64,000 nt of DNA from the NCBI RefSeq assembly GCF_027587175.1, contig NZ_JAPCID010000016.1:1-64000 (forward strand). The letters are read 5' to 3'. The DNA is from Solirubrobacter deserti. GTDB lineage: Bacteria; Actinomycetota; Thermoleophilia; Solirubrobacterales; Solirubrobacteraceae. The notes below the pieces were generated by a model, which was not told where the DNA came from, searched no databases, and saw nothing but the letters and a program-made list of their open reading frames with translations. Below are positions 1 through 64,000 of this stretch, piece by piece (position 1 is the first letter of the stretch; every line of letters begins with the position of its first letter). The position numbers and the translations under genes are program-made.

Positions 1-68
1 CGCACTCAGCGATCGGCAACCGACCGCCTATCAGCCGCGTTCACAACCTCTAGAGGCAGGACACCTAG

Positions 69-458
69 CTACTCACCGCGCGGCGCGTAGCGCCCGTGCA
101 GCATCAGCGGGTTGCCGTCCGGGTCGGCGAAGAACGCCATGTGACACACGCCCGTGTCCACGATGTCGCCGAAGAACGTCACGCCCTTGCCCTCGAGGTG
201 CCCGCGCAGACCCTTGACGTCGTCGGTGTGCAGCGCGATCGCGTTCGTGTTGGCCGCGAAGTCACGGCCCGCGGTCGACGGGTCCCACACGCTCAACGTC
301 GTGCCGTCGAGGTCGAACTCCGAGAACGGCTTGTCCAGCGTGTGGTCCGACTGGACGAGGCCGAGCGTGTCCGTGTAGAACGCGGTGGCGCGCTCGGCGT
401 CCTGCGTCGGGATCGGGACGAAGTCGACGCGCGTGATCGCGGGCGTGGTCGTGGTCAT
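69..458 (-). CDS. VOC family (glyoxalase/bleomycin-resistance fold) protein
   Basis: A 129-residue single-module VOC protein, the usual size for the family. The N-terminus (VDFVPIPTQDAERATAFYTD) is the typical first beta-alpha unit, and the end (ADPDGNPLMLHGRY) is the typical last strand with the 'DPDGN' turn. Such proteins bind a metal and a small substrate. They include lactoylglutathione lyases, dioxygenases and antibiotic-binding proteins, and the sequence does not choose among them. The gene is divergent from a small gene starting about 90 bp away. No operon partner is visible upstream in the window. The ATG start fits the fold, so the call is firm at family level only. Confidence 0.85.
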   Translation of the reverse strand: MTTTTPAITRVDFVPIPTQDAERATAFYTDTLGLVQSDHTLDKPFSEFDLDGTTLSVWDPSTAGRDFAANTNAIALHTDDVKGLRGHLEGKGVTFFGDIVDTGVCHMAFFADPDGNPLMLHGRYAPRGE

Positions 459-548
459 GCTTCGAGGCTACGGGCGGTTGCGGTCAACTTCTGACCGCAA
501 CAATTGCCGTTACCCTGCTGACCGAACCTGCGTACCGACTCGCGGATC

Positions 549-818
549 GTGACAAAGTCAACGCACGTCATGACCCGCTTTGAAGCTCCCCCGCGCTCAG
601 AGTTGCTCCGCCGTGTGCTCGGTTGTCTGTGCGATCACCCGCACGACAACACGCCCGAGTTGCTGTCCGCGCGGATCGCCGTCTTCGACACCGAAGCCGT
701 CGCCGCCGCGTTGGAGGCGCTCGAGCAAGACTCCTACGTGCTCTCAGCCGGCGACCACTGGTCGCTCACGCGGCGCGGCTGGCTGGCCGCGCGCGCGTGC
801 GAACAGCAGGTCGCCTAG
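549..818 (+). CDS. Small putative winged-helix protein
   Basis: An 89-residue protein of unknown function. The order helix, helix and 'ALEALEQDSYVL' followed by a short hairpin and 'WSLTRRGWLAARA' resembles a winged-helix domain of the kind found in small regulators. This is inference from pattern only. The GTG at this position gives the longest frame. An ATG 21 bases in (570) is an equally good start. It is divergent from the VOC gene and converges on argS, ending 7 bp from it. Base composition matches real coding DNA in the neighbourhood. Confidence 0.6.
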   Translation: MTKSTHVMTRFEAPPRSELLRRVLGCLCDHPHDNTPELLSARIAVFDTEAVAAALEALEQDSYVLSAGDHWSLTRRGWLAARACEQQVA

Positions 819-825
819 GCCGCGG

Positions 826-2550
826 TCACATCCGCGCCGGCACGGTGATGCCGAGCAGGCCGAGGCCGCGCTCGAGCGTCGCCGCGGTGAGGTCGCACAG
901 CGCGAGCCGCGACGCGCGCCGCTCCGGCGTGTCCGCCTTGAGCACCGGGCACGCCTCGTAGAAGCGGGTGTAGAGTCCGGCCAGCTCGTACAGGTACGTG
1001 CACAGCCGGTGCGGCTCGAGCGTCTCCGTCATCAGCTCGAGCACGTCGCCGAAGTCCGCGAGCTTGAGCACGAGCGTGCGCTCGATCGGCTCGTCCAGCG
1101 CCGTGACAGCGGTGGAGTGCTCGTCCGCGCGCTCGGCGATCGACGCCGCGCGCACGCACGCGTAGAGCATGTACGGCGCGGTGTTGCCGTCCAGCGCGAG
1201 CATCCGGTCGAAGCTGAAGATCAGGTCGCGCTGCCTCGACGTGGACAGGTCGGCGTACTTGACGGCGCCGATGCCCACCGCGCGCGCGATCGCGGCGCGC
1301 TCGTCCTCGGGCAGGTCGGCGTCGCGCTCGTCGACGATCGCCCGCGCCCGCTGCACGGCGCTGTCGAGCAGGTCGGTGAGCGGGACGGTGCCGCCCGCAC
1401 GGGTCTTGAACGGCTTGCCGTCGTCGCCGAGCATCGCGCCGAACGGGACGTGCTCGGGCCGGACGCCGTTGATCCAGCCCGCGGTGCTCGCCGCGTCGAA
1501 GACCATCGCGAAGTGCTGGGCCTGGCGCGCGTCGGTGACGTAGATCATCCGGTCGGCCTTGAGCTCCTGCGCGCTGTGCCGGATGGTGGCGAGGTCGGTC
1601 GTGCCGTAGCCGTAGCCGCCGTCGGACTTGCGGACCATCAGCACGCTCGGCCGGCCGTCCTGGTCGGTGAAGCGCTCGGAGGCGACGACGACCGCGCCCT
1701 CGCTCTCGGTCGCGACACCGGCATTGAGCAGGTCCTCGACCGTGCCGGGCAGCAGCGGGTTGTAGAAGCTCTCCGCCATCAGGTGCTCGTCGGTGAGCGT
1801 GACGTCGAGTTGCGCGTAGATCGCGTTGATGTGCGCGAGCGAGACGTCGACGAGGTCCTGCCACAGGGCGAGCGTCTGCTCGTCACCGGCCTGCAGCGCG
1901 ACGACGCGGCGCCGCGCGGCCTCCTTGAACTCGGCGTCCTCGTCGAAGCGCGCCTTGGCCTGGCGGTAGAGCTCGCCGAGCGCGGCGAAGTCCCGCAGGT
2001 GCTCGACGCCCGTGTCGAGCATGTGCTGCGTGAGCATCCCGAACTGCGTGCCCCAGTCGCCGAGGTGGTTGGCGCGGATCACGGTGTGGCCCTCGAACTC
2101 GAGCGCGCGCACGAGCGCGTCGCCGATCACCGTCGAGCGCAGGTGGCCGACGTGCATCTCCTTGGCGACGTTCGGCGCGCTGTAGTCGACATAGACCGTC
2201 TGCGGGTGCTCGGCGAGCGGCACCCCGAGCCGCTCGTCGCCCAGCGCGAACGTCGCCCACCTGGCGAGCGCGGCCGGGGCGAACGCGAGGTTGAGGAAGC
2301 CCGGGCCCGCGACCTGGACGCTGGTCAGCAGGCCGCCGGCGTCGCCGAGCTCGGCGGCGACCTTCTCGGCGATCGCGCGCGGCGGCTCGCCGACAACCTT
2401 GGCGAGCTTCATCGCGAAGTTGGCCTGCCAGTCGACGCCCGGCTGGCGGCTGGGCACGAGCAGCGGGTCGACGTCAGGCTGGCCGACGGCGCGCTCGATC
2501 GCCGCCGCCAGCGCTGCCCGCACGCCGTGGGAAGGCGGAAGAGGCGGCAC
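826..2550 (-). CDS. argS: Arginine--tRNA ligase (ArgRS)
   Basis: Charges tRNA-Arg with arginine in the cytosol, using ATP. The 574-residue length is normal. An N-terminal Add1-type domain (about 1-115) is followed by the class I catalytic core with the HIGH-type motif HVGH at 133-136 inside 'SAPNVAKEMHVGHLRST', which is characteristic of ArgRS. 'DGKPFKTRAGG' stands in the region of the KMSKS loop, in the degenerate form usual for ArgRS. The C-terminal DALR anticodon-binding domain ends the protein ('LYTRFYEACPVL'). It is a stand-alone gene with no partner that explains its regulation. The ATG is followed directly by the domain, so the start is good. Confidence 0.97.
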   Translation of the reverse strand: MPPLPPSHGVRAALAAAIERAVGQPDVDPLLVPSRQPGVDWQANFAMKLAKVVGEPPRAIAEKVAAELGDAGGLLTSVQVAGPGFLNLAFAPAALARWATFALGDERLGVPLAEHPQTVYVDYSAPNVAKEMHVGHLRSTVIGDALVRALEFEGHTVIRANHLGDWGTQFGMLTQHMLDTGVEHLRDFAALGELYRQAKARFDEDAEFKEAARRRVVALQAGDEQTLALWQDLVDVSLAHINAIYAQLDVTLTDEHLMAESFYNPLLPGTVEDLLNAGVATESEGAVVVASERFTDQDGRPSVLMVRKSDGGYGYGTTDLATIRHSAQELKADRMIYVTDARQAQHFAMVFDAASTAGWINGVRPEHVPFGAMLGDDGKPFKTRAGGTVPLTDLLDSAVQRARAIVDERDADLPEDERAAIARAVGIGAVKYADLSTSRQRDLIFSFDRMLALDGNTAPYMLYACVRAASIAERADEHSTAVTALDEPIERTLVLKLADFGDVLELMTETLEPHRLCTYLYELAGLYTRFYEACPVLKADTPERRASRLALCDLTAATLERGLGLLGITVPARM

Positions 2551-2577
2551 GCGCTAAGACGCTAGCGCGCGTTGCCC

Positions 2578-3183
2578 TCAAATCCAGCCGAGCCGTCTCG
2601 CCGTCGCGACGGCCTCGTGGCGGTTCGCGGCGTCGAGCTTGCTCATCGCGTTTGAGAGGTAGTTGCGCACGGTGCCGGGCGAGAGCGCGGCGCGGTCGGC
2701 GATCTCGTCGATCGGCGCGCCGCTCGCGGCCAGCTCGAGCACGTCCGCCTCGCGCGGCGTGAGCGGGCTGTCCCCGGCGGCGATCGCCTCGGCCGCGAGC
2801 TCCGGGTCCACATGGCGCCCGCCCGCCTGCACGGTGCGCACGACCGAGGCGAGCGTCACCGACGACGTCGTCTTAGGCAGAAAGCCGCGCACCCCGGCCG
2901 CGAGCGCGCGCTTGAGGTGGCCCGGCCGGCCGTGGCTGGTCACGATCACGCACCCGCAGCGCGGCAGCCGTTGCGCGAGCTGCTCGGCGACGGCGATCCC
3001 GTCCAGCCCGGGCATCTGCAGGTCGAGCACGGCGACGTCGACGGCGTGCTCGACCGCCAGCCGCACGGCCTCGTCGCCGCGCGCGGCCTGCGCGACCACG
3101 TGCAGGTCGTCCTCGAGATCGAGCATCTGCCCGAGCGCGGTGCGGATCAGGTGCTCGTCGTCGGCGAGCAGGATGCGGATCAT
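2578..3183 (-). CDS. NarL/LuxR-family response regulator
   Basis: A 201-residue two-component response regulator. The receiver domain (about 1-120) has the acidic pair at D8-D9 and the phosphoacceptor at D54 ('AVLDLQMPG'). The C-terminal LuxR-type HTH (about 135-200) contains 'LTPREADVLELAASGAPIDEIA' in the family pattern. Its ATG overlaps the stop of the upstream sensor kinase gene (ATGA), so the two are translationally coupled and surely a pair. The kinase follows directly on an ABC-2 exporter, so the regulator probably controls that transporter, in the manner of DesKR/LiaRS-like export systems. The target is inferred from position alone. Confidence 0.93.
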   Translation of the reverse strand: MIRILLADDEHLIRTALGQMLDLEDDLHVVAQAARGDEAVRLAVEHAVDVAVLDLQMPGLDGIAVAEQLAQRLPRCGCVIVTSHGRPGHLKRALAAGVRGFLPKTTSSVTLASVVRTVQAGGRHVDPELAAEAIAAGDSPLTPREADVLELAASGAPIDEIADRAALSPGTVRNYLSNAMSKLDAANRHEAVATARRLGWI

Positions 3184-4328
3184 GCGGTCTCCTGGGAGCT
3201 GAGCGGGCCGGCGCCGGGGAACCGAGCCACCACGATCCAATGGTCGCCCTCGGCTCCGGCTTCGAGAGAGGCGCCGAGCGGCGCGAGCCGTTCCCGCAGG
3301 CCGCGCAGGCCCGAGCCGTCGGTGCCGTCGACCAGGTGGGCGCCGTCGTTGTCGATGCGCAGCTCGCCGTCGGCGAAGGCGATGCGCACGCAACCCGCGC
3401 TCGAGTGGCGCAGCACGTTGGTGACGCTCTCGCGCACGACCCAGCCGGCGGGCTCGTGCCACGCGCGCGGCAGCGCGCCGACGCTGAGCCGGACGTCGAT
3501 GCCGGCCGAGCGCAGCAGCGAGCGCGCGCCCTCGAGCTCGTTGAGGAAGTTCGTGGACCGGTAGCCGCGTGCGAGCTCGCGCGCCTCGCGCAGCGCCTCG
3601 TGGGCAACCGTGCGCACCTCCAGCATGCGCCCGGCGGCGCGTTCGTCGCCGCGGGCCGCGAGCGTCGCGGCGAGCTCGGCCTGGACCGCGATCGTGGACA
3701 GCTGGCGGCCGAGGACGTCGTGGACGTCGCGCGAGAAGCGCAGCCGCTCTTCCACGACGGCCAGCTCGGCCTTGGCACGGCTGGCGTCGTCGAGCTCACG
3801 CACGATGCCGAGCAGCCACAGCGAGGCGCGGACGGTGAACACGAAGAAGGCGCTGACGAAGATCCCGGCGGCGACGCTGATGGGCTGGCCCCCGGTGATC
3901 CCGAACACCGCCGTGGGGACCAGGATGAGCGCGGGCAGGATGCGCCGGCCCGGGACGACCGCGAAGACCAGGATCGCGCTCGCGACCGCGATCAGGACCG
4001 CGGAGCCGCGCGGGTCGCCTTCCAGCCGCAGCTCGGCGAGCACGACGTACGCGGCGCTCGCGACCAGCAGCGGCGCCAGCCGCGGCCACGGCAGCGGGTG
4101 CACGTCCGGGAGGCGGTTCAGCAGCGTCTGCAGCGCCACGTGCGCGCACACGGTGACGACGAGCCCGCCGCCGAGCAGCTCGGCGACGGGCGTGGAGTCT
4201 TCGGCATTGACGACCGCGGTCAGCAGCGCGGAGGCGTTGAACCCCCACAGCACGGTGTACAGCGACCAGCGCGTGTAGAGGCCGACGCGCCCGACGCGCG
4301 ACAGCTCCGACCAGCGCGGCCAGCGCAC
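3180..4328 (-). CDS. DesK/NarX-type sensor histidine kinase
   Basis: A 382-residue membrane histidine kinase. The N-terminal half (about 20-180) holds five or six hydrophobic segments with no large extracellular domain, suggesting it senses the membrane or a partner transporter. A HisKA_3 dimerisation region has the phosphoaccepting H203 in 'SRDVHDVLGRQLS'. The HATPase domain shows 'VTNVLRHS' (N box) and a 'DGSGLRGLRERL' G box. The GTG start lies 2 bp after the permease stop. Longer in-frame starts would run back into the permease gene and give an arginine-rich non-domain tail. The gene forms an operon with the exporter upstream and the response regulator downstream. Confidence 0.92.
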   Translation of the reverse strand: MRWPRWSELSRVGRVGLYTRWSLYTVLWGFNASALLTAVVNAEDSTPVAELLGGGLVVTVCAHVALQTLLNRLPDVHPLPWPRLAPLLVASAAYVVLAELRLEGDPRGSAVLIAVASAILVFAVVPGRRILPALILVPTAVFGITGGQPISVAAGIFVSAFFVFTVRASLWLLGIVRELDDASRAKAELAVVEERLRFSRDVHDVLGRQLSTIAVQAELAATLAARGDERAAGRMLEVRTVAHEALREARELARGYRSTNFLNELEGARSLLRSAGIDVRLSVGALPRAWHEPAGWVVRESVTNVLRHSSAGCVRIAFADGELRIDNDGAHLVDGTDGSGLRGLRERLAPLGASLEAGAEGDHWIVVARFPGAGPLSSQETA

Positions 4329-4330
4329 GT

Positions 4331-5116
4331 TCAGGACCGCGGCTCCCACCGCATCGAGCGCGAGGCCAGCGAGCACGCGGCGATGGTCCAGGCGGCCATG
4401 ACGATCAGCGGCGGGCCGGCGGCGCTCCACGTCTCGGCGAAGCTCAGCGTCTTCTCCGTCGCTTCCGCGCCGTCGAAGCCGAACCAGCCGACGCGGACGA
4501 GCTCGTTCATCGCGGCGCCCGGCGTGGCGTCGATGATCCGGGCCAGCGTCTCGTTGCTGTCGGCCAGCGACGCGCCGAGCGGTCCGAGGGAGGCCAGGAG
4601 GATGATCGGCATGCTGGTCAGCTGTGCGGCTTCGGCGCTGCGGGTCCAGGCGGCGGTCCAGTACGCGAACGCCGTGAACATGATGACCGCCAGCACGGCA
4701 GCAGCGGCGTAGAGCACCGGGTTGACCGGCAGCGGCTGCTCGAACAGCTGCGACAACGGCACGACCACGGCGCTGATGACCAGCGCGCTGACGATCCCGG
4801 GCAGCGCGATCGAGACGATCATCTCGGCGTCACGCGTCTCCCCCGTCCGCATCCGCTTGAGCACGAGCTCGTCGCGGCGGCTGACGAACTGGGAGAGCAC
4901 GTTGTAGTAGACGGGGAACAGTCCGACGACCAGGAACACGGTCGTGATCGAGGTCGCGCCCACGGCCGGGTCGCCGCGCTCGCCGGCGAGCATGATCAGG
5001 ATCGGCAGGACCGGCAGCACGACGGCGTAGACGAACGCGAGCCGGTTGCGGGTCAGCAGGACCGCGTTCCAGCGCGCGAGGTTGAGCGTCCGCTTGAGGG
5101 AGAAGGCGGAGGTCAT
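4331..5116 (-). CDS. ABC-2 type transporter permease
   Basis: A 261-residue integral membrane protein with six hydrophobic segments and an N-terminal cytoplasmic helix ('LKRTLNLARWNAVLLTRNR'), typical of ABC-2 permeases that export drugs, lipids or peptides. Its ATG overlaps the stop of the ATP-binding subunit gene (ATGA), and the sensor kinase follows 2 bp downstream, so ATPase, permease, kinase and regulator form one operon. The substrate cannot be read from the sequence. The association with a two-component pair suggests an envelope-stress or antimicrobial exporter. Confidence 0.9.
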   Translation of the reverse strand: MTSAFSLKRTLNLARWNAVLLTRNRLAFVYAVVLPVLPILIMLAGERGDPAVGATSITTVFLVVGLFPVYYNVLSQFVSRRDELVLKRMRTGETRDAEMIVSIALPGIVSALVISAVVVPLSQLFEQPLPVNPVLYAAAAVLAVIMFTAFAYWTAAWTRSAEAAQLTSMPIILLASLGPLGASLADSNETLARIIDATPGAAMNELVRVGWFGFDGAEATEKTLSFAETWSAAGPPLIVMAAWTIAACSLASRSMRWEPRS

Positions 5117-6084
5117 GCGAGGCTCCTTTCGGGGGTGCTGCCCGCGGGCGTCTGCGGGACGTCCGGATCGCGGCCGTCGGCGATGGCGAGGAAGACGCTC
5201 TCGAGGCTCGGGCTGCGGGCGTCGAGGTCGTCGAGGCGGACGTCCTGCGCCCGTGCCCACAGCATCAGCTCGGTCAGCGTCTCCTGCAGCGCGCTCGTCT
5301 CGAGCGTCGTGCGGTGATGCTCGCGCGTGACGCGCGTGAGGCCGGGCAGCTCGGGGACGTCGATGAGGCCCTCGAAGCTGATCATCGACGGGTGGCCCTC
5401 GGCGATCTGCGTGGGCGTGCCCGACCGGACGATCTCGCCGGCGTGCATGATCTCGAGCCGGTCGGCGAGCGTCTCCGCCTCCTCGAGGTAGTGCGTGGTG
5501 ATCAGCACGGTTGCGCCGTGGTCGCGCAGGTCGGACACGAGGCGCCAGACCTCGCGCCGGCTCTCGGGGTCAAGCCCGGTCGTGGGCTCGTCGAGGATGA
5601 CGAGCTCGGGGTCGCCCATCAGGGCGCAGGCGAGGTCGACGCGGCGCGTCTCGCCGCCGGAGAGCGCGAGCATGCGCACGTCGGCGCGCTCGGTGAGCGA
5701 GAGCCGCTCGAGCATCTCGTCGACCGGCAGCGGGTCCGAGAGCGTGCCGGCCCACTGGCGCAGCGTCTCGCGGACCGTGAGGTCGCCGGAGAAGCCGCTG
5801 CGCTGGAGCAGCACGCCGGTGCGGCGGCGGATCGCGCCGCGCTCGGAGATCGGGTCCATCCCGAGCACGCGGATCTCACCCGCGGTCGCGGGCGCGAGGC
5901 CTTCGATCACTTCCAGCGTGGACGTCTTGCCCGCGCCGTTCGTACCGAGCAGCGCGGTGATCGAGCCCGTGGGGACATCGAGGTCCACACCTCGGACAGC
6001 CTCGTAGGCGGAGGGTCCCTGCCCGTAGGTTCGACGCAGGCCGCGGACCTGGACCGCCGGCTTGGAACCTGGGTTCGTGTTCAT
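5113..6084 (-). CDS. ABC transporter ATP-binding protein (ABC-2 exporter)
   Basis: A 323-residue ATPase that powers the adjacent permease. Visible motifs are Walker A GTNGAGKT (47-54), signature LSGGE (141-145) and Walker B LVILDEP (161-167), followed by the switch histidine in 'VLITTHYLEEAETLADR'. A C-terminal extension of about 80 residues is typical of the DrrA/CcmA-like drug-export ATPases. It is the first gene of the four-gene exporter/two-component operon. The 'LLGTNGAGKT' form, with T where most have P or R, is common in actinobacterial members. Confidence 0.95.
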   Translation of the reverse strand: MNTNPGSKPAVQVRGLRRTYGQGPSAYEAVRGVDLDVPTGSITALLGTNGAGKTSTLEVIEGLAPATAGEIRVLGMDPISERGAIRRRTGVLLQRSGFSGDLTVRETLRQWAGTLSDPLPVDEMLERLSLTERADVRMLALSGGETRRVDLACALMGDPELVILDEPTTGLDPESRREVWRLVSDLRDHGATVLITTHYLEEAETLADRLEIMHAGEIVRSGTPTQIAEGHPSMISFEGLIDVPELPGLTRVTREHHRTTLETSALQETLTELMLWARAQDVRLDDLDARSPSLESVFLAIADGRDPDVPQTPAGSTPERSLA

Positions 6085-6169
6085 GCCCCCAAGGTCGCGA
6101 GCCGGCGGCGGCCCGTGTAGTACCGAGACTCACCAATTGCCCATGACGTCTGTCATGGGCGCGGCGGCG

Positions 6170-6355
6170 TCAGCAGCCCCAGCGCGGGTTGCAGATGCCC
6201 CCGTCGCGCATGATGATCCCCTGGGTGGGGACGCCGGCGGGGTTGACGTTCGCCGTGGCGCCGGAGACGGCCACGGGCGAGGCGGAAACAGGCCCGGCGA
6301 GCAGCGCGAACGCGGCCGTCGGGATCACGAGTGCGGCGAGCAGGCGGCGAAGCAT
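6170..6355 (-). CDS. Small exported peptide with a two-cysteine tail
   Basis: A 61-residue precursor. Residues 1-24 (MLRRLLAALVIPTAAFALLAG...) form a clear Sec signal peptide with an AxA-type site near 'VSAS'. The mature part is only about 37 residues and ends 'GGICNPRWGC', with two cysteines six residues apart that could form a small disulfide loop. The first ATG with a signal peptide is at 6355. An in-frame extension to 6418 would place basic and proline-rich residues before the signal and is less likely. It stands alone between the exporter operon and the tetR gene. I do not recognise the family. Confidence 0.6.
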   Translation of the reverse strand: MLRRLLAALVIPTAAFALLAGPVSASPVAVSGATANVNPAGVPTQGIIMRDGGICNPRWGC

Positions 6356-6439
6356 CGAAGCGTCCTCTCGGAGGTGTGCGGGAACGCTGCGCAGCCTCGC
6401 GCCGCCTCCGGGGAGCAACCATGGGGGAAACCCCTTGAC

Positions 6440-6973
6440 TTACACCCCGGGGGTGCGCAGGAGCGCTTCGATCTCGGCCGCGGTGTACGGGCGGTCGCGC
6501 AGGAGCGTGTGGAGGCAGATGCCCTCCACCAGGGCCTGGAAGGCCTGCCGGTCGGTGCCGGTGAGGGTCGGCGCGAACGTGTCGGCGATCACGTCGAGCC
6601 ACGCGAAGGCCTGGTCGCGCAACTGCGGGCGCCGGATCGCGAGCAGGTACAGCTCGTAACAGGCGATCCACTGGCCGCGGTGGTCGCGCACCTCGTCGGC
6701 GAGCAGCTGCGCGAGGCGGCCCAGGCTGCGGTCACCCTCGGCGCGCAGGGCGGCGACGAGATCGTCCGTGACCTGGTTGAGCGCGGTCGCGGCGAGCTCG
6801 TCGATGCCCCGGAAGTGGTAGCTCGCGGAGGCGAGCGGGACGCCGGCCTGCTCGGCCACGGCGCGGTGCGTCAGGCCGGCGAGGCCGTCGCGCTCGATCA
6901 CGGCCAGCGTGGCCTCGATCAGCTGGTGGCGGCGGGCCTCGCCGCGGGCGCGGCGCCCGTCGGGCTCGGTCAA
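6440..6973 (-). CDS. TetR-family transcriptional regulator
   Basis: A 177-residue TetR repressor. The N-terminal HTH (about 17-62) reads 'LTHRAVAEQAGVPLASASYHF', with the usual YHF end of the recognition helix. The helical C-terminal ligand domain fills the rest. Its ATG overlaps the stop of the SMR transporter gene upstream (ATGA), so it is co-transcribed with the pump. A strong 27-bp dyad sits just ahead of the pump gene and is the obvious operator. It probably represses the pump and itself until a toxic cation or drug binds. Confidence 0.9.
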   Translation of the reverse strand: MTEPDGRRARGEARRHQLIEATLAVIERDGLAGLTHRAVAEQAGVPLASASYHFRGIDELAATALNQVTDDLVAALRAEGDRSLGRLAQLLADEVRDHRGQWIACYELYLLAIRRPQLRDQAFAWLDVIADTFAPTLTGTDRQAFQALVEGICLHTLLRDRPYTAAEIEALLRTPGV

Positions 6974-7293
6974 TGCGCGCCTCCGGCTTCGAGCGCGAAC
7001 ACGCCGGCGACGACCAGCGCGAGCCCGCCGATCTGGATCGTGGTCAGCGTCTCGCCGAAGATCGGGACGCTGAGGATCGCGACGGCGGCGACACCCACGG
7101 CGGCCCAGATGCCGTACGCGATGCCGAGTGGCAGGTCCCGCTGGAGCGCGAGCGTGAGCAGGGTGAAAGCGGCGATGTAGCCGACGACGACCACGACGCT
7201 GAAGCCGAGCTTGGAGAAGCCCTCGGACGCCCGCAGGCTCATGGTGGCGATGACTTCGACGCTGATCGCGCCGGCGAGGAAGACGTATCCCAT
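6970..7293 (-). CDS. Small multidrug resistance (SMR/EmrE-type) transporter
   Basis: A 107-residue four-helix membrane transporter that exchanges protons for cationic drugs or guanidinium-like compounds. The essential membrane glutamate is E13 in 'GAISVEVIATMSL', matching E14 of EmrE. The motif 'GIAYGIWAAVGVAA' in helix 3 is also classical. The ATG at 7293 is preferred because a purine-rich AAAAGGG lies 6-7 bases ahead. A GTG nine bases further upstream is in frame but would overlap that site. It is co-transcribed with, and probably controlled by, the tetR gene that follows. Confidence 0.93.
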   Translation of the reverse strand: MGYVFLAGAISVEVIATMSLRASEGFSKLGFSVVVVVGYIAAFTLLTLALQRDLPLGIAYGIWAAVGVAAVAILSVPIFGETLTTIQIGGLALVVAGVFALEAGGAH

Positions 7294-7309
7294 GTCGAGC
7301 ACCCTTTTC

Positions 7310-7336
7310 TGAACGATCTTCTAGGAAGTTCGTTCA
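7310..7336. promoter_or_regulatory. 27-bp dyad, probable TetR operator
   Basis: The outer arms TGAACGA and TCGTTCA are perfect inverted repeats, and inner arms CTTC and GAAG lie around a short TAG centre. Only five positions break the symmetry. It sits 16 bp ahead of the SMR start and about 45 bp ahead of the divergent sigma-factor gene, so a bound repressor could affect both promoters. Assignment to the neighbouring TetR is by position and symmetry. Confidence 0.75.
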
Positions 7337-7381
7337 ACTTTAGCGTGTCACGTTGTGGCGTTCAACCGGAAGAGTTCAGTG

Positions 7382-7936
7382 GTGGCCGATTTCAGCCAGC
7401 TGAGCGACGAGGAGCTGCTCCGGCGCACACCCCGTGACGCGGCGGCGTTCGACGCGTTCTACGTGCGCCACGAGCGGCTCGTGCTCGGGTACCTGCGCAA
7501 GCGCACGGCGTCCGCGGACGTCGCGATCGACCTCGCGGCGGAGACGTTCGTCGCCGCGCTGGCGTCGGTGAAGCGCTACCGCGCGTCCGAAGGGCCGGCC
7601 GTCGCGTGGCTGCTCGGGATCGCCCGGCACAAGCTGCTGCGCTCGGTCGAGCGCGGCCGGGTGCAGGAGCGCGCGCGGCGCAAGCTGGGCGCGCCGCGCC
7701 TGGAGCTGATCGACGAGCGGCTCGAGCGCGTGGACCAGCTCGGCAACCGGTCGGTGGACGACCTGCTCGCGCAGCTGCGCCCGCGGGAGGCGGAGGCGAT
7801 CCGCGCGCGGGTGATCGAGGAGCTGACCTATCCGGAGCTGGCCGAGCGGATGCGCTGCTCGACGCTCGTCGCGCGCAAGCACGTGAGCCGCGGGCTGCTG
7901 ACCCTGAGAACGATCATGGAGCACGACGATGTCTGA
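7382..7936 (+). CDS. ECF-type RNA polymerase sigma factor
   Basis: A 184-residue sigma-70 family protein with region 2 (about 15-80, 'DLAAETFVAALASVKRYR') and region 4 (about 125-180, 'LTYPELAERMRCSTLVARKHVSRGL' as the HTH). The usual region 1 and 3 are absent, as in ECF factors. The GTG at 7382 follows a GGAAGAG ribosome site. A further in-frame GTG at 7355 would add nine residues. The stop overlaps the start of the next gene, which encodes a membrane protein probably working with it. The divergent promoter region is shared with the SMR-tetR operon. Confidence 0.9.
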   Translation: MADFSQLSDEELLRRTPRDAAAFDAFYVRHERLVLGYLRKRTASADVAIDLAAETFVAALASVKRYRASEGPAVAWLLGIARHKLLRSVERGRVQERARRKLGAPRLELIDERLERVDQLGNRSVDDLLAQLRPREAEAIRARVIEELTYPELAERMRCSTLVARKHVSRGLLTLRTIMEHDDV

Positions 7937-8675
7937 CGTCCCGGAGCTGCGCGCGCTCGTGCGCGAGGTGGCGGAGCGGCGCGCGCGCCGCCGGCGCACG
8001 ACGCTCGGCCTGCGGCTGGTCGCGGTTCCGGCCGTGGCGGCCGCGGCGTTCGCGTACGTGGCCGGCGGGGACCGCCGCAGCGACGAGCGGCCGGTCGTGG
8101 CGGGGCCGACGACCACGGCGACGGCGACCCCCGCACCGAATCCGTTCACGCCGAACCGCCGCGATCCTTCCACCCCGCCCGCGACGCTCGCCCAGGCGCG
8201 CGCCCAGGCCGAGGCGGCGTTCGGCCTGTTCCGGCGCGCTGCGCGCGCCTCCGACCAGCCCGCCTCACGCCTGAAACCGCGCTTCGTCGTCCCGCAGCAG
8301 CCGGACTGGGACCGGGCGCGCCTGGTCAAGCAGCGCGGCGACGTCCGCGAGTTCGTCATGCCGGGCCTGTGGGACGGCATCCCGGGACTGTGCACGGTCG
8401 GCCAGCGCGGGCAGCGGACGCTGGGCGTGATCTGCAACCCCGGCTTCCCGCGCGTCGACTTCCCGTCCTGGACGCGCACGACGCACCGCGAGGGCCCGAT
8501 CTACCTCCTGCTGTTCCCGGACGGCGTCGAGCGCGTGACGCTGCACCTGAAATCGGGCAAGACCGTCGAGAAGCGCGTGCGCGGGAACGTCCTCGAGTTC
8601 CAGCAGCGCGGCCTGCATGAGATCGTCTGGCGCGATGCGTCCGGGACCGAGTACCGCAAGCGGCTGGTCATCTAG
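7929..8675 (+). CDS. Membrane protein co-transcribed with ECF sigma factor
   Basis: A 248-residue protein with a short basic cytoplasmic N-terminus (1-25), one membrane helix (about 26-45), a Thr/Pro-rich linker (about 55-85) and an extracytoplasmic domain of about 150 residues. Its start overlaps the sigma gene by 8 bases. This topology and coupling fit an anti-sigma factor or sigma-linked sensor. However, no HxxxCxxC zinc motif of ZAS anti-sigma factors is present, and the cytoplasmic part is only about 25 residues. I recognise no family for the outer domain, which contains two cysteines (in 'GLCTVG' and 'VICNPG'). Confidence 0.72.
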   Translation: MSDVPELRALVREVAERRARRRRTTLGLRLVAVPAVAAAAFAYVAGGDRRSDERPVVAGPTTTATATPAPNPFTPNRRDPSTPPATLAQARAQAEAAFGLFRRAARASDQPASRLKPRFVVPQQPDWDRARLVKQRGDVREFVMPGLWDGIPGLCTVGQRGQRTLGVICNPGFPRVDFPSWTRTTHREGPIYLLLFPDGVERVTLHLKSGKTVEKRVRGNVLEFQQRGLHEIVWRDASGTEYRKRLVI

Positions 8676-9333
8676 GGACCGCGCCGCGATCCGGCGCCTG
8701 CTCGGGGACGTCGAGATCGTCCCGCTCGGCGCGGGCCTCGACCACCGCGCCTACGCGGTCGGCGACCGGCTGGTCGCACGCTTCGGCGACGGCGTCGAGC
8801 AGGAGGCGAGGCTGCTCGCGCAGATCGCGCCGCAGCTCCCCCTCCCCGTTCCCGAGCCGGTGATCGTCGGCGCGGGCTGCATCGTCCAGCGGCGCATCCC
8901 GGGCCGGCCACTGCTGGAGCGCCCGCGCGCCGACCGTGTCGCGTTCGCGCCGCAGCTGCTCGAGTTCGCGGCCGCGGTGCACGCGCTCGAAGGCGTCGAC
9001 GCGCCGCTCGACGACACGCCGCCCGAGGCCTGGCTCGACGACCGGGCCGGCGTCGCGGTGCCCGCCCCGGCCACGCGGCTCACCTTCATCCACGGCGACC
9101 TCGGCGCTGAGCACGTCTTCGCCGACGGTGACCGCATCACCGGCATCATCGACTGGGGCGACGCCGCGATCGGCGACCCCGCGATCGATCTCGGCCGGCT
9201 GATGCGCGACTTCGGCACGCCCGGCGACGAGCGGGCGCGCTTCTACGCGATCTGCACCGCGCTCGAGGACCTCGACTACGGCGTCCCGCTGTACGTCGAG
9301 AACGCGCGCGCCGCACTCGCGGCGCTGCACTGA
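8617..9333 (+). CDS. APH-family phosphotransferase (aminoglycoside/choline kinase fold)
   Basis: A protein of up to 238 residues with the APH kinase core. The catalytic loop reads HGDLGAEHV (H159-V167) and the metal-binding segment IDWGD (178-182), both in the expected order. In most APH proteins the loop is HGDLxxxN, and here the asparagine position is H166. This is either a tolerated change or a sign of altered metal binding. The ATP-side N-lobe is short ('VARFGDGVEQEARLL'). The start is unclear: ATGs at 8617 and 8635 both overlap the previous gene, and homology only begins near residue 20. The substrate is unknown. Confidence 0.8.
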   Translation: MRSSGAMRPGPSTASGWSSRDRAAIRRLLGDVEIVPLGAGLDHRAYAVGDRLVARFGDGVEQEARLLAQIAPQLPLPVPEPVIVGAGCIVQRRIPGRPLLERPRADRVAFAPQLLEFAAAVHALEGVDAPLDDTPPEAWLDDRAGVAVPAPATRLTFIHGDLGAEHVFADGDRITGIIDWGDAAIGDPAIDLGRLMRDFGTPGDERARFYAICTALEDLDYGVPLYVENARAALAALH

Positions 9334-9693
9334 TCAGATCAGCGCGAACGAGTCGTGGGAGATCGCCCGCCAGCGCTCCCCCTCGCGCCGCAGCGAGACG
9401 CTGAGGATCGGCCCGGGCTGCAGCCCGGTGAACCAGACGCTCGCCGTCCCGTCCTCGCGCACCGCGATGCTGTTGAGCTCGAAGTCGCCCTCGGCGTGGA
9501 CGCTGCGACCGCGGATGAGCTTGCGCACGTGCGCGGTGGCCACGCGCGCGACGAGCTGCTCCTCGGCCGTCTCGGGAAGATGCCGCTCACCCAGATCGGA
9601 TTCGCCGGCCGGCCCCGACGTCACGGCCGCGACGACGACGAAGCCCGCGAAGCCGAAGGCCGGTACCAACGCGAGGACCAACCAGCGCATCAC
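9334..9693 (-). CDS. Small exported or membrane-anchored hypothetical protein
   Basis: A 119-residue protein with a hydrophobic N-terminus (about 3-26) that is either a signal peptide or a membrane anchor. A soluble domain of about 85 residues follows, rich in beta pattern ('GDFELNSIAVREDGTASVWFTG' region). It converges exactly on the APH-like gene, the two stop codons abutting with no gap. The late part 'GPILSVSLRREGERWRAISHDSF' looks like a small lumazine-binding or SnoaL-like beta sheet, but I do not recognise a family. It is a conserved-looking secreted protein of unknown role. Confidence 0.65.
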   Translation of the reverse strand: MMRWLVLALVPAFGFAGFVVVAAVTSGPAGESDLGERHLPETAEEQLVARVATAHVRKLIRGRSVHAEGDFELNSIAVREDGTASVWFTGLQPGPILSVSLRREGERWRAISHDSFALI

Positions 9694-9720
9694 CGGTACT
9701 ACGCGCGCGGCGCGCGTTCG

Positions 9721-10926
9721 TCACGCGATGTTCGCCAGCCGCCCCGCGAGCGCCTCAGGCGCGCGGGCGAGCTGGACGGCGGCCGCGCCGAGCACCTCGG
9801 CGTGCTCGCCGAGGCTGCCGCGCACGACGCGGACGGCGCGCGCCGCGGGCAGGATCGCGCGGCGGTCGACGGCCTCGCGGATCGGCTCGAGCAGCGTGTC
9901 GCCGGCCGCCGCCAGCTCGCCGCCGATGATCACGAGCTCTGGGTTGAGCAGGTTCACGACGCCCGCGATCGCGCGGCCCACCGCCGCGCCGGTGTCCGTC
10001 ACCGCGCGGCGCGCACCGCGGTCGCCGGACTCGAGCAGCTCGAGGACCCGCGCGAACGTCATCGCCTCACCGCGGCTGCGGCCGAGCAGGTCCGCGACCG
10101 CGTCCGACGTCGCGAGCGTCTCCAGGCAGCCGCGATTGCCGCAGCGGCAGATCAGGCCATCCTCGATCACCGGCGTGTGCCCGAGCTCGCCCGCGACCCC
10201 GGCCACGCCGCCGTAGGACTCGCCGTTGAGGATCAAGCCGAGCCCGACGCCGCCCGAGAGCTGCAGGTAGACCAAGTCGCTGACGCCGCGGCCCGCGCCG
10301 AACAGGTGCTCGCCCATCGCGCCGGCGTTCGCGTCGTTGACGACCTGCACGGGCAGGCCCAGGCGGCGCTCGAGCTCGGCGGCGGGCTGCACGCCGTCCC
10401 AGCGCGGCAGGACGCCCTCGGCGTAGATGAGCCCGGTGACGGCGTCCACGGGTGCGGCCAGGCCGACCCCGGCGCCGACGACGTGCGCGGGCGACACGCC
10501 CGCCTCGGCCAGCGCGGCGCTCGTGAGTCGATGGGCGACGTCGAACGAGCTGAGCGGGTGCGTGTCGGTGTCGTTGGCGGCCCACTGGTCGCCGACGATC
10601 CGGCCGCCGAGGTCACAGACCGCGCTGCGCACGTGGCGGTGCCCGAAGTCGAGCCCGACCGCGTACGCGGCGCGCGGCGCGAGTGAGACCTGCAGCGGCG
10701 GGCGGCCGATCGCGGGCGGCCGCTCGTCGTCGAGCTCGTAGCGCTGCTGCTCGACCATGCCGGCCACCTCCAGCTCGTGGAGCAGCGCGGTGACCGTCGC
10801 GCGCGAGAGTCCCAGCGAGCGCCCGAGGTCGGCCCGGCTGCGCGCGGGATGGCGGAGCAGCGCGTGCAGCATCCGCACCCGGTTGGCGTGCCGGACGCTC
10901 GGGGTCGGTGACTCGTTTAAGCTCAC
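9721..10926 (-). CDS. ROK-family transcriptional regulator/sugar kinase homologue
   Basis: A 401-residue ROK protein with an N-terminal MarR-like winged helix (about 15-75, 'SRADLGRSLGLSRATVTALL') and a C-terminal ASKHA sugar-kinase fold. The zinc signature CRCGNRGCLE (about residue 260) and the phosphate motif 'GLDFGHRHVRSAVCDLGG' are clear. NagC/XylR-type repressors have this layout and respond to a sugar or sugar phosphate. The GTG at 10926 gives 'VSLNESPTPSVRHANRVRML', the normal family N-terminus. Longer in-frame translation upstream is only the opposite strand of the next gene. No sugar operon lies beside it, so its target is unknown. Confidence 0.92.
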   Translation of the reverse strand: MSLNESPTPSVRHANRVRMLHALLRHPARSRADLGRSLGLSRATVTALLHELEVAGMVEQQRYELDDERPPAIGRPPLQVSLAPRAAYAVGLDFGHRHVRSAVCDLGGRIVGDQWAANDTDTHPLSSFDVAHRLTSAALAEAGVSPAHVVGAGVGLAAPVDAVTGLIYAEGVLPRWDGVQPAAELERRLGLPVQVVNDANAGAMGEHLFGAGRGVSDLVYLQLSGGVGLGLILNGESYGGVAGVAGELGHTPVIEDGLICRCGNRGCLETLATSDAVADLLGRSRGEAMTFARVLELLESGDRGARRAVTDTGAAVGRAIAGVVNLLNPELVIIGGELAAAGDTLLEPIREAVDRRAILPAARAVRVVRGSLGEHAEVLGAAAVQLARAPEALAGRLANIA

Positions 10927-10994
10927 TTCGCCAGCAGAAGGTAGACGGTTCGGCGACTGCGCGCCCGCACGATGCTCACGCACGCTCGTAAACG

Positions 10995-12881
10995 TCAGCG
11001 AAGCGGCACGATCACCTTGTGCGTACGGCGGCCGGTGAGGGCACGGACGCGAACCGTGACCCAGCGCACGCGCGCGGCGTCGTCCAGCACCAGGCGGTAG
11101 CTGCGCCGCCGCCCACCCCACAGCGCGTTCAGCGCGACCGCCTCGCCGCCCTTCGTGAGCATTCCCTCCACCGACAGCAGCGTCTCGGTCGCGGACCCGG
11201 TCATGCGCCAGCGCACCTCGACGCGGCCGCCCGAGATCCGCCGGGCACGCACGTCGGTCACGCGCGGGAACGGGAGTGCGGGCACGCGCGTCAGCGACAC
11301 GCGTCCCGTCGCGCGGGCGACGATCTGCGAGCCCGGAGCGCTCGCCCGCACGACGATCCGGATCGGAGCGGCCCGCGGCGCGGCGATCGCCCGCGCGAAC
11401 GGCCGGAAGCGCACGATCGCGGTGCCGGCACGGGTGAGCGAGCGCTCGACGGCCTGAACGCCGCGGCCCGGGATGGAGACGCGCAGGTCGCACGCGGCGC
11501 TGCAGCGGACGGGCAGCACCAGCGGTTGTCCGGGTCGCAGCGCGCGCTCGCGCGGCCGGCCGATCGTCACCCGGGGCGCCGGCCGCTGCGCCGCGGCCGG
11601 GCGGCCCTCGACGGCGTAGTGCAGGCGCGCGGGGCCGCTCTCGCGGAACCGGTCGTGGTTCGTCCACGCCAGCGCGCGCCGCCCGTCGGGGAGCATGAGC
11701 AGCGACAGGCCATCGGCGGCCCGCAGCGTTCCGCCGAGCCGCTGGCGCTCGACGATCGTCGTGCCCGAGAGCGTCACGATGCGGGCGCCGTCGTCCGGCC
11801 ACGCCACGAGTGCGCGCCCGTCGGGCGCGATCGCGGCGTGCAGCGGCGACGCCGGGAACACCACCGGCTCGCCGGCGCCGAAGCCGAAGCTCTGGTCCGC
11901 AGGCGCGGGCACGATCACCACGGGCGGGCCGAAGGCACCGAGCGCCTCGCGCGTCGCCGCGCCGGTCGTGCCTTGGCCTTCGGTGTGCCACGCGACGACC
12001 GCGCGCCCGCCGGGGCCGAACCCGACCGCCATCAGATCCGCGTTGATCGCACCCGCCGGGTCGGTGAGCACCTGCGGAGCGCCGAAGGCGCCGCCGGGAG
12101 GCCGCTCGAGCACGGCGACGCCCGCGCCCGTCGAGGCGGCGACCAGCGCCCGCCCGTCCGGCGCGACGCCGAGCGCGAGGCCGGAGAAGCCCGGCGGCAC
12201 CGGCGAGGCGGGACCGAACGGCGCGTTCGCTGGAGCGATGCGCAGCGTCTGCACGCTGTCCGAGCCCCGCGGCTCGCGCAGCATCAGCACCGTCTCACCG
12301 TCCGCGGCCATCCCGACCGCGACGCCGGCCGAGCCGCCGAACGAGCGCCACGGCACGAGGTCCTCGGGCGGGCCGAACACGCCACCCGCCGGGCGGCGCG
12401 CGATCCGCATGCGCAGCCGCCGCGGCGGATAGGCCATCTCCGCCCACGCCACGACGGCGTCACCGCGCGGCGAGACAGCCACGCTGAGCTCGAAGACGTC
12501 CCGGGCGGCGGCGAGCGTCACCGGTGCGCCGAATCCGCCGCCGCCCGGCTCCCGCAGGGCCACCCGCACCGCCCGGTCTGTCGCGCCGGCCGCCACCGCC
12601 GCGCCGCTCGCATCCGCGGCGACGCGTGGGCATCCGGGGAGCCGGCCGAACGGCACACGGACCGGTGCGCCCACTCCGTCCACGCCCGCCACCAACACCT
12701 CGGCGCCACCCGCCGCCCAACACGAGAGCTCGCCAGGCGCACCCGTCGGCGCCAGGCACCCGGTGCCCTTCGCCAGGTCCTGATAGGACACCTCGCCGAG
12801 CGGCGCGGCCGCGGCGCTCCCCGGAAACGCGAGCGCCAGGAGCATCGCAAGTTGACGGAGCGCGCTTGAGGTGCCGATCAC
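10995..12881 (-). CDS. Large secreted repeat protein, probable beta-propeller
   Basis: A 628-residue exported protein. It starts at a GTG with a perfect AGGAGG eight bases ahead, and the signal peptide ends near 'FPGSAAAAPLG'. Residues about 40-430 carry at least six repeats of some 50 residues with the pattern 'GGxFGxP...' then 'VAVAPDGRAVVAW', which fits blades of a beta-propeller. The last 190 residues form two beta-sandwich-like domains ending in a basic tail. A related protein of similar design starts at 14933. Function unknown; an extracellular or surface-bound binding protein is likely. Confidence 0.75.
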   Translation of the reverse strand: MIGTSSALRQLAMLLALAFPGSAAAAPLGEVSYQDLAKGTGCLAPTGAPGELSCWAAGGAEVLVAGVDGVGAPVRVPFGRLPGCPRVAADASGAAVAAGATDRAVRVALREPGGGGFGAPVTLAAARDVFELSVAVSPRGDAVVAWAEMAYPPRRLRMRIARRPAGGVFGPPEDLVPWRSFGGSAGVAVGMAADGETVLMLREPRGSDSVQTLRIAPANAPFGPASPVPPGFSGLALGVAPDGRALVAASTGAGVAVLERPPGGAFGAPQVLTDPAGAINADLMAVGFGPGGRAVVAWHTEGQGTTGAATREALGAFGPPVVIVPAPADQSFGFGAGEPVVFPASPLHAAIAPDGRALVAWPDDGARIVTLSGTTIVERQRLGGTLRAADGLSLLMLPDGRRALAWTNHDRFRESGPARLHYAVEGRPAAAQRPAPRVTIGRPRERALRPGQPLVLPVRCSAACDLRVSIPGRGVQAVERSLTRAGTAIVRFRPFARAIAAPRAAPIRIVVRASAPGSQIVARATGRVSLTRVPALPFPRVTDVRARRISGGRVEVRWRMTGSATETLLSVEGMLTKGGEAVALNALWGGRRRSYRLVLDDAARVRWVTVRVRALTGRRTHKVIVPLR

Positions 12882-12887
12882 GCGGGA

Positions 12888-12917
12888 ATCCTCCTACACA
12901 ACAGCTTCTAGGAGGAT
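12888..12917. promoter_or_regulatory. Mirror-image Shine-Dalgarno pair between divergent genes
   Basis: ATCCTCCTA (12888-12896) and TAGGAGGAT (12909-12917) form a perfect 9-bp inverted repeat with a 12-base centre. Each arm is the ribosome site of one of the two divergent genes, whose start codons are only 39 bp apart. The symmetry may simply reflect two strong ribosome sites facing apart, or also serve as an operator. Confidence 0.7.
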
Positions 12918-12920
12918 CAC

Positions 12921-13502
12921 ATGGCACGTACCGAGACCTACGACGACACCGTCAAACCGCGCAAAGGGCTGTCCCTGGCGAAGGGACCCGTCGCGATCGT
13001 CGGCATCGCCTCCCTCGTGTTCGGCGTGCTCGGGTTCATCTTCGCGAACCAGAGCTTCACGATGGACATCCCCGACGGGACCGTGAACGGCAGCACGTTC
13101 CTCGGCGTCGAGGGCAACGGCTGGACGTGGGCGCTGTTCGCCGCCGCCGGTCTTCTGCTGCTGCTCGGCGCGCCGGTGCACTGGGGCGCGAAGTCGATGG
13201 CGTTCATGGTCGGCGTCGCGATGATCGTCGGCGCGCTGATCGCGCTCTCCGACGGCACGGACATCCTCGGCCTGATCGCCACCAACAACTGGACCAAGCT
13301 CATCATGGGCGCGATGGGCGCCGGCCTGATCCTGCTCGCGATGATGCCGCGCATCGGCAAGCGCCGCGGCGGCGCGCCCCAGAACGTGCGCCGCGAACGT
13401 GAGCTCGAGTCCGAGCGCCGCTTCGACCGCGACCGTGACCAAGACACGGTTTCGAACGGCCGCGCAACCGCCTCGCACAGCTCGCACGAGGACCGCCGGT
13501 AA
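12921..13502 (+). CDS. Four-helix integral membrane protein, unknown function
   Basis: A 193-residue protein with a cytoplasmic N-terminus (1-20), hydrophobic segments at about 25-42, 72-90, 98-115 and 128-145, and a highly charged Arg/Glu/Asp-rich C-terminal tail of about 45 residues. The extracytoplasmic loop between the first two helices contains 'MDIPDGTVNGSTFLG'. The ATG is preceded by AGGAGG at ideal spacing. I do not recognise the family, although the fold resembles small DUF-type actinobacterial membrane proteins. A strong hairpin terminator follows 11 bp after the stop. Confidence 0.75.
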   Translation: MARTETYDDTVKPRKGLSLAKGPVAIVGIASLVFGVLGFIFANQSFTMDIPDGTVNGSTFLGVEGNGWTWALFAAAGLLLLLGAPVHWGAKSMAFMVGVAMIVGALIALSDGTDILGLIATNNWTKLIMGAMGAGLILLAMMPRIGKRRGGAPQNVRRERELESERRFDRDRDQDTVSNGRATASHSSHEDRR

Positions 13503-13513
13503 CTGCTGGCCAC

Positions 13514-13553
13514 CGCGGCCGGCCCGGGGAGGAGTACCCGGGCCGGCCGCGGC
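13514..13553 (+). terminator. Perfect 16-bp GC hairpin
   Basis: CCGCGGCCGGCCCGGG and its exact reverse complement flank an 8-base loop (GAGGAGTA), directly behind the membrane-protein gene. There is no run of T after it, so it is either an intrinsic terminator of the T-less actinobacterial kind or an mRNA-stabilising hairpin. Confidence 0.7.
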
Positions 13554-13673
13554 CGCCTGTCTGTCCACGGCGCCGTCGTAGACAAATTCGATGGGATCAT
13601 CCACAAATCCACCGGCCGGGTCAATGGGGCCGGGCGATGAGTTTCGGCGAGGCGCGTCGTCTTAGTCGGTGAC

Positions 13674-13964
13674 ATGAACAAAGACGCCGTGCTGATCGTC
13701 AACGCCGACACCGACGAGGTGCTCGGCTACGTCGACGCGACCCGCCCCGATCTGGCGCTCGTCGACTCACTCGCGCGCATGCAGCTGCGCGCCCGCCGGC
13801 GCGGTCAGCGCGTGCGGTTGCAGAACGTGTCCCCGGATCTACGCGGGCTGCTGGAGCTCGTCGGCCTCACCGACGTGCTCGCCGTCGAGCCGCAGCGGGA
13901 GCCCGAACTCCGCGAACAGCTCCGGGTAGATGAAGTGGTGCAGCCCCGAGATCCGCCCGGCTGA
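13674..13964 (+). CDS. STAS-like (anti-sigma antagonist type) protein
   Basis: A 96-residue protein that reads as a minimal STAS domain. A strand 'AVLIVNADTDEVLGYVDA' leads into 'ALVDSLARMQLRARRRGQRVRLQNVSPDLRGLLELVGLTDVL', the usual helix-strand-helix end of SpoIIAA-like proteins. The classical phosphorylatable serine motif (DxSG) is replaced by 'DATRPDLALVDSL', so it may be non-canonical. The last 126 bases overlap the 3' end of the convergent ECF sigma gene. It may influence a sigma or anti-sigma partner, but the partner is not evident. Confidence 0.75.
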   Translation: MNKDAVLIVNADTDEVLGYVDATRPDLALVDSLARMQLRARRRGQRVRLQNVSPDLRGLLELVGLTDVLAVEPQREPELREQLRVDEVVQPRDPPG

Positions 13965-14849
13965 GGTCTCCATCACGACGACCGCCCAGCCGGCGTAGTC
14001 GCCCTCCGGCGTCGGGTTGTAGATGCCGAACGCCGGACCGCCGTTGGCCGACGTCACGAGCACCTTCGAGCCCTCGCACTTGGCGCCCTTGCCCCGCATG
14101 AAGGCCTCGATCTGCTCCGGCCCGACGACCCACAGCGGGAACGGCGGCATGCTGAACGCCGCGTCGTCCTTGAGCAGCGCGGTCAGCGCCGTCATGTCGT
14201 AGGCCTCGAACGCCTTGACGTACTTGCTCAGCAGCTCCTTCTGCTCGGCCTCGTCGACCTCCGCGGCGCCGCTCTCGTCGAGGTCCAGCTGCTCGATCGT
14301 CGCGCGCGCCCGCTGCAGCGCGCTGTTGACCGAGGCGACGCTCGTGTCCAGCAGGTCGGCGACCTCGGACGCCTGCCAGCGCAGCACCTCGCGCAGGATC
14401 AGCACGGCGCGCTGCTTGGGCGGCAGGTTCTGCAGCGCGGCCACGAACGCGAGCCGCAGCGACTCCTTGGAGGCCGCCAGCTCGGCGGGATCGGCGGTCG
14501 GCTCGAGCACCTTCACATCCGCGATCGGGCGCACCCACGCGCTGTCGACGATCATCTCGCCGAGCGGGCCGTCCGCGCTGGAGCTCGGCCCCATGTCCAT
14601 CGGCGTCGCGCGCCGCTGCGCGCTGCCGAGCATGTCGAGGCAGACGTTGTTCGCGATCCGGAACAGCCACGCCTTCAGCGCGCCGCGCTCCTGCAGCTTG
14701 TCCGCCGACTTCCACGCCCGGACCATCGTCTCCTGCACCGCGTCTTCGGCCTCGGCCCCCGATCCGATCATCCGGTAGCAGTAGCCCGTGAGGGCCTTGC
14801 GGTAGGTCTCGAGCTCCTGCTCGATCGGGGCTTCGGCGGTCCGCGGCAT
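13839..14849 (-). CDS. ECF sigma factor with C-terminal SnoaL-like domain
   Basis: A 336-residue sigma factor. Region 2 (about 15-85, 'YCYRMIGSGAEAEDAVQETMVRAWKSADKL') and region 4 (about 150-205, 'LPPKQRAVLILREVLRWQASEVADLL') are followed by an extra domain of about 120 residues of SnoaL/NTF2-like character ('LLKDDAAFSMPPFPLWVVGPEQI'). This layout is that of the large ECF groups (SigG/SigX5-like) whose C-terminal domain controls activity in place of a separate anti-sigma factor. The ATG fits the domain start; frame further upstream is arginine-rich opposite-strand translation. The 3' end overlaps the STAS gene by 126 bases. Confidence 0.92.
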   Translation of the reverse strand: MPRTAEAPIEQELETYRKALTGYCYRMIGSGAEAEDAVQETMVRAWKSADKLQERGALKAWLFRIANNVCLDMLGSAQRRATPMDMGPSSSADGPLGEMIVDSAWVRPIADVKVLEPTADPAELAASKESLRLAFVAALQNLPPKQRAVLILREVLRWQASEVADLLDTSVASVNSALQRARATIEQLDLDESGAAEVDEAEQKELLSKYVKAFEAYDMTALTALLKDDAAFSMPPFPLWVVGPEQIEAFMRGKGAKCEGSKVLVTSANGGPAFGIYNPTPEGDYAGWAVVVMETSAGRISGLHHFIYPELFAEFGLPLRLDGEHVGEADELQQPA

Positions 14850-14932
14850 CACCCGGAACTCTAACCGGGGTGGACCTCGGATCCACCCTGGGTGGCTTCG
14901 GTGTGGCCGGGCGGGGTACGACCGTGGTCGGC

Positions 14933-16126
14933 ATGCGCCTGATCGAACCGCTGCTGGCCGCGGCCGTCGCCGCCGCACCCACCTGGTCGCACGAGCGCCT
15001 GACCAGCGCGCTGGACGGACGCGGCGCGAGCTACGACGCCATCGTCGCCGGCCTGAGCGGCGGCCTGATCGGCGCGACCTTCGGCGACTGCGCGAGCGGC
15101 TTCGCGCCGTTGGCGGCAACCGCGCCGCCGCCCGTGACCGAGCTGCGCGAGGAGCTGTGGGCCGGCCCGATCGCCACGGCCGACCACTACACCGCCGTGC
15201 TCAACACCCAGCGCTGCGGCGGCACGAGGATGGACCTCGCCGCCGTGGCCGCCGACGGGCGCGTGCTCAGCCGCGCCCCGCTTCCGGTGCGTGGGTACGC
15301 GCAGCCCGTCGAGCTCGCTCCCGGCGCCGTCGCGTGGGCGGAGCACCTCTCCGACACGCGCGTGCGGGTGCGCGCGCTCGTCGGCGGCAAGGCCGTCACG
15401 CTGGCGAGTGAGCCCGACGCAGGCGACCTCGATCCCGGCGTGGACGAGCTGACCGTGACAACGGCGCCGGACGGCCGCGTCCTCGTGGCCTGGTCCACGC
15501 AGGACCACGTGCGGGCGGCGATCGTCTCGCGGTCCGGGAAGCCGGGGCTTCCCGTCACCGTCGGGCGCTCGCTGGACATGGCGACCCCGGTCGCCGCCCT
15601 CGGCACGGGCGGGCGCGCGGTCGTCGCGTGGAGCACCCGCGACGGCGGCGAGGAGCAGAACGAGCGCACCCGCGTGTACGCGGCCGTGCGCGCCGGTGGG
15701 CGCTTCCGGCCCGCCCAGTTGCTGGACCGCGCGCGCACGCTCTCGGCGTTCGCGGACGACCCCGACGGGGACGCGCGCGTGGCGCTCGCGCCGGATGGCC
15801 GCGCGCTCGCGAGTTGGACCGCGCTCGTGCGCGGGGAGCGCAAGGCCGTCCGCGTGGCCGCCGCGCGCCCGGGCCAACGGTTCGGCGCGCGACGCACGCT
15901 CACGGCGGACGGCACCGGGGCCGACGTCGCGTTCACGGGTGACAGCCGCCCGCTGGTCACCTGGGCCGCCCGCGGCGCGGTCTACCTCGAGCGCAACGGG
16001 CGGCGCGAGAAGGTCGCGGCAACGGACGGGCCGCACGCCCCGCGCGTGTCGGTGCTCGCGGACGGCCGCGTGCGGGTGACGTGGCGCACCGGCTTCCAGC
16101 CGGCGCTGCACGTCGCCACCGACTGA
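14933..16126 (+). CDS. Secreted repeat protein related to the 10995-12881 product
   Basis: A 397-residue protein with a probable N-terminal signal ('MRLIEPLLAAAVAAAPTW'). Repeats carry the pattern 'DGRVLVAWSTQ', 'GGRAVVAWSTR', 'DGRALASWTA' and 'DSRPLVTWAA' every 50 to 60 residues, the same blade style as the larger secreted protein 2 kb upstream. The ATG at 14933 begins the signal sequence. An earlier in-frame ATG at 14870 adds 21 non-signal residues and crowds the divergent sigma-factor promoter, so I prefer the later one. Function unknown; probably a surface beta-propeller. Confidence 0.72.
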   Translation: MRLIEPLLAAAVAAAPTWSHERLTSALDGRGASYDAIVAGLSGGLIGATFGDCASGFAPLAATAPPPVTELREELWAGPIATADHYTAVLNTQRCGGTRMDLAAVAADGRVLSRAPLPVRGYAQPVELAPGAVAWAEHLSDTRVRVRALVGGKAVTLASEPDAGDLDPGVDELTVTTAPDGRVLVAWSTQDHVRAAIVSRSGKPGLPVTVGRSLDMATPVAALGTGGRAVVAWSTRDGGEEQNERTRVYAAVRAGGRFRPAQLLDRARTLSAFADDPDGDARVALAPDGRALASWTALVRGERKAVRVAAARPGQRFGARRTLTADGTGADVAFTGDSRPLVTWAARGAVYLERNGRREKVAATDGPHAPRVSVLADGRVRVTWRTGFQPALHVATD

Positions 16127-16175
16127 GCCTAGGCATCACCTATGCAGTAGTCCGATTTTGACTAGGATGCCGGTC

Positions 16176-16913
16176 ATGCGGTTCCGCCTGCTCGCACTCG
16201 CCCTCCTCGTGGTCCTCCCCGCGTGCGGCGGGGCCGCCGCGGACACGCCCGTGACCGTCTACGCCGCGGCTTCGCTGCGGGACGTCTTCCCGGCGATCGA
16301 CAAGGCGCCCCGGTACAACTTCGCCGGCTCCAACCAGCTGCAGACCCAGATCGAGCGCGGCGCGCCGGCGGACGTCTTCGCCTCCGCCAGTGCGAAGGAG
16401 CCGACCGCGCTGCACGCCGCCGGGCGTTGCTCGCGGCCGGTGGCGTTCGCCGGCAACGCGGTCGTGCTGATGGTCCCCACGGGCAACCCGGGCAGGGTGA
16501 CGTCGCTGCAGTCGCTGGCGTCCGGCCCGCGGCGGCGGCTGGCGGTGGGTGCCGAGGACGTGCCGGTCGGCAAGTACACGCGCGAGCTGCTCGACAACGC
16601 CGGGCTGAGCGACGTCCTGGCCCGCCACACCGTCTCCAACGAGCCGGACGTGGCAAGCCTCAGCGCCAAGGTCGCGCTCGGGTCGGCCGACGCGGGCTTC
16701 GCCTACAACACCGACGCGCGCGCCACGGGCGACCGGGTCGAGGTGATTCGCCTGCCCGCGGACGTGCAGCCGAAGATCCAGTACCTGCTGTGCGCGGTCC
16801 AGCGGGAAGGCGCCAACACCGAGGCGGCGCAGGCGTTCATCGACCAGGTGCGGTCGCCGGAGGGCCGGAGCGTGCTCCAGCGCCTCGGCTTCACGCCGCC
16901 CCCCGGGGACTGA
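16176..16913 (+). CDS. modA: Molybdate ABC transporter substrate-binding lipoprotein
   Basis: A 245-residue lipoprotein that binds molybdate (or tungstate) outside the cell and delivers it to ModBC. The lipobox LPAC puts the lipidated cysteine at residue 17. The start of the mature domain, 'VTVYAAASLRDVFPAI', is the ModA signature, and 'GAPADVFASASAKEP' is the next conserved block. 'LSAKVALGSADAGFAYNTD' is also typical. The ATG at 16176 follows AGGA at good spacing, while in-frame ATG/TTG codons up to 18 bases upstream are weaker. It is the first gene of modABC. Confidence 0.94.
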   Translation: MRFRLLALALLVVLPACGGAAADTPVTVYAAASLRDVFPAIDKAPRYNFAGSNQLQTQIERGAPADVFASASAKEPTALHAAGRCSRPVAFAGNAVVLMVPTGNPGRVTSLQSLASGPRRRLAVGAEDVPVGKYTRELLDNAGLSDVLARHTVSNEPDVASLSAKVALGSADAGFAYNTDARATGDRVEVIRLPADVQPKIQYLLCAVQREGANTEAAQAFIDQVRSPEGRSVLQRLGFTPPPGD

Positions 16914-17726
16914 GTGCGCGCCGGGTTCACCGCCCTGCTGGCGCTGTGCCTGGGCGTCGTCCTGGCCTTCCTGGCGATCCCGATCGTCGCGCTGTTCACG
17001 GAGGTCCCGCTCGGGGACGTGCCGAGCCTGCTGGGCGACCCGGCGGTGCGGGACGCGCTGGCCGTGACCGCCCGCACGAACGCGATCGCCAACGGCGCGA
17101 TCCTCCTCGTCGGCACGCCCGCCGCCTACCTGGTCGCGACCCGCCGGTTCCCGGGCCGCGCGCTGGTGATCACGCTGATCGAGCTGCCGCTCGTGCTGCC
17201 GCCCGCGGTGGCCGGGATCGGGCTGCTGGCCGCGTTCGGGGCCGGCGGGCTGCTCGGCGGCGCGTTCGTGCTGCCGTTCACGGAGTGGGCGGTCGTGCTC
17301 GCCGTCGTCTTCGTCGCCTCGCCGTTCTACCTGCGCCAGGCGATCAGCGCGTTCGAGAGCGTGGACCCCACCTTGCACGACGCGGCGCGCACGCTCGGCG
17401 CCTCCCCCGCGCGCACGTTCGCCCGCATCGCGCTCCCGCTCGCCGCGTCCGGCCTCGTCGCCGGCTGGGTGCTCGCGTTCGCGCGCGGGATCGGCGAGTT
17501 CGGCGCGACGATCGTGTTCGCCGGCAACGTCCGCGGCGAGACGAGCACGCTCACGTTGACCATCTACGAGCAGCTCGAGGCGAGCTTCGACGTCGCGCTC
17601 TCGATCGGCATCCTGCTCGTGGTGCTCAGCGCGGTCGTGCTGCTTTCGTACAAGCTCCTCTCGTGGCGCCGCTCGAGCTCGACCTCACCGACCTCCTTCG
17701 CACGTTCGAGCTCCGCGCCCGCCTGA
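16914..17726 (+). CDS. modB: Molybdate ABC transporter permease
   Basis: A 270-residue permease with about six membrane helices and the cytoplasmic EAA-type loop 'HDAARTLGASPARTFARIALP', which contacts the ATPase. 'FARGIGEFGATIVFAGN' is the classical ModB/CysT pattern. The GTG start abuts the modA stop. The final 64 bases overlap modC. The last 20 residues (Ser-rich, after 'LLSYKLLSWR') look poorly constrained, as expected where the overlapping modC frame dictates the bases. Confidence 0.93.
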   Translation: MRAGFTALLALCLGVVLAFLAIPIVALFTEVPLGDVPSLLGDPAVRDALAVTARTNAIANGAILLVGTPAAYLVATRRFPGRALVITLIELPLVLPPAVAGIGLLAAFGAGGLLGGAFVLPFTEWAVVLAVVFVASPFYLRQAISAFESVDPTLHDAARTLGASPARTFARIALPLAASGLVAGWVLAFARGIGEFGATIVFAGNVRGETSTLTLTIYEQLEASFDVALSIGILLVVLSAVVLLSYKLLSWRRSSSTSPTSFARSSSAPA

Positions 17727-18661
17727 CGGTCGAAGCCGAGACGTTCGCGCTGGTCGGGCCGAGCGGCGCGGGCAAGTCGACGATCCTGCGCCACGTCGCC
17801 GGGCTGCGGACGCCGTCCGCCGGCCGGATCACCCTCGGCGACGACGTGTGGTTCGACAGCGCGCGGCGGATCGACCGCGCGCCGGACCGCCGGAGCGTCG
17901 GCCTCGTCTTCCAGGAGTACGCGCTCTTCCCGCACCTGACCGTCGCGGCCAACGTGGCCTTCGGCGGCGCGTCGCAGGCACGCGTGGGCGAGCTGCTGGA
18001 GCGCTTCCGGATCGGCCATCTCGCGCGCGAGAAACCGACCCGGCTGAGCGGCGGCGAGCGCCAGCGCGTGGCCGTCGCCCGCGCGCTCGGCCGCGACCCG
18101 CAGGTGCTGCTGCTCGACGAGCCGCTGTCCGCGCTGGACGCGCACACGCGCGCCGCCGTGCGCGAGGAGCTCGCCGACATCCTCGCCGCGCAGCGCATCC
18201 CCACGCTGATGGTCACGCACGACTTCCTGGACGCGAGCACGCTCGCCGACCGCGTCGGCGTGATCCGCGACGGCCGCCTGCACCAGATCGGGCGGCCGGA
18301 GGAACTCACCGCGCATCCCGCCGACGAGTTCGTCGCCAGCCTCACGGGCGGCAACCTCCTGCACGGGGAAGCCGAGGGCACGCGCGTCACGCTCGACGAC
18401 GGCACCGTGATCGAGGTCGCCGAGCCCGCGCGCGGGCGCGTCGGCGTGGCCGTCTACCCGTGGGAGATCGCCGTCACGAGCCGCCCGCCCGCCGCCGGCA
18501 ACGTGCTCGCGGGCACCGTCGGCGCGATCACGCCCGACCGCGGGCGCACCCGCGTGCGCGTCGGCCCGCTGGTGGCCGAGGTCGGGACCGCCGATGGCCT
18601 CGAGCGCGGTGCGCGCGCCTACGCGTCCTTCGCGCCGGGCAGCGCCCGCGTCATCCGCTGA
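17663..18661 (+). CDS. modC: Molybdate ABC transporter ATP-binding protein
   Basis: A 332-residue ATPase. Walker A GPSGAGKS is at 32-39, the Q loop is 'LVFQEYALFPHLT', the signature LSGGERQ lies near 128-134 and Walker B VLLLDEP near 147-153. The C-terminal 100 residues are TOBE-like ('GNVLAGTVGAITPDRGRTRVRV'), which fits molybdate or related anion importers. The GTG start, buried 64 bases inside modB, is the only start in frame that gives a normal N-terminus ('LELDLTDLLRTFELRARL'). Its stop overlaps the convergent PadR gene by 11 bases. Confidence 0.93.
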   Translation: MAPLELDLTDLLRTFELRARLTVEAETFALVGPSGAGKSTILRHVAGLRTPSAGRITLGDDVWFDSARRIDRAPDRRSVGLVFQEYALFPHLTVAANVAFGGASQARVGELLERFRIGHLAREKPTRLSGGERQRVAVARALGRDPQVLLLDEPLSALDAHTRAAVREELADILAAQRIPTLMVTHDFLDASTLADRVGVIRDGRLHQIGRPEELTAHPADEFVASLTGGNLLHGEAEGTRVTLDDGTVIEVAEPARGRVGVAVYPWEIAVTSRPPAAGNVLAGTVGAITPDRGRTRVRVGPLVAEVGTADGLERGARAYASFAPGSARVIR

Positions 18662-19172
18662 GCAGGCCGTCCACGAACCGGATCGCCGCGCGCGTGCTCT
18701 CGAGCCGCCACAGCGCCAGCGTGCGTGCGAAGCCCTCGTCGCGCGCGTCCTCGAGCTCGCGCGCGATGGCCCCGAGGCGCTCGCGTTGCGCGGTCAGCAG
18801 CGGCGCCGGATCGACGCCGGAACGGTCCAGGAACAGCAGCTTGAGCATGAGCTCCGCCCGCGCGTCGCGGACGTGCCACACGGGCTCCAGGCGCCACGCG
18901 TCCACCCGCGCGCGGCCGTCGGCGGTCACGTCGAACACCGTGCGCGGCGGGCCGCTCCCGCTCGGCTCGGTCCCCACCTCCTGCACGAGCTCCCGCTCGG
19001 CGAGCACGTCCAGCGTCCGGTACACGAGCGGGCGGCGCATCGCCCACACCCGCCCGACCTCGCCGCCGGGCGCGAGAGCGCGGGCGATCGCGAAGCCGTG
19101 CGTCGGCCCCTCGGCGACGAGCGCGAGCACGGCCCACTCGCCGGTCGCGAGCTGGTCTGGACGGCGCCGCAT
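18651..19172 (-). CDS. PadR-family transcriptional regulator
   Basis: A 173-residue regulator with the PadR winged helix ('ATGEWAVLALVAEGPTHGFAIARAL') followed by 'VWAMRRPLVYRTLDVLAERELV', the recognition helix and wing. The helical C-terminus (PadR_C/Vir_act-like) forms the dimer. The ATG at 19172 begins directly at the domain. It converges on modC with an 11-base overlap. No ModE gene or DI domain is present here, so this protein could be the local regulator of modABC, but that is inference from position only. Confidence 0.88.
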   Translation of the reverse strand: MRRRPDQLATGEWAVLALVAEGPTHGFAIARALAPGGEVGRVWAMRRPLVYRTLDVLAERELVQEVGTEPSGSGPPRTVFDVTADGRARVDAWRLEPVWHVRDARAELMLKLLFLDRSGVDPAPLLTAQRERLGAIARELEDARDEGFARTLALWRLESTRAAIRFVDGLLSG

Positions 19173-19263
19173 CGACGCGGGCAAACCTACCGCGCGCGTT
19201 GCGATCTGACCATCAGGCCGATGGCGGACCGGCGCTCGGCTACAACCACTGACCGTGTCGTGC

Positions 19264-19509
19264 ATGGACTATCGCGTCATCCAAGAGTTCACCCTGCCGG
19301 GCGATCCGCCGACCCAGGACCGCCTCGACCGCCTGCGCGCGCGCCTCACCGCCGCGGCGCCGGGCGCGTCGATCGAGCTCGGCATCGGTCGGATGCTCGT
19401 GCACATGACGGTCAGTGCCACGGACGCCGAGCGCGCCGTCGCCAGCGCGCGCGACACCGCCTCGGGCGTGCTCGGCCGACGTGCCGCGCACGCCGAGATC
19501 GCTCCCTAA
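19264..19509 (+). CDS. Small hypothetical protein
   Basis: An 81-residue protein (84 if a GTG nine bases upstream is used) with a compact alpha/beta pattern: strand 'YRVIQEFTLPG', helix 'TQDRLDRLRARLTAA', strands 'ASIELGIGRMLVHMTVSA' and a final helix 'DAERAVASARDTASGVL'. That looks like a small ferredoxin-like (ACT- or dodecin-like) fold. No family is recognised. It lies just upstream of, and co-directional with, a dehydrogenase gene (10 bp gap), so the two may be co-transcribed. Confidence 0.65.
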   Translation: MDYRVIQEFTLPGDPPTQDRLDRLRARLTAAAPGASIELGIGRMLVHMTVSATDAERAVASARDTASGVLGRRAAHAEIAP

Positions 19510-19519
19510 GCTGACGCCC

Positions 19520-20440
19520 GTGTGGGCGTACGCGATCATCGCGCCGGGACGGCTGGAGCGTGTCGAGGTACCGGTGCCGGTCGCCGGCGCCGGCCAGCGG
19601 CTCGTGCGGCTGCGCGCGGGCGGGATCTGCGGCTCGGACCTGCCGATGTTCCGCGGCCGCCGCAGCCAGCACTTCATCGACAACACGGGCGACCCCGGCT
19701 TCCCGCTGCACGAGGTGGTCGGGGACGCCGAGGACGGGACGCGCGTGGTCGGCTGGCCGGCCGGGCACCGCGGGCTCGCGGAGTGGTTCGTCGCCGACGC
19801 CGACCAGGTGATCGCGGTCGACAGCGACCTCAGCGACGTCGAGGCGACCGTCATCCAGCCGTTGTGCACGGTGCTGCACGCGCTCGACCGGCTCGGCGAC
19901 GTCACCGGCCGGCGCGCGGCCGTGATCGGGCTCGGCTCGATCGGGCTGCTGTTCGCGCACGTGCTCAGCCGGCGCGGCGCGCTCGTGAGCGGCGTCGACC
20001 GCGTGGACCGGCGCGCGTTCGCCGAGCCGTTCGGGTTGCGCGAGGTGCGCTGGGACGACGCCACCGCCCTCCCCCACGACGCGTTCCACGTCGTGATCGA
20101 AGCCGTCGGCCATCAGACGCACACGTTGTCGGCGGCGGTCGACGCGCTCGCGCCCGACGGCACGCTGTACGCGTTCGGCGTCCCCGACGACACGCACTAC
20201 CCGTTCCCGTTCACGCCATTCTTCCGCAAGAACGGAACGCTGCTCTCCGGCGTCACGGTCGAGCGGGCGAGCGCCCTGCGGGCCGCCCGCGCCTACCTGC
20301 TCGAACACCGGGAGCTGCTGGGCGCCTACATCACCGACGTGCTGCCCGTCACCCGCGCGCAGGAGGCGTTCGAGCTCGCCGTCGCCCCGACCATCGGCCG
20401 CGCGAAGATCGTCCTGTCAGTCGCGGATGTCGATGCCTAG
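19520..20440 (+). CDS. Zinc-type alcohol dehydrogenase-like protein (MDR superfamily)
   Basis: A 306-residue MDR protein. 'AGGICGSDLPMFRG' carries the catalytic zinc cysteine, and the dinucleotide fold reads 'RAAVIGLGSIGLLFAHVLSRRGA'. It is shorter than classic ADHs: the structural-zinc loop with four cysteines is missing, as in threonine-dehydrogenase or sorbitol-dehydrogenase relatives that lack it. The GTG at 19520 starts 'VWAYAIIAPGRLERVEVPVP', the usual first strands. The 3' end overlaps the convergent pentapeptide-repeat gene by 24 bases. The substrate is not known. Confidence 0.88.
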   Translation: MWAYAIIAPGRLERVEVPVPVAGAGQRLVRLRAGGICGSDLPMFRGRRSQHFIDNTGDPGFPLHEVVGDAEDGTRVVGWPAGHRGLAEWFVADADQVIAVDSDLSDVEATVIQPLCTVLHALDRLGDVTGRRAAVIGLGSIGLLFAHVLSRRGALVSGVDRVDRRAFAEPFGLREVRWDDATALPHDAFHVVIEAVGHQTHTLSAAVDALAPDGTLYAFGVPDDTHYPFPFTPFFRKNGTLLSGVTVERASALRAARAYLLEHRELLGAYITDVLPVTRAQEAFELAVAPTIGRAKIVLSVADVDA

Positions 20441-21052
20441 CCCGCGGGCGAGCAGCGGGCCGAGGCTCACGAGCTGCACCGGGTCGATCGTCGCGCCACG
20501 CAGCGCCGTGACGTCGCCGTCGGGCTCCACGTCGCTGCCGCGCAGGTCGACGGCCCGCAGCCGCAGGTGATCGACCACCACGCGCCGCATCGCGCACGCG
20601 GCGAAGCGCGACTCGCGGATCTCCGCCCCGCTGAGGTCCGCGTCGTCGAGCACGCAGTCCTCGAAGCTGACGTGGCGCAGCTTGCTGGCGCGCAGGCTGG
20701 CGAGATCGAGCTTGCAACCCACGAACGCGACGTCCTCCAGCGTCGCCTCCGCCACCTTGAACCCGGTCATCCGGCAGCGCTCGAAGCGCACGCGCGTGAG
20801 CGCCCCGCCGCCGACGTCCGCGTTGGAGAGGTCGGCGTCGGTGACGACCACGTCCGCCAGCCGCAGCGAGCGCAGCCGCGCGCTCGCAAGGCGCGTGCGG
20901 TCCAGCCGGCTGCGCAGCACGCGCGCGCCCGCAGCCTTGAGCTCGCTCAGGTCGAGCTCGCCCACGAGCGCGTCCTCGACGTCGAAGCGCCCGTCCGGCG
21001 TCCACGGCGTCAGGTCCTCGTCGTCGAGGACGTCCGGCTTCTCCACCCGCAT
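20417..21052 (-). CDS. Pentapeptide-repeat protein
   Basis: A 211-residue protein built of A(D/N)LxX-type pentapeptide repeats from about residue 35 to 185: 'DLSELKAAGARV', 'RLASARLRSLRLADVVVTDADLSNAD' and so on. These repeats form a right-handed quadrilateral beta-helix. Members include the gyrase-protecting Qnr/MfpA proteins and many of unknown role. No Qnr-type loops are obvious. The ATG at 21052 begins a 30-residue acidic leader before the first repeat. It is divergent from trmO by 21 bp. Confidence 0.88.
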   Translation of the reverse strand: MRVEKPDVLDDEDLTPWTPDGRFDVEDALVGELDLSELKAAGARVLRSRLDRTRLASARLRSLRLADVVVTDADLSNADVGGGALTRVRFERCRMTGFKVAEATLEDVAFVGCKLDLASLRASKLRHVSFEDCVLDDADLSGAEIRESRFAACAMRRVVVDHLRLRAVDLRGSDVEPDGDVTALRGATIDPVQLVSLGPLLARGLGIDIRD

Positions 21053-21073
21053 CGTCTGGGAGGCTACGACGTC

Positions 21074-21475
21074 ATGAACCTGGTCGCGATCGGACGGGTG
21101 CAGTCGCCGCTCACGCTGCGTGAGGACGCGCCCAAACAGGGGGACGAGGGCGCGCCCGACGCCTGGCTGGTGTTCGACGAGGCGGTGGCGGAAGGCCTCG
21201 ACGGGATCGTGGCGGGCGACGAGCTGCTCCTGCTGACGTGGTTGGACCAGGCCGAGCGCGACGTGCTCAAGGTGATCCCGCGCGGCGACCGCTCGCGCGG
21301 CGTCCAGGGCGTGTTCAACACGCGCTCGCCGGACCGCCCGAACCCGATCGGCCTGCACCGGGTGACCGTGCTCGAAGTGAACGGCCCGCGCCTGCACGTG
21401 CGTAACCTGGAAGCGCTCGACGGCACGCCGATCGTCGACGTCAAGCCGTTGCTGCGCAGCATCGAGGAACGATGA
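21074..21475 (+). CDS. trmO: tRNA (N6-threonylcarbamoyladenosine37-N6)-methyltransferase TrmO
   Basis: A 133-residue TrmO protein, which methylates t6A37 in tRNA with SAM. The signature 'NTRSPDRPNPIGLHRV' is the most conserved block of the family (RSPxRPNPIG), and the N-terminal 'AIGRVQSP' and C-terminal 'VDVKPLL' fit too. It is of the short form, with only the SAM-dependent beta-barrel domain and no extra C-terminal domain. The start is an ATG, and the stop overlaps the next gene (ATGA). Confidence 0.92.
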   Translation: MNLVAIGRVQSPLTLREDAPKQGDEGAPDAWLVFDEAVAEGLDGIVAGDELLLLTWLDQAERDVLKVIPRGDRSRGVQGVFNTRSPDRPNPIGLHRVTVLEVNGPRLHVRNLEALDGTPIVDVKPLLRSIEER

Positions 21476-22053
21476 GCCGACCTTCCCCACCCGCCCCCGG
21501 GCCGTACCTGCAAACCGTGTCGGGGCGATTCGTGAACCCGTTCGACCCCGACCCCGAGCAGCTGGACCCGCACGACATCGCCCGCGCACTGGCGAACGTC
21601 TGCCGCTTCGGCGGGCACTGTCGGCCGTTCTACTCCGTCGCGCAGCACTCGGTGATCGTCAGCGAGCTGGTGGAGGCGCGCGGCGGCGACGTCGAGGACG
21701 TCTTCGCCGCGCTCATGCACGACGCCAGCGAGGCCTACCTCGGCGACATGCCGCACCCGATCAAGCACCGCTCCCCGCTCGGCGCCGCGTTCAAGGAGGC
21801 CGAGGGCCACCTGGAGGGCGTGCTGCGCGAGCGCTTCGCGATCAAGTCCGACGTGCCGGACATCAAGCGCGTGGACCGCGCGCTGCTCGCCACCGAGCGG
21901 CGCACGCTCAGCGGCGAGAGCTGGGACTGGCCGGAGCTCGAGGGCGTCGAGGCGCTCGACCTCGAGCTGGTCGCATGGCCGCCGGACGAGGCCGAGCGCG
22001 CGTTCCTGGCGCGCTTCGACGCGCTGCAGGCGCGCCGCTCAGCCGAGCCGTAG
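21472..22053 (+). CDS. HD-domain phosphohydrolase (YfbR-like)
   Basis: A 193-residue HD hydrolase. Metal ligands are visible in 'HCRPFYSVAQHSVIVSEL' and 'AALMHDASEAYLGDMPHPIK' (the HD pair), the YfbR/5'-deoxynucleotidase pattern. The N-terminal 'TVSGRFVNPFDPDPEQLDPHDIA' is the usual lead-in for this phage- and actinobacterium-common family. It probably hydrolyses nucleoside monophosphates. It overlaps trmO by 4 bases and converges on the HD-GYP gene with a 15-base overlap. Confidence 0.9.
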   Translation: MSRPSPPAPGPYLQTVSGRFVNPFDPDPEQLDPHDIARALANVCRFGGHCRPFYSVAQHSVIVSELVEARGGDVEDVFAALMHDASEAYLGDMPHPIKHRSPLGAAFKEAEGHLEGVLRERFAIKSDVPDIKRVDRALLATERRTLSGESWDWPELEGVEALDLELVAWPPDEAERAFLARFDALQARRSAEP

Positions 22054-23088
22054 GAAGGCGTCGACGACGTCCGGGTCGAACTGGCGGCCGCGCAGGGCGA
22101 CGATCTCGTCCCGGGCACGCTCCGGCGTCCAAGCGTCTTTGTACGGGCGCGGCGAGGTGAGCGCGTCGTAGACGTCGGCGAGCGCCACGATCCGGCCGGC
22201 CTCGGGGATCGCGGTCCCGGAGAGCTCGTACGGATAGCCGGTCCCGTCCCACCACTCGTGGTGGGAGCGGGCGATTGCGCGGCCCATCCGCAGCACGTCC
22301 GAGTGCGCGCCGTCGAGGATCGAGGCGCCCGCCTCGGCGTGGCCCTTGACCTGCTCGAACTCCTGCTCGCTGAGCCGGCCCGGCTTGAGCAGGACGGCGT
22401 CGGAGATCGCGAGCTTGCCGATGTCGTGCAGCGGGGCGGCGAGCCGCAGCAGCGCGACGCGGTGCGGCTCCCAGCCGAGCTCGGACGCGATCCGCGCGGC
22501 CAGGTCGGCGACGCGCTCGGTGTGCTCGTAGGTCGCGCCGTCGCGGTACTCGGCGGCGCGCGCGAGGCACTGCAGCGTCTCGGTGCGCGCCGCGTCGAGC
22601 TGCTCGTAGACCTGCACGTTCTCGATCGCGACCGCGGTCGAGTCCGCGAGCGCCTGCAGCAGGTCGAGCTCGTGGTCGCTCGGGCGGCGCATGTCGGCCC
22701 AGTAGTTGCCGATCGCACCGACCGGGTCGAGCGTGCGAATCGGGACCATCGCGAGGCTCTTGACGAACGTCGGCCGGTACGCGGCGTGCGGGATCCGCTC
22801 GTCCACGTAGATGTCCTCGATCGCGACCGAGCGCCGGTTGTTCATCGCCCAGCCCGAGATGCACTGGCCGAGCGGGAAGCGCTGCCCCTTCCACAGCGGC
22901 TCGATGGCGTCCTCGTCGGCGTAGAAGCACTTGTCGCCGTCGCGCAGCACGAACGTCGCGCCGTCGGCCCCCGTCAACCGGCGCGCGCCGGTGCGGACGA
23001 TCGACTGGATCTCGGGGAGCGAGCGGGCCAGCGACAGCCGCTGGACAAGGCCGATCAACTCCTGGGCCGGGTCCGACTGGGTCTGCAT
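22039..23088 (-). CDS. GAF-HD-GYP protein (probable c-di-GMP phosphodiesterase)
   Basis: A 349-residue protein. A GAF domain (about 10-160) contains 'GADGATFVLRDGDKCFYADEDAIEPLWKG', and a helical linker joins it to an HD-GYP domain (about 180-345) with 'YEHTERV', 'LHDIGKL' and the complete signature HHEWWDGTGYP. Such proteins hydrolyse cyclic di-GMP in response to a small ligand or redox signal bound by GAF. The ATG at 23088 is preferred, since an extension to 23151 adds a non-domain tail into the divergent intergenic region. It acts in the same signalling field as the GGDEF-EAL protein at 30519-33374. Confidence 0.93.
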   Translation of the reverse strand: MQTQSDPAQELIGLVQRLSLARSLPEIQSIVRTGARRLTGADGATFVLRDGDKCFYADEDAIEPLWKGQRFPLGQCISGWAMNNRRSVAIEDIYVDERIPHAAYRPTFVKSLAMVPIRTLDPVGAIGNYWADMRRPSDHELDLLQALADSTAVAIENVQVYEQLDAARTETLQCLARAAEYRDGATYEHTERVADLAARIASELGWEPHRVALLRLAAPLHDIGKLAISDAVLLKPGRLSEQEFEQVKGHAEAGASILDGAHSDVLRMGRAIARSHHEWWDGTGYPYELSGTAIPEAGRIVALADVYDALTSPRPYKDAWTPERARDEIVALRGRQFDPDVVDAFLRLG

Positions 23089-23227
23089 CGGCGGTGAGTA
23101 TCGGCCGATCGCCGCGCGAACTTGAAGGCATATGCCGGAAATGGTTCGCACGCTGACGAAGTGGCAACTTCCGAGCGCTCACACGGCATTTACATCTTCG
23201 GCCCGTCGAGCGAGGAAGCTGGTCGGA

Positions 23228-24274
23228 GTGGACGTGGTCCGCGTTCTGGCGAAGCTCGAGCCGGGCGGCGCGCAGCTGAGCGCGCTCCGGCTGAGCGTCG
23301 CGCTGCGCGAGCACGGGATCGAGACGCGGCTGCTCGCGGGCGAGGCCTGCCGTGCGGGCCTTCAGCTCGCGCGCGAGCACGGCTTCGAGCCGGAGTGCCT
23401 GCGCGGCGAGCTGGGCCGGCTGCAGTGGGCGCCGTCCCGCGCGTTCGCGGCGTGGCTGGCCCCGCGGCTGGCGGGGGCCGAGCTCGTGCACGCGCACATG
23501 TTCGGCGCCTGGTGGGCGGCGGCGCAGGTGCTCGCGCCGGAGGTGCCGCTGGTGGCGAGCGAGCACAACGCGCTGACCTGGCCGGGCCCGCCGCAGGAGC
23601 GGGAGCTGCGCGCGGCGCTGCCACGGGTCGACCACTTCTTCGCCCACGGTCCGGCCGCGCGCGCAACCGTGCTGAAGGCGGGCCTGGCGCCGGAGCGCCT
23701 GGCCCCCGGACGCTCCCCGGTCGTGGGCCTGGCCGCGAGTCCGCGGCCCGGGCTGCCGTCGCCACGGATCGTGTTCTGCGGGCGCCTGGCGCCGGACAAA
23801 GGCCCCGACGTGCTGGCGCGCGCGCTGCGCCGCGTGCCGGCCTGCCCGCCGGCGTACTTCGTCGGCGACGGGCCGCTGCGCGAGCATCTGGAGGCGCTCG
23901 CGCCGGACGCGGTGTTCGCGGGCTGGCAGCGCGATCCGGCGCCGTGGGTCGCCGGCGCCGCCGTGCTGGCCGCGCCCTCACGCGCCGACGCGTGGTCACA
24001 GAGCGTGGTGACGGCGATGGCGCTGGGCACGCCGGTGGTGGCGGCCGCCGTGGAAGGGCTGCCGGCGGTGCTCGCCGACGGGCGCGGGATCCTCGTCGCG
24101 CCCGAGGACCCGGACGCGCTCGCCGCCGCGCTCGACGACGTGCTGTGCGGCCGCCGCCGGCCGGATCTGGCGGCGGCGCGCGAGTACGCACTCGGCTTCA
24201 CGCCCGAGCTGGTGGCCGAGCAGTACGCCGCCGTCTACGCGCGCGTCAGCGCGGAACTTCGATCGTTCGCATGA
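23228..24274 (+). CDS. Glycosyltransferase family 4 protein
   Basis: A 348-residue GT-B fold transferase. The N-terminal 'VRVLAKLEPGGAQLSALRLSVALREHG' is the GT4 donor-side pattern. The C-terminal half has 'IVFCGRLAPDKGPDVLARAL', 'FVGDGPLREHLE' and 'PSRADAWSQSVVTAMALGTPVVA', the latter matching the EX7E region with the first glutamate replaced. The GTG at 23228 is preferred. The frame upstream to an ATG at 23132 has A/T-rich third codon positions unlike coding DNA here. It transfers a sugar to an unknown acceptor, perhaps in cell-envelope synthesis. Confidence 0.9.
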   Translation: MDVVRVLAKLEPGGAQLSALRLSVALREHGIETRLLAGEACRAGLQLAREHGFEPECLRGELGRLQWAPSRAFAAWLAPRLAGAELVHAHMFGAWWAAAQVLAPEVPLVASEHNALTWPGPPQERELRAALPRVDHFFAHGPAARATVLKAGLAPERLAPGRSPVVGLAASPRPGLPSPRIVFCGRLAPDKGPDVLARALRRVPACPPAYFVGDGPLREHLEALAPDAVFAGWQRDPAPWVAGAAVLAAPSRADAWSQSVVTAMALGTPVVAAAVEGLPAVLADGRGILVAPEDPDALAAALDDVLCGRRRPDLAAAREYALGFTPELVAEQYAAVYARVSAELRSFA

Positions 24275-24692
24275 CGATCCGCGTCTCGGTGGCGGCGACG
24301 CCGCCGCGGCTGCGCAGCTCGCGCACGGTCTGGTCGAGGTCTGCCGCGTCCTCGCACGCGAGCTGCACGATGTAGTCGAAGCGGCCGGTGACGAACGCGA
24401 TCGAGCGGGTCGCGGGCAGCGAGCGGGCCAGACGCTCGAACGTGTCCGGGTCGGTCGTGGGCGCGAGCCGCACGTCGATGTAGGCGCCGAGCGAGCGCCC
24501 GAGCTCGCCCTGGTCGATCAGCGCCGTGTAGCCGCGGATCACGCCGCGCGCCTCCAGCCGCCGGACGCGCTCGGCGACCGCGTGCGCGCTCAGGCCCACC
24601 TCCTGCGCGATCTGCGCGAACGGCGCCCGTCCGTTTCGGACGAGCTCACGGATGATGTGGTTGTCGATCTCGCCGGACACAGCCGAAACCAC
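24246..24692 (-). CDS. Lrp/AsnC-family transcriptional regulator
   Basis: A 148-residue Lrp-type regulator: N-terminal HTH (about 8-60, 'NGRAPFAQIAQEVGLSAHAVAERVRRLEARGVIRGY') and C-terminal RAM/ACT-like domain for amino-acid binding and oligomerisation ('GAYIDVRLAPTTDPDTFERLA'). It is divergent from alanine dehydrogenase with 55 bp between them, the same arrangement as the mycobacterial AldR-ald pair. It therefore probably controls ald in response to alanine. The GTG start has an alternative GTG four codons later. The 3' end overlaps the glycosyltransferase gene by 29 bases. Confidence 0.92.
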   Translation of the reverse strand: MVSAVSGEIDNHIIRELVRNGRAPFAQIAQEVGLSAHAVAERVRRLEARGVIRGYTALIDQGELGRSLGAYIDVRLAPTTDPDTFERLARSLPATRSIAFVTGRFDYIVQLACEDAADLDQTVRELRSRGGVAATETRIVMRTIEVPR

Positions 24693-24747
24693 AGCAGATG
24701 ACCTTCACATCTTGCAAGTCGGTCGCGTGGGGGGTGACAGTCCCGCA

Positions 24748-25884
24748 ATGACCGTCGTCGGCGTCCCCACAGAGATCAAAGTCGATGAGCACCGCGTCGG
24801 GCTGACCCCGGCGGGCGCGCGCGAGCTGACCGGCCGCGGCCACACCGTGCTCATCCAGGCGGGCGCGGGCGCCGGGTCCGCGATCCCGGACGCGGACTTC
24901 GTCGCCCAGGGCGCGACGATCGTCCCCGACGCCGACGCTGTGTTCGCCGACGCCGACCTCGTCGTCAAGGTCAAGGAGCCGCAGCCGGCCGAGGTCGCGC
25001 GCCTGCGTGAAGACCAGACGCTCTTCACCTACCTGCACCTGGCCCCGGACGCCGAGCTCACCCACGGCCTGATCGCCTCGGGCGCGACGTCGATCGCGTA
25101 CGAGACGGTGACCGACCCGCGCGGCCGGCTCCCGCTGCTGGCGCCGATGAGCGAGGTCGCGGGCAAGCTCGCCACGCAGGCCGGCGCCTACACGCTGCAC
25201 AAGCACTCCGGCGGGCGCGGCATCCTGCTCGGCGGCGTCGCCGGCGTGGCCGCCGCGAAGGTGATGGTCATCGGCGGCGGCGTGGTCGGCACCAACGCGG
25301 CGCGGGTCGCGATCGGCATGGGCGCCGACGTCGCGATCTACGACCGCAGCATCGAGCGCCTGCGCGAGCTCGAGCAGACGCTCGGCGGCGCGGCCGACAC
25401 GTGCTTCGCCTCGACGCTGGACGTCGAGCAGGGCATCGCCGAGGCGGACCTGATCATCGGCGCGGTGCTCGTCCACGGCGCCAAGGCCCCGTCCGTGATT
25501 CGCCGCGACCAGCTCCCGGCGCTCAAGCCGGGCGCCGTGCTCGTCGACGTCTCGATCGACCAGGGCGGCTGCTTCGAGACCTCGCGCCCGACGACCCACT
25601 CCGAGCCGACCTACGAGGTCGACGGCATCGTGCACTACTGCGTCGCGAACATGCCGGGCGCCGTGCCGATCACGTCCACGCGCGCGCTCACGAACGCCAC
25701 GCTGCCGTACGTGCTGCAGCTCGCCGACCGCGGCGTGCGCGACGCGCTGCTCGCCGACCCCGGCTTCCTCGAGGGCCTGGCGACCATCGGCGGGCGCCTG
25801 ACGAGCGAGCCGGTCGCGCGCGACCAGGGCCTCGACTTCGTCGCGCCGGCGCAGGCCCTGGAGGGCGAGCTCGCGGTCGCCTGA
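24748..25884 (+). CDS. ald: Alanine dehydrogenase
   Basis: A 378-residue NAD-dependent L-alanine dehydrogenase (pyruvate + ammonia to alanine), close in length to the mycobacterial enzyme. Catalytic residues are K76 ('LVVKVKEP') and H97 ('TYLHLAP'), and the Rossmann motif is '[23 protein letters not shown]'. '[23 protein letters not shown]' and '[22 protein letters not shown]' are family hallmarks. The divergent Lrp-type regulator probably controls it. A GGGGGGTGA purine run lies ahead of the ATG. Confidence 0.96.
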
Positions 25885-25887
25885 CGG

Positions 25888-26832
25888 CTACCCGTGGAGG
25901 CGGGCGATCGCCGGGTACGGGTTGCCGATGTCCTCGCGGTACTCGAAGTCCTCGTCGTAGACGTTGCCCGCGACGACGATCCGCCCGCGCCGGTCGACCG
26001 CGATGTGGCCGATCGTCGACCGCCCGATGTCGATGCCCGCGGGCCGGCCGAGCCGGAACTCCTTGATGCCCCGCCGCGCGAACGTCCGGTCCAGCCGGCC
26101 GCGCGCGGTGAGGCGGTACAGCGCGGCGACGTACCCGTCCGCGAACACCGAGCCCCCGAACAGGACGCGTCCGCGGCGATCTACCGTAACGGCCGAGAAC
26201 TCGATCTCGCTCTTGAACGTCCGGTGCCGCGCGAAGAAGCCGCGCGCGGCGAAGCGCCGGTCGAGCCTGCCGTTCGGCCGCAGCCGGGCGACGAAGGGAA
26301 GCTCGTAGCCGGAGTCCGAGCCGAGGATGGTGAAGGTGCCGTCCCGGCCGCGCGCGAACCCGTCGATCCAGCGCTCGTCGTAGTGGCCCGCGGGCCACGG
26401 CAGGCCGGTCCGCGTGAAGCCCGGGAGCGGCTTGCCGGAGGCGTCGAGCCCCACCAGCCGGCGCGGCTCGATCGCGTACACGCGGCCGTCGCGCTCCACG
26501 ATCATCTCCCACGCCGCGCGCAGCTCCGGCACCTCGACCGTCCCGTCGCCGCCGTAGCCGAGGTCGGGCCGGCCGTCGCGCTCGAAGCGCCACAGCGTCA
26601 CGCCGGCCTGCCCGGCCCGTGAGCCGGCGACGACGATCCGGCCGCGCCCGTCGACCCCGAACGCGTCGATCCCGCCGGCCACCATGTCGACCGTGATCGT
26701 CACGCCGGCGGCCGCGCCGGCCGGGAGCACCTGCACCTGCCTGGTCCCGGCGAGTCGGTTCTGCACCAGCCCGAACCGCCCGGCCGTCCGCTCGAAGAAG
26801 TACGCCGGAGCCGCGAGCGGCGAGCGACGCAC
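25888..26832 (-). pseudogene. Delta-60 repeat (beta-propeller-like) secreted protein, frameshifted
   Basis: A frame of 314 residues carries delta-60-type repeats: 'DGRPDLGYGGDGTVEV', 'NGRLDRRFAARGFFA' and 'RGRLDRTFARRGIKEF', alternating with 'VDRRGRIVVAGN' strands. These repeats form secreted beta structures. The frame lacks a good start: its first codon is an internal GTG. The missing signal peptide is in another frame from the ATG at 26869 (MAVRRALTIAALGASLA). Dropping one base at the GG of 26819-26820 joins the two into an uninterrupted signal peptide ending 'LALAAPAYFFERTAG'. It is thus either a true frameshift or a sequencing error. Confidence 0.75.
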
Positions 26833-26859
26833 CGAGGGCCGCGATGGTCAGTGCGCGCC

Positions 26860-27138
26860 TCACAGCCATTCGGTCCTGAACACCGGGCTGGCGTGGATGT
26901 CGACGGTGATCAGCCGACCCGTGCCGGTGTTCTTGAACGCGTGCGGCGTGTTCGGCGGCGCGACCACCGGCGGTTCTCCGCCACGCACCACGAGCGTCTC
27001 GTCCCCGAGCGTGAACGTCGCCTCGCCCTCGACGATCACGAACACCTCCTCGTACGGGTGACGGTGCAGCGCCGGCCCCGCGCCAGGCGCCATGTCGTTC
27101 GTGATGACGGACATCGTCTCGCTGTGGAAGTCGGCCAT
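26860..27138 (-). CDS. Small cupin-domain protein
   Basis: A 92-residue single-cupin protein. Metal ligands are in 'LHRHPYEEVFVIVEGEATFTLGD' (first cupin motif with H, H, E) and 'NTPHAFKNTGTGRLITVDIH' (second motif with H). The product probably binds a metal and a small carboxylate or acts as a dioxygenase-like enzyme or sensor. The short length is normal for this subfamily. Its stop overlaps the signal-peptide start of the frameshifted delta-60 protein, so the two are in one transcription unit. It is divergent from the FrnE-like gene 38 bp away. Confidence 0.9.
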   Translation of the reverse strand: MADFHSETMSVITNDMAPGAGPALHRHPYEEVFVIVEGEATFTLGDETLVVRGGEPPVVAPPNTPHAFKNTGTGRLITVDIHASPVFRTEWL

Positions 27139-27162
27139 GCGGCGGACGCTACAGGGGTCACT

Positions 27163-27178
27163 ATACTTTCTGAAGTAT
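27163..27178. promoter_or_regulatory. ATACTT-N4-AAGTAT dyad at the frnE-like start
   Basis: A perfect 6-bp inverted repeat, ATACTT and AAGTAT with TCTG between, lies in the 38-bp gap between divergent cupin and FrnE-like genes and touches the ATG of the latter. It is A/T-rich in a very GC-rich region, so it may be an operator or part of a promoter. The cognate regulator is not identified. Confidence 0.5.
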
Positions 27179-27821
27179 GAGCGACGTGATCAAGGTCGAC
27201 GTGTGGTCCGACATCGCCTGCCCGTGGTGCTACATCGGCAAGCGCAAGTTCGAGGCCGGGTCCGCCGGCTTCCCGGTCGAGGTCGAGTATCACTCGTTCG
27301 AGCTGGCGCCGGACACGCCGGTGGACTTCCAGGGCTCGGAGATCGACTTCCTGGTCGCGCACAAGGGCATGCCGGCCGAGCAGGTCAAGCCGATGCTCGA
27401 CCACGTCGCGGGCATCGCGGCCGAGGTCGGGCTCGACTACGACTTCGACGCCCTCCAGCACACCAACACCGTCAAGGCGCACCAGCTCCTGCACTACGCG
27501 AAGGCGCACGGCCGCCAGCTCGAGATGAAGGAGCGCCTGCTGCGCGCGTACTTCGTCGAGGGCCGCCACGTCGGCCGCGTCGAGGACCTCGCGGATCTGG
27601 CCGCCGAGGTTGGGCTGGACCGCGCGGACGTCGTGCGCTCGCTCGACGCGGACGAGCACCTCGCCGCCGTCCACGCCGACCAGGAGCAGGCGATGCGCTA
27701 CGGCATCCGCGGCGTCCCGTTCTTCGTCATCGACGGCAGGTACGGCATCTCCGGCGCCCAGGCCCCCGAGGCGTTCGCGCAGGCGCTCGAGCAGGTCCAG
27801 TCCGAGCGGGTGCCGTCATGA
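27177..27821 (+). CDS. DsbA-family oxidoreductase, FrnE-like
   Basis: A 214-residue thioredoxin-fold protein. The active site CPWC sits at the start in 'WSDIACPWCYIGKRKFE', and the cis-proline loop is 'GIRGVPFFVIDGRYGISGAQAPEAF'. A helical insertion fills the middle, as in FrnE and 2-hydroxychromene-2-carboxylate isomerase relatives. It has no signal peptide, so it is cytoplasmic. It probably performs disulfide exchange or isomerisation during oxidative stress. The usual cysteine-containing C-terminal tail of many FrnE proteins is missing here but is encoded by a separate overlapping small frame immediately downstream. Confidence 0.93.
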   Translation: MSDVIKVDVWSDIACPWCYIGKRKFEAGSAGFPVEVEYHSFELAPDTPVDFQGSEIDFLVAHKGMPAEQVKPMLDHVAGIAAEVGLDYDFDALQHTNTVKAHQLLHYAKAHGRQLEMKERLLRAYFVEGRHVGRVEDLADLAAEVGLDRADVVRSLDADEHLAAVHADQEQAMRYGIRGVPFFVIDGRYGISGAQAPEAFAQALEQVQSERVPS

Positions 27822-27991
27822 GCGCCTTCGAGATGCTCGGCGACCCGGACGCGGCGGCCTGCGAGGGCGACGCCTGCCTGCTCTCCACCGAGGAGGCGCA
27901 GCCGGACGCTCAGACGGCCGCGGGCGTCGCGATCCAGCTGCCGAGCAAGTTGAGCGCCGCTTCGGAGGCGCTGCCCGGCTCGGGCGTGTAG
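27818..27991 (+). CDS. Small ORF: detached FrnE-type cysteine tail
   Basis: A 57-codon frame starting ATG four bases inside the stop of the FrnE-like gene. Its first 24 residues (MSAFEMLGDPDAAACEGDAC...) resemble the cysteine-containing C-terminal tail of FrnE proteins ('ACxxxxC' pattern). The last part overlaps the convergent XRE gene and looks unconstrained. It may be a translationally coupled small protein, or the true tail of FrnE separated by a frameshift. There is no other frame with coding character here. A short, low-confidence call. Confidence 0.5.
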   Translation: MSAFEMLGDPDAAACEGDACLLSTEEAQPDAQTAAGVAIQLPSKLSAASEALPGSGV

Positions 27992-28749
27992 ACCGCCATC
28001 GGCACGTCGTCGGCCGCGAACGTGAGCATCTCGTAGTTGACCGTCACCTCGCCCACGAGCGGATGCCGCACGCGCTTGACGCCGGCCTGGTGGGCGTGGA
28101 CGGTGTGCGCCGCCCACCACGTGCGGAACGCCTCGCTGCGAGTGGAGAGCTCGCCGACGAGCGACGTCAGCGCGGGGTCGCACGGGTTGGCCCCGGCGTA
28201 GCTGCGCAGCGAGCCCACGGTGGCCTTCGCGATCTGCTCCCAGTCGACCCAGAACGTCCGCGCCGCGGGATCCAGGAACAGGAAGCGCGCGCTGTTGGCG
28301 CCTTCCGGGCTGTCGAAGAGTGGCTCGAACAGGGCGCGGCCGAGCGCGTTGGCGCCGATGTAGTCGCCGCGCGCGTTGATGACGACCGCCGCGGCCTGGA
28401 TCGTGTCCAGGACGCGCTGGGCGATCGGGCGCAGCGCGGCCGGCTCGGCGCGCGGCGTGGGGCACGCGGGCCCGGCGGCGCGGGCGAGGTCGAACAGGTG
28501 CGAGCGCTCGGTGGCGTTGAGCCGCAGCGCGTCGGCGAGCGCGCCGAGCACGCTGTCGGACGGGCTCGTGGCCTGTCCGCGCTCGAGGCGCTTGTAGTAC
28601 TCCACGCTCACGCCGGCCAGCGACGCGACCTCTTCGCGCCGCAGCCCGGCGACCTGGCGCCGGCCGTGCACGGGGATGCCGACGTCGGCGGGCGTGACGG
28701 CCGCCCGGCGCGCGGCGAGGAACTGCGACAGCTCGCGCGATTGGCCCAT
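27910..28749 (-). CDS. XRE-family regulator with MmyB-like ligand-binding domain
   Basis: A 279-residue protein. An N-terminal Xre HTH (about 10-65, 'GLRREEVASLAGVSVEYYKRLERGQATSPSDSVL') is followed by a MmyB-like PAS/ligand-binding domain (about 110-270), of the common actinobacterial kind that sits next to a dehydrogenase it regulates. The ATG at 28749 begins just ahead of the HTH. The gene is divergent from a zinc alcohol dehydrogenase 106 bp away, and nested inverted repeats in that gap are the probable operator. The 3' end overlaps the small FrnE-tail frame by 82 bases. Confidence 0.92.
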   Translation of the reverse strand: MGQSRELSQFLAARRAAVTPADVGIPVHGRRQVAGLRREEVASLAGVSVEYYKRLERGQATSPSDSVLGALADALRLNATERSHLFDLARAAGPACPTPRAEPAALRPIAQRVLDTIQAAAVVINARGDYIGANALGRALFEPLFDSPEGANSARFLFLDPAARTFWVDWEQIAKATVGSLRSYAGANPCDPALTSLVGELSTRSEAFRTWWAAHTVHAHQAGVKRVRHPLVGEVTVNYEMLTFAADDVPMAVYTPEPGSASEAALNLLGSWIATPAAV

Positions 28750-28768
28750 CACTCCAATGTACGGCGAT

Positions 28769-28812
28769 CCCTGCGCGGGCCGGGGTGCCCTGCCAGTACC
28801 CCTCTCGCAGGG
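28769..28812. promoter_or_regulatory. Nested dyads between XRE regulator and ADH
   Basis: An outer pair CCCTGCG/CGCAGGG (28769-28775 and 28806-28812) and an inner pair GGGGT/ACCCC (28782-28786 and 28798-28802) share roughly one centre. They lie in the 106-bp gap between the divergent XRE and alcohol dehydrogenase genes, where an MmyB-type XRE protein would bind. Assignment is by position and symmetry. Confidence 0.55.
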
Positions 28813-28855
28813 TCCTTTCGCAGCGTGCGCCGCGCTCGCATAGTGGGCCGCGGAC

Positions 28856-29905
28856 ATGACCGTTATCACCAAGGCCAAGGCCGTCGGCGCGCTGTCGCCG
28901 ACCGCCGCACTCGGACCGCTGGAGATCGAGCGCCGCGCGCTCGGCCCGGACGACGTCCGCATCGACATCAAGTTCTGCGGCATCTGCCACTCCGACATCC
29001 ACTTCGCGCGCGGCGAGTGGGGCGAGATCCCCTACCCGGCCGTTCCGGGGCACGAGATCGCCGGCGTGGTCGCCGAGGTCGGCTCCGACGTGACCAAGTT
29101 CGCCGTCGGCGACCGGGTCGGCGTCGGCTGCATGGTCAACTCGTGCCGCGAGTGCGAGAACTGCCAGGCCGGCAACGAGCAGTACTGCATCCCCGGCAAC
29201 ACGCAGACCTACGGCTCGATCGACCGCGACGGCACCGTCACCTACGGCGGCTACTCCGACCACGTCGTCGTCAACGAGGACTTCGTGCTGCGGATCCCGG
29301 ACGAGCTCCCGCTCGACCAGGCCGCGCCGCTGCTGTGCGCCGGCATCACGACGTTCTCGCCGTTGCGCCACTGGGAGGCCGGCCCGGACAAGCAGGTCGC
29401 GGTCGTCGGGCTCGGCGGGCTCGGCCACATGGCGGTCAAGTTCGCCAAGGCGATGGGCGCCGAGGTGACCGTGCTCTCGCAGTCGCTGCGCAAGCAGCAG
29501 GACGGCCTGCGGCTGGGCGCGGACCACTACTACGCGACCAGCGACGAGGCGACGTTCGAGACGCTCGTGCACCGCTTCCACCTGATCATCAACACCGTCA
29601 GCGCGCAGGTCGACATGGGCGCTCTGCTGAGCCTCGTCAAGACCGACGGCGCGCTGGTCAACGTGGGCGCGCCCGGCGAGCCGCTGCCCGTGCCGGTGTT
29701 CTCGCTGCTGCTCCAGCGACGCTCGTTCGCGGGCTCGGGCATCGGCTCGATCGCCGAGACGCAGGAGATGCTCGACTTCTCCGCCCAGCACGGCATCGCC
29801 GCCGAGATCGAGGTCATCTCGGCCGGCCAGGTCAACGAGGCCTGGGAGCGCGTGCTCAACAGCGACGTGCGCTACCGCTTCGTGATCGACAACTCCACGC
29901 TCTGA
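28856..29905 (+). CDS. NAD(P)-dependent zinc alcohol dehydrogenase (CAD/YahK type)
   Basis: A 349-residue MDR dehydrogenase. Catalytic zinc ligands are in '[17 protein letters not shown]' and 'PGHEIAGVV', the four structural-zinc cysteines are in '[21 protein letters not shown]', and the cofactor fold is '[27 protein letters not shown]'. The pattern is that of cinnamyl-alcohol or YahK-like broad aldehyde reductases. The divergent XRE regulator probably controls it. It most likely reduces aldehydes with NADPH. The substrate is not determined by the sequence. Confidence 0.94.
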
Positions 29906-29957
29906 CCCGGCGCGAGCGGGACGGCGGGTACGCAACGATGGGGGAATCTCCCGCGTC

Positions 29958-30518
29958 GTGTTCATCGCCGTCCTGCTCGTCGCGTGCGGCGTCGTCTTCC
30001 TGCACTTCGCGTTGGGCGGCCTCTCGTGCGCCTGGGACACGTCCTACTGCGCCGAGAGCCCGGACAAGACCACCGAGTACCGCGGCCGGCTGCAGACGCA
30101 GGACGGACGCGTGCTCGCCGACACCGAGTTCTCGGTCGAGTTCGAGTCCCGCCTCGACGAGCCGGTCGGCGGCTTCCGCACCGACGCCGACGGTGACTAC
30201 TGCGTCCGCTGGGCCCGCGAAGCCGTGTCCCCGAACGCCGTTGTCGGCGATGAGCTCGTCGGGCGGCTGGAGATCCCCGAGCCCGAGGAGCTCGTCGACG
30301 AGACCGTCGAGTGCCAGAGCAGCGACGCGAGCATCCCGTGGAACCGCACCGAGCAGCTGCGCTCGACCCCGCAGTTCCTCGGGTTGTTCGTGCCGGGCGT
30401 CGCCGCCATCGCGCTCCTCGTCTTCGGGCTCGTCCGGCCCCACCGCGCCGTCTTCTACGCCGGCTGCGCGCTGACCGCGGTGACGTGCGTGGGGTTCGCC
30501 GCGCTCTGGTTCGTGTGA
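29958..30518 (+). CDS. Membrane-anchored protein, unknown function
   Basis: A 186-residue protein from a GTG start. An N-terminal membrane helix (about 2-20) leads to an outer domain of about 110 residues with a repeat-like 'CRVLADTEFSVEFESR' beta pattern and several cysteines. Two further helices (about 140-158 and 164-184) end the protein. The outer part looks like a small Ig-like or carboxypeptidase-regulatory-like beta sandwich ('GGFRTDADGDYCVRW' is a typical turn). No family is recognised. It abuts the stop of the convergent c-di-GMP gene. Confidence 0.7.
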   Translation: MFIAVLLVACGVVFLHFALGGLSCAWDTSYCAESPDKTTEYRGRLQTQDGRVLADTEFSVEFESRLDEPVGGFRTDADGDYCVRWAREAVSPNAVVGDELVGRLEIPEPEELVDETVECQSSDASIPWNRTEQLRSTPQFLGLFVPGVAAIALLVFGLVRPHRAVFYAGCALTAVTCVGFAALWFV

Positions 30519-33374
30519 TCAGCCGAGCAGCCGGCGCACTTCCGAGACCGGGAAGCGGCGGTGCCCGGCCGCGGTGCGGTGCGCGCCGATGCGGCCCGTG
30601 TCGGCCCAGCGGCGCAGCGTGCTCGTCGAGACGCCGAGCGCCTCGGCCGCCTCGCTGAGCGGCATCGTCGCCTCGTCGTCGTGGTCGGGCTCGGGCACGA
30701 GCGTCCACTCGAGGCGCTCAGGCGGGAGTCCGTCGCGCAACAGCGTGCCGATCACATCCGCGGGCGCCGGGCGGGCGAGGCCGAAGCCCTGCGCGACGTC
30801 GCAGTCCACGCCGGCCAGCCAGGACGCCTGGTCGAGCCGCTCGACGCCCTCCGCGAGCACCGCGATGTCGAGCGCGCTCGCCATCGAGGCGATCGCGCGC
30901 AGCATCGCGCGGTCGCTCTCGTCGTGCGGGAGGCCGGCGACGAACGAGCGGTCGACCTTGATGCCGTCCAGCGGGAAGCGCTTGACGTAGTTGAGCGAGG
31001 AGTAGCCCGTGCCGAAGTCGTCGAGCAGCAGCTTGACGCCGAGGGCGTGCAGCGTCTCCAGGATCGCGGCGGGAGAGCTCGTCTCGGCCATCAGGACGGT
31101 CTCGGTGAGCTCGAGCGCGAGCCGCTCCGGCGCGATCCCCGCGCGCTCGAGCGTGCGGGCGACCTGGTCGGCGAGCCCAGGCACGGCGAGCTGGCGGCCG
31201 GACAGGTTCACGGACACGTAGATCGAGTCGTCCTGCCAGCGCGCGAGCTGACGGCAGGCCTCGTCGAGCACCCAGGCGCCGAGCGGCACGATCAGCCCCG
31301 TCTCCTCGGCGACGGGCACGAAGTCGGCGGGCGAGACCATCCCGCGCTCCGGGTGCTCCCAGCGCACGAGCGCCTCGACGCCGACGATCCGCCGCTCCCG
31401 CAACGAGACCAGCGGCTGGTAGTGGAGCCGCAGCTCGTCGCCGTCGAGCGCGCGCCGCAGGTCCTGCTCGAGCTGGAGGCGCTGCACGACGCGGCGGCGC
31501 ATCGCGGCGTCGAACAGCTCGTAGCCGGTGCCGACGCGCTCCTTCGCGCGCCGCATCGCGGTGTCGGCGTCGCGCATCAGGCCCTCCGGGCTCGCGTCGC
31601 CGCCGCCGACCGCGACCCCGAAGCCGGCCGACACGTGCAGGCGCCGATCACCGAGCACGATCGGCGCGTCGAACGTGCGCAGCAGCCGCTGCACGACCGC
31701 GAGCGCGCCGCGCTCGTCGCCGACGTGCTCGCATAGCACGCCGAACTCGTCGCCGCCGATGCGCGCGAGCGAGTCGGGGGCGCGCAGGGCGCCGTCGAGC
31801 CGCTCGGCCAGCGCCCGGATGAGGTCGTCGCCGAGGCCGTGCCCGAAGGTCTCGTTGACGTCGGTGAAGCGGTTGACATCGAGACGGATGACGGCGAGCG
31901 TCGTGTTCTCACGCGCGGCGCGCGTCACCGCGTGACCGATCCGGTCGCCGAACAGCGTGCGGGTCGGCAGGCCCGTGAGCGGGTCCAGCAGCGCGCGCCG
32001 GCGCGCGCCCGCCTCGGCGTCGCGGCGTTCGGCGGCCGCCGCCAGCAGGTGCGGGGGGGCCTCGACGGACCCGAGGTCGGACCCGGGATCGTCGTCGGTG
32101 TGGGTGGGGGGCGCGCGGCAGGTGTGCGGCGTGATCGGCACGACCAGCGCCGTCCGCACGCCGCGCGCCAGCCACACGACCGGCAGCTCGCGCGCGCTGT
32201 AGGCCACCGGCCGGTCCGGCAACGGATGGTTGAGCGCGAACGCCGCTTCTCCCGCGATCACGCGCAGCGAGCCGCCCGGCTCGGCCGACAGCACGCACGC
32301 CTGGTCGGTGCGCAGCGCGTCGACGAGCGCGGGGAGCGTCGCCGCCGCGAGTCCTTCCCAGGTGGCGTCCTCGACCGCGCGCCGGCCGATCGCGGCCAGC
32401 GCGCGCTGGCAGCGCACGTGGCGCTCGGCGCGCGCCTCGTCGCGCCGTGCATCGGTGACGTCGACGGCCTGGCAGAGCCCCAAGCGCAGCTCACCCTGGC
32501 CGTCGCGGACGAGCGAGAGCGCGATCTCGCACAGCCGCAGCTCGCCGTCCGCCCGCCGCAGCCGCGCCTCGACGGTGGCGGCCTCCACCTCGCCCGCGCG
32601 CACGCGCCGCATGCCCTCGTGGAGCGCGGGCAGATCGTCGGCGTGCACGAAGTCCCGCGGCGAGCTGTGGCGGCGCAGCTCGTCCTCGCTCACGCCCAGC
32701 AGCGCCGCCAGGTGCGGGTTGGTCTCGACGATCAGCGCCGCGCCCGGGCCGAGCGAGAACAGCGCGAGACCCACCGGGGCATGGCGGAAGGCGGCGGTGA
32801 AGCGCTCCTCGGCCAGCCGCAGCCCCCGCGCGGCGCGGGCCTCGGCGACCTCGGTGCGGCGCAGCTCCCACGCGAGCCACTCACGCTCGAGCGCTTCGCC
32901 GATCGCGGCCGCCTCACCCTCCAGGGCTTCGCGGTCGGCGCGGCTGAACGGCGCCTGCTGGGCGTGACGGGCGAGCAGGATCGCGGCACGGACGGCGCCG
33001 TCACGCTCCCGGACGGGCATGGCGAGCGCCGAGCACAGGTCGACCGCGCCCGCATGCGGACCGAACCACGCGCCCAGGTGCTCGGGCGTGCCGGACGCCA
33101 GCAGCGTCGTGCCCGCGCCGAGCAGCCCGACCGCGCGCGTGCTCGTGAACGAGGACGGCGCGCCGAGGAACTCGCTCATACGGCCGGCGATCCCGGCGTC
33201 GTCGTGGTGGCCGGCGACCGGGACGAGCGTCGAGTCCAGGTGCGAGCGGAACAACACCAGGCAACCCCCGTCGAAGCGGGTTGCGAGCATGCGCGCGACC
33301 GCCGACAGCCCTTCGTGGCCATCCTGCCGCGCACCCGCGAGCACGCGTGCCGTCTCGGCGGCGAGTTTGGTCAT
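30519..33374 (-). CDS. GAF-PAS-GGDEF-EAL protein with C-terminal MerR-like HTH
   Basis: A 951-residue c-di-GMP signalling protein. In order: a GAF-like sensor (about 10-160), a PAS domain (about 185-310, 'FRHAPVGLALFSLGPGAALIVETN'), a second GAF-like part (about 320-460), a GGDEF cyclase with 'ARIGGDEFG' near residue 540, an EAL phosphodiesterase (about 640-890) with EALVR near 665 and 'DDFGTGYSS' near 785, and a 48-residue MerR/BldC-like helix-turn-helix ('LGVSTSTLRRWADTGRIGAHR'). Both catalytic signatures are intact. The terminal HTH is unusual and suggests direct coupling of c-di-GMP turnover to DNA. The ATG at 33374 begins the first domain. Confidence 0.93.
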   Translation of the reverse strand: MTKLAAETARVLAGARQDGHEGLSAVARMLATRFDGGCLVLFRSHLDSTLVPVAGHHDDAGIAGRMSEFLGAPSSFTSTRAVGLLGAGTTLLASGTPEHLGAWFGPHAGAVDLCSALAMPVRERDGAVRAAILLARHAQQAPFSRADREALEGEAAAIGEALEREWLAWELRRTEVAEARAARGLRLAEERFTAAFRHAPVGLALFSLGPGAALIVETNPHLAALLGVSEDELRRHSSPRDFVHADDLPALHEGMRRVRAGEVEAATVEARLRRADGELRLCEIALSLVRDGQGELRLGLCQAVDVTDARRDEARAERHVRCQRALAAIGRRAVEDATWEGLAAATLPALVDALRTDQACVLSAEPGGSLRVIAGEAAFALNHPLPDRPVAYSARELPVVWLARGVRTALVVPITPHTCRAPPTHTDDDPGSDLGSVEAPPHLLAAAAERRDAEAGARRRALLDPLTGLPTRTLFGDRIGHAVTRAARENTTLAVIRLDVNRFTDVNETFGHGLGDDLIRALAERLDGALRAPDSLARIGGDEFGVLCEHVGDERGALAVVQRLLRTFDAPIVLGDRRLHVSAGFGVAVGGGDASPEGLMRDADTAMRRAKERVGTGYELFDAAMRRRVVQRLQLEQDLRRALDGDELRLHYQPLVSLRERRIVGVEALVRWEHPERGMVSPADFVPVAEETGLIVPLGAWVLDEACRQLARWQDDSIYVSVNLSGRQLAVPGLADQVARTLERAGIAPERLALELTETVLMAETSSPAAILETLHALGVKLLLDDFGTGYSSLNYVKRFPLDGIKVDRSFVAGLPHDESDRAMLRAIASMASALDIAVLAEGVERLDQASWLAGVDCDVAQGFGLARPAPADVIGTLLRDGLPPERLEWTLVPEPDHDDEATMPLSEAAEALGVSTSTLRRWADTGRIGAHRTAAGHRRFPVSEVRRLLG

Positions 33375-33416
33375 CGGATTCGAATGGTCAGAACATTTCG
33401 GAGCTAGCGTTGCGGG

Positions 33417-33812
33417 ATGGACTTTCCCCATGTCCTCGCCATTCCAACCCGCTGGATGGACAACGACGTCTACGGGCACGTCAACAACGTCCAGTACTAC
33501 GCGTACTTCGACACCGTCATCAACGAGTACCTGATCGCCGCCGGCGGGCTGGACATCCACGCCGGCGAGGCGATCGGCGTGTGCGCGGAGTCCCACTGCA
33601 CCTACCACGCGCCGCTCGCGTTCCCGACCACGGTCAACGCCGGCCTGCGCGTGTCCAAGCTGAGCCGCTCGAGCGTGACCTACGAGCTCGCGCTGCACGA
33701 CGGCGACGCGGCCGAGCCCGCCGCCACGGGCTGGTTCGTGCACGTGTTCGTCGACCGGGTCACGCGGCGCCCGGTAGCGATCCCGGACGGCATCCGCGCC
33801 GCCCTGGAGCGC

Positions 33813-33827
<15 letters not shown>
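33417..33827 (+). CDS. Hotdog-fold acyl-CoA thioesterase (4HBT type)
   Basis: A 136-residue single hotdog domain. The family core '[22 protein letters not shown]' has the catalytic aspartate (D15 in the DxDxYGHVNN block), and '[16 protein letters not shown]' ends the sheet. Such enzymes hydrolyse acyl-CoA, often short or aromatic acyl groups. It is divergent from the GGDEF-EAL gene and converges on the ABC-F gene with a 15-base overlap. A role in fatty-acid turnover together with the fadAB genes in this window is possible but only inferred. Confidence 0.92.
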
Positions 33828-35684
<1,857 letters not shown>

Positions 35685-35714
35685 CGGACAACGAGGATAG
35701 GTAACCTCTAAGCC

Positions 35715-35984
35715 ATGGTCCGTACGGCGCTCCTCACCCTCTGGCTGCTCGCCCTCAGCGCGCCCGTCGCGCTCGCCTATCCCGGCAAGGACGGCGGCGA
35801 GGGCACCTGGGGCCTCACCAACGACCGCGTGGTCACGATGGCCGGCTTCATCATCATCGCCGGCTTCCCCGTGATCATCACGATCCTCTCGATCGCGTAC
35901 GACCGGCTGGAGAAGCGCCGCCTGCGCCGCCTGGCCGCCGAGAAGGCCCGCACCGCGCGGGCTGATGTTCGCGGCGGCTGGTGA
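35715..35984 (+). CDS. Small signal-peptide plus membrane-helix protein
   Basis: An 89-residue protein with a signal sequence (1-20, ending 'APVALA'), a short outer loop ('YPGKDGGEGTWGLTND'), one membrane helix (about 39-60) and a basic cytoplasmic tail ('RLEKRRLRRLAAEKAR'). No family is recognised. It starts 30 bp from the divergent ABC-F gene. Its last bases overlap the start of a decayed enoyl-CoA hydratase fragment. Confidence 0.7.
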   Translation: MVRTALLTLWLLALSAPVALAYPGKDGGEGTWGLTNDRVVTMAGFIIIAGFPVIITILSIAYDRLEKRRLRRLAAEKARTARADVRGGW

Positions 35985-36193
35985 TCCACCCCGAGCGCCG
36001 TGGCGATGCGGCGGCGCTCATCACGATCGACCGACCGGAGCGCCACAACGCGGTCGACGTCCGCTTTACGCGCCTGTTCTCCCCCAAGCCGACGATCGCC
36101 GCGATCTCCGGCCACCGCCTGGCGGGCGGGATGGAGCTCGACTGCCGGCGCGGCCGCTTCCGTGCCCCGACGGCGGGGACAGGCCGTCTTTAG
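35981..36193 (+). pseudogene. Enoyl-CoA hydratase remnant
   Basis: The frame starts with a crotonase N-terminus ('AALITIDRPERHNAVD') and then jumps to the middle of the family ('LFSPKPTIAAISGHRLAGGMEL'), so about 65 codons that normally separate these blocks are gone. After 'GMELDCRR' homology stops at the edge of a 63-bp tandem repeat. The catalytic glutamates and the whole C-terminal half are missing. This is a decayed copy of an enoyl-CoA hydratase/isomerase gene, broken by deletion and by growth or insertion of the repeat. A working product is not expected. Confidence 0.72.
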
Positions 36194-36345
36194 GTATTCG
36201 CTTCGCAGCGCCGCCGGGCTTCAACTGCCCCGGCGGCGGGGACAGGCCGTCTTTAGGTATTCGCTTCGCAGCGCCGCCGGGCTTCAACTGCCCCGGCGGC
36301 GGGGACAGGCCGTCTTTAGGTATTCGCTTCGCAGCGCCGCCGGGT
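36175..36345 (+). repeat. 63-bp direct tandem repeat, 2.7 copies
   Basis: The unit starts GGGGACAGGCCGTCTTTAGG and repeats exactly at 36175, 36238 and 36301 with a 63-base period. The third copy departs from the unit after about 45 bases. There are no spacers between copies, so it is not a CRISPR. Since 63 is a multiple of three, all forward frames stay open across it, which produces repetitive but meaningless peptides. It interrupts the remnant enoyl-CoA hydratase. Confidence 0.92.
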
Positions 36346-36377
36346 TCGAAGCGAGGACCTAAAGACGGCCTGTCCCC
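36301..36377. repeat. Long hairpin at the end of the repeat array (REP-like)
   Basis: The first 21 bases of the third repeat copy (36301-36321) are repeated exactly in inverse orientation at 36357-36377. Inside this stem an 8-bp second stem TCGCTTCG/CGAAGCGA pairs after a two-base bulge, leaving a 15-base loop. The whole 77-bp element looks like a REP/BIME-type mobile palindrome of the kind moved by RAYT transposases, none of which is in this window. Confidence 0.85.
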
Positions 36378-36469
36378 GTTGGGCTCGTTGGCTCACAACG
36401 TGGTGCGCGGCGATGCGCGCAGAGAAAGTAGGCTCTGAGCCCGTTGAGCGGTCACGGAGGGAGAGAGCG

Positions 36470-38440
36470 TTGACGACCTACTTCGTCACGGGCGCCACCG
36501 GCTTCGTCGGTCGGCACCTCGTGGAGCGCCTGCTCGAGCGCGAAGGCGACATCCACGTACTCGTGCGCGAAGAGTCGCGCGACAAGCTCGCCACGCTCGT
36601 CGAGACCTGGGGCCAGGGGGACCGCATCAAGCCCGTCGTCGGTGACCTCACCCAGCCGGGGCTCGGGGTCGAGGTCGACCTCCCGAAGATCGACCACTTC
36701 TTCCACCTCGCCGCGATCTACGACATGGCCGCCGACGAGGAGCGCAACGCGGCCGTCAACGTGGGCGGCACGCAGCACGCGATCGAGCTCGCCAACCGGC
36801 TCGACGTCGGCCGGTTCCACCACGTGTCCTCGATCGCCGTCGCCGGCGTCTACGACGAGGGGACGTTCAACGAGGACATGTTCGACGAGGGGCAAAAGCT
36901 CCTGCACCCGTACCACCGGACCAAGTTCGAGTCCGAGCGCCTGGTGCGCGAGCGCGTCAAGGCGCCGCTGCGCATCTACCGCCCGTCGATCGTCGTCGGC
37001 AACTCCAGGACCGGCGAGATGGACAAGATCGACGGGCCGTACTACTTCTTCAAGGTGCTGCAGAAGGTCCGGCACGCGCTGCCGGAGTGGTTCCCGCTGA
37101 TCAGCCTCGAATGGGGCTGGACGAACATCGTCCCGGTCGACTACGTCGCCGCCGCGATCGACCACATCGCGCACAAGGGCGAGCTGGAAGGCAACACGTT
37201 CCACATCGTCGACCCCAAGGGCCAGCGCGTCGGCGAGGTGCTCAACACGTTCGCCGAGGCCGGGCACGCGCCGCGCGCGGTCATGCGCATCGACCGCCGC
37301 GCGCTGCAGAACCTGCCCAAGGGCGTGATGTCGTTCGCGCTCAAGCTGCCGGCGCTCAAGCAGATCCGGCGCAACGTGCTCGCCGACCTCGGCATCCCGG
37401 ACGAGGTCGTCGACTACATCGCGCTCACCTGCCGCTTCGACTCGCGCGACACCCAGCGCGCACTGCGCGACTCCACCATCACCGTCCCTTCGCTGCCGAC
37501 CTACGCGCACAAGCTGTGGGACTACTGGGAGCGCGTCCTGGACCCCGACCTCTACAAGGACCACTCGTTCGAGGGCGCGGTCAACGGCAAGACGGTCGTC
37601 ATCACCGGCGCGTCGTCGGGCATCGGCCGCGCCGCGGCGATCAAGATCGCGGCCGCGGGCGGCATCCCGATCCTCGTCGCGCGCACGCTGGAGAAGCTCG
37701 AGGAAGTAAAGAGCGAGATCGAGGCCGCGGGCGGCACGGCGTACGTCGCGCCGTGCGACCTCAGCGACTTCGACGCAATCGACGCGCTCGTGGAGAAGCT
37801 GCTCGGCGACCATCCCCGGATCGACATGCTGGTCAACAACGCGGGCCGCTCGATCCGTCGCTCGGTCGCGCTGTCCTACGACCGCTTCCACGACTACCAG
37901 CGCACGGTGCACCTGAACTATCTGAGCCCCGTGAAGCTGATGCTCGGGCTGCTCCCGCACATGCGCGAGCAGAAGGGCGGCCACATCGTCAACGTGTCCT
38001 CGATCGGCGTGCAGACCAACCCGCCGCGGTTCTCCGCCTACGTCGCCTCCAAGTCCGCGCTCGACGCATTCACGCGCGTGGTGTCCAGTGAGACGGTCGG
38101 CGACAACGTGACCTTCACGACGATCCACATGCCGCTCGTGCGCACGCCGATGATCGCGCCGACGAAGATGTACGACTCGTTCCCGACGATCTCGCCCGAG
38201 GAGGCCGCCGACCTCGTGTGCGAGGCGATCCGGGCCAAGCCGAAGCAGATCAACACCAAGCTCGGCACGTTCGGCGAGGTCGCGTACGCGCTGGCGCCGA
38301 AGGCCGTCGACCAGATCCTGCACCTCGCGTACCGCGTGTTCCCGGAGTCCACGGCGGCCAAGGGCGGCTCGGACGGGGACGACAAGGCGTCCGGCGAGGC
38401 GACCGCGCTGGCCTATCTCATGAAGGGCGTGCACTGGTAA
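36470..38440 (+). CDS. Fused epimerase-SDR protein, AcrA1-like fatty acyl-CoA reductase
   Basis: A 656-residue fusion. The N-terminal extended SDR/NAD-epimerase domain (about 1-360) has 'TGATGFVGRHLVERLL' and a YxxxK pair in 'PYHRTKFESERLV'. The C-terminal classical SDR (about 375-656) has 'TGASSGIGRAAAIKIAAAGG', 'LVNNAGRSIRRSV' and 'YVASKSALDAF'. This layout and length match mycobacterial AcrA1 (Rv3391-type) proteins, linked to acyl-CoA reduction to aldehyde or alcohol, as in wax-ester or ether-lipid formation. The TTG start follows GGAGGGAGAG at good spacing. An in-frame ATG 57 bases upstream has no such site. Confidence 0.9.
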   Translation: MTTYFVTGATGFVGRHLVERLLEREGDIHVLVREESRDKLATLVETWGQGDRIKPVVGDLTQPGLGVEVDLPKIDHFFHLAAIYDMAADEERNAAVNVGGTQHAIELANRLDVGRFHHVSSIAVAGVYDEGTFNEDMFDEGQKLLHPYHRTKFESERLVRERVKAPLRIYRPSIVVGNSRTGEMDKIDGPYYFFKVLQKVRHALPEWFPLISLEWGWTNIVPVDYVAAAIDHIAHKGELEGNTFHIVDPKGQRVGEVLNTFAEAGHAPRAVMRIDRRALQNLPKGVMSFALKLPALKQIRRNVLADLGIPDEVVDYIALTCRFDSRDTQRALRDSTITVPSLPTYAHKLWDYWERVLDPDLYKDHSFEGAVNGKTVVITGASSGIGRAAAIKIAAAGGIPILVARTLEKLEEVKSEIEAAGGTAYVAPCDLSDFDAIDALVEKLLGDHPRIDMLVNNAGRSIRRSVALSYDRFHDYQRTVHLNYLSPVKLMLGLLPHMREQKGGHIVNVSSIGVQTNPPRFSAYVASKSALDAFTRVVSSETVGDNVTFTTIHMPLVRTPMIAPTKMYDSFPTISPEEAADLVCEAIRAKPKQINTKLGTFGEVAYALAPKAVDQILHLAYRVFPESTAAKGGSDGDDKASGEATALAYLMKGVHW

Positions 38441-39291
38441 CCCTGCGCTCCGGCGGGCTCGAGGCCGACTTCGAGCCCGCGGCGGGGATGCACTGCCTGT
38501 CCCTGCGCCACGATGGCGAGGAGCTGCTGGCGGACGTGAGCGCCCATGTCCCGGACCGGCCGTGGGCGAGCGGGATCCCGCAGCTGCTGCCGTGGGCGAA
38601 CCGGCTCGGCGGGTTCTCCTACACGTTCGACGGGACCACGGTGGAGCTGGCCGCGGACGACCTGTACCTCGAGGAGCACGACCTGCCGCTGCACGGCCTG
38701 CGCGCAGCGGTGACGGGCTGGGAGGTCCGTCATGCGAGCGGGACACGGCTGGTCGGCGGCCGCCGCTTCGCCGCTCGGGCGTTTCCGTTCGAGCACGACG
38801 TCGAGGTGGCCGCCGAGCTGCGCGCGGACACGCTCACGCTCTCGACGTCGCTCACCGCGGGGGAGCGGCCCGTGCCGATCACGTTCGGGCATCACCCGTT
38901 CTTCCGGCTCCCCGGGGTGCCGCGCGCGGAGTGGGAGCTCACGCTGCCCGTGGCCGAGCGCATCGCCGTCGACGCGCAGCTGATCCCGACGGGCGAGCGC
39001 GTCCCGGCCGGCGACCTGGACGGCCGTCTCGGCGACCGCACGTTCGACGACGGCTTCACCTACGCGGGCGGCCCGTTCGTGCTGGCGGGCGGCGGGCGCC
39101 GGATCGAGGTCGTGTTCGAGCAGGGCTACGGCTACGCCCAGGTGTTCGCGCCCGCCGTCGCCGACGTGGTGTGCTTCGAGCCGATGACCGCCCCCGCCGA
39201 CGCGCTCCGCCACTCGCCGCCCGCTGTTGATGCGGGCGACACGTTCACCGCGCGCTTCAGCGTGAGCATCGTGAAAGCGTCAGACCGCTGA
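38434..39291 (+). CDS. Aldose 1-epimerase (mutarotase-like)
   Basis: A galactose-mutarotase-fold protein of about 285 residues. The catalytic histidine block is 'PITFGHHPFFRLPG', with an upstream 'LPLHGLRAAVTGWEV', and the glutamate is in 'VVCFEPMTAPADAL'. It probably interconverts alpha and beta sugar anomers or sugar phosphates. The start is odd: the protein reads as starting 'LVTLRSGGLEADFEPAAGM', but no ATG, GTG or TTG lies there, and the nearest candidate is a CTG overlapping the stop of the reductase gene. The next ATG (38488) would cut the first strand. Confidence 0.83.
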   Translation: MVTLRSGGLEADFEPAAGMHCLSLRHDGEELLADVSAHVPDRPWASGIPQLLPWANRLGGFSYTFDGTTVELAADDLYLEEHDLPLHGLRAAVTGWEVRHASGTRLVGGRRFAARAFPFEHDVEVAAELRADTLTLSTSLTAGERPVPITFGHHPFFRLPGVPRAEWELTLPVAERIAVDAQLIPTGERVPAGDLDGRLGDRTFDDGFTYAGGPFVLAGGGRRIEVVFEQGYGYAQVFAPAVADVVCFEPMTAPADALRHSPPAVDAGDTFTARFSVSIVKASDR

Positions 39292-39485
39292 CGGAATGTC
39301 AGGTAGACCCTGGCGAACCGGACCTACCGGTACTAACCGGCACGGAAGCTTGCAGGCTGGGTACTGGCTCTCGGCGACAATGGCACTCGCTACCGTGCTG
39401 GGCAGATCAGCGGTCGGCTTACGGGTTGGCGGGGGCCAAACCTGGAGCGGCCGCGTTTCTGAGGTTCAAGGAAAGGACGCTCTAG

Positions 39486-41258
39486 ATGCGTAGGTCCGCA
39501 CGGACCACCGGGGTCGCTTTGCTCGCGGTCCTCTCTATCGGACTTGCCGCGTGCGGCGGGGGCGACGGCGACAGCGGCGGAGACGCCAAGAAGACGGCGA
39601 CGGAGAACACGCCGCCCAAGAACGCCAAGGTCGGCGGCAAGCTGACCGCCTTGTGGACCGGCGACGTCGACTTCATCGATTGCGGCCGCACCTACTTCCA
39701 GATGGGCTTGTTCATCTGCTCCGCGACGCAGAAGTCGCTGTACTCGTACAAGCCGGATGACCCGGTCAACATGGTGCCGGACCTCGCCGAGGGCGCGCCG
39801 GAGGTGTCCGAGGACGGCAAGACCGTCACGATCAAGATCAAGCAGGGCGTCAAGTACTCGCCGCCGTACAACGAAGAGGTCAAGGCGGCCGACGTCAAGT
39901 ACGCGATCGAGCGCGGCTTCTTCAACTCCGTGGCCAACGGCTTCACCACGTCCTACTTCAGCGACCTCGAAGGCGCCAAGGTCGGCGTCGACTCGGGCAC
40001 GACGATCAAGGGGATCACGACGCCCGACGACTACACGGTCGTCCTGAAGTTCAAGCGCCCCGTCGGTGGCGTGATGGCCGCGGGGGCGCTCGCGTACCCG
40101 GCGACCGCCCCGGTGCCGGAGAAGTACGCCAAGAAGTTCGACGCCGAGCCGCAGACGACCTACGGCGAGAACCAGCTGGCGACCGGCCCCTACATGATCA
40201 AGAACGACGCGTCCGGCAAGGCCATCGGCTATGACCCGGGCAAGCGCATCCAGCTGGTGCGCAACCCGAACTGGGACAAGTCGCTCGACTTCAGGCCGGC
40301 GTATCTCGACGAGATCGACAACCTTCAGGGCAACGACGACGCCGGCATCGCCATCCGCCGCATCGTCGACAACGAGGGCATGATCAGCGGCGACCTGACG
40401 GTTCCGCCGGAGAACGTCAAGCAGGCGCTCGACAACACGCCCGATCAGCTCAAGCTCGCGCCGCCGATCGGCGGCCGCTGGGTCTCGCTCAACACGACGA
40501 TCAAGCCGTTCGACGACATCAACGTGCGCAAGGCGATCATCGCCGGCATGGATCGCAACGCGCTGGTGCTGACCCGCGGCGGCACGACGGTCGGCGACGT
40601 GGCGACGCACTTCCTCCCGCCCGGAACGGCCGGCTTCGACCAGGCCGGCGGCATGAAGGGCACCGGCGTGGACTTCATCTCGCCTGACGGCAAGCCGCTG
40701 CCGGAGGTGTCCGCGAAGTACTTCAAGGCCGCGGGCTACGCGTCCGGGAAGTACGAGGGCACCGAGAAGCTCCTGATGGTGGGCTCCAACGCCACCGTGC
40801 CGGCCAAGACCGCCGAGGTGGTCAAGGACAGCCTGGAGAAGATGGGCTTCCAGGTGACGATGCGTCTGGTCGCGCCGCAGACGATGTACACGCGCTATTG
40901 CAACGTGCCCAAGGCCGAAGTCGCCGTCTGCCCGAACGTCGGCTGGATCCGCGACTTCGCGGATGGTCAGACGATGCTCGCCCCGACCTTCGCCGGCAAG
41001 AACATCCTGCCGCAGGGCAACTCGAACTGGTCGGAGCTCGACGACCCGAAGATCAACGAGGCGATCGACAAGGCCGAGGTGGCTCCGGTCAAGGAGCGTG
41101 CGCAGCTGTGGGCTGAGGTCGACCGGATGGTCACCGAGAGCGCTGCCGCCATCCCGTGGATCTGGGACAAGCAGGCGCTGATCCAGTCGGCGAACGTCAA
41201 CGGCGTCGTCGCGGAGTACAACTCCCAGTGGGACCTCGCCTTCACGTCGCTGAAGTAG
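39486..41258 (+). CDS. Family 5 extracellular solute-binding lipoprotein
   Basis: A 590-residue lipoprotein with the lipobox LAAC (C23), followed by a Gly/Asp/Lys linker and the peptide/nickel-binding SBP fold (DppA/OppA type; 'VVLKFKRPVGGVMAAGALAYPATAPVP', 'FDDINVRKAIIAGMDRNALV'). It binds a peptide or similar ligand outside the cell. No permease or ATPase genes lie near it, so the transporter core is elsewhere or the protein acts alone as a sensor. An AAGGAAAGGA ribosome site precedes the ATG, and a strong terminator follows, so it is a single-gene unit. The non-coding region ahead is 194 bp. Confidence 0.93.
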   Translation: MRRSARTTGVALLAVLSIGLAACGGGDGDSGGDAKKTATENTPPKNAKVGGKLTALWTGDVDFIDCGRTYFQMGLFICSATQKSLYSYKPDDPVNMVPDLAEGAPEVSEDGKTVTIKIKQGVKYSPPYNEEVKAADVKYAIERGFFNSVANGFTTSYFSDLEGAKVGVDSGTTIKGITTPDDYTVVLKFKRPVGGVMAAGALAYPATAPVPEKYAKKFDAEPQTTYGENQLATGPYMIKNDASGKAIGYDPGKRIQLVRNPNWDKSLDFRPAYLDEIDNLQGNDDAGIAIRRIVDNEGMISGDLTVPPENVKQALDNTPDQLKLAPPIGGRWVSLNTTIKPFDDINVRKAIIAGMDRNALVLTRGGTTVGDVATHFLPPGTAGFDQAGGMKGTGVDFISPDGKPLPEVSAKYFKAAGYASGKYEGTEKLLMVGSNATVPAKTAEVVKDSLEKMGFQVTMRLVAPQTMYTRYCNVPKAEVAVCPNVGWIRDFADGQTMLAPTFAGKNILPQGNSNWSELDDPKINEAIDKAEVAPVKERAQLWAEVDRMVTESAAAIPWIWDKQALIQSANVNGVVAEYNSQWDLAFTSLK

Positions 41259-41285
41259 TTTGCGTTCGGGTTAACCCGAGACTTT

Positions 41286-41317
41286 GCGGCCCCGCATCCC
41301 GCGGGGCCGCTTTGTTT
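41286..41317 (+). terminator. Intrinsic terminator after the solute-binding protein
   Basis: GCGGCCCCGC and GCGGGGCCGC form a perfect 10-bp stem with a 5-base loop (ATCCC), followed directly by TTTGTTT. It is the clearest rho-independent terminator in the window and ends the single-gene solute-binding unit before the sigma-factor gene. Confidence 0.9.
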
Positions 41318-41354
41318 AACCCCCGCATAGGGTCGGCTTCAGAGTCGCTTAGGG

Positions 41355-42239
41355 ATGTGTCCGATGCTCCCCGCCATGCCCACCGCTTCGCCGCCGACCC
41401 CGGACGGACGCGAGCTCGGCGACGGCCTCGGAATCTTTCTCCAGCGCATCGCCCGCACGCGGCTCCTGACCCCCGCTGAAGAGCTCGAGCTCGCCCGCCG
41501 CATCGAGCGCGGCGACCTTGAAGCCAAGGACCGCATGATCGAAGCCAACCTGCGACTCGTCGTGCACCTCGCCAAGCGTTTCCAGCGCGAGGACTCCGGC
41601 ATGACGTTGCTCGACCTGATCCAGGAAGGAACGATCGGGCTCGTGCGCGCCGTGGAGAAGTTCGACCACCGGCGCGGCTTCCGCTTCTCCACCTACGCGA
41701 CGCTCTGGATCCGCCAGGCCATCGGCCGCGCCATGTCAGAGAAGGGCCGCACCGTGCGCCTGCCCGTGCACGTCGGCGACCGCGTCCGCAAGCTGCAGGC
41801 CGTCGAGCGCCGCCTGGCCATGTCGCTGGGCGCCACGCCGACGTCGGTCGAGCTGGCCGACGCCCTCGAGTGGACCGAGGCCGAGGTGGCCGACGTCCGC
41901 CGCATCGCCATGGCGCCGGTCTCGCTCGAGGCGCCCGTGGGCGACGACGGCGACGCCGAGCTCGGCCACCTGCTCGCCGACGAGGGCCCCACGCCCGAGG
42001 AGTCCGCCGCGGTCTCCCGCATGCACGCCGACCTCGGCACCGTGCTCGCTGGGCTGGGCGGCCTGGAGCGCCGCGTGCTCGAGCTGCGCTTCGGCCTCGG
42101 CGCCGAGGCCCCGCACACGCCCGGCCAGGCCGCGCGCGTGCTCGGCATCACCCCCCGCCGCGTGCGCTGCGCCGAGGACCGCGCGCTGCGCCACCTGCGT
42201 GCGTCGCCGGCCACCGGCGCGCTGCGCGACGCCGCCTGA
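41355..42239 (+). CDS. RpoD-family (group 2/3) sigma factor
   Basis: A 294-residue sigma-70 protein with region 1.2 ('DGLGIFLQRIARTRLLTPAEELELARRIERGD'), region 2 with the full -10 recognition segment ('DLIQEGTIGLVRAVEKFDHRRGFRFSTYATLWIRQAIGRAM'), region 3 and region 4 ('LERRVLELRFGLG' with HTH 'TPGQAARVLGITPRRV'). It lacks region 1.1 and is shorter than the housekeeping factor, so it is an alternative SigB/HrdB-like factor. In-frame ATGs at 41364 and 41376 are also possible; AGGG spacing favours 41364. No anti-sigma gene is adjacent. A hairpin terminator follows. Confidence 0.94.
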   Translation: MCPMLPAMPTASPPTPDGRELGDGLGIFLQRIARTRLLTPAEELELARRIERGDLEAKDRMIEANLRLVVHLAKRFQREDSGMTLLDLIQEGTIGLVRAVEKFDHRRGFRFSTYATLWIRQAIGRAMSEKGRTVRLPVHVGDRVRKLQAVERRLAMSLGATPTSVELADALEWTEAEVADVRRIAMAPVSLEAPVGDDGDAELGHLLADEGPTPEESAAVSRMHADLGTVLAGLGGLERRVLELRFGLGAEAPHTPGQAARVLGITPRRVRCAEDRALRHLRASPATGALRDAA

Positions 42240-42253
42240 CCCGCTCCGAGGCG

Positions 42254-42286
42254 AACGAACGTCCCGCCCCTGCAGGGACGTTCGTT
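42254..42286 (+). terminator. Hairpin after the sigma-factor gene
   Basis: AACGAACGTCCC and GGGACGTTCGTT form a perfect 12-bp stem with a 9-base loop, starting 15 bases after the sigma-factor stop and ending in a short T-rich stretch. It is a probable intrinsic terminator. Confidence 0.8.
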
Positions 42287-42297
42287 TCCGCGGCCCC

Positions 42298-42344
42298 GGG
42301 GTGCCGCCATCGCCCGCCGACAAGACGGCCGGTGGCGGCACCCC
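42298..42344. repeat. Second inverted repeat behind the sigma-factor gene
   Basis: GGGGTGCCGCCA (42298-42309) and its exact complement TGGCGGCACCCC (42333-42344) flank 23 bases. It lies between the sigma-factor terminator and the pseudo-caspase gene. It could be a second terminator, or an operator for the gene that starts 67 bp on. Confidence 0.6.
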
Positions 42345-42410
42345 CGACCCGCGTCGCGCTCCGCGCGTCTCTCCGGCGCGTCCTGAGCGCGGCCACGCCA
42401 TGATTCGCGC

Positions 42411-43424
42411 GTGGCCGGCCGCTACGCCCTGATCGCCGCACCCGCCGACGACGAGGACGCCACCGCGCTCGCCGGCCTGCTCGGCGATCCGCGCCGCGGC
42501 GGGTACACCGTGGAGCGGGCGCAGGACGGCGAGGCGGTCATGCGCTTTCTGGCCGCGCGCACGCCGACGGACGTCGTGCTCGTCCACACCGACCGCGTCC
42601 CCGTGGACCCCGAGGCACTCGCCGCCTGCCGCAGCACCCACGTGCTCGTGATCGCCGCCGGCCGCCGGCTCGCGCCCGAAGCGGGTCCGGGCCGCGCGGT
42701 CCTCGCCGGCGCGTCCACGCGCGCGATCGTGCGCGTGCTGCGCGACGGCAGGGCCGACGGGAACGCCGACGGGGACATCACCGCGCGCGAGCTCCACAAC
42801 CGGCTCGCGCACACGATGACGCTCGACTTCCGCGACGAGCTCGAGACGCCGTTCGTGGTCACGCACACGCAACGCCACGCGCGGGCCCGCGAGCGCGAGC
42901 TGCGCCGCAACCGCCGCGAGCACCGGCAGGAGCTCAGCGTGCGGTCGCTGCGCGTCGCCGCGGCGGCCGGAGGCGTCGCGCTGCTGGGCTCGCTGCCGCT
43001 GATGTGGGTCTTCGGCGGCAGCGGCCTCGAGTACGCGTTCGCCGGCGACACGGCGTGGCCGTCGCGGATCGCCCCGCTGCTGTGCCTGCTCACGGCGCTC
43101 ACCGGCTTGGGCTTCGCGGCCACCCGCCACGGCGACACGGCGCTGGCCGCGCTCGTGAGCGCGAGCGTGGGCGGCATCTACGGCCTCATGGACCGCTTCG
43201 CCGAGCCGGACCTCGGCCTGGGCGTGCTGATCGCCTTCCTGGCCCTCGCGCTGCTCGCGCTCAGCTCCCTGAGAGCGATCCTCAGACGCCTGGAGTACGT
43301 CGGAACCGCCGCGTTCGGCGCCGCGTGTCTCGGCTACCAGGTCGTCGGTCCGCGCAGCGTCGGCGTCATCGTGGTAGCCGTCTTCCTTCTCGCCGCCGGC
43401 CTCGTCGGCACCCGCAACGTATGA
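42411..43424 (+). CDS. Degenerate caspase-like domain with EF-hand loop and membrane helices
   Basis: A 337-residue protein from a GTG start. Residues 1-150 read like a shrunken caspase (peptidase C14) domain: first strand 'RYALIAAPADDEDATALAGLLGDPRRGGYTVERA', central strand 'TPTDVVLVHTDRV', and the late block 'GRAVLAGASTRAIVRVLRDG'. The catalytic 'GHG' histidine and 'DCC' cysteine blocks are absent. D116 to E127 (DGNADGDITARE) is a perfect EF-hand loop. A basic stretch (about 150-172) is followed by some six membrane helices. It is coupled (ATGA) to a second such gene. Calcium-dependent membrane sensing is possible; function unknown. Confidence 0.7.
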   Translation: MAGRYALIAAPADDEDATALAGLLGDPRRGGYTVERAQDGEAVMRFLAARTPTDVVLVHTDRVPVDPEALAACRSTHVLVIAAGRRLAPEAGPGRAVLAGASTRAIVRVLRDGRADGNADGDITARELHNRLAHTMTLDFRDELETPFVVTHTQRHARARERELRRNRREHRQELSVRSLRVAAAAGGVALLGSLPLMWVFGGSGLEYAFAGDTAWPSRIAPLLCLLTALTGLGFAATRHGDTALAALVSASVGGIYGLMDRFAEPDLGLGVLIAFLALALLALSSLRAILRRLEYVGTAAFGAACLGYQVVGPRSVGVIVVAVFLLAAGLVGTRNV

Positions 43425-44077
43425 ACCGCTACGCCTTGATCGCCGCTCCCGACGCGCAACCGCTCGCGCGTGCGCTCCGTGCCCGCGGCGGGTTCGAGGT
43501 GGAGCGCACGACCGACCCGGCGGCGATCGAGGCGTTCCTCGCTGCGCGGCGCAAGGACGACGTGGTGCTCGTCCACTTCGCCGGTGTCGCGGCCCCGGCG
43601 GGCTTCGCGCGCTGCCGCAGCCAGGCGTTGCTGGCCGTGTTGGGCGACGACGTCGAGCTGCGGCCGGCGGAGGGGCAGGCCGTCATCAGGGGCGTCCCGA
43701 CCCGCGCGCTCACGGACGCGCTCACCGGCGCCGACCGCAACGGCAACGGGCGGATCAACGCCAACGAGCTGTTCCGCTTCCTGCACGACCACGCGCCTGA
43801 GGGGTCCGAGCCGGTGATGGACAACCGGCTGCGTGAGCCCTACCGCGTGGCCGACGTCCGTAGACGGCGGTGGCCGCATTGGCTCGACGTGACAGTCGGC
43901 GGCGCGTCCTCGCGCTGGTCGCGGCGATGTACCTGTTCGTGTTCACCGACATCAAGACGCGCGACGTGCACTTCAACCTCGCGATGGGGGCGATGGGTGC
44001 GCTGGTGGCGGCCTTCACGCTCGTCGGCCCGGGCTGGATCCCGATGCTGGCCGGGGCGGGCTCGATGGTGCTCCTGA
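43421..44077 (+). CDS. Second pseudo-caspase/EF-hand protein, probable frameshift near its end
   Basis: Residues 1-140 are a paralogue of the preceding protein: 'NRYALIAAPDAQPLARALRARGGFEVERTTDP', 'RRKDDVVLVHFAGVA' and 'GQAVIRGVPTRALTDALTG'. D105 to E116 (DRNGNGRINANE) forms an EF-hand loop. From about residue 150 on, this frame becomes arginine, tryptophan and cysteine-rich with no domain character. At the same point a neighbouring frame starts to encode membrane helices. The gene is probably frameshifted near 43840-43900, or the membrane part is a separate overlapping gene starting at 43870. The start is ATG with ATGA overlap. Confidence 0.62.
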   Translation: MNRYALIAAPDAQPLARALRARGGFEVERTTDPAAIEAFLAARRKDDVVLVHFAGVAAPAGFARCRSQALLAVLGDDVELRPAEGQAVIRGVPTRALTDALTGADRNGNGRINANELFRFLHDHAPEGSEPVMDNRLREPYRVADVRRRRWPHWLDVTVGGASSRWSRRCTCSCSPTSRRATCTSTSRWGRWVRWWRPSRSSARAGSRCWPGRARWCS

Positions 44078-44139
44078 CCGGATTCGAGCTCGCCCGGCTG
44101 CACAACCTCAACGGCGCCGCCGAACGCGGCGGCGCCTGA
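43870..44139 (+). CDS. Membrane segment frame behind the second pseudo-caspase
   Basis: An 89-residue frame from a GTG. A basic start ('ALARRDSRRRVLALVAAMYLFVF') is followed by three hydrophobic segments and a short tail. It corresponds in place to the membrane half of the first pseudo-caspase protein, though it is shorter. It is either the detached membrane part of a frameshifted gene or a small separate membrane protein translated within the preceding frame. It ends 3 bp from the convergent ppk1 stop. Confidence 0.62.
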   Translation: MAALARRDSRRRVLALVAAMYLFVFTDIKTRDVHFNLAMGAMGALVAAFTLVGPGWIPMLAGAGSMVLLTGFELARLHNLNGAAERGGA

Positions 44140-44142
44140 CGT

Positions 44143-46272
44143 TCACTCGCTCGAAGCGCTCGCCTCGGCCGCGGCCGAGGCGTGCGCGGCCATCAGCTCG
44201 CGCTGGACGTTGCGCTCCTCGCCGCCGTCCGGCGTGCGCCGCGTCCACTCGCCGTCCGTGCCGAGCTCCCACGAGTTCGTGTTGTCGGCGAAGCAGCGGT
44301 CCAACGTGTCCAGCAGCTCCGCGCGCAGCGACTCGTCGCGCACCGGCGTGAGGAGCTCGACGCGCGTGTCCAGGTTGCGTGGCATCAGGTCGGCCGAGCC
44401 GATGTAGACGAGCGGGTCGTCGGGACGGTCGAAGGCGAAGATGCGCGAGTGCTCGAGGAAGCGCCCGACGACCGAGACCACGCGGACGTTCTCCGACACG
44501 CCCGGGACGCCCGGCTTCAGACAGCAGATGCCGCGCACGTTGATCTCGACCTCGACGCCGGCCTGCGAGGCGCGATACAGCGCCCGGATGCTCTCCTTGT
44601 CCACGAGCGAGTTCATCTTCAGGCGGATTCGGCAGGCCTGGCCCTCGGCGTGCGCGGCGATCGTCTTGTCGACCTCGTCGATGAAGCCCTGGCGCATGTG
44701 CGCTGGCGCGACGAGCACCTTGCGGTAGCCGCGCGGCCGGGCGAACCCGGTCAGGAAGTTGAACATGTCGGCGACGTCGTTGCCGAGCTGCTCGTCGCAC
44801 GTGAACAGGCCGAAGTCCGTGTACAGGCGCGCGGTCTTGGCGTTGTAGTTGCCGGTGCCGACGTGCAGGTAGTGGCGCACGCCGTCGCCCTCGCGGCGCA
44901 CCACGAGGATGCACTTGGCGTGCGTCTTGAGGGCGGGAAGGCCGTAGACGACGTGCACGCCCGCCTCTTCCAGCGCGCGGCCCCACTGGATGTTCGCGCG
45001 CTCGTCGAAACGCGCCTTGACCTCCACGAGGCACACGGCCTGCTTGCCACGCTCGGCGGCGCGGATCAGCGCCGGCACCAGCGGCGAGTCGTCGCTCGTC
45101 CGGTACACCGTCTGCTTGATCGCGAGCACTTCCGGGTCGTTGACGGCCTGCTCGACGAAGCGCTCGACCGAGCTCACGAACGAGTCGTACGGATGGTGCA
45201 GGAGGATGTCGCGCTTGCGCATCGCGCCCAGCACGTCCGGCTGCTCGTCCTCGTCGGGCTGCAGCAGCGGCTGCGTGACGGGCGACCACGGCGGGTCGCG
45301 CAGCTCGCTGAAGCCGGGCAGGCCGACGATCGCCCACAGGTCCTTGAGGTCGAGCAGCGAGTCGACCTCGAACACGTCCTCGGGCTCGACCTCCAGCGCC
45401 CGCGTGATCTGCTCGCGGATCGGCGCGCTCATGCCCGCCGAGACCTCCACGCGCACGGTCTCGCCGAAGCGCCGGGCGCGCAACTCCTCCTCGACGGCCT
45501 GCAGCAGGTCGTCGGCCTCGTCGGACACCGTGAAGTCGGCGTCGCGCGTGACCCGGAAGACGGCGTGGTCGAGGATCTCCATGCCCGGGAAGAGCACGTC
45601 GAGGTTCTCGGCGATCAGCTCCTCGAGCGTCACGAACGTGCGCCCGTCGACCGGCACGAAGCGGGGCAGCATCTCCTTGGGCACCTTCACGCGGGCGAAC
45701 GTCTCGACCTCGGTGACGGGGTCGCGCACGATCACGCCGAGCGACAGCGACAGGTTGGAGATGTACGGGAACGGCCGCCCGAGCCCGACCGCCAGCGGCG
45801 TCAGGACCGGGAAGATCTGGCGCCGGAAGCGCTCGTCCAGGGTCCGGCGCTCGCGGCTCTGGATCTCGTCGTAGCCGACGATGCGGATGCCGTGCTCGGC
45901 CAGCGCGGGCCGCAGCTCGCGGTGCAGGCAGCGCGACTGGCGCTGCGTGTGCTCGCGCACCAGCCTCCGGATGGCGTCGAGCGTCTCACTCGGCGTGCGC
46001 CCGTCCTGCAGCGGCTTCTGGATGCCGGCCTCGATCTGGTCGTGCAGACCGGCGACGCGGACCATGAAGAACTCGTCCAGGTTGGAGGAGACGATCGCGA
46101 GGAACTTCAGGCGCTCGAGCAGCGGGACGCTGGGGTCCTCGGCGAGCTGCAGCACGCGATCGTTGAACTCCATCCACGAGGTCTCGCGATTGAAGTAGAG
46201 GCCCGGATCCTTGAGATCCGGGGCAGGCGGTGTCGCAGGCGGACTGGTGACGTCGGTCACATCGGGCATCAT
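44143..46272 (-). CDS. ppk1: Polyphosphate kinase 1
   Basis: A 709-residue PPK1, which makes polyphosphate from ATP. All four domains are recognisable: N domain ('YFNRETSWMEFNDRVLQLAED'), head domain, and the two phospholipase-D-like C domains with 'ILLHHPYDSFVSSVERFVEQA', the autophosphorylated histidine in 'LPALKTHAKCILVVRRE' and 'LHVGTGNYNAKTARLYTDFGLF'. 'SADLMPRNLDTRVELL' is the second PLD-type motif. It is in an operon behind ppx, with 33 bp between them. The C-terminus has an Ala/Ser/Glu-rich tail of about 20 residues. Confidence 0.97.
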   Translation of the reverse strand: MMPDVTDVTSPPATPPAPDLKDPGLYFNRETSWMEFNDRVLQLAEDPSVPLLERLKFLAIVSSNLDEFFMVRVAGLHDQIEAGIQKPLQDGRTPSETLDAIRRLVREHTQRQSRCLHRELRPALAEHGIRIVGYDEIQSRERRTLDERFRRQIFPVLTPLAVGLGRPFPYISNLSLSLGVIVRDPVTEVETFARVKVPKEMLPRFVPVDGRTFVTLEELIAENLDVLFPGMEILDHAVFRVTRDADFTVSDEADDLLQAVEEELRARRFGETVRVEVSAGMSAPIREQITRALEVEPEDVFEVDSLLDLKDLWAIVGLPGFSELRDPPWSPVTQPLLQPDEDEQPDVLGAMRKRDILLHHPYDSFVSSVERFVEQAVNDPEVLAIKQTVYRTSDDSPLVPALIRAAERGKQAVCLVEVKARFDERANIQWGRALEEAGVHVVYGLPALKTHAKCILVVRREGDGVRHYLHVGTGNYNAKTARLYTDFGLFTCDEQLGNDVADMFNFLTGFARPRGYRKVLVAPAHMRQGFIDEVDKTIAAHAEGQACRIRLKMNSLVDKESIRALYRASQAGVEVEINVRGICCLKPGVPGVSENVRVVSVVGRFLEHSRIFAFDRPDDPLVYIGSADLMPRNLDTRVELLTPVRDESLRAELLDTLDRCFADNTNSWELGTDGEWTRRTPDGGEERNVQRELMAAHASAAAEASASSE

Positions 46273-46305
46273 CGCACCCGGCGTCCGGGATCAGTGAATG
46301 AGTTG

Positions 46306-47178
46306 TTACATCCCTGCCAGATCAAGCAACACACCTTCTCGTAGGCCGCCGCGGGCGATGTGGAGCGGCTGTCCGAGCAGGCGGCCGGCGGCCTCCAGCG
46401 CGAGCAGGCCCGCCGGCATCAGCCGTACCCGCTGGGGATCGAGCGCGAACCGCGCGGCCACGTCCACGGCCGGCCCGCGCGTGAGCTCGCCGAGCGCCGC
46501 CGCGAGGCTCTCGCGGCCGAGCACATCGCCCACCAGCCGCCGCAACGAGGCGGCGCTGCCGCCCACCGCGACCGCGACGTCGACCGGCGGCGGCACGGTC
46601 GTGGCCAGCATCTGCGCCGCGTGGTAGCGGACCTCGTCGAGCTGGTCGGGAGAAGGCGGGTCGTCGCCGAGGTAGGCGTCGGCGAGAAAGCCGGAGCCGA
46701 AGGCGAACGAGCGCCACCACTCCACGCCGCCGTCGACCGTCCCGACCGCGATCTCGGTCGAGCCGCCGCCCACGTCGACGACCGCGACGCGCCCTTCGAG
46801 CCGCTCCGGCAGCGTCTTCGTCGCCCCTAGGAACGCGAGCCGCGCCTCCTCCTCGCCGTCGAGCACCGCCACGTCCACGCCGCCGTACTCGCGCATCGCG
46901 CGGCAGAACTCCTCACGGTTGGCCGCGACGCGGATGCAGGCGGTGGCCACCGCGCGAATCGATTGCGCGCCAGCTTGCTCGGCGAGCGAGACCTGCTCGG
47001 CCACCACCCCGGCGTTCTCGGCGATCCGGGCCGCCGGAATCGCACCACCGGGCGCGAGCCCGCGGCCCAGCCGGGTGAACGCGCGCCGCTGTAATAGCTC
47101 TGTCAGGCGGCCGTCGCGGGCGTCCGCAACCAGCACGCGGGTGGTGTTCGTGCCGATATCTATGCAGCCGCAAACCAT
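46306..47178 (-). CDS. ppx: Ppx/GppA-family exopolyphosphatase
   Basis: A 290-residue ASKHA-fold phosphatase. Phosphate loops are 'CIDIGTNTTRVLVAD' and 'VVDVGGGSTEIAVG', and 'ATACIRVAANREEFCRAM' is a family block. It degrades polyphosphate or hydrolyses pppGpp. It is the short actinobacterial form without the C-terminal HD-like domain of E. coli Ppx. It lies upstream of ppk1 in the same direction (33 bp gap), so synthesis and breakdown of polyphosphate are encoded together. It is divergent from an ABC exporter gene 21 bp away. Confidence 0.94.
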   Translation of the reverse strand: MVCGCIDIGTNTTRVLVADARDGRLTELLQRRAFTRLGRGLAPGGAIPAARIAENAGVVAEQVSLAEQAGAQSIRAVATACIRVAANREEFCRAMREYGGVDVAVLDGEEEARLAFLGATKTLPERLEGRVAVVDVGGGSTEIAVGTVDGGVEWWRSFAFGSGFLADAYLGDDPPSPDQLDEVRYHAAQMLATTVPPPVDVAVAVGGSAASLRRLVGDVLGRESLAAALGELTRGPAVDVAARFALDPQRVRLMPAGLLALEAAGRLLGQPLHIARGGLREGVLLDLAGM

Positions 47179-47199
47179 GGAAACGCCCGCGATGTTGCC

Positions 47200-48060
47200 A
47201 TGATGGGAACGATGACGAGCGGCGTCCCCGCGATCGAGGTCACTGGACTGAGCAAGGCGTACGGCTCGCTGGCGGCGTTGCGAGGAGTCGATTTCACCGT
47301 GGCGCGCGGCGAGGTGTTCGGGCTGCTCGGGCCCAACGGGGCGGGCAAGACGTCGTGCGTCGAGGTGCTCGAGGGCTACCGCGACCGTGACTCCGGCGAG
47401 GTCCGCGTGCTCGGCTTGGACCCGAAGGATCGCGCGTTGCGCGCCCGGGTCGGCATCGTCCTTCAGAGCTGCGGCACCTATCCGCACCTGACCGTCCGCG
47501 AGACGGTCGCGCACTGGGCGGGCATGTACCCGCGCCCGCGGCAGGTGAGCGAGGTGCTCGCGCTCGCCGGCCTCGACGACTGCGCCGACCGTCGCGCGCG
47601 GACGTTGAGCGGCGGCCAGGCGCGCCGGCTGGACTTCGCGCTCGCGCTGGTGGGCGACCCGGAGCTGATCTTCCTCGACGAGCCCACCACCGGCTTCGAC
47701 CCGGCCGCCCGCCGCGCGGCCTGGGACGTCATCCGCGCGCTGCGCGACCTCGGCAAGACCGTCGTGCTCACCACGCACTACCTGGACGAGGCGCAGGCGC
47801 TGGCCGACCGCGTCGCGATCCTGCAGGACGGGTTGATCCTGGCCGAGGGCCCGCCGGACCAGCTCGGCGCCTCCCGCTACCGCGTCGCCTGGCGCGCGAG
47901 CGACGGCACGCTGGAAGAGCGCTTCACCGAGGACCCGACGGCGCTGCTGCACGAGCTGACCGCCGACGCGCTCGCCCGCGGCGAGACGCTCGAAGACCTG
48001 AGCGTCACCCGCCCGTCACTGGAGGACGTCTACCTGGAGCTCACGGAGGCCGTCGCGTGA
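47200..48060 (+). CDS. ABC transporter ATP-binding protein (ABC-2 exporter)
   Basis: A 286-residue ATPase with Walker A 'GPNGAGKTSCVEVLEGYRDRDSGE', signature 'LSGGQARRLDFALALVGDPELIFLDEPTTG' and the switch 'VVLTTHYLDEAQALADR', closely like DrrA-type drug exporters. Several in-frame ATGs (47200, 47203, 47212) compete as starts; the position 47212 fits the domain best. It is coupled to the permease gene that follows. It is unrelated in operon to the ABC-2 exporter at 4.3-6.1 kb, although the two ATPases look similar in style. Confidence 0.95.
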   Translation: MMGTMTSGVPAIEVTGLSKAYGSLAALRGVDFTVARGEVFGLLGPNGAGKTSCVEVLEGYRDRDSGEVRVLGLDPKDRALRARVGIVLQSCGTYPHLTVRETVAHWAGMYPRPRQVSEVLALAGLDDCADRRARTLSGGQARRLDFALALVGDPELIFLDEPTTGFDPAARRAAWDVIRALRDLGKTVVLTTHYLDEAQALADRVAILQDGLILAEGPPDQLGASRYRVAWRASDGTLEERFTEDPTALLHELTADALARGETLEDLSVTRPSLEDVYLELTEAVA

Positions 48061-48818
48061 CCGCAGCCGTGCCCTGGTGGGGCGCGGCGTGGCGGCAGTT
48101 CCGGCTCGAGCGCCGGATGTTCTGGCGCAATCCGTCCGCGGCGTTCTTCGGCGTCCTGCTGCCGCTCGGGCTGCTCGCGATCTTCGGCGCCGTGTTCGCG
48201 GGGCGTGACGAGGACCTGGACGTGATCGTGCCCGGCATCGCCGGCATGAGCGTGATGTCGGCGACGTTCACGTCGCTCGCCTACAACCTCACGACGCTGC
48301 GCGAGCGCGGCATCCTCAAGCGCCTGCGCGGGACGCCGATGCCAACTTCGGCCTACCTCGCCGGCCTCGCCGGCAACGCGGTCGCCAACGCCGCACTGCA
48401 GCTCGTGATCGTCATTCTCGCCGGACACTTCATCCTCGGCGTCGAGTGGCCGCGGGACTGGGGCTCGATGCTGACCTTCGCGGCCGCGGGCGTCGTCTGC
48501 TTCACGTTCCTCGGCGTGGCGCTCGCGCACGCGATCCCGAACCCGGAGTCCGCACCCGCGTACGTCAACGCGGTCTTTCTGCCGCAGATCCTGATCGCGG
48601 GCGTGTTCTACGACGCCGACGAGGCGCCCCAGATCGTCCGCGACATCGCGCAGGCGCTTCCCCTCACCCATCTGGTCGAAGGGCTCTCGGGCGCGATGAT
48701 CGACGGCGAGAGCGTCGCCACCAACGCCGTCTCACTACTCATCCTGGGCTTGTGGGGCCTCGCCGGCGCCGTCCTGGCGGTGCGCGGCTTCTCGTGGGAA
48801 GCCCGCCGCGATCAGTGA
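48057..48818 (+). CDS. ABC-2 type transporter permease
   Basis: A 253-residue permease with six hydrophobic helices and the ABC-2 family blocks 'RNPSAAFFGVLLPLGLLAIFGAVFAG' and 'KRLRGTPMPTSAYLAGLAGNA'. 'LPLTHLVEGLSGAMIDG' is the conserved C-terminal motif of this group. The GTG overlaps the ATPase stop (GTGA). The substrate is unknown; drug or lipid export is typical for such pairs. The two-gene operon has no dedicated regulator next to it, although the MarR gene lies 280 bp on. Confidence 0.94.
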   Translation: MTAAVPWWGAAWRQFRLERRMFWRNPSAAFFGVLLPLGLLAIFGAVFAGRDEDLDVIVPGIAGMSVMSATFTSLAYNLTTLRERGILKRLRGTPMPTSAYLAGLAGNAVANAALQLVIVILAGHFILGVEWPRDWGSMLTFAAAGVVCFTFLGVALAHAIPNPESAPAYVNAVFLPQILIAGVFYDADEAPQIVRDIAQALPLTHLVEGLSGAMIDGESVATNAVSLLILGLWGLAGAVLAVRGFSWEARRDQ

Positions 48819-48882
48819 ATGTTGCACGCGGTCCGGCCGACGCGATAGGGTCACCGTACGAACAACCCGTCCAAGGAGAGGG

Positions 48883-49059
48883 ATGGCGGCCTTATCGGGC
48901 TGGAAGCAGTTGGTCGTCGCGCTCGCGATCGCGGGCGTCCTCATGGTCATCATCCGTCTTGCCGGCGTGCCCGGAGCGTGGGCTCCGTTGGTGATCGGCG
49001 GCGCGCTCGGGCTGATGACGGCAGTGGTGGCCGGAGCACCCGGCCGCGACGAGAGCTGA
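48883..49059 (+). CDS. 58-residue two-helix membrane protein
   Basis: A small protein with strong translation signals: AAGGAGAGGG lies directly ahead of the ATG. The product has two hydrophobic helices ('LVVALAIAGVLMVIIRLAG' and 'PLVIGGALGLMTAVVAGAP') and a short charged end (GRDES). A hairpin follows the stop. Its third codon positions are almost all G or C, like neighbouring genes. No family is recognised. It could be a subunit or regulator of the preceding ABC-2 exporter, but a promoter-like A/T-richer stretch lies between them, so it may stand alone. Confidence 0.75.
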   Translation: MAALSGWKQLVVALAIAGVLMVIIRLAGVPGAWAPLVIGGALGLMTAVVAGAPGRDES

Positions 49060-49062
49060 TTG

Positions 49063-49082
49063 CGGCCCGCTGCGGCGGGCCG
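49063..49082 (+). terminator. Short GC hairpin after the small membrane protein
   Basis: CGGCCCGC and GCGGGCCG form an 8-bp stem with a 4-base loop (TGCG) starting 4 bases after the stop codon. There is only a weak T-rich stretch after it. It is a probable terminator or 3'-end stabiliser. Confidence 0.65.
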
Positions 49083-49096
49083 TTAGCCTTCGTTGT

Positions 49097-49624
49097 ATGC
49101 CCGAGGCACAGATCTCGCCGGTGGCGAATCGCCTCGGCGCCGCTGCACTCACGCTGAGCGACAGCATCCGCGACGCGACCGAGGCCGCGACCGGCATGGC
49201 CGGCGGGCTGCCGGCGGCCCTGGTTTCGCTGCACGAGTGGGCGGACGGGCGCTCGGTCGACGTGCTGGCCGGCGCGCTGCGCGTCACCCACTCGCGCGCG
49301 GTGCGGGTGGTCGACCAGCTGGAGGCGTCCGGGCTGGCGCGGCGGGAGCCCGACCCCGCGGACGGGCGCCGCGCGCTCGTGCGGATCTCGCCCGCCGGCC
49401 GGGAAGTGGCCGAGCGGGCGCTCGCGGCGCGCGCCGAGCTGCTCGAGCGGGTCGTGGCCGACGTGGACAAGCGCGCGCTGGACCGGGTGCTCGACGCGAT
49501 CTTGCACGCCACCACGACCGAGGTCGCCGCCGCGGCGCGCACGTGCCGCCTCTGTGATGCGCGGGCCTGCGGGCACGAGGAGCGCCGCTGCCCGGTCACG
49601 CGCGCCGCGGACCGCTACCGCTAG
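49097..49624 (+). CDS. MarR-family regulator with C-terminal cysteine cluster
   Basis: A 175-residue MarR-type winged-helix regulator. The HTH and wing are in 'RSVDVLAGALRVTHSRAVRVVDQLEASGLARREPDPADGRRALVRISPAG'. The last 30 residues depart from classic MarR: 'CRLCDARACGHEERRCPV' packs four cysteines and a histidine, a likely zinc or iron-sulfur site or redox switch. Because of this the protein may sense metal or oxidants. It sits alone between two hairpins, 170 bp ahead of fadAB. Confidence 0.88.
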   Translation: MPEAQISPVANRLGAAALTLSDSIRDATEAATGMAGGLPAALVSLHEWADGRSVDVLAGALRVTHSRAVRVVDQLEASGLARREPDPADGRRALVRISPAGREVAERALAARAELLERVVADVDKRALDRVLDAILHATTTEVAAAARTCRLCDARACGHEERRCPVTRAADRYR

Positions 49625-49687
49625 GGAATCCGCGAAGCGATTCCCCAGCCGAAGTGGCCACGCGCCGGCGAAGCCGGCCGCGGCCAC
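49624..49687 (+). terminator. Double hairpin behind the MarR gene
   Basis: GGGAATC/GATTCCC (49624-49630 and 49639-49645) overlaps the stop codon. A second nested hairpin has outer arms GTGGCC/GGCCAC (49654-49659 and 49682-49687) and inner arms GCCGGC/GCCGGC. Together they probably end transcription before the fadA promoter. Confidence 0.65.
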
Positions 49688-49795
49688 GTGGCGCCGTGGT
49701 GCGCGACAATGGTGACATGCGTCACCAACCGGCTCCCGGGCTGACGTGACGTCAGTAACCTGGGACGCCTACGTTCGGCTCTGAGGAGAATCGGC

Positions 49796-51012
<1,217 letters not shown>

Positions 51013-51013
<1 letters not shown>

Positions 51014-53178
51014 TGTCGACGATCCGCTGGGAGCAGGACGCCGACGGCGTCGTCGTGCTCACGCTCGACGACCCGAACCAGTCCGCGAACACGATGAACG
51101 ACGCCTACAAGGCGTCGATGCACGAGACGGTCGAGCGCCTGGAGGCCGAGAAGGACTCGATCACGGGCGTCGTCATCACGTCCGCGAAGAAGACGTTCTT
51201 CGCCGGCGGTGACCTCAATGACTTGAAGAAGGCCCGCAAGGAGGATGCCGCCGAGGTCGCGCAGATGGTGCGCGAGCTCAAGGCCGACCTGCGGCGCCTG
51301 GAGCGCCTCGGCAAGCCGGTCGTGGCCGCGATCAACGGCGCCGCGCTGGGCGGCGGCCTGGAGATCTGCCTGGCCACGCACCACCGCGTGATCGTCGACG
51401 ACTCCAAGGCCGTGCTCGGCTTCCCGGAGGTGCAGCTCGGGCTGCTGCCGGGCGCGGGCGGCGTGACGCGCTCGGTCCGCATGTTCGGCATCGCCGACGC
51501 GCTCATGAAGCTCCTGCTGCTGGGCACGCGCCACCGTCCGGCGGCCGCCTTGGAGATGGGCCTGGTGGACGAGGTCGTCGGCTCCGTCGACGAGCTCCTG
51601 CCCGCCGCGAAGCAGTGGATTTCGTCGAATCCCGAAGCGGTCCAGCCGTGGGACGTCAAGGGGCACAAGATCCCGGGCGGCACGCCGTCGAACCCGAAGT
51701 TCGCCGCCAACCTGCCCGCGTTCCCCGCGAACCTGCGCAAGCAGATCAAGGGCGCGAACTACCCGGCGCCGCACCACATCATGGCCGCGGCGGTCGAGGG
51801 CGCGCAGGTGGACTTCGACGTCGCGCTGGAGGTCGAGGGCCGCTACTTCGTGGACCTGGTCACCTCGCAGGTGGCCAAGAACATGATCCAGGCGTTCTTC
51901 TTCGACCTGCAGGCCGTGCAGGGCTCACGTGGCCGGCCGGAGTCGCTGGAGCCGACGTCCGTGAAGAAGGTCGTGATCCTGGGCGCGGGCATGATGGGCG
52001 CCGCGATCGCTTACGTGAGCGCGAGGGCCGGCATCGAAGTGGTGCTCAAGGACGTCTCGCTGGAGGCCGCGCAGAAGGGCAAGGGCTACAGCGAGAAGCT
52101 CGTCGAGAAGGGCGTCTCGCGCGGCAAGACCACGCAGGAGAAGGGCGACGCCCTGCTCGCGCGCATCACGCCGACCGCTGACCCGGCCGACGCCGCGGGC
52201 GCGGACCTCGTGATCGAGGCCGTGTTCGAGGACCCGGGCGTCAAGGCGCAGGTGATGAAGGAAATCGAGCCGCACCTCGCCGAGGACGCGCTGCTCGGCT
52301 CGAACACCTCGACGCTGCCGATCACGCTGCTCGCGGAGAACGTCTCGCGGCCGGCCGACTTCATCGGCCTGCACTTCTTTTCCCCCGTGGACAAGATGCC
52401 GCTGCTGGAGATCATCAAGGGCGAGAAGACGAGCGAGGCGGCCGTCTACCGCGCGCTGGACTTCGCCAAGCAGATCTCCAAGACGCCGATCGTCGTCAAC
52501 GACTCCCGCGGCTTCTTCACCTCGCGCGTGATCGGCACGTTCATCAACGAGGGCATCTCGATGCTCGCCGAGGGCATCCCCGCCGCCTCGATCGAGCAGG
52601 CCTCCTCGCAGGCCGGCTACCCGGCGCCCGTGCTGCAGCTCTCGGACGAGCTCAATCTGAAGCTCATGCGGCGCATCCGCAAGGCGTCCGCGGACGCGGC
52701 CGGCGACGCGTGGGTCGCGCATCCCGCCGACGCGGTGATCGACCGCATGCTCGACGAGTTCGAGCGCCCCGGCAAGCTCGAGGGCGCGGGCTTCTACGAG
52801 TACGCGGACGGCAAGCGCACGCGGCTGTGGCCGGGCCTGCGCGAAGCGTTCCCAGCTGTCGACGACCCGTCCTCGATCAACCTGCGCGACCTCCAGGAGC
52901 GCATGCTCTTCATCGAGGCGCTCGAGACGATCAAGTGCGTCGACGAGGGCGTGATCGAGTCCGTCGCCGACGCCAACATCGGCTCGATCATGGGCATCGG
53001 CTTCCCGGGCTGGACCGGCGGCGTCCTGCAGTACATCAACGGCTACGAGGGCGGCGTGCAGGGCTTCGTCGCCCGTGCCCGCGAGTTGGCGGAGACGTAC
53101 GGCGAGCGCTTCGCGCCGCCGGAGTCCTTGGCCGCTCGTACCGAGCCGTTCTACGACGCGGAGCTCGTCACGGCGTAG
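51013..53178 (+). CDS. fadB: 3-Hydroxyacyl-CoA dehydrogenase/enoyl-CoA hydratase, FadB type
   Basis: A 721-residue bifunctional alpha subunit of the beta-oxidation complex. The N-terminal crotonase domain (about 1-190) has 'SANTMND' and the oxyanion block 'NGAALGGGLEICLATHHRV'. The dehydrogenase (from about 316) has 'KVVILGAGMMGAAIAYVSARAGIEVVLKD' and 'LHFFSPVDKMPLLEIIKG'. A second dehydrogenase module ends the protein. Length matches mycobacterial FadB (Rv0860, 720 aa). It hydrates enoyl-CoA and oxidises the 3-hydroxyacyl-CoA, passing it to FadA. The start overlaps fadA. Confidence 0.95.
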
Positions 53179-53188
53179 TTTCGATCCA

Positions 53189-53237
53189 GGGGTGATGCAC
53201 GAACCGGTCCCGACAGGACTCGTTCGTTCATCACCCC
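53189..53237 (+). terminator. Strong hairpin after fadAB
   Basis: GGGGTGATG then ACGAAC on the left arm pair with GTTCGT then CATCACCCC on the right, with one mismatch, for a 16-position stem and a loop of 17 bases. It starts 10 bases after the fadB stop. No T run follows. It is the probable end of the fadAB transcript, ahead of the aldehyde dehydrogenase gene. Confidence 0.7.
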
Positions 53238-53332
53238 GCTGTCCGGGCGGCCTTGCGTCGCCGCACGTGATCCTCGACGATGTGCTGCCGGAGCGTGCGC
53301 ATGTCTTCAGGATGCCTGGGTAGGGCGACGGC

Positions 53333-54685
53333 GTGACTTCTCTCGCCTCTCCCCCTGACACCGGCACGTTCGACGTCCTCGACCCGAGCACGGGCGAGGT
53401 GATCGAGACGCTGCCGGTCGGTGACGTCGACGCCGCGGTGGCCGCCGCCCGGGCCGCGTTCCCGGCGTGGGCGCGGACCGCGCCCGCCGACCGCGCCGCC
53501 GCGCTGAAGGCCGGCGCGCGGCGCCTGCGCGAGCACGTCGAGGAGCTCGCCGAGCTGCAGACGCGCGAGGGCGGCAAGCCGCTCGACGACTCGCGCGGCG
53601 GGGTCGAGGCGGGCATCGGGGCGATCGAGCAGTACGCCGAGCTGGGGCCGCTGCACCGGGGCAGGGCGCTGCAGGGCGGCTGGGACGCGGTCGACGTGAT
53701 GCGGTACGAGCCGCGCGGCGTGGTCGCGCTGCTGGTGCCGTGGAACGACCCGGTGGCGATCGCGTGCGGGCAGATCGCAGCGGCGCTGGTGACCGGCAAC
53801 GCGGTCGTGTTCAAGCCGTCGGAGAAGACGCCGCTGACGGGCGCGCGGATCGTCGAGCTTTTGGATATACCGGGCGCTCTCCAGCTGCTGCAGGGCGACG
53901 CGCGCGTGGGGCGGCCGCTCGCCGCGCACGCGGACGTCGACCTGGTCATGCACACGGGCTCGGTGCAGACGGGCCGCGAGATCGCCGACGTGGTGGCGAA
54001 GCGCTTCGGCAAGGCGCTGCTTGAGCTCGGTGGCAAGGACGCGCTGATCGTCGACGCCGACGTCGACCCCGAGTGGGCCGCCCAGCAGGCGGCGCTGGGC
54101 GCGTTCGCCAACGCCGGCCAGATCTGCACGTCGGTGGAGCGCATCTACGTGCACAAGGACGTCGCCGAGCCGTTCATCGCCGCGCTCGCCAAGGCGGCCG
54201 ACGAGTGGACGATCGGGCCGCTCATCAACGAGCGCCAGCGCCGGCTCGTCCACGACCACGTCACCGATGCGCTGGAGCGCGGCGCGCGGCTCGTCCGCGG
54301 CGGCGCCGTCCCCGACGGTCCCGGCTTCTTCTACCCGCCCACCGTGCTCGTCGGCGGCGACCGCGACGCGCCGCTCCTGCGCGACGAGACGTTCGGCCCG
54401 GTCGCGGCGGTGCAGGTCGTCGACAGCTTCGACACCGCGCTCGAGCTCGCCGACCGCACCGAGTACGGGCTCGCCGCCACGGTGCTCACCAAGAACCCCG
54501 CGCACGCCCAGCGCGCCGCACGCGAGCTGCAGGTCGGCACCGTGAAGATCAACGCGGTCTTCGGCGGTGCGCCGGGCGGCGCCGCCGAGCCGGCCCGGCT
54601 CAGCGGCAGCGGGTTCGGCTACGGCCCCGAGCTGCTCGACGAGCTCACGCGCACGAAGGTCGTGCACATGGGCATCGCGCCCTAG
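53333..54685 (+). CDS. Aldehyde dehydrogenase (NAD(P)+)
   Basis: A 450-residue ALDH-superfamily enzyme that oxidises aldehydes to acids. The general base E is in 'LELGGKDALIVDADVD' (about 231) and the nucleophile C in 'FANAGQICTSVERIYVH' (about 265). The cofactor block 'VALLVPWNDPVAIACGQIAAALVTGNAVVFKPSEKTPL' is the usual one. Near 'FGGAPGGAAEPARLSGSGFGYGPELL' is the C-terminal substrate and oligomer segment. The start is a GTG. It is slightly shorter than typical ALDHs (about 480), mainly in loops. It might remove fatty aldehydes linked to the acyl-CoA reductase at 36.5 kb, but the substrate is unproven. Confidence 0.94.
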   Translation: MTSLASPPDTGTFDVLDPSTGEVIETLPVGDVDAAVAAARAAFPAWARTAPADRAAALKAGARRLREHVEELAELQTREGGKPLDDSRGGVEAGIGAIEQYAELGPLHRGRALQGGWDAVDVMRYEPRGVVALLVPWNDPVAIACGQIAAALVTGNAVVFKPSEKTPLTGARIVELLDIPGALQLLQGDARVGRPLAAHADVDLVMHTGSVQTGREIADVVAKRFGKALLELGGKDALIVDADVDPEWAAQQAALGAFANAGQICTSVERIYVHKDVAEPFIAALAKAADEWTIGPLINERQRRLVHDHVTDALERGARLVRGGAVPDGPGFFYPPTVLVGGDRDAPLLRDETFGPVAAVQVVDSFDTALELADRTEYGLAATVLTKNPAHAQRAARELQVGTVKINAVFGGAPGGAAEPARLSGSGFGYGPELLDELTRTKVVHMGIAP

Positions 54686-55557
54686 GCCTTCACCTCGATC
54701 CAGCCGTCCGTCACCCGCACGTCGAACACCGGCTGCGGGTAGGCGGACGGGCCGCGCTCCACGGCGCCGTCCTCGAGCCGGAACTCGCTCGCGTGCAGCG
54801 GGCACACGACGCATTCGCCCTTGAGCTCGCCATCCGCGAGCGAGCCGCTGCGATGCGCGCAGCGGTCGTCGAGCGCGTGGATGCGGCCGTTGCGACGCGC
54901 GAGCACGATCGCTCGGCCTTCGACCTCGACGCCGCGCAGCTCGCCCTCGAGCAGCGCCGCGTCGTCGAGCACGGCGGTCCACTCCTCCGGGCCCGACGCG
55001 AAGACCGTGTTGTCCACGCCGACGCCCTCGGCGTAGGAGAGATGGCCGCCGAGGTGACCGCCGACGGTGACGGCGCCCATCCCCGCCAGGCTGAGCGCGA
55101 CGCCGCGGCCGTGGCTGCCCGCGCGGCGGGCCGCCAGTGACGCGCCGAACAGGCCGAGCGCCGCGACGTTGGCCAGCGCGTGCACCGCGCCGACACGGCG
55201 GACGCTGTCACTCGCGGGCGTGGTGTCGGACCAGTCGTTGAGCCCGCTCGCCGCGGTCGGCAGCGACGCCAGCAGACCGGCCGCGATGAGCCGCCTGGCC
55301 GCCGGCCGCGACTGCTGCCCGCCGACGAAGTCGAGCAGCGTCGCCGAGCTCCAGGTCCCGATCGGCACGACGATCATCAGCGGATGCGCCGCGTGCCCGA
55401 TCGGCACGCCGCTCAGCGCGTCCTTGACCGGACCCTTCGGGATCGCCCCGCGGGCCCACTTGGCCACGGCCTCAGCCGGGCCGTCGAGGGCGGCCACCTC
55501 CCCCAGGCGCTCGACGAGACGGTGCAGGCGCGGGCGGGCGGCGGGCTGGGTGCTCAT
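54682..55557 (-). CDS. DUF2231 membrane domain fused to Rieske [2Fe-2S] domain
   Basis: A 291-residue protein. The N-terminal half (about 40-180) is a DUF2231 four-helix membrane domain ('SGVPIGHAAHPLMIVVPIGTW'). The C-terminal Rieske domain (about 205-285) has both cluster motifs, 'CAHRSG' and 'CPLHASEF', with CxH and CxxH ligands intact. It should bind a 2Fe-2S cluster at the membrane and carry electrons to an unknown partner. It is divergent from an arsR-type gene, and the two ArsR-type dyads in the 63-bp gap probably regulate it. Its 3' end overlaps the ALDH gene by 4 bases. Confidence 0.92.
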   Translation of the reverse strand: MSTQPAARPRLHRLVERLGEVAALDGPAEAVAKWARGAIPKGPVKDALSGVPIGHAAHPLMIVVPIGTWSSATLLDFVGGQQSRPAARRLIAAGLLASLPTAASGLNDWSDTTPASDSVRRVGAVHALANVAALGLFGASLAARRAGSHGRGVALSLAGMGAVTVGGHLGGHLSYAEGVGVDNTVFASGPEEWTAVLDDAALLEGELRGVEVEGRAIVLARRNGRIHALDDRCAHRSGSLADGELKGECVVCPLHASEFRLEDGAVERGPSAYPQPVFDVRVTDGWIEVKA

Positions 55558-55583
55558 GTCCGAGCGCTACCCATTTCGAATCT

Positions 55584-55628
55584 TCAACCGACTGGTTGAC
55601 AATGTGCTACTCTCAACCACATGGTTGA
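55584..55628. promoter_or_regulatory. Twin TCAACC-N4-GGTTGA operators
   Basis: Two perfect copies of the dyad TCAACC-N4-GGTTGA occur at 55584-55599 and 55613-55628, with centres 29 bp apart (nearly three helical turns). The second spans the ATG of the ArsR-type gene. They are in the gap between divergent Rieske and ArsR-SRPBCC genes and are very likely the ArsR-type repressor's binding sites. Confidence 0.82.
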
Positions 55629-55932
55629 GGATCTGGACGCGGTCTTCCACGCGCTCTCCAGCGAGCCGCGCCGGGCGATGCTCGACGCGCTCACCGCCGG
55701 GGAGCGCACCGTGGGCGACCTGGCGGCGCCGTTCGAGATGTCGGTCGCCGGCGTCTCCAAGCACCTGAAGGTGCTCGAGGGCGCCGGGCTGGTCGAGCGG
55801 CGCGCCGAGGGCCGGACGACCATCTGCGCGCTGCGCGCCGCCCCGCTCGCCGACGCGAGCGCCTGGGTGCGCACGTACGAGCGCTTCTGGGAGGACGCCC
55901 TCGATCGCCTGCAGAAGCTGGTGGAGGAATGA
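55621..55932 (+). CDS. ArsR-family winged-helix regulator
   Basis: A 103-residue ArsR-type regulator (HTH_20/5 style, 'LSSEPRRAMLDALTAGERTVGDLAAPFEMSVAGVSKHLKVLEGAGLVERR'). It has no CxC arsenic- or metal-binding cysteine motif, so it is of the type that partners SRPBCC proteins and may sense something else or be regulated by protein contact. Its start lies inside the second operator dyad, which supports tight autoregulation. The stop overlaps the SRPBCC gene (ATGA). Confidence 0.93.
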   Translation: MVEDLDAVFHALSSEPRRAMLDALTAGERTVGDLAAPFEMSVAGVSKHLKVLEGAGLVERRAEGRTTICALRAAPLADASAWVRTYERFWEDALDRLQKLVEE

Positions 55933-56363
55933 GCCGCTTCGCCGTGCAGGTGGCGCGGGTCGTGCGGGCGCCGCGGGTGAAGGTCTACCGCGCCTTCCTG
56001 GACCCCGAGCTGGTGGCGCGCTGGCTGGCGCCGGAGGACTCGATCGTCTCGACCGCGACGGTCGACGAGCGCGTCGGCGGCGTCCATCGCGTGGAGATGC
56101 TCACGCCGTCCGGCGAGGCGCACATGTTCGACAGCGTCATCTCCGAGCTCGTGCCGGACGAGCGCATCGTCCTGATCTTCAAGTTCGCCCCCAACGCCGA
56201 GGAGACGGTGCTGACCGTGACCCTCCGCGACGTCCCGGGCGGCACCGAGGTGGTCCTCGAGCACCGCAACATCACGGCCGAAGGGCCGCTGAACGAGCAG
56301 TCGGTCGACGCCGGCTGGAACTCCGTGCTGGACAAGCTGGAAGGAGTCGCACATGCCCTCTGA
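55929..56363 (+). CDS. SRPBCC (AHSA1/START-like) family protein
   Basis: A 144-residue SRPBCC/AHA1 domain protein. The block 'RAPRVKVYRAFLDPELVARWLAPED' opens the beta-grip fold and 'GPLNEQSVDAGWNSVLDKLE' forms the last helix, as is usual. Such proteins form a hydrophobic ligand-binding cavity. In many genomes they follow an ArsR gene like this one. They are annotated as ATPase-activation-homologue or aromatic ligand-binding proteins. It overlaps the ArsR gene by 4 bases and the DUF899 gene by 11 bases, so all three form one operon. Confidence 0.92.
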   Translation: MSRFAVQVARVVRAPRVKVYRAFLDPELVARWLAPEDSIVSTATVDERVGGVHRVEMLTPSGEAHMFDSVISELVPDERIVLIFKFAPNAEETVLTVTLRDVPGGTEVVLEHRNITAEGPLNEQSVDAGWNSVLDKLEGVAHAL

Positions 56364-57015
56364 AGCCCGCCTGAAGCTGCTCGCGCGCGAGAAGGAGCTC
56401 ACCCGCCTCAGCGACGAGCTCGCGCGCGAACGCGCCGCGCTGCCGTGGGAGGAGGTGACGGCCGACTACGTGTTCGACACCGAGCACGGGCCGCGCACGC
56501 TCGCCGAGCTGTTCGACGGCCGCTCGCAGCTGATCGTCTACCACTTCATGTTCGGCCCCGACTGGGACCAGGGCTGTGCGAGCTGCACGTCGATCGCGCA
56601 CCACATGGAGCTGCCGCGCGTCTACCTCGAGAACCACGACGTGACGTGGACCGCCGTCTCGCGCGCGCCGCTGGAGAAGCTGCTCGCCTACCGCGAGCGG
56701 ATGGGCTGGACGTTCCCGTGGGCGTCCTCGCACGGGTCGGACTTCAACTTCGACTTCGGCGTGTCCTCGACCGCGGAACGTCCACTGCGCGAGTACAACT
56801 TCCGGCCCATCGAAGACCCCTACGAGGAGCTGCCGGGGATGAGCGCGTTCGCGCTGCGCGACGGCAAGGTCTTCCACACCTACTCGGCCTACGAGCGCGG
56901 CCTGGACGCCGTGTGGGGCATCTACCACTGGCTGGACCGCGCGCCGCTCGGCCGCAACGAGGCCGAGGGCTACTGGTTCAAGCGCCCGGACGAGTTCGCC
57001 GCCGCGGTGTCGTGA
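56353..57015 (+). CDS. DUF899 thioredoxin-like family protein
   Basis: A 220-residue DUF899 protein. The helical start 'LARERAALPWEEVTADYVFDTEHGPRTLAELFDGRSQLIVYHFMFGPDWDQGCASCTSIAHHM' is the family signature, with a CxxC pair (C at about 74 and 77) in the thioredoxin-like position. 'GMSAFALRDGKVFHTYSAYERGLDAVWG' is the final conserved block. The fold is thioredoxin-like and the role is unknown; it often follows an ArsR-SRPBCC pair as here. It is the third gene of that operon. Confidence 0.93.
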   Translation: MPSEARLKLLAREKELTRLSDELARERAALPWEEVTADYVFDTEHGPRTLAELFDGRSQLIVYHFMFGPDWDQGCASCTSIAHHMELPRVYLENHDVTWTAVSRAPLEKLLAYRERMGWTFPWASSHGSDFNFDFGVSSTAERPLREYNFRPIEDPYEELPGMSAFALRDGKVFHTYSAYERGLDAVWGIYHWLDRAPLGRNEAEGYWFKRPDEFAAAVS

Positions 57016-57260
57016 CGCTCGCCCACGTCGGCGGGGTGCCCGTCGAGGAGCTCGTCCCGCTCGCGCTCGCGAGCAGTGCGATGGTCACCCACGCGCTGCG
57101 CCGGCTCAGAAGCCGGGTTAGGTCGAGTATCTCCGGGCGCTGGGTAGAGAGCGACTCGTGCACGTGCTCGGGTCGGCGTTGCGGCGGTTCTGGGAGCAGA
57201 ACATGTTCCACCACGCCGCGGCGCTCACCTACCACGCGCTCCTCGCCCTGTTCCAGGTGA
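57012..57260 (+). CDS. Short ORF with LAHVGGVPVEE start, perhaps stop-lost
   Basis: A GTG overlapping the DUF899 stop opens a frame beginning 'TLAHVGGVPVEELVPLALASSAMVTHALRRLRSR'. This start (LAHxGGxPVEE, then a hydrophobic helix and an arginine end) recalls small actinobacterial membrane proteins of about 45 residues. After residue 35 it turns serine- and cysteine-rich and overlaps the YihY gene by 103 bases, so the last half is probably not natural. The true stop may have been lost. It would be the fourth gene of the ArsR operon. Confidence 0.4.
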   Translation: MTLAHVGGVPVEELVPLALASSAMVTHALRRLRSRVRSSISGRWVESDSCTCSGRRCGGSGSRTCSTTPRRSPTTRSSPCSR

Positions 57261-58054
57261 TCCTGCTCGGCGTCGCGCTGCTCGGCCTGCTCGGGACCGC
57301 CGGGACGGTCGACGACGCGCGCCGGTTCCTGGTGGACCGCGGCGCCGATCCCGACGTGGTCGGCGCCGTCACCGCCGCCGGGCGCCACGCCATCGAAGCG
57401 CGTGGCGCCTCCGCCGCCGCGCTCGCGGTCGCCGTCGTGTTCGCGCTCTTCATCGCCTCCTCGGCGTATCTCGCCGCGACGGTCGCGTTGAACGTGGTCG
57501 TCGAGGCGCGCGACGACCGCAACCCGTTCCGCCGTCGCGCCTGGGCGCTGTTCGCGGCCGGCGTCGGCATCCTGCTCGCTGTGGGCGCCGTCATCGCCGT
57601 GTTCCTCGGCGGCACCCTGGCCGAGGAGACGGCGGAGGTGTTCGGGCTCGGCGACACGGCGGCCTCGGCCTGGCGGTTCGCGCGCCTGCCGCTCGCCGCC
57701 GTGCTCGCCATGACCGGCTTCGCGTGGATGTACTACTCGGCGCCGACCGTCGACGACCCGCGGTGGAAATGGATCTCCGCGGGTGCGTGCGTCGCGGTCG
57801 CGGTGTGGCTGGTGGCCTCGATCGGCCTGTTCCGGTTCGTCGCCGCGTTCGGCACCTACAACGCCACCTACGGCACGTTCGCGACCGCGATCATCCTCGC
57901 CGTCTGGCTGTGGCTCACGAGCGCCGCGCTCCTGCTGGGCGCGGAGGTCAACGCCGCGGGCCGCTACGCCGACGACCACTCGCACCCGCTCAGCCGCTCC
58001 GGACACAGCCCGGAGACCGCGCAGCACGAAGCGGCCCGCACGGAAGGCCGCTAG
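57158..58054 (+). CDS. YihY/virulence factor BrkB family membrane protein
   Basis: A 298-residue membrane protein with six helices and the family motif 'HAAALTYHALLALFQVILLGVALLGLLG' at the start, then 'RNPFRRRAWALFAAGVGILLAVGAVIAVFLGG' and 'ATYGTFATAIILAVWLWLTSAALLLGAEVNA', the most conserved block. These proteins may be inner-membrane transporters or flippases, and no activity is proven. The GTG start is close to the promoter-like gap behind the DUF899 gene. The 3' end overlaps the MocR gene by 4 bases. Confidence 0.93.
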   Translation: MHVLGSALRRFWEQNMFHHAAALTYHALLALFQVILLGVALLGLLGTAGTVDDARRFLVDRGADPDVVGAVTAAGRHAIEARGASAAALAVAVVFALFIASSAYLAATVALNVVVEARDDRNPFRRRAWALFAAGVGILLAVGAVIAVFLGGTLAEETAEVFGLGDTAASAWRFARLPLAAVLAMTGFAWMYYSAPTVDDPRWKWISAGACVAVAVWLVASIGLFRFVAAFGTYNATYGTFATAIILAVWLWLTSAALLLGAEVNAAGRYADDHSHPLSRSGHSPETAQHEAARTEGR

Positions 58055-59403
58055 CCCAGCAGCCGGGCCACGCCCTCGGCGAGCCGCTCCGGCGGCTCCG
58101 CGGCGAACGTGAGCCGCACGAACGGACCGGGCGGCTCGGCGGCGAAGAACGGCCGGCCGGGCGAGACGATCACGCCGCTCGCCGCCGCCCGCGCGGTCAG
58201 CTCGCGGTCGTCGGTGCCGGGTTCGAGCGGCACCCACAGGTTCATCCCGCCCGCCGGCACGTCGACCGGCACGGGGAGCGCCGCCGCGAGCGCGTCTCGC
58301 CGCTCGCGCAGGACTTTGCGCAGCCTGCGCAGGTGCGCCCGCCACGCCGGCGCACCGACCAACTCCAGCGCCGCCTCCTGCAGCGGCCCGGTGACGAACA
58401 GGTCCTCGACGATCCGCGCCGCCCGAAGTCGCGCCGCCGCCGGTCCGCGCGCGGTGACGGCCGCGATCCGCATGCCGGGCGCCGACGCCTTCGTGAGCGA
58501 GCGGATGTGCACGACATGCCCGTCCACGTCATCTTTGAACAGGGGGCTCGGCGCGTCTTGCTGGAGCGCGAAGTCGCGGAACGCGTCGTCCTCGATGATG
58601 AAGGCGCCCGCGGCGCGCACGGCGGCCAACACGTCGGCGCGACGCTCGGCGGCCAGTGTCGCGCCGTGCGGGTTCGCGAACACCGGTTGCAGGTACACGA
58701 CGCGGGCGCCGGACGAGGCGAGCGCGTCGGCGAGGAGATCCGGGCGGACGCCGTCGCGGTCGGCGGGCACGGGCACCGGCACGAGGCCCTGGGCCCGGGC
58801 GGTGACCAGCGCGCCGAGGTAGGTCGGCGACTCGACGACGATCGGCGCTCCCGGCGCGGCCAGGCCGCGGAAGCACGCCGCCAGCGCGGCCTGGCCGCCC
58901 GGCGTGATCAGCACGTCGCCGCTGCTCGCACCGACCTCGGCCGCGAAGTGCGCGCGCAAGCCCGTCAGGCCCGCCAGCGGCAGGCGGTCCCACGCGCCCG
59001 GGCGGCGCGCCGCGCGCGCCAGTGCACCGCCGAGCAGCGCCGTCGGCTGCAGCTCGGTCGGCAGGTAGCCCGAGGACAGCACGAGCGCGCCGGCGGGCGG
59101 CGGGCGCAGCAGCGTCTCCAGCGCGTCGGCGTCGATCGAGCGCGCGCCCAGCGGCACCGCCTGCCACGCCGGGTCGGGGACGACCGGCTCGCCCCGCGGC
59201 GCCACGAACGTCCCGCGCCCCGGCCGCGCCTCCACGAGCCCGCGCGCCACCAGCGCGCTGATCGCGCGCTGCACCGTCGCCGGCCCGGCGCGGTGGCGGG
59301 CCATCAGCTCGCGCACCGACGGCAGCCGCGCGCCCGGCGCCGCCGAGGCCACTTCGGCCTCGAGGGTTGCGATGACGGCTCCCGCTGCGTTATCGTCAAG
59401 CAT
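58051..59403 (-). CDS. MocR-type GntR regulator with aminotransferase domain
   Basis: A 450-residue protein. The GntR winged helix (about 1-70, 'RLPSVRELMARHRAGPATVQRAISAL') is fused to a class I aminotransferase fold (about 100-450). The PLP lysine is about residue 302 in 'HIRSLTKASAPGMRI'. 'YLQPVFANPHGATLAAERR' is a family block. MocR proteins bind PLP and control adjacent genes. Its ATG overlaps the ATG of the divergent EamA gene (CATG), and a 10-bp inverted repeat surrounds both starts, so it very probably regulates that transporter and itself. Confidence 0.94.
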   Translation of the reverse strand: MLDDNAAGAVIATLEAEVASAAPGARLPSVRELMARHRAGPATVQRAISALVARGLVEARPGRGTFVAPRGEPVVPDPAWQAVPLGARSIDADALETLLRPPPAGALVLSSGYLPTELQPTALLGGALARAARRPGAWDRLPLAGLTGLRAHFAAEVGASSGDVLITPGGQAALAACFRGLAAPGAPIVVESPTYLGALVTARAQGLVPVPVPADRDGVRPDLLADALASSGARVVYLQPVFANPHGATLAAERRADVLAAVRAAGAFIIEDDAFRDFALQQDAPSPLFKDDVDGHVVHIRSLTKASAPGMRIAAVTARGPAAARLRAARIVEDLFVTGPLQEAALELVGAPAWRAHLRRLRKVLRERRDALAAALPVPVDVPAGGMNLWVPLEPGTDDRELTARAAASGVIVSPGRPFFAAEPPGPFVRLTFAAEPPERLAEGVARLLG

Positions 59404-59445
59404 GAGTAACGGCAGTAACGCTACTGGCACAACGTCGATAACGCA
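59386..59445. promoter_or_regulatory. 10-bp inverted repeat around the divergent MocR/EamA starts
   Basis: TGCGTTATCG (59386-59395) and CGATAACGCA (59436-59445) are perfect complements 40 bases apart. Between them lie two AGTAACG direct repeats (59405-59411 and 59414-59420) and the overlapping start codons. The A/T-richer block is probably the shared operator and promoter region bound by the MocR protein. Confidence 0.7.
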
Positions 59446-60361
59446 ACGCGGCGTCGTCTGGGGGTTCGTGGGCGTGCTCGCGTTCTCGTTCAGCCTGCCG
59501 GCGACGCGCGTCGCCGTCGAGGATCTGGACGCGACGTTCGTCGGCCTGGGCCGCGCGCTGGTCGCCGCCGCGCTCGCCGCCGCGTTCCTACTGGCCACGC
59601 GCGCGCCGCGGCCCGCGCGCAAGGACCTCCCCCGCTTCCTGATCGTCGGCCTGGGCGTGGTGATCGGCTTCCCGCTGTTCACGTCGCTCGCGCTCAAGCA
59701 CCTGGAGTCCGCGCACGCGAGCGTCGTCGTCGGCCTGCTCCCCGCCGCGACCGCCGTGTTCGCCGTCCTGCGCGCGAACGAGCGCCCGTCCAAGGCGTTC
59801 TGGCTGTCCGCCACCGCCGGCCTCGTCGCCGTGCTGGCGTTCGCCGCCACCCAGGGCGTGAGCGGCATCGCGGCCGCGGACTTGCTCGTGCTCGCCGCGG
59901 TCGCGTCGGCGGGGCTCGGGTACGCGGAGGGCGGCGCGCTCTCGCGCACCTACGGCGGCCCGCAGACGATCAGCTGGGCGCTGCTCGTCACCGCGCCGTT
60001 CCTGATCGTCCCCGTCGCGCTCGCGGCCCGCGAGCCGATCCACGCCGATGCGGAGGCCTGGCTCGGCTTCGCCTACGTCAGCGCCGTGAGCATGTTCCTC
60101 GGCTTCTTCGCCTGGTACCGCGGCCTCGCACTCGGCGGCGTGGCCAAGATCGGCCAGACCCAGCTCGTCCAGCCCGTGCTCACGCTGATCTGGTCCGCGC
60201 TGCTGCTCAACGAGCATGTCACGGCCGCGATGGTCGTCGCCGCGCTCGCGGTCGTCGCCTGCGTGCTGGCGACCCAGCGCACGCGGGCGTCGGCGCAGGA
60301 GGGTCGGGCGCCCGTCAGCGCACGGCGGCTCGCAGGTCGCGAGCGACCCGCGCAGCCGTGA
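59402..60361 (+). CDS. EamA/DMT-superfamily transporter
   Basis: A 319-residue ten-helix DMT transporter with two EamA repeats ('RGVVWGFVGVLAFSFSLPATRVAVEDLDATFVGLGRALVAAALAAAFLL', 'SLALKHLESAHASVVVGLLPAATAVFAVLRANERPS' and, in the second half, 'FAYVSAVSMFLGFFAWYRGLALGGVAKIGQTQLVQPVLTLIWSALLLNEHVTAAM'). It probably exports amino acids or similar metabolites. The control by a PLP-binding MocR regulator fits such a role. The ATG at 59402 shares bases with the MocR start codon. The 3' end overlaps the convergent secreted protein by 47 bases. Confidence 0.94.
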   Translation: MSNGSNATGTTSITQRGVVWGFVGVLAFSFSLPATRVAVEDLDATFVGLGRALVAAALAAAFLLATRAPRPARKDLPRFLIVGLGVVIGFPLFTSLALKHLESAHASVVVGLLPAATAVFAVLRANERPSKAFWLSATAGLVAVLAFAATQGVSGIAAADLLVLAAVASAGLGYAEGGALSRTYGGPQTISWALLVTAPFLIVPVALAAREPIHADAEAWLGFAYVSAVSMFLGFFAWYRGLALGGVAKIGQTQLVQPVLTLIWSALLLNEHVTAAMVVAALAVVACVLATQRTRASAQEGRAPVSARRLAGRERPAQP

Positions 60362-63300
60362 GCGCGCCGTCGTAGAGGCGGGCGTCGTCGGGCCGCCCGG
60401 TGGACCCCCCGAGGCGCCGGGCCTGGCCGGCGCGCGGGATGCCGCCGGTGTGGCGTGTGCTGCCGGCGAGCCGGCCGTTGCGGTAGACGCGAAGGGACGC
60501 GCCGTCGTAGGTCATGGCGACGTGCGTCCAGCGGCGCTTGGGCACCGAGGCGCGGGCACTGCGCGCCCCGACGTGGACGCCGGTGCTGGAGAGCCCGAAG
60601 GCGCTGCCGCGGCGCGCGATCCAGCCGGCGCGCGTGACGTAGACCCACGCCTCGAGCGTGAGCGCGGTGAGCTGCGGCGGGCGCATGCTGAGGTGGTGGC
60701 GTCGATCCATGCGGAACGCCTTGCCGTGGCGTCCGGCCACGCAGTCGCGCCCGGCCCGGTCGTCGAAGCCCCACGCGCCCAGCAGCCGCGGCTCCGCGGG
60801 GAACCCGCCGAGATCGGGCGGCGCGACGATACCCGGCGGTGCGCCGCACGGCGCGGCGCACGGAGCGACGCCCGTGCACTCGCCGGACGCCGAGCGCACG
60901 GCCGGCGGCGCGCACGGCTCGGGCGTCGGGGTGGGCGTCAGCTCGGGCTCCGGCGTCGTCTCGGGCTCGGGCTCGGGGGTCGGCTGGGGCTCGGGTTCCG
61001 GCGTCGGCTCGGGCTCCGGCTCCGGCTCGCGGTCGGCCCACACCCCGCCGGACACGTGACCGTCCGTGCCGCTCACGGGCGGCAACCACGACGCGGGCAG
61101 CGCGGGCAGCGCGACGGCCGCCACCTCGCCCGGCCCCGCCGCGGCGGCGCGGTCCCGCCACGCCAGCACGCCCGCCGACGCCGGCGGGTGGTGCACCGCC
61201 AGCCAGTAGGTGCGGGCCGCTTCGATCGGGACCCCGGCGTCCAACCACGCGGTGTTCCAGGCGTCCGCGGCCGGCGCGGCGACCGTGCCGCTCGCGAGCA
61301 GCGTGCCGGGGCGGCCGTCCGCGTCCGCATACAGGCCCAGTACCACCCGTGAGGCCGTGCTCGCGCCGTCGAGGAAGAGCCGCAGCGAGTGGGCCGTGTG
61401 CGTCGCCGCGGCGGTCATCGCGTAGATCGCACCGTGCCCGGGCGCGGCGGTGGCGACGTGGGCGCCGACGACCTCGGCGCCGGCGAGGCTGCTCCGCGGC
61501 GGCCGGGTGAAGCGCGCGGTGTAGGTCGCCGCACCCGACGCGGGAGCGGTCAGCGTTCCCGTCGGCGAGACGCCGTCGCTCCAGCCCGCGAACGTGTACG
61601 TGCCGTCCCCGAGCGCCTGGGACGCGGCCGCGCCGACCGAGTTCCGCGACCGCGCGAGCACCGTGCGGGTGAACGGCGTCACCGCCCGCTCGTCGCCCAG
61701 CACCACGGCCAGCCCGGGCGGATCGCTCGTCATGGTCAGGTCGACCGTGCGCGGGTCCAGCCGCGCGACCCTGGTCGTCGTGAGCCCGGCGGCGTCCCGC
61801 GCGGTCAACGACAGCTCCAGGTGCGACGGATACTCGTGATCGGGCGCGACGAAGGCGGCGGACGCGGTGTCCGTGTACGTCTGCACGGGGTGGGTGTGGC
61901 ACTGCGACGCGTCCGTGCGCGCGCAGTGACGGATCGCCAGCGACCACGTCAGCGCCGAGGCCGGGAGCTCCGCCCCAGAGCTGTCGTAGGCGACGCCGGA
62001 GAACTGCACCTCCTCGCCGACCGTCCACGCGTCCGGCGCCGTGATCTTGACCGTCGGCGGAGCCCCGACCGTGATCGTCTGCGAGGCCGTGTCCGTCTGC
62101 CCCGTGGCGTCGGTGACGCGCACGCCGGCGGTCACGTTGCCCGGCGTGGTGTACGTTCGAGAGGGCGCGGCCTCCGTGGAGTCGTCATAGGCGCCGTCGC
62201 CGTCGAGATCCCACTCGTAGATGAGGGCTCGCCCCTCGGGATCGCTCGAGGCGGACGCGTCGAACCGCACCTCCAGCGGCACGATGCCCTCCGTGGGCGT
62301 CGCCGTCAGCCGCGCGGTCGGCCGGTTGACGTGCGCCTCGATCCGGACGATCGACCCGCGTTTGAGATCGCCGTAGTAGAGCGCGCCGTCCGGGCCCTGC
62401 GTCAGCGTGACCGGGAACTCGGCGCCGGTGGCGAACGGCTCGAGCGTGCCCATGTCGGGCAGGCCGTCGGCGCCCTCGTACGCGACCCAGATGCAGCCGC
62501 GCGTGTAGTCGCTGAAGAACAACGCGTCGCTGTAGCGGGCCGGGAACGCGGCGCCCGTGTAGAAGGCCACGCCGGAGACCGACCCCTGCCCCACGGGGCA
62601 GCCGTCGCCGGGCACGACCGGCTGGTCGTGGTCGTACAGGAAGTACGACGAGCGGGCTCCGCCCTCCGCGTACAGGCTCTCGCACGCGGCGTTCCCGAGC
62701 GTGCCGAAGGACCAGTGCCGGTGCTCGCCGTCGAAGCACGGCCAGCCGAAGTTGGGCACCTCGGGCCGGTCCTCGACGCGATTGATCTCCTCGACGAAGT
62801 CCGCCCCGACCTCGCCCACCCAGAGCTCGCGCGTACCCGGCCGGAACGTGAAGCGGAACGGGTTGCGCAGCCCGTACGCGATGATCCGGCGCCGGTTCTC
62901 GTCCGGGTCGCCGGCGGCGGGGTTGTCCGCCGACGCGTCGCCGGTCCGCGGGTCGACGCGCACGATCGAGCCGTTGAGCGAGACGTCGAGACCGGGCATG
63001 CGCCGGAACGACTGTGAGCGCAGGGAGCCGCCGAGCGAGGTCGCGGCGTCGAGCACCTTCCCCGGCGGGTCGCCGCACGGGTTGCCGTTCTGGCCGTAGT
63101 CGCCCCACAGGAACGACGCGCCGTCGCCGGCCGAGGCGTACAGCTGCCCGTCCGGCCCGAACTCGAGCCAGCCGACCGAGTGGCTCGGGAACTGCTGGCA
63201 CCAGTCCTCGATCAGCACGGTCTCCGAGCCGTCCGGCGCCAGCCGCGAGAGCCGGCCGCTGACGACGCAGCCGTCCTCGGTCGGCCCGGGCGGTGACGGG

Positions 63301-63674
63301 CACGTGTCCCCCCAGCGCGGCTGCAGGTCGCTGTCGGGGGCTTTGTCGTACGGGTAGAGCACGTAGACGTCGGCGCTCGCGGGGTCGAGCGCCATGCCGA
63401 GCAGGCCCCGGTCCCAGTAGTCGTGCACCTTCTCGCTGAGGTCCGCGAACTCCGTCGGCGTCCGGTCCTCGAGCGAGTCGTAGACGTAGATGACCCCGCG
63501 CTTGTTCGCCACCAGGACGCGGCCGTCGGGAGCGAAGCGGATCACCGTCGGAAGGCCGACGCCGGTCCAGACCGTCGTCGCCCTGAACCCCTCGGGCAGA
63601 TCGACGGCGCTCGCGGACCCCGCGTGCCCGACCAGCGCGGCGAACATCAGCACGAGAGCGAGCGGCCACCGCAT
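60315..63674 (-). CDS. Secreted sugar-dehydrogenase-like propeller with PKD and LamG-type domains
   Basis: A 1,119-residue exported protein. After a signal peptide (1-23) comes a GSDH/PQQ-sugar-dehydrogenase-like propeller (about 25-440, 'TVIRFAPDGRVLVANKRGVIYVYDS', 'IIAYGLRNPFRFTFRPGTRELWVGEVG'). A PKD domain follows (about 445-540, 'DASASSDPEGRALIYEWDLDGDGAYDD'). Next are a second beta-sandwich, an InlB-B-like 'TYTFAGWSDG' repeat (about 690-730) and a carbohydrate-binding-like sandwich. A Glu-Pro/Thr-Pro linker (about 870-925) leads to a C-terminal LamG/concanavalin-like domain (about 950-1115). It is a surface protein, perhaps a carbohydrate oxidoreductase. Residues needed for PQQ binding were not checked. 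Confidence 0.9.
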   Translation of the reverse strand: MRWPLALVLMFAALVGHAGSASAVDLPEGFRATTVWTGVGLPTVIRFAPDGRVLVANKRGVIYVYDSLEDRTPTEFADLSEKVHDYWDRGLLGMALDPASADVYVLYPYDKAPDSDLQPRWGDTCPSPPGPTEDGCVVSGRLSRLAPDGSETVLIEDWCQQFPSHSVGWLEFGPDGQLYASAGDGASFLWGDYGQNGNPCGDPPGKVLDAATSLGGSLRSQSFRRMPGLDVSLNGSIVRVDPRTGDASADNPAAGDPDENRRRIIAYGLRNPFRFTFRPGTRELWVGEVGADFVEEINRVEDRPEVPNFGWPCFDGEHRHWSFGTLGNAACESLYAEGGARSSYFLYDHDQPVVPGDGCPVGQGSVSGVAFYTGAAFPARYSDALFFSDYTRGCIWVAYEGADGLPDMGTLEPFATGAEFPVTLTQGPDGALYYGDLKRGSIVRIEAHVNRPTARLTATPTEGIVPLEVRFDASASSDPEGRALIYEWDLDGDGAYDDSTEAAPSRTYTTPGNVTAGVRVTDATGQTDTASQTITVGAPPTVKITAPDAWTVGEEVQFSGVAYDSSGAELPASALTWSLAIRHCARTDASQCHTHPVQTYTDTASAAFVAPDHEYPSHLELSLTARDAAGLTTTRVARLDPRTVDLTMTSDPPGLAVVLGDERAVTPFTRTVLARSRNSVGAAASQALGDGTYTFAGWSDGVSPTGTLTAPASGAATYTARFTRPPRSSLAGAEVVGAHVATAAPGHGAIYAMTAAATHTAHSLRLFLDGASTASRVVLGLYADADGRPGTLLASGTVAAPAADAWNTAWLDAGVPIEAARTYWLAVHHPPASAGVLAWRDRAAAAGPGEVAAVALPALPASWLPPVSGTDGHVSGGVWADREPEPEPEPTPEPEPQPTPEPEPETTPEPELTPTPTPEPCAPPAVRSASGECTGVAPCAAPCGAPPGIVAPPDLGGFPAEPRLLGAWGFDDRAGRDCVAGRHGKAFRMDRRHHLSMRPPQLTALTLEAWVYVTRAGWIARRGSAFGLSSTGVHVGARSARASVPKRRWTHVAMTYDGASLRVYRNGRLAGSTRHTGGIPRAGQARRLGGSTGRPDDARLYDGALTAARVARDLRAAVR

Positions 63675-63734
63675 CGCCTGGAACGTACCTCAAGGCGCTC
63701 ACCGCGCAGGGAACATTCGTCCAGTGACTGGGCC

Positions 63735-64000
63735 TCAGCTCACGATGAACGCGGGCGGCGGCGTGCCCTCGATGCGCACGGGCACCTCGGCCAGCGCGCT
63801 GCGCTCCCAGACGCCGCGCACCAGTGCGAACACGACCACGTCGTGCATCTCTTCACCGTGCCGGTGCCACGCGCGCAGCACGCCCTCGCGCCGGAACCCG
63901 ACGCGCTCCAGCGCCCGCTGCGAGCGCCCGTTGCGCGTGTTCGCCCACGCCGTCAGCCGCTCCATCCCGAGCCGCTGGAACGCCAGCGCGGCCACCATGG
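63735..64000 (-). CDS. GNAT-family N-acetyltransferase (partial, N-terminus outside window)
   Basis: Only the C-terminal part of the gene, 88 residues, lies in the window. 'QRLGMERLTAWANTRNGRSQRALERVGFRREGVLRAWHRHGEEMHDVVVFALV' is the RimJ/RimL-type GNAT end: the 'N.RSQRALERVGF' block binds acetyl-CoA phosphates and 'FRREGVLR' is the next strand. It acetylates a protein N-terminus or an antibiotic. The residues beyond the edge are missing, so the substrate cannot be judged. The rest of the gene extends past base 64000. Confidence 0.88.
   Translation of the reverse strand, partial: MVAALAFQRLGMERLTAWANTRNGRSQRALERVGFRREGVLRAWHRHGEEMHDVVVFALVRGVWERSALAEVPVRIEGTPPPAFIVS

What the first reader, a model, noticed from the sequence alone, without database searches (positions are those of the whole stretch)
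42411..44139. Tandem pseudo-caspase/EF-hand membrane proteins
Two adjacent, ATGA-coupled genes each start 'RYALIAAP', continue with a caspase-like strand order and the 'GRAVLxxxxTRA' block that in true caspase-like proteins follows the catalytic region, and each carry a canonical 12-residue EF-hand loop (DGNADGDITARE, DRNGNGRINANE). Neither has the catalytic GHG histidine or DCC cysteine. The first has about six membrane helices, and the second has helices in a shifted frame. In caspase families of bacterial conflict systems (EACC1-associated type) the same block order is known with active residues. Here it looks as though the peptidase core was deleted and the fold reused as a calcium-responsive membrane module. 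Its neighbours are a sigma factor on one side and polyphosphate genes on the other.
Basis: partly seen in the sequence, partly recalled or inferred. Interest (0 to 1): 0.68.

Follow-up and report, generated by a model that had tools for sequence, protein, structure and literature searches.

The report
Stripped-down dead caspases in soil bacteria
Two neighbouring genes of a Solirubrobacter soil bacterium encode membrane-linked relics of a protein-cutting enzyme (a caspase): the cutting parts are gone, but the fold and a calcium-binding-type loop remain, and some relatives still carry the intact enzyme at the same chromosomal spot.

Summary
In detail: two ATGA-overlapping ORFs, each with a caspase-like core and one 12-residue EF-hand loop, neither with catalytic His or Cys. 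AlphaFold models of both N-terminal domains match caspases (Z about 13; Foldseek probability 1.00 for the second). The strongest evidence is positional. Next to the same sigma factor gene, two relatives carry a catalytically complete EACC1-type caspase (NF047832), each preceded by an EACC1 gene (over Pfam's cut-off in one, 1.2 bits under in the other). Species branching inside have the dead version (window, S. taibaiensis, a third species), an empty site, or a C-terminal remnant. All five dead copies share the same five internal deletions (12-16, 6-9, 27-29, 15-16 and 17 residues), which remove active-site loops, so stripping happened once, before duplication. The EF-hand was inherited, not added. 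dN/dS of 0.32-0.44 indicates that the stripped domain was kept by selection; the membrane half is almost unconstrained. The second gene looks decayed: its membrane helices lie in a shifted frame. I judge it a genus-restricted, loop-stripped pseudo-caspase: a new variant of a known kind. Calcium-responsive signalling to the membrane is plausible but untested.

The parts
42411..43424 (+). P1: pseudo-caspase (A type), 337 aa: caspase-fold domain, EF-hand loop, Arg-rich linker, 5-6 membrane helices
   Evidence: homologues in two other Solirubrobacter species at 54-62% identity
42417..42860 (+). caspase-fold domain of P1 (about residues 3-150) lacking catalytic His and Cys
   Evidence: AF2 pLDDT mostly 84-90 with dips; VIA-align Z 12.9 to metacaspase 4, all 50 listed entries caspase-like; hhalign to intact caspases 98.6%, E 5.7e-16
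42756..42791 (+). EF-hand loop DGNADGDITARE of P1
   Evidence: ligand-type residues kept in all five copies
42948..43415 (+). membrane-helix region of P1 (about residues 180-334)
   Evidence: weak NCBIfam match to Rv2732c family membrane protein, E 0.0015, far below cut-off
43421..43870 (+). P2: pseudo-caspase domain with EF-hand loop, the conserved coding part
   Evidence: own AF2 model pLDDT 88, caspases by Foldseek prob 1.00 and VIA Z 13.1
43733..43768 (+). EF-hand loop DRNGNGRINANE of P2
   Evidence: Pfam EF-hand_1 E 0.0088, below gathering score
43871..44077 (+). out-of-frame tail of ORF2, not coding-like in this frame
   Evidence: codon-position GC 0.48/0.91/0.68 instead of 0.77/0.51/0.93
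43870..44139 (+). P3: 89-aa ORF with 2-3 hydrophobic helices in the shifted frame, probably the disconnected membrane part of P2
   Evidence: coding-like GC 0.71/0.50/0.90; no relative in the other species of the genus
41355..42239 (+). flanking marker: sigma-70 (RpoD/SigA-like) gene
   Evidence: present at the site in all Solirubrobacter genomes searched and in G117
44143..46272 (-). flanking marker: polyphosphate kinase 1
   Evidence: syntenic in G134-G138
42254..42286 (+). perfect 12-bp inverted repeat after the sigma gene, possible terminator separating it from P1
   Evidence: not flagged by the consensus terminator scan

Best explanation
P1 and P2 are degenerate descendants of an EACC1-type caspase that stood at this chromosomal site. 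SHOWN by computation: predicted caspase fold; loss of both catalytic residues with five shared loop deletions; retention of one EF-hand loop; an intact EACC1-caspase pair at the same site in two relatives outside the clade; purifying selection on the stripped domain. INFERRED: the protein no longer cuts. Its caspase-EF domain, placed in the cytoplasm by the Arg-rich segment before the first membrane helix (positive-inside rule), serves as a regulatory or binding module that may change shape on binding Ca2+ or another divalent cation and acts through the attached membrane helices. P2 is a tandem copy whose membrane part has been disconnected by a frame change and is probably decaying. Identity and origin: about 0.95. 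Cation-responsive membrane module as the working function: about 0.4.
For: Fold. Profile match to intact caspases also without the EF part (96.4%, E 1.3e-9); score 102 for the full profile against at most 22 for shuffled and 18 for reversed controls. Synteny sigma-X-ppk, X being an NF047832 caspase in G136 and, next to sigma, in G117, with EACC1 (PF19953) directly upstream, 24.3 bits in G136 (cut-off 23.6) and 22.4 in G117. Tree of sigma plus ppk, rooted on G117, places the four species with dead copies or a remnant inside. Same deletion pattern in all five dead copies. dN/dS 0.32-0.44 in the caspase/EF part, upper 95% bounds 0.49-0.64. EF ligand-type positions kept in five of five copies.
Against: Nothing shows metal binding, expression or a partner. 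Single unpaired EF-hand loops can be structural or inert. The membrane half evolves at dN/dS 0.62-0.99, which is weak support for a precise membrane function. The gene has been lost in G134 and is absent in G137, so it is dispensable. Descent of the membrane domain from that of the intact caspase is only suggestive (score 18.6 against at most 16.3 in 40 shuffles).
Confidence: 0.6

Rival explanations
1. Relic: the EACC1-caspase system was inactivated and the leftovers are drifting towards loss, with no present function.
For: Empty site in G137 and C-terminal remnant in G134; EACC1 partner gone; frame change in P2; near-neutral membrane half and dS about twice that of flanking genes.
Against: Reading frame open in four full-length copies (P1, two A-type relatives, one B-type); dN/dS 0.32-0.44 in the caspase/EF part; EF loop kept after duplication and translocation; codon-position bias typical of genes. 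For P2/P3 this rival is the more likely reading.
Confidence: 0.25
2. Decoy or dominant-negative: the dead caspase binds partners of an intact EACC1-caspase, or an inhibitor made by an invader, as proposed for inactive effector domains of bacterial conflict systems (Kaur et al. 2020, PMC7159879).
For: Origin in a conflict-system caspase; the window's genome has another catalytically complete caspase at G000:C86 with an EACC1-like ORF upstream, 19.9 bits, below the cut-off; precedent.
Against: S. taibaiensis (G138, 96% complete) has two dead copies and no PF00656 caspase at E 0.001, so an endogenous caspase is not a general target. The active-site loops are deleted, so a substrate-like or inhibitor-binding surface is probably gone.
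Confidence: 0.13
3. Not a caspase: a generic Rossmann-like domain with a chance EF-hand-like loop.
For: No Pfam or NCBIfam caspase hit.
Against: Fold match lists fully occupied by caspase-like proteins, profile match with controls and positional orthology.
Confidence: 0.02

Closest known systems
EACC1-associated caspase (NCBIfam NF047832; Kaur et al. 2020, System 4, PMC7159879)
   Same: Same locus in two relatives, same strand order, same EF-hand-like loop at the end of the domain, C-terminal membrane helices in the G136 protein
   Different: No catalytic His/Cys, five loop deletions, no EACC1 partner gene, not detected by the family models
Pseudo-orthocaspases (Klemencic et al. 2019, PMC6426788)
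   Same: Bacterial caspase homologues without the His-Cys dyad
   Different: Those were found through p20 homology and classed by substituted or missing dyad residues (Tyr/Ser named in the abstract), 90% in Alphaproteobacteria and Cyanobacteria, 3 of 636 in Actinobacteria; here the catalytic segments are excised, leaving about 150 of 245 residues, and PF00656 does not see the protein
c-FLIP (animal inactive caspase-8 relative)
   Same: Inactive caspase fold kept in evolution (analogy; [quoted passage not shown]
   Different: Unrelated lineage; no membrane helices or EF-hand (general knowledge)

Membership tests
EACC1-type caspase (NF047832) | caspase fold | tested here: met
   AF2 plus VIA-align and Foldseek
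EACC1-type caspase (NF047832) | catalytic His (CHG) | tested here: not met
   CH opposite gaps in all five copies
EACC1-type caspase (NF047832) | catalytic Cys (DCC) | tested here: not met
   whole segment, residues 129-143 of the intact G136 protein, deleted
EACC1-type caspase (NF047832) | match to NF047832 or PF00656 over cut-off | tested here: not met
   no match for P1 or P2; the G136 and G117 proteins score 169-170 bits, cut-off 140
EACC1-type caspase (NF047832) | EACC1 gene immediately upstream | tested here: not met
   none found by tblastn in the window or the other dead loci; present in G136 and G117
EACC1-type caspase (NF047832) | common descent | tested here: met
   same site between sigma and ppk, profile match with controls
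EF-hand | 12-residue loop with ligand-type residues at 1, 3, 5, 12 and Gly at 6 | tested here: met
   both proteins and all homologues
EF-hand | helix-loop-helix around the loop | tested here: met
   helices 101-110 and 123-131 in the P1 model; 94-103 and 114-123 in the P2 model (models only)
EF-hand | Pfam EF-hand score over gathering cut-off | tested here: not met
   16 bits against 25.4 for P2, no match for P1
EF-hand | Ca2+ binding | not testable with these tools
   needs purified protein
Pseudo-orthocaspase | caspase homologue with substituted or missing catalytic dyad | tested here: met
Pseudo-orthocaspase | p20 domain recognisable by the Pfam caspase model | tested here: not met
   no PF00656 match for the window proteins or their three full-length relatives

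The most novel reading that the evidence does not exclude
A conflict-system caspase was turned into a non-enzymatic, cation-sensing membrane protein by excising every active-site loop while keeping the fold and its EF-hand, and the unpaired EF-hands of the two translationally coupled products (or of A and B copies) pair with each other to form the working sensor.
Probability: 0.12. Interest if true: 0.75.

Novelty: new variant of a known kind. Interest (0 to 1): 0.5.

Why it matters
It gives a natural before-and-after series for the conversion of a bacterial caspase into a non-enzyme at one chromosomal site, with intact system, stripped copies, remnant and empty site in close relatives. It also shows that inactive caspases can be trimmed until standard family models miss them, so surveys based on the p20 model will undercount them. 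And it points to an EF-hand-like loop that is part of these EACC1-type caspases themselves, which makes cation control of the active family testable.

Tried and rejected
Pfam, NCBIfam and PADLOC scans gave no caspase or defence hit for P1, P2 or P3. A sequence search of the PDB with alignment A3 returned, among the 60 rows shown, only calmodulins and a calcium-binding protein through the EF loop. Foldseek with the full-length P1 model gave one caspase (CED-3, E 0.055) at the top of membrane-helix noise; the realignment and the domain-only P2 model settled it. Two weak search hits, G075 and G098, were not pursued further: the ORFs read around them show no sign of a caspase. Homology of P3 to the last helices of P1: not above shuffles. 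Membrane domain against the C-terminus of the intact G136 caspase: only suggestive. No match on plasmids or phages. Class- and phylum-wide profile searches found no stripped copy outside the genus; phylum sampling was sparse, and the profile misses even the syntenic intact caspases, so absence is not proof. No Rfam family in the region. A programmed frameshift in P2 was considered, but there is no comparative evidence for it.

Full report
Observation. The region holds two forward ORFs: P1 at 42411-43424 (337 aa) and P2 starting at 43421, with an ATGA overlap. Each starts RYALIAAP and carries one EF-hand loop, DGNADGDITARE and DRNGNGRINANE. These are the only two matches to the loop pattern in six frames of the window, and shuffled sequences of the same composition give a match in 0.04% of trials. 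Codon-position composition shows P1 and the first 150 codons of P2 to be coding. At about 43870 the coding signal leaves the P2 frame and continues in the frame of a separate 89-codon ORF, P3, which holds the hydrophobic helices. The same DNA, without a single difference over 7 kb, is in a second assembly of the species, so an error of one assembly is unlikely unless both derive from one isolate.

Caspase fold. Pfam and NCBIfam caspase models do not see these proteins. An AlphaFold model of P1, built with three relatives, is confident over most of residues 1-150 (block means mostly 84-90, with dips to 58 and 65). Realignment of Foldseek's candidates puts metacaspase 4 first at Z 12.9 (2.6 A over 142 residues), and all 50 listed entries are caspases, the paracaspase MALT1 or legumain. 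P2 1-150, modelled with other dead copies only, has mean pLDDT 88 and gives Foldseek probability 1.00 to caspases and Z 13.1. A profile of the five dead copies matches a profile of six catalytically complete bacterial caspases at 98.6% probability, E 5.7e-16; without the EF-hand part at 96.4%, E 1.3e-9. Reversed profiles score 17-18 and column shuffles at most 22, against 102 and 62. E-values of a single pairwise comparison are not those of a database search; the controls carry the weight.

Origin. Homologues were found only in the genus Solirubrobacter: a second assembly of the same species, one copy in G135, and two in G138, whose contigs are those of S. taibaiensis JAPDDQ01. Searches at family, order, class and phylum level found no other stripped copy. 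In the window the genes lie between a sigma-70 gene and polyphosphate kinase 1. In G136 (same genus) that interval holds a 122-aa ORF matching EACC1 (PF19953, 24.3 bits, cut-off 23.6) and a 611-aa protein with a full NF047832 caspase domain and C-terminal helices. G117, of another genus in the family, has the same order of sigma, EACC1 (22.4 bits, just below cut-off) and caspase, after which the contig ends. G137 has 114 bp between the flanking genes. G134 has 370 bp with a 29-residue C-terminal remnant 66% identical to the G135 protein (tblastn 1.3e-12). A tree of sigma plus ppk, rooted on G117, groups the window species, G138, G134 and G135 (95% bootstrap), with G137 next and G136 outside. 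The intact EACC1-caspase pair is therefore the likely ancestral state of the site, stripped on the way to the four inner species; an intermediate loss and return of a stripped copy cannot be excluded.

How it was stripped. Relative to the G136 caspase, all five dead copies lack residues 12-23, 54-59, 89-115, 129-143 and 163-179, with small differences at the edges. These cover the loop after the first strand, the segment after the catalytic His (the CH pair itself lies opposite a gap), the DCC loop and the loop after the fifth strand. About 150 of 245 residues remain. Sharing of the pattern by P1, P2 and the A and B copies of G138 means that the deletions most likely came before the duplications.

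EF-hand. The six catalytically complete relatives carry the same loop in the same place, ADRDGDGxVSVxEL or close variants. So the EF-hand-like loop belongs to the caspase lineage and was inherited. In the two syntenic intact proteins the Gly6 of the loop is replaced (DRDQDRWISVRE, DRDQDHWISVRE), while all five dead copies have Gly6 and ligand-type residues at positions 1, 3, 5 and 12. In both models the loop sits between two helices. Metal binding is untested.

Selection. For the three A-type copies dN/dS is 0.32-0.44 in the caspase/EF part (upper 95% bounds 0.49-0.64) and 0.62-0.99 in the membrane part; the flanking sigma and ppk genes give 0.05-0.21. dS is estimated with a simple method in a very GC-rich genome, so ratios are approximate, but the contrast inside the same gene is seen in all three pairs. 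The stripped domain was kept by selection while the membrane half drifted nearly freely as long as it stayed hydrophobic.

Function. Protease activity is very unlikely on sequence grounds. The Arg-rich stretch before the first helix suggests that the caspase-EF domain is cytoplasmic (positive-inside rule, inference). The most economical reading is a non-enzymatic regulatory or binding domain, possibly cation-responsive, attached to the membrane. The decoy model of Kaur et al. 2020 (PMC7159879) is an alternative, but S. taibaiensis has two dead copies and no recognisable active caspase. P2/P3 is best read as a tandem copy in decay; P3 has no relative in the other species of the genus.

Relation to known things. 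Pseudo-orthocaspases are established (PMC6426788), so inactivity alone is not new. New here, as far as the held literature shows, are the loop-stripped form that family models miss, its derivation at one locus from an EACC1-caspase system, and the retained EF-hand loop. I rate it a new variant of a known kind.

Noticed in passing
L051 (G134) about 1888-1977: Intergenic remnant of the lost gene: C-terminal helix HQLVGPRRWVWLVAGAAALVGGAWSLLKRR followed by a stop, 66% identical to the end of the G135 protein.
   Followed up: yes
window 43861-44139: The P2 frame and the frame with the helices overlap; a TAG at 43861 closes the second frame upstream, so P3 can only start at GTG 43870 or later, or be reached by a shift after 43864.
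   Followed up: partly
window 42254-42353: Two strong inverted repeats between the sigma gene and P1: a perfect 12-bp pair and a 28-nt pair at 82%; role unknown.
   Followed up: partly
L023 (G000:C86) 1492-3465: A second, catalytically complete caspase in the same genome (PF00656 E about 1e-16; NF047832 125.8 bits, below cut-off) with an EACC1-like ORF upstream (19.9 bits, below cut-off).
   Followed up: partly
L017 (G138:C688) 6459-7469: The A-type copy of S. taibaiensis lies away from the sigma-ppk site, directly after a universal-stress-protein-like ORF (name from its look only), so the family has moved within the genome.
   Followed up: no
L034 (G028) 1507-2856: EACC1-type caspase fused to an RDD membrane domain (PF06271), with an EACC1-like ORF upstream: a different membrane partner for the same caspase type.
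   Followed up: no
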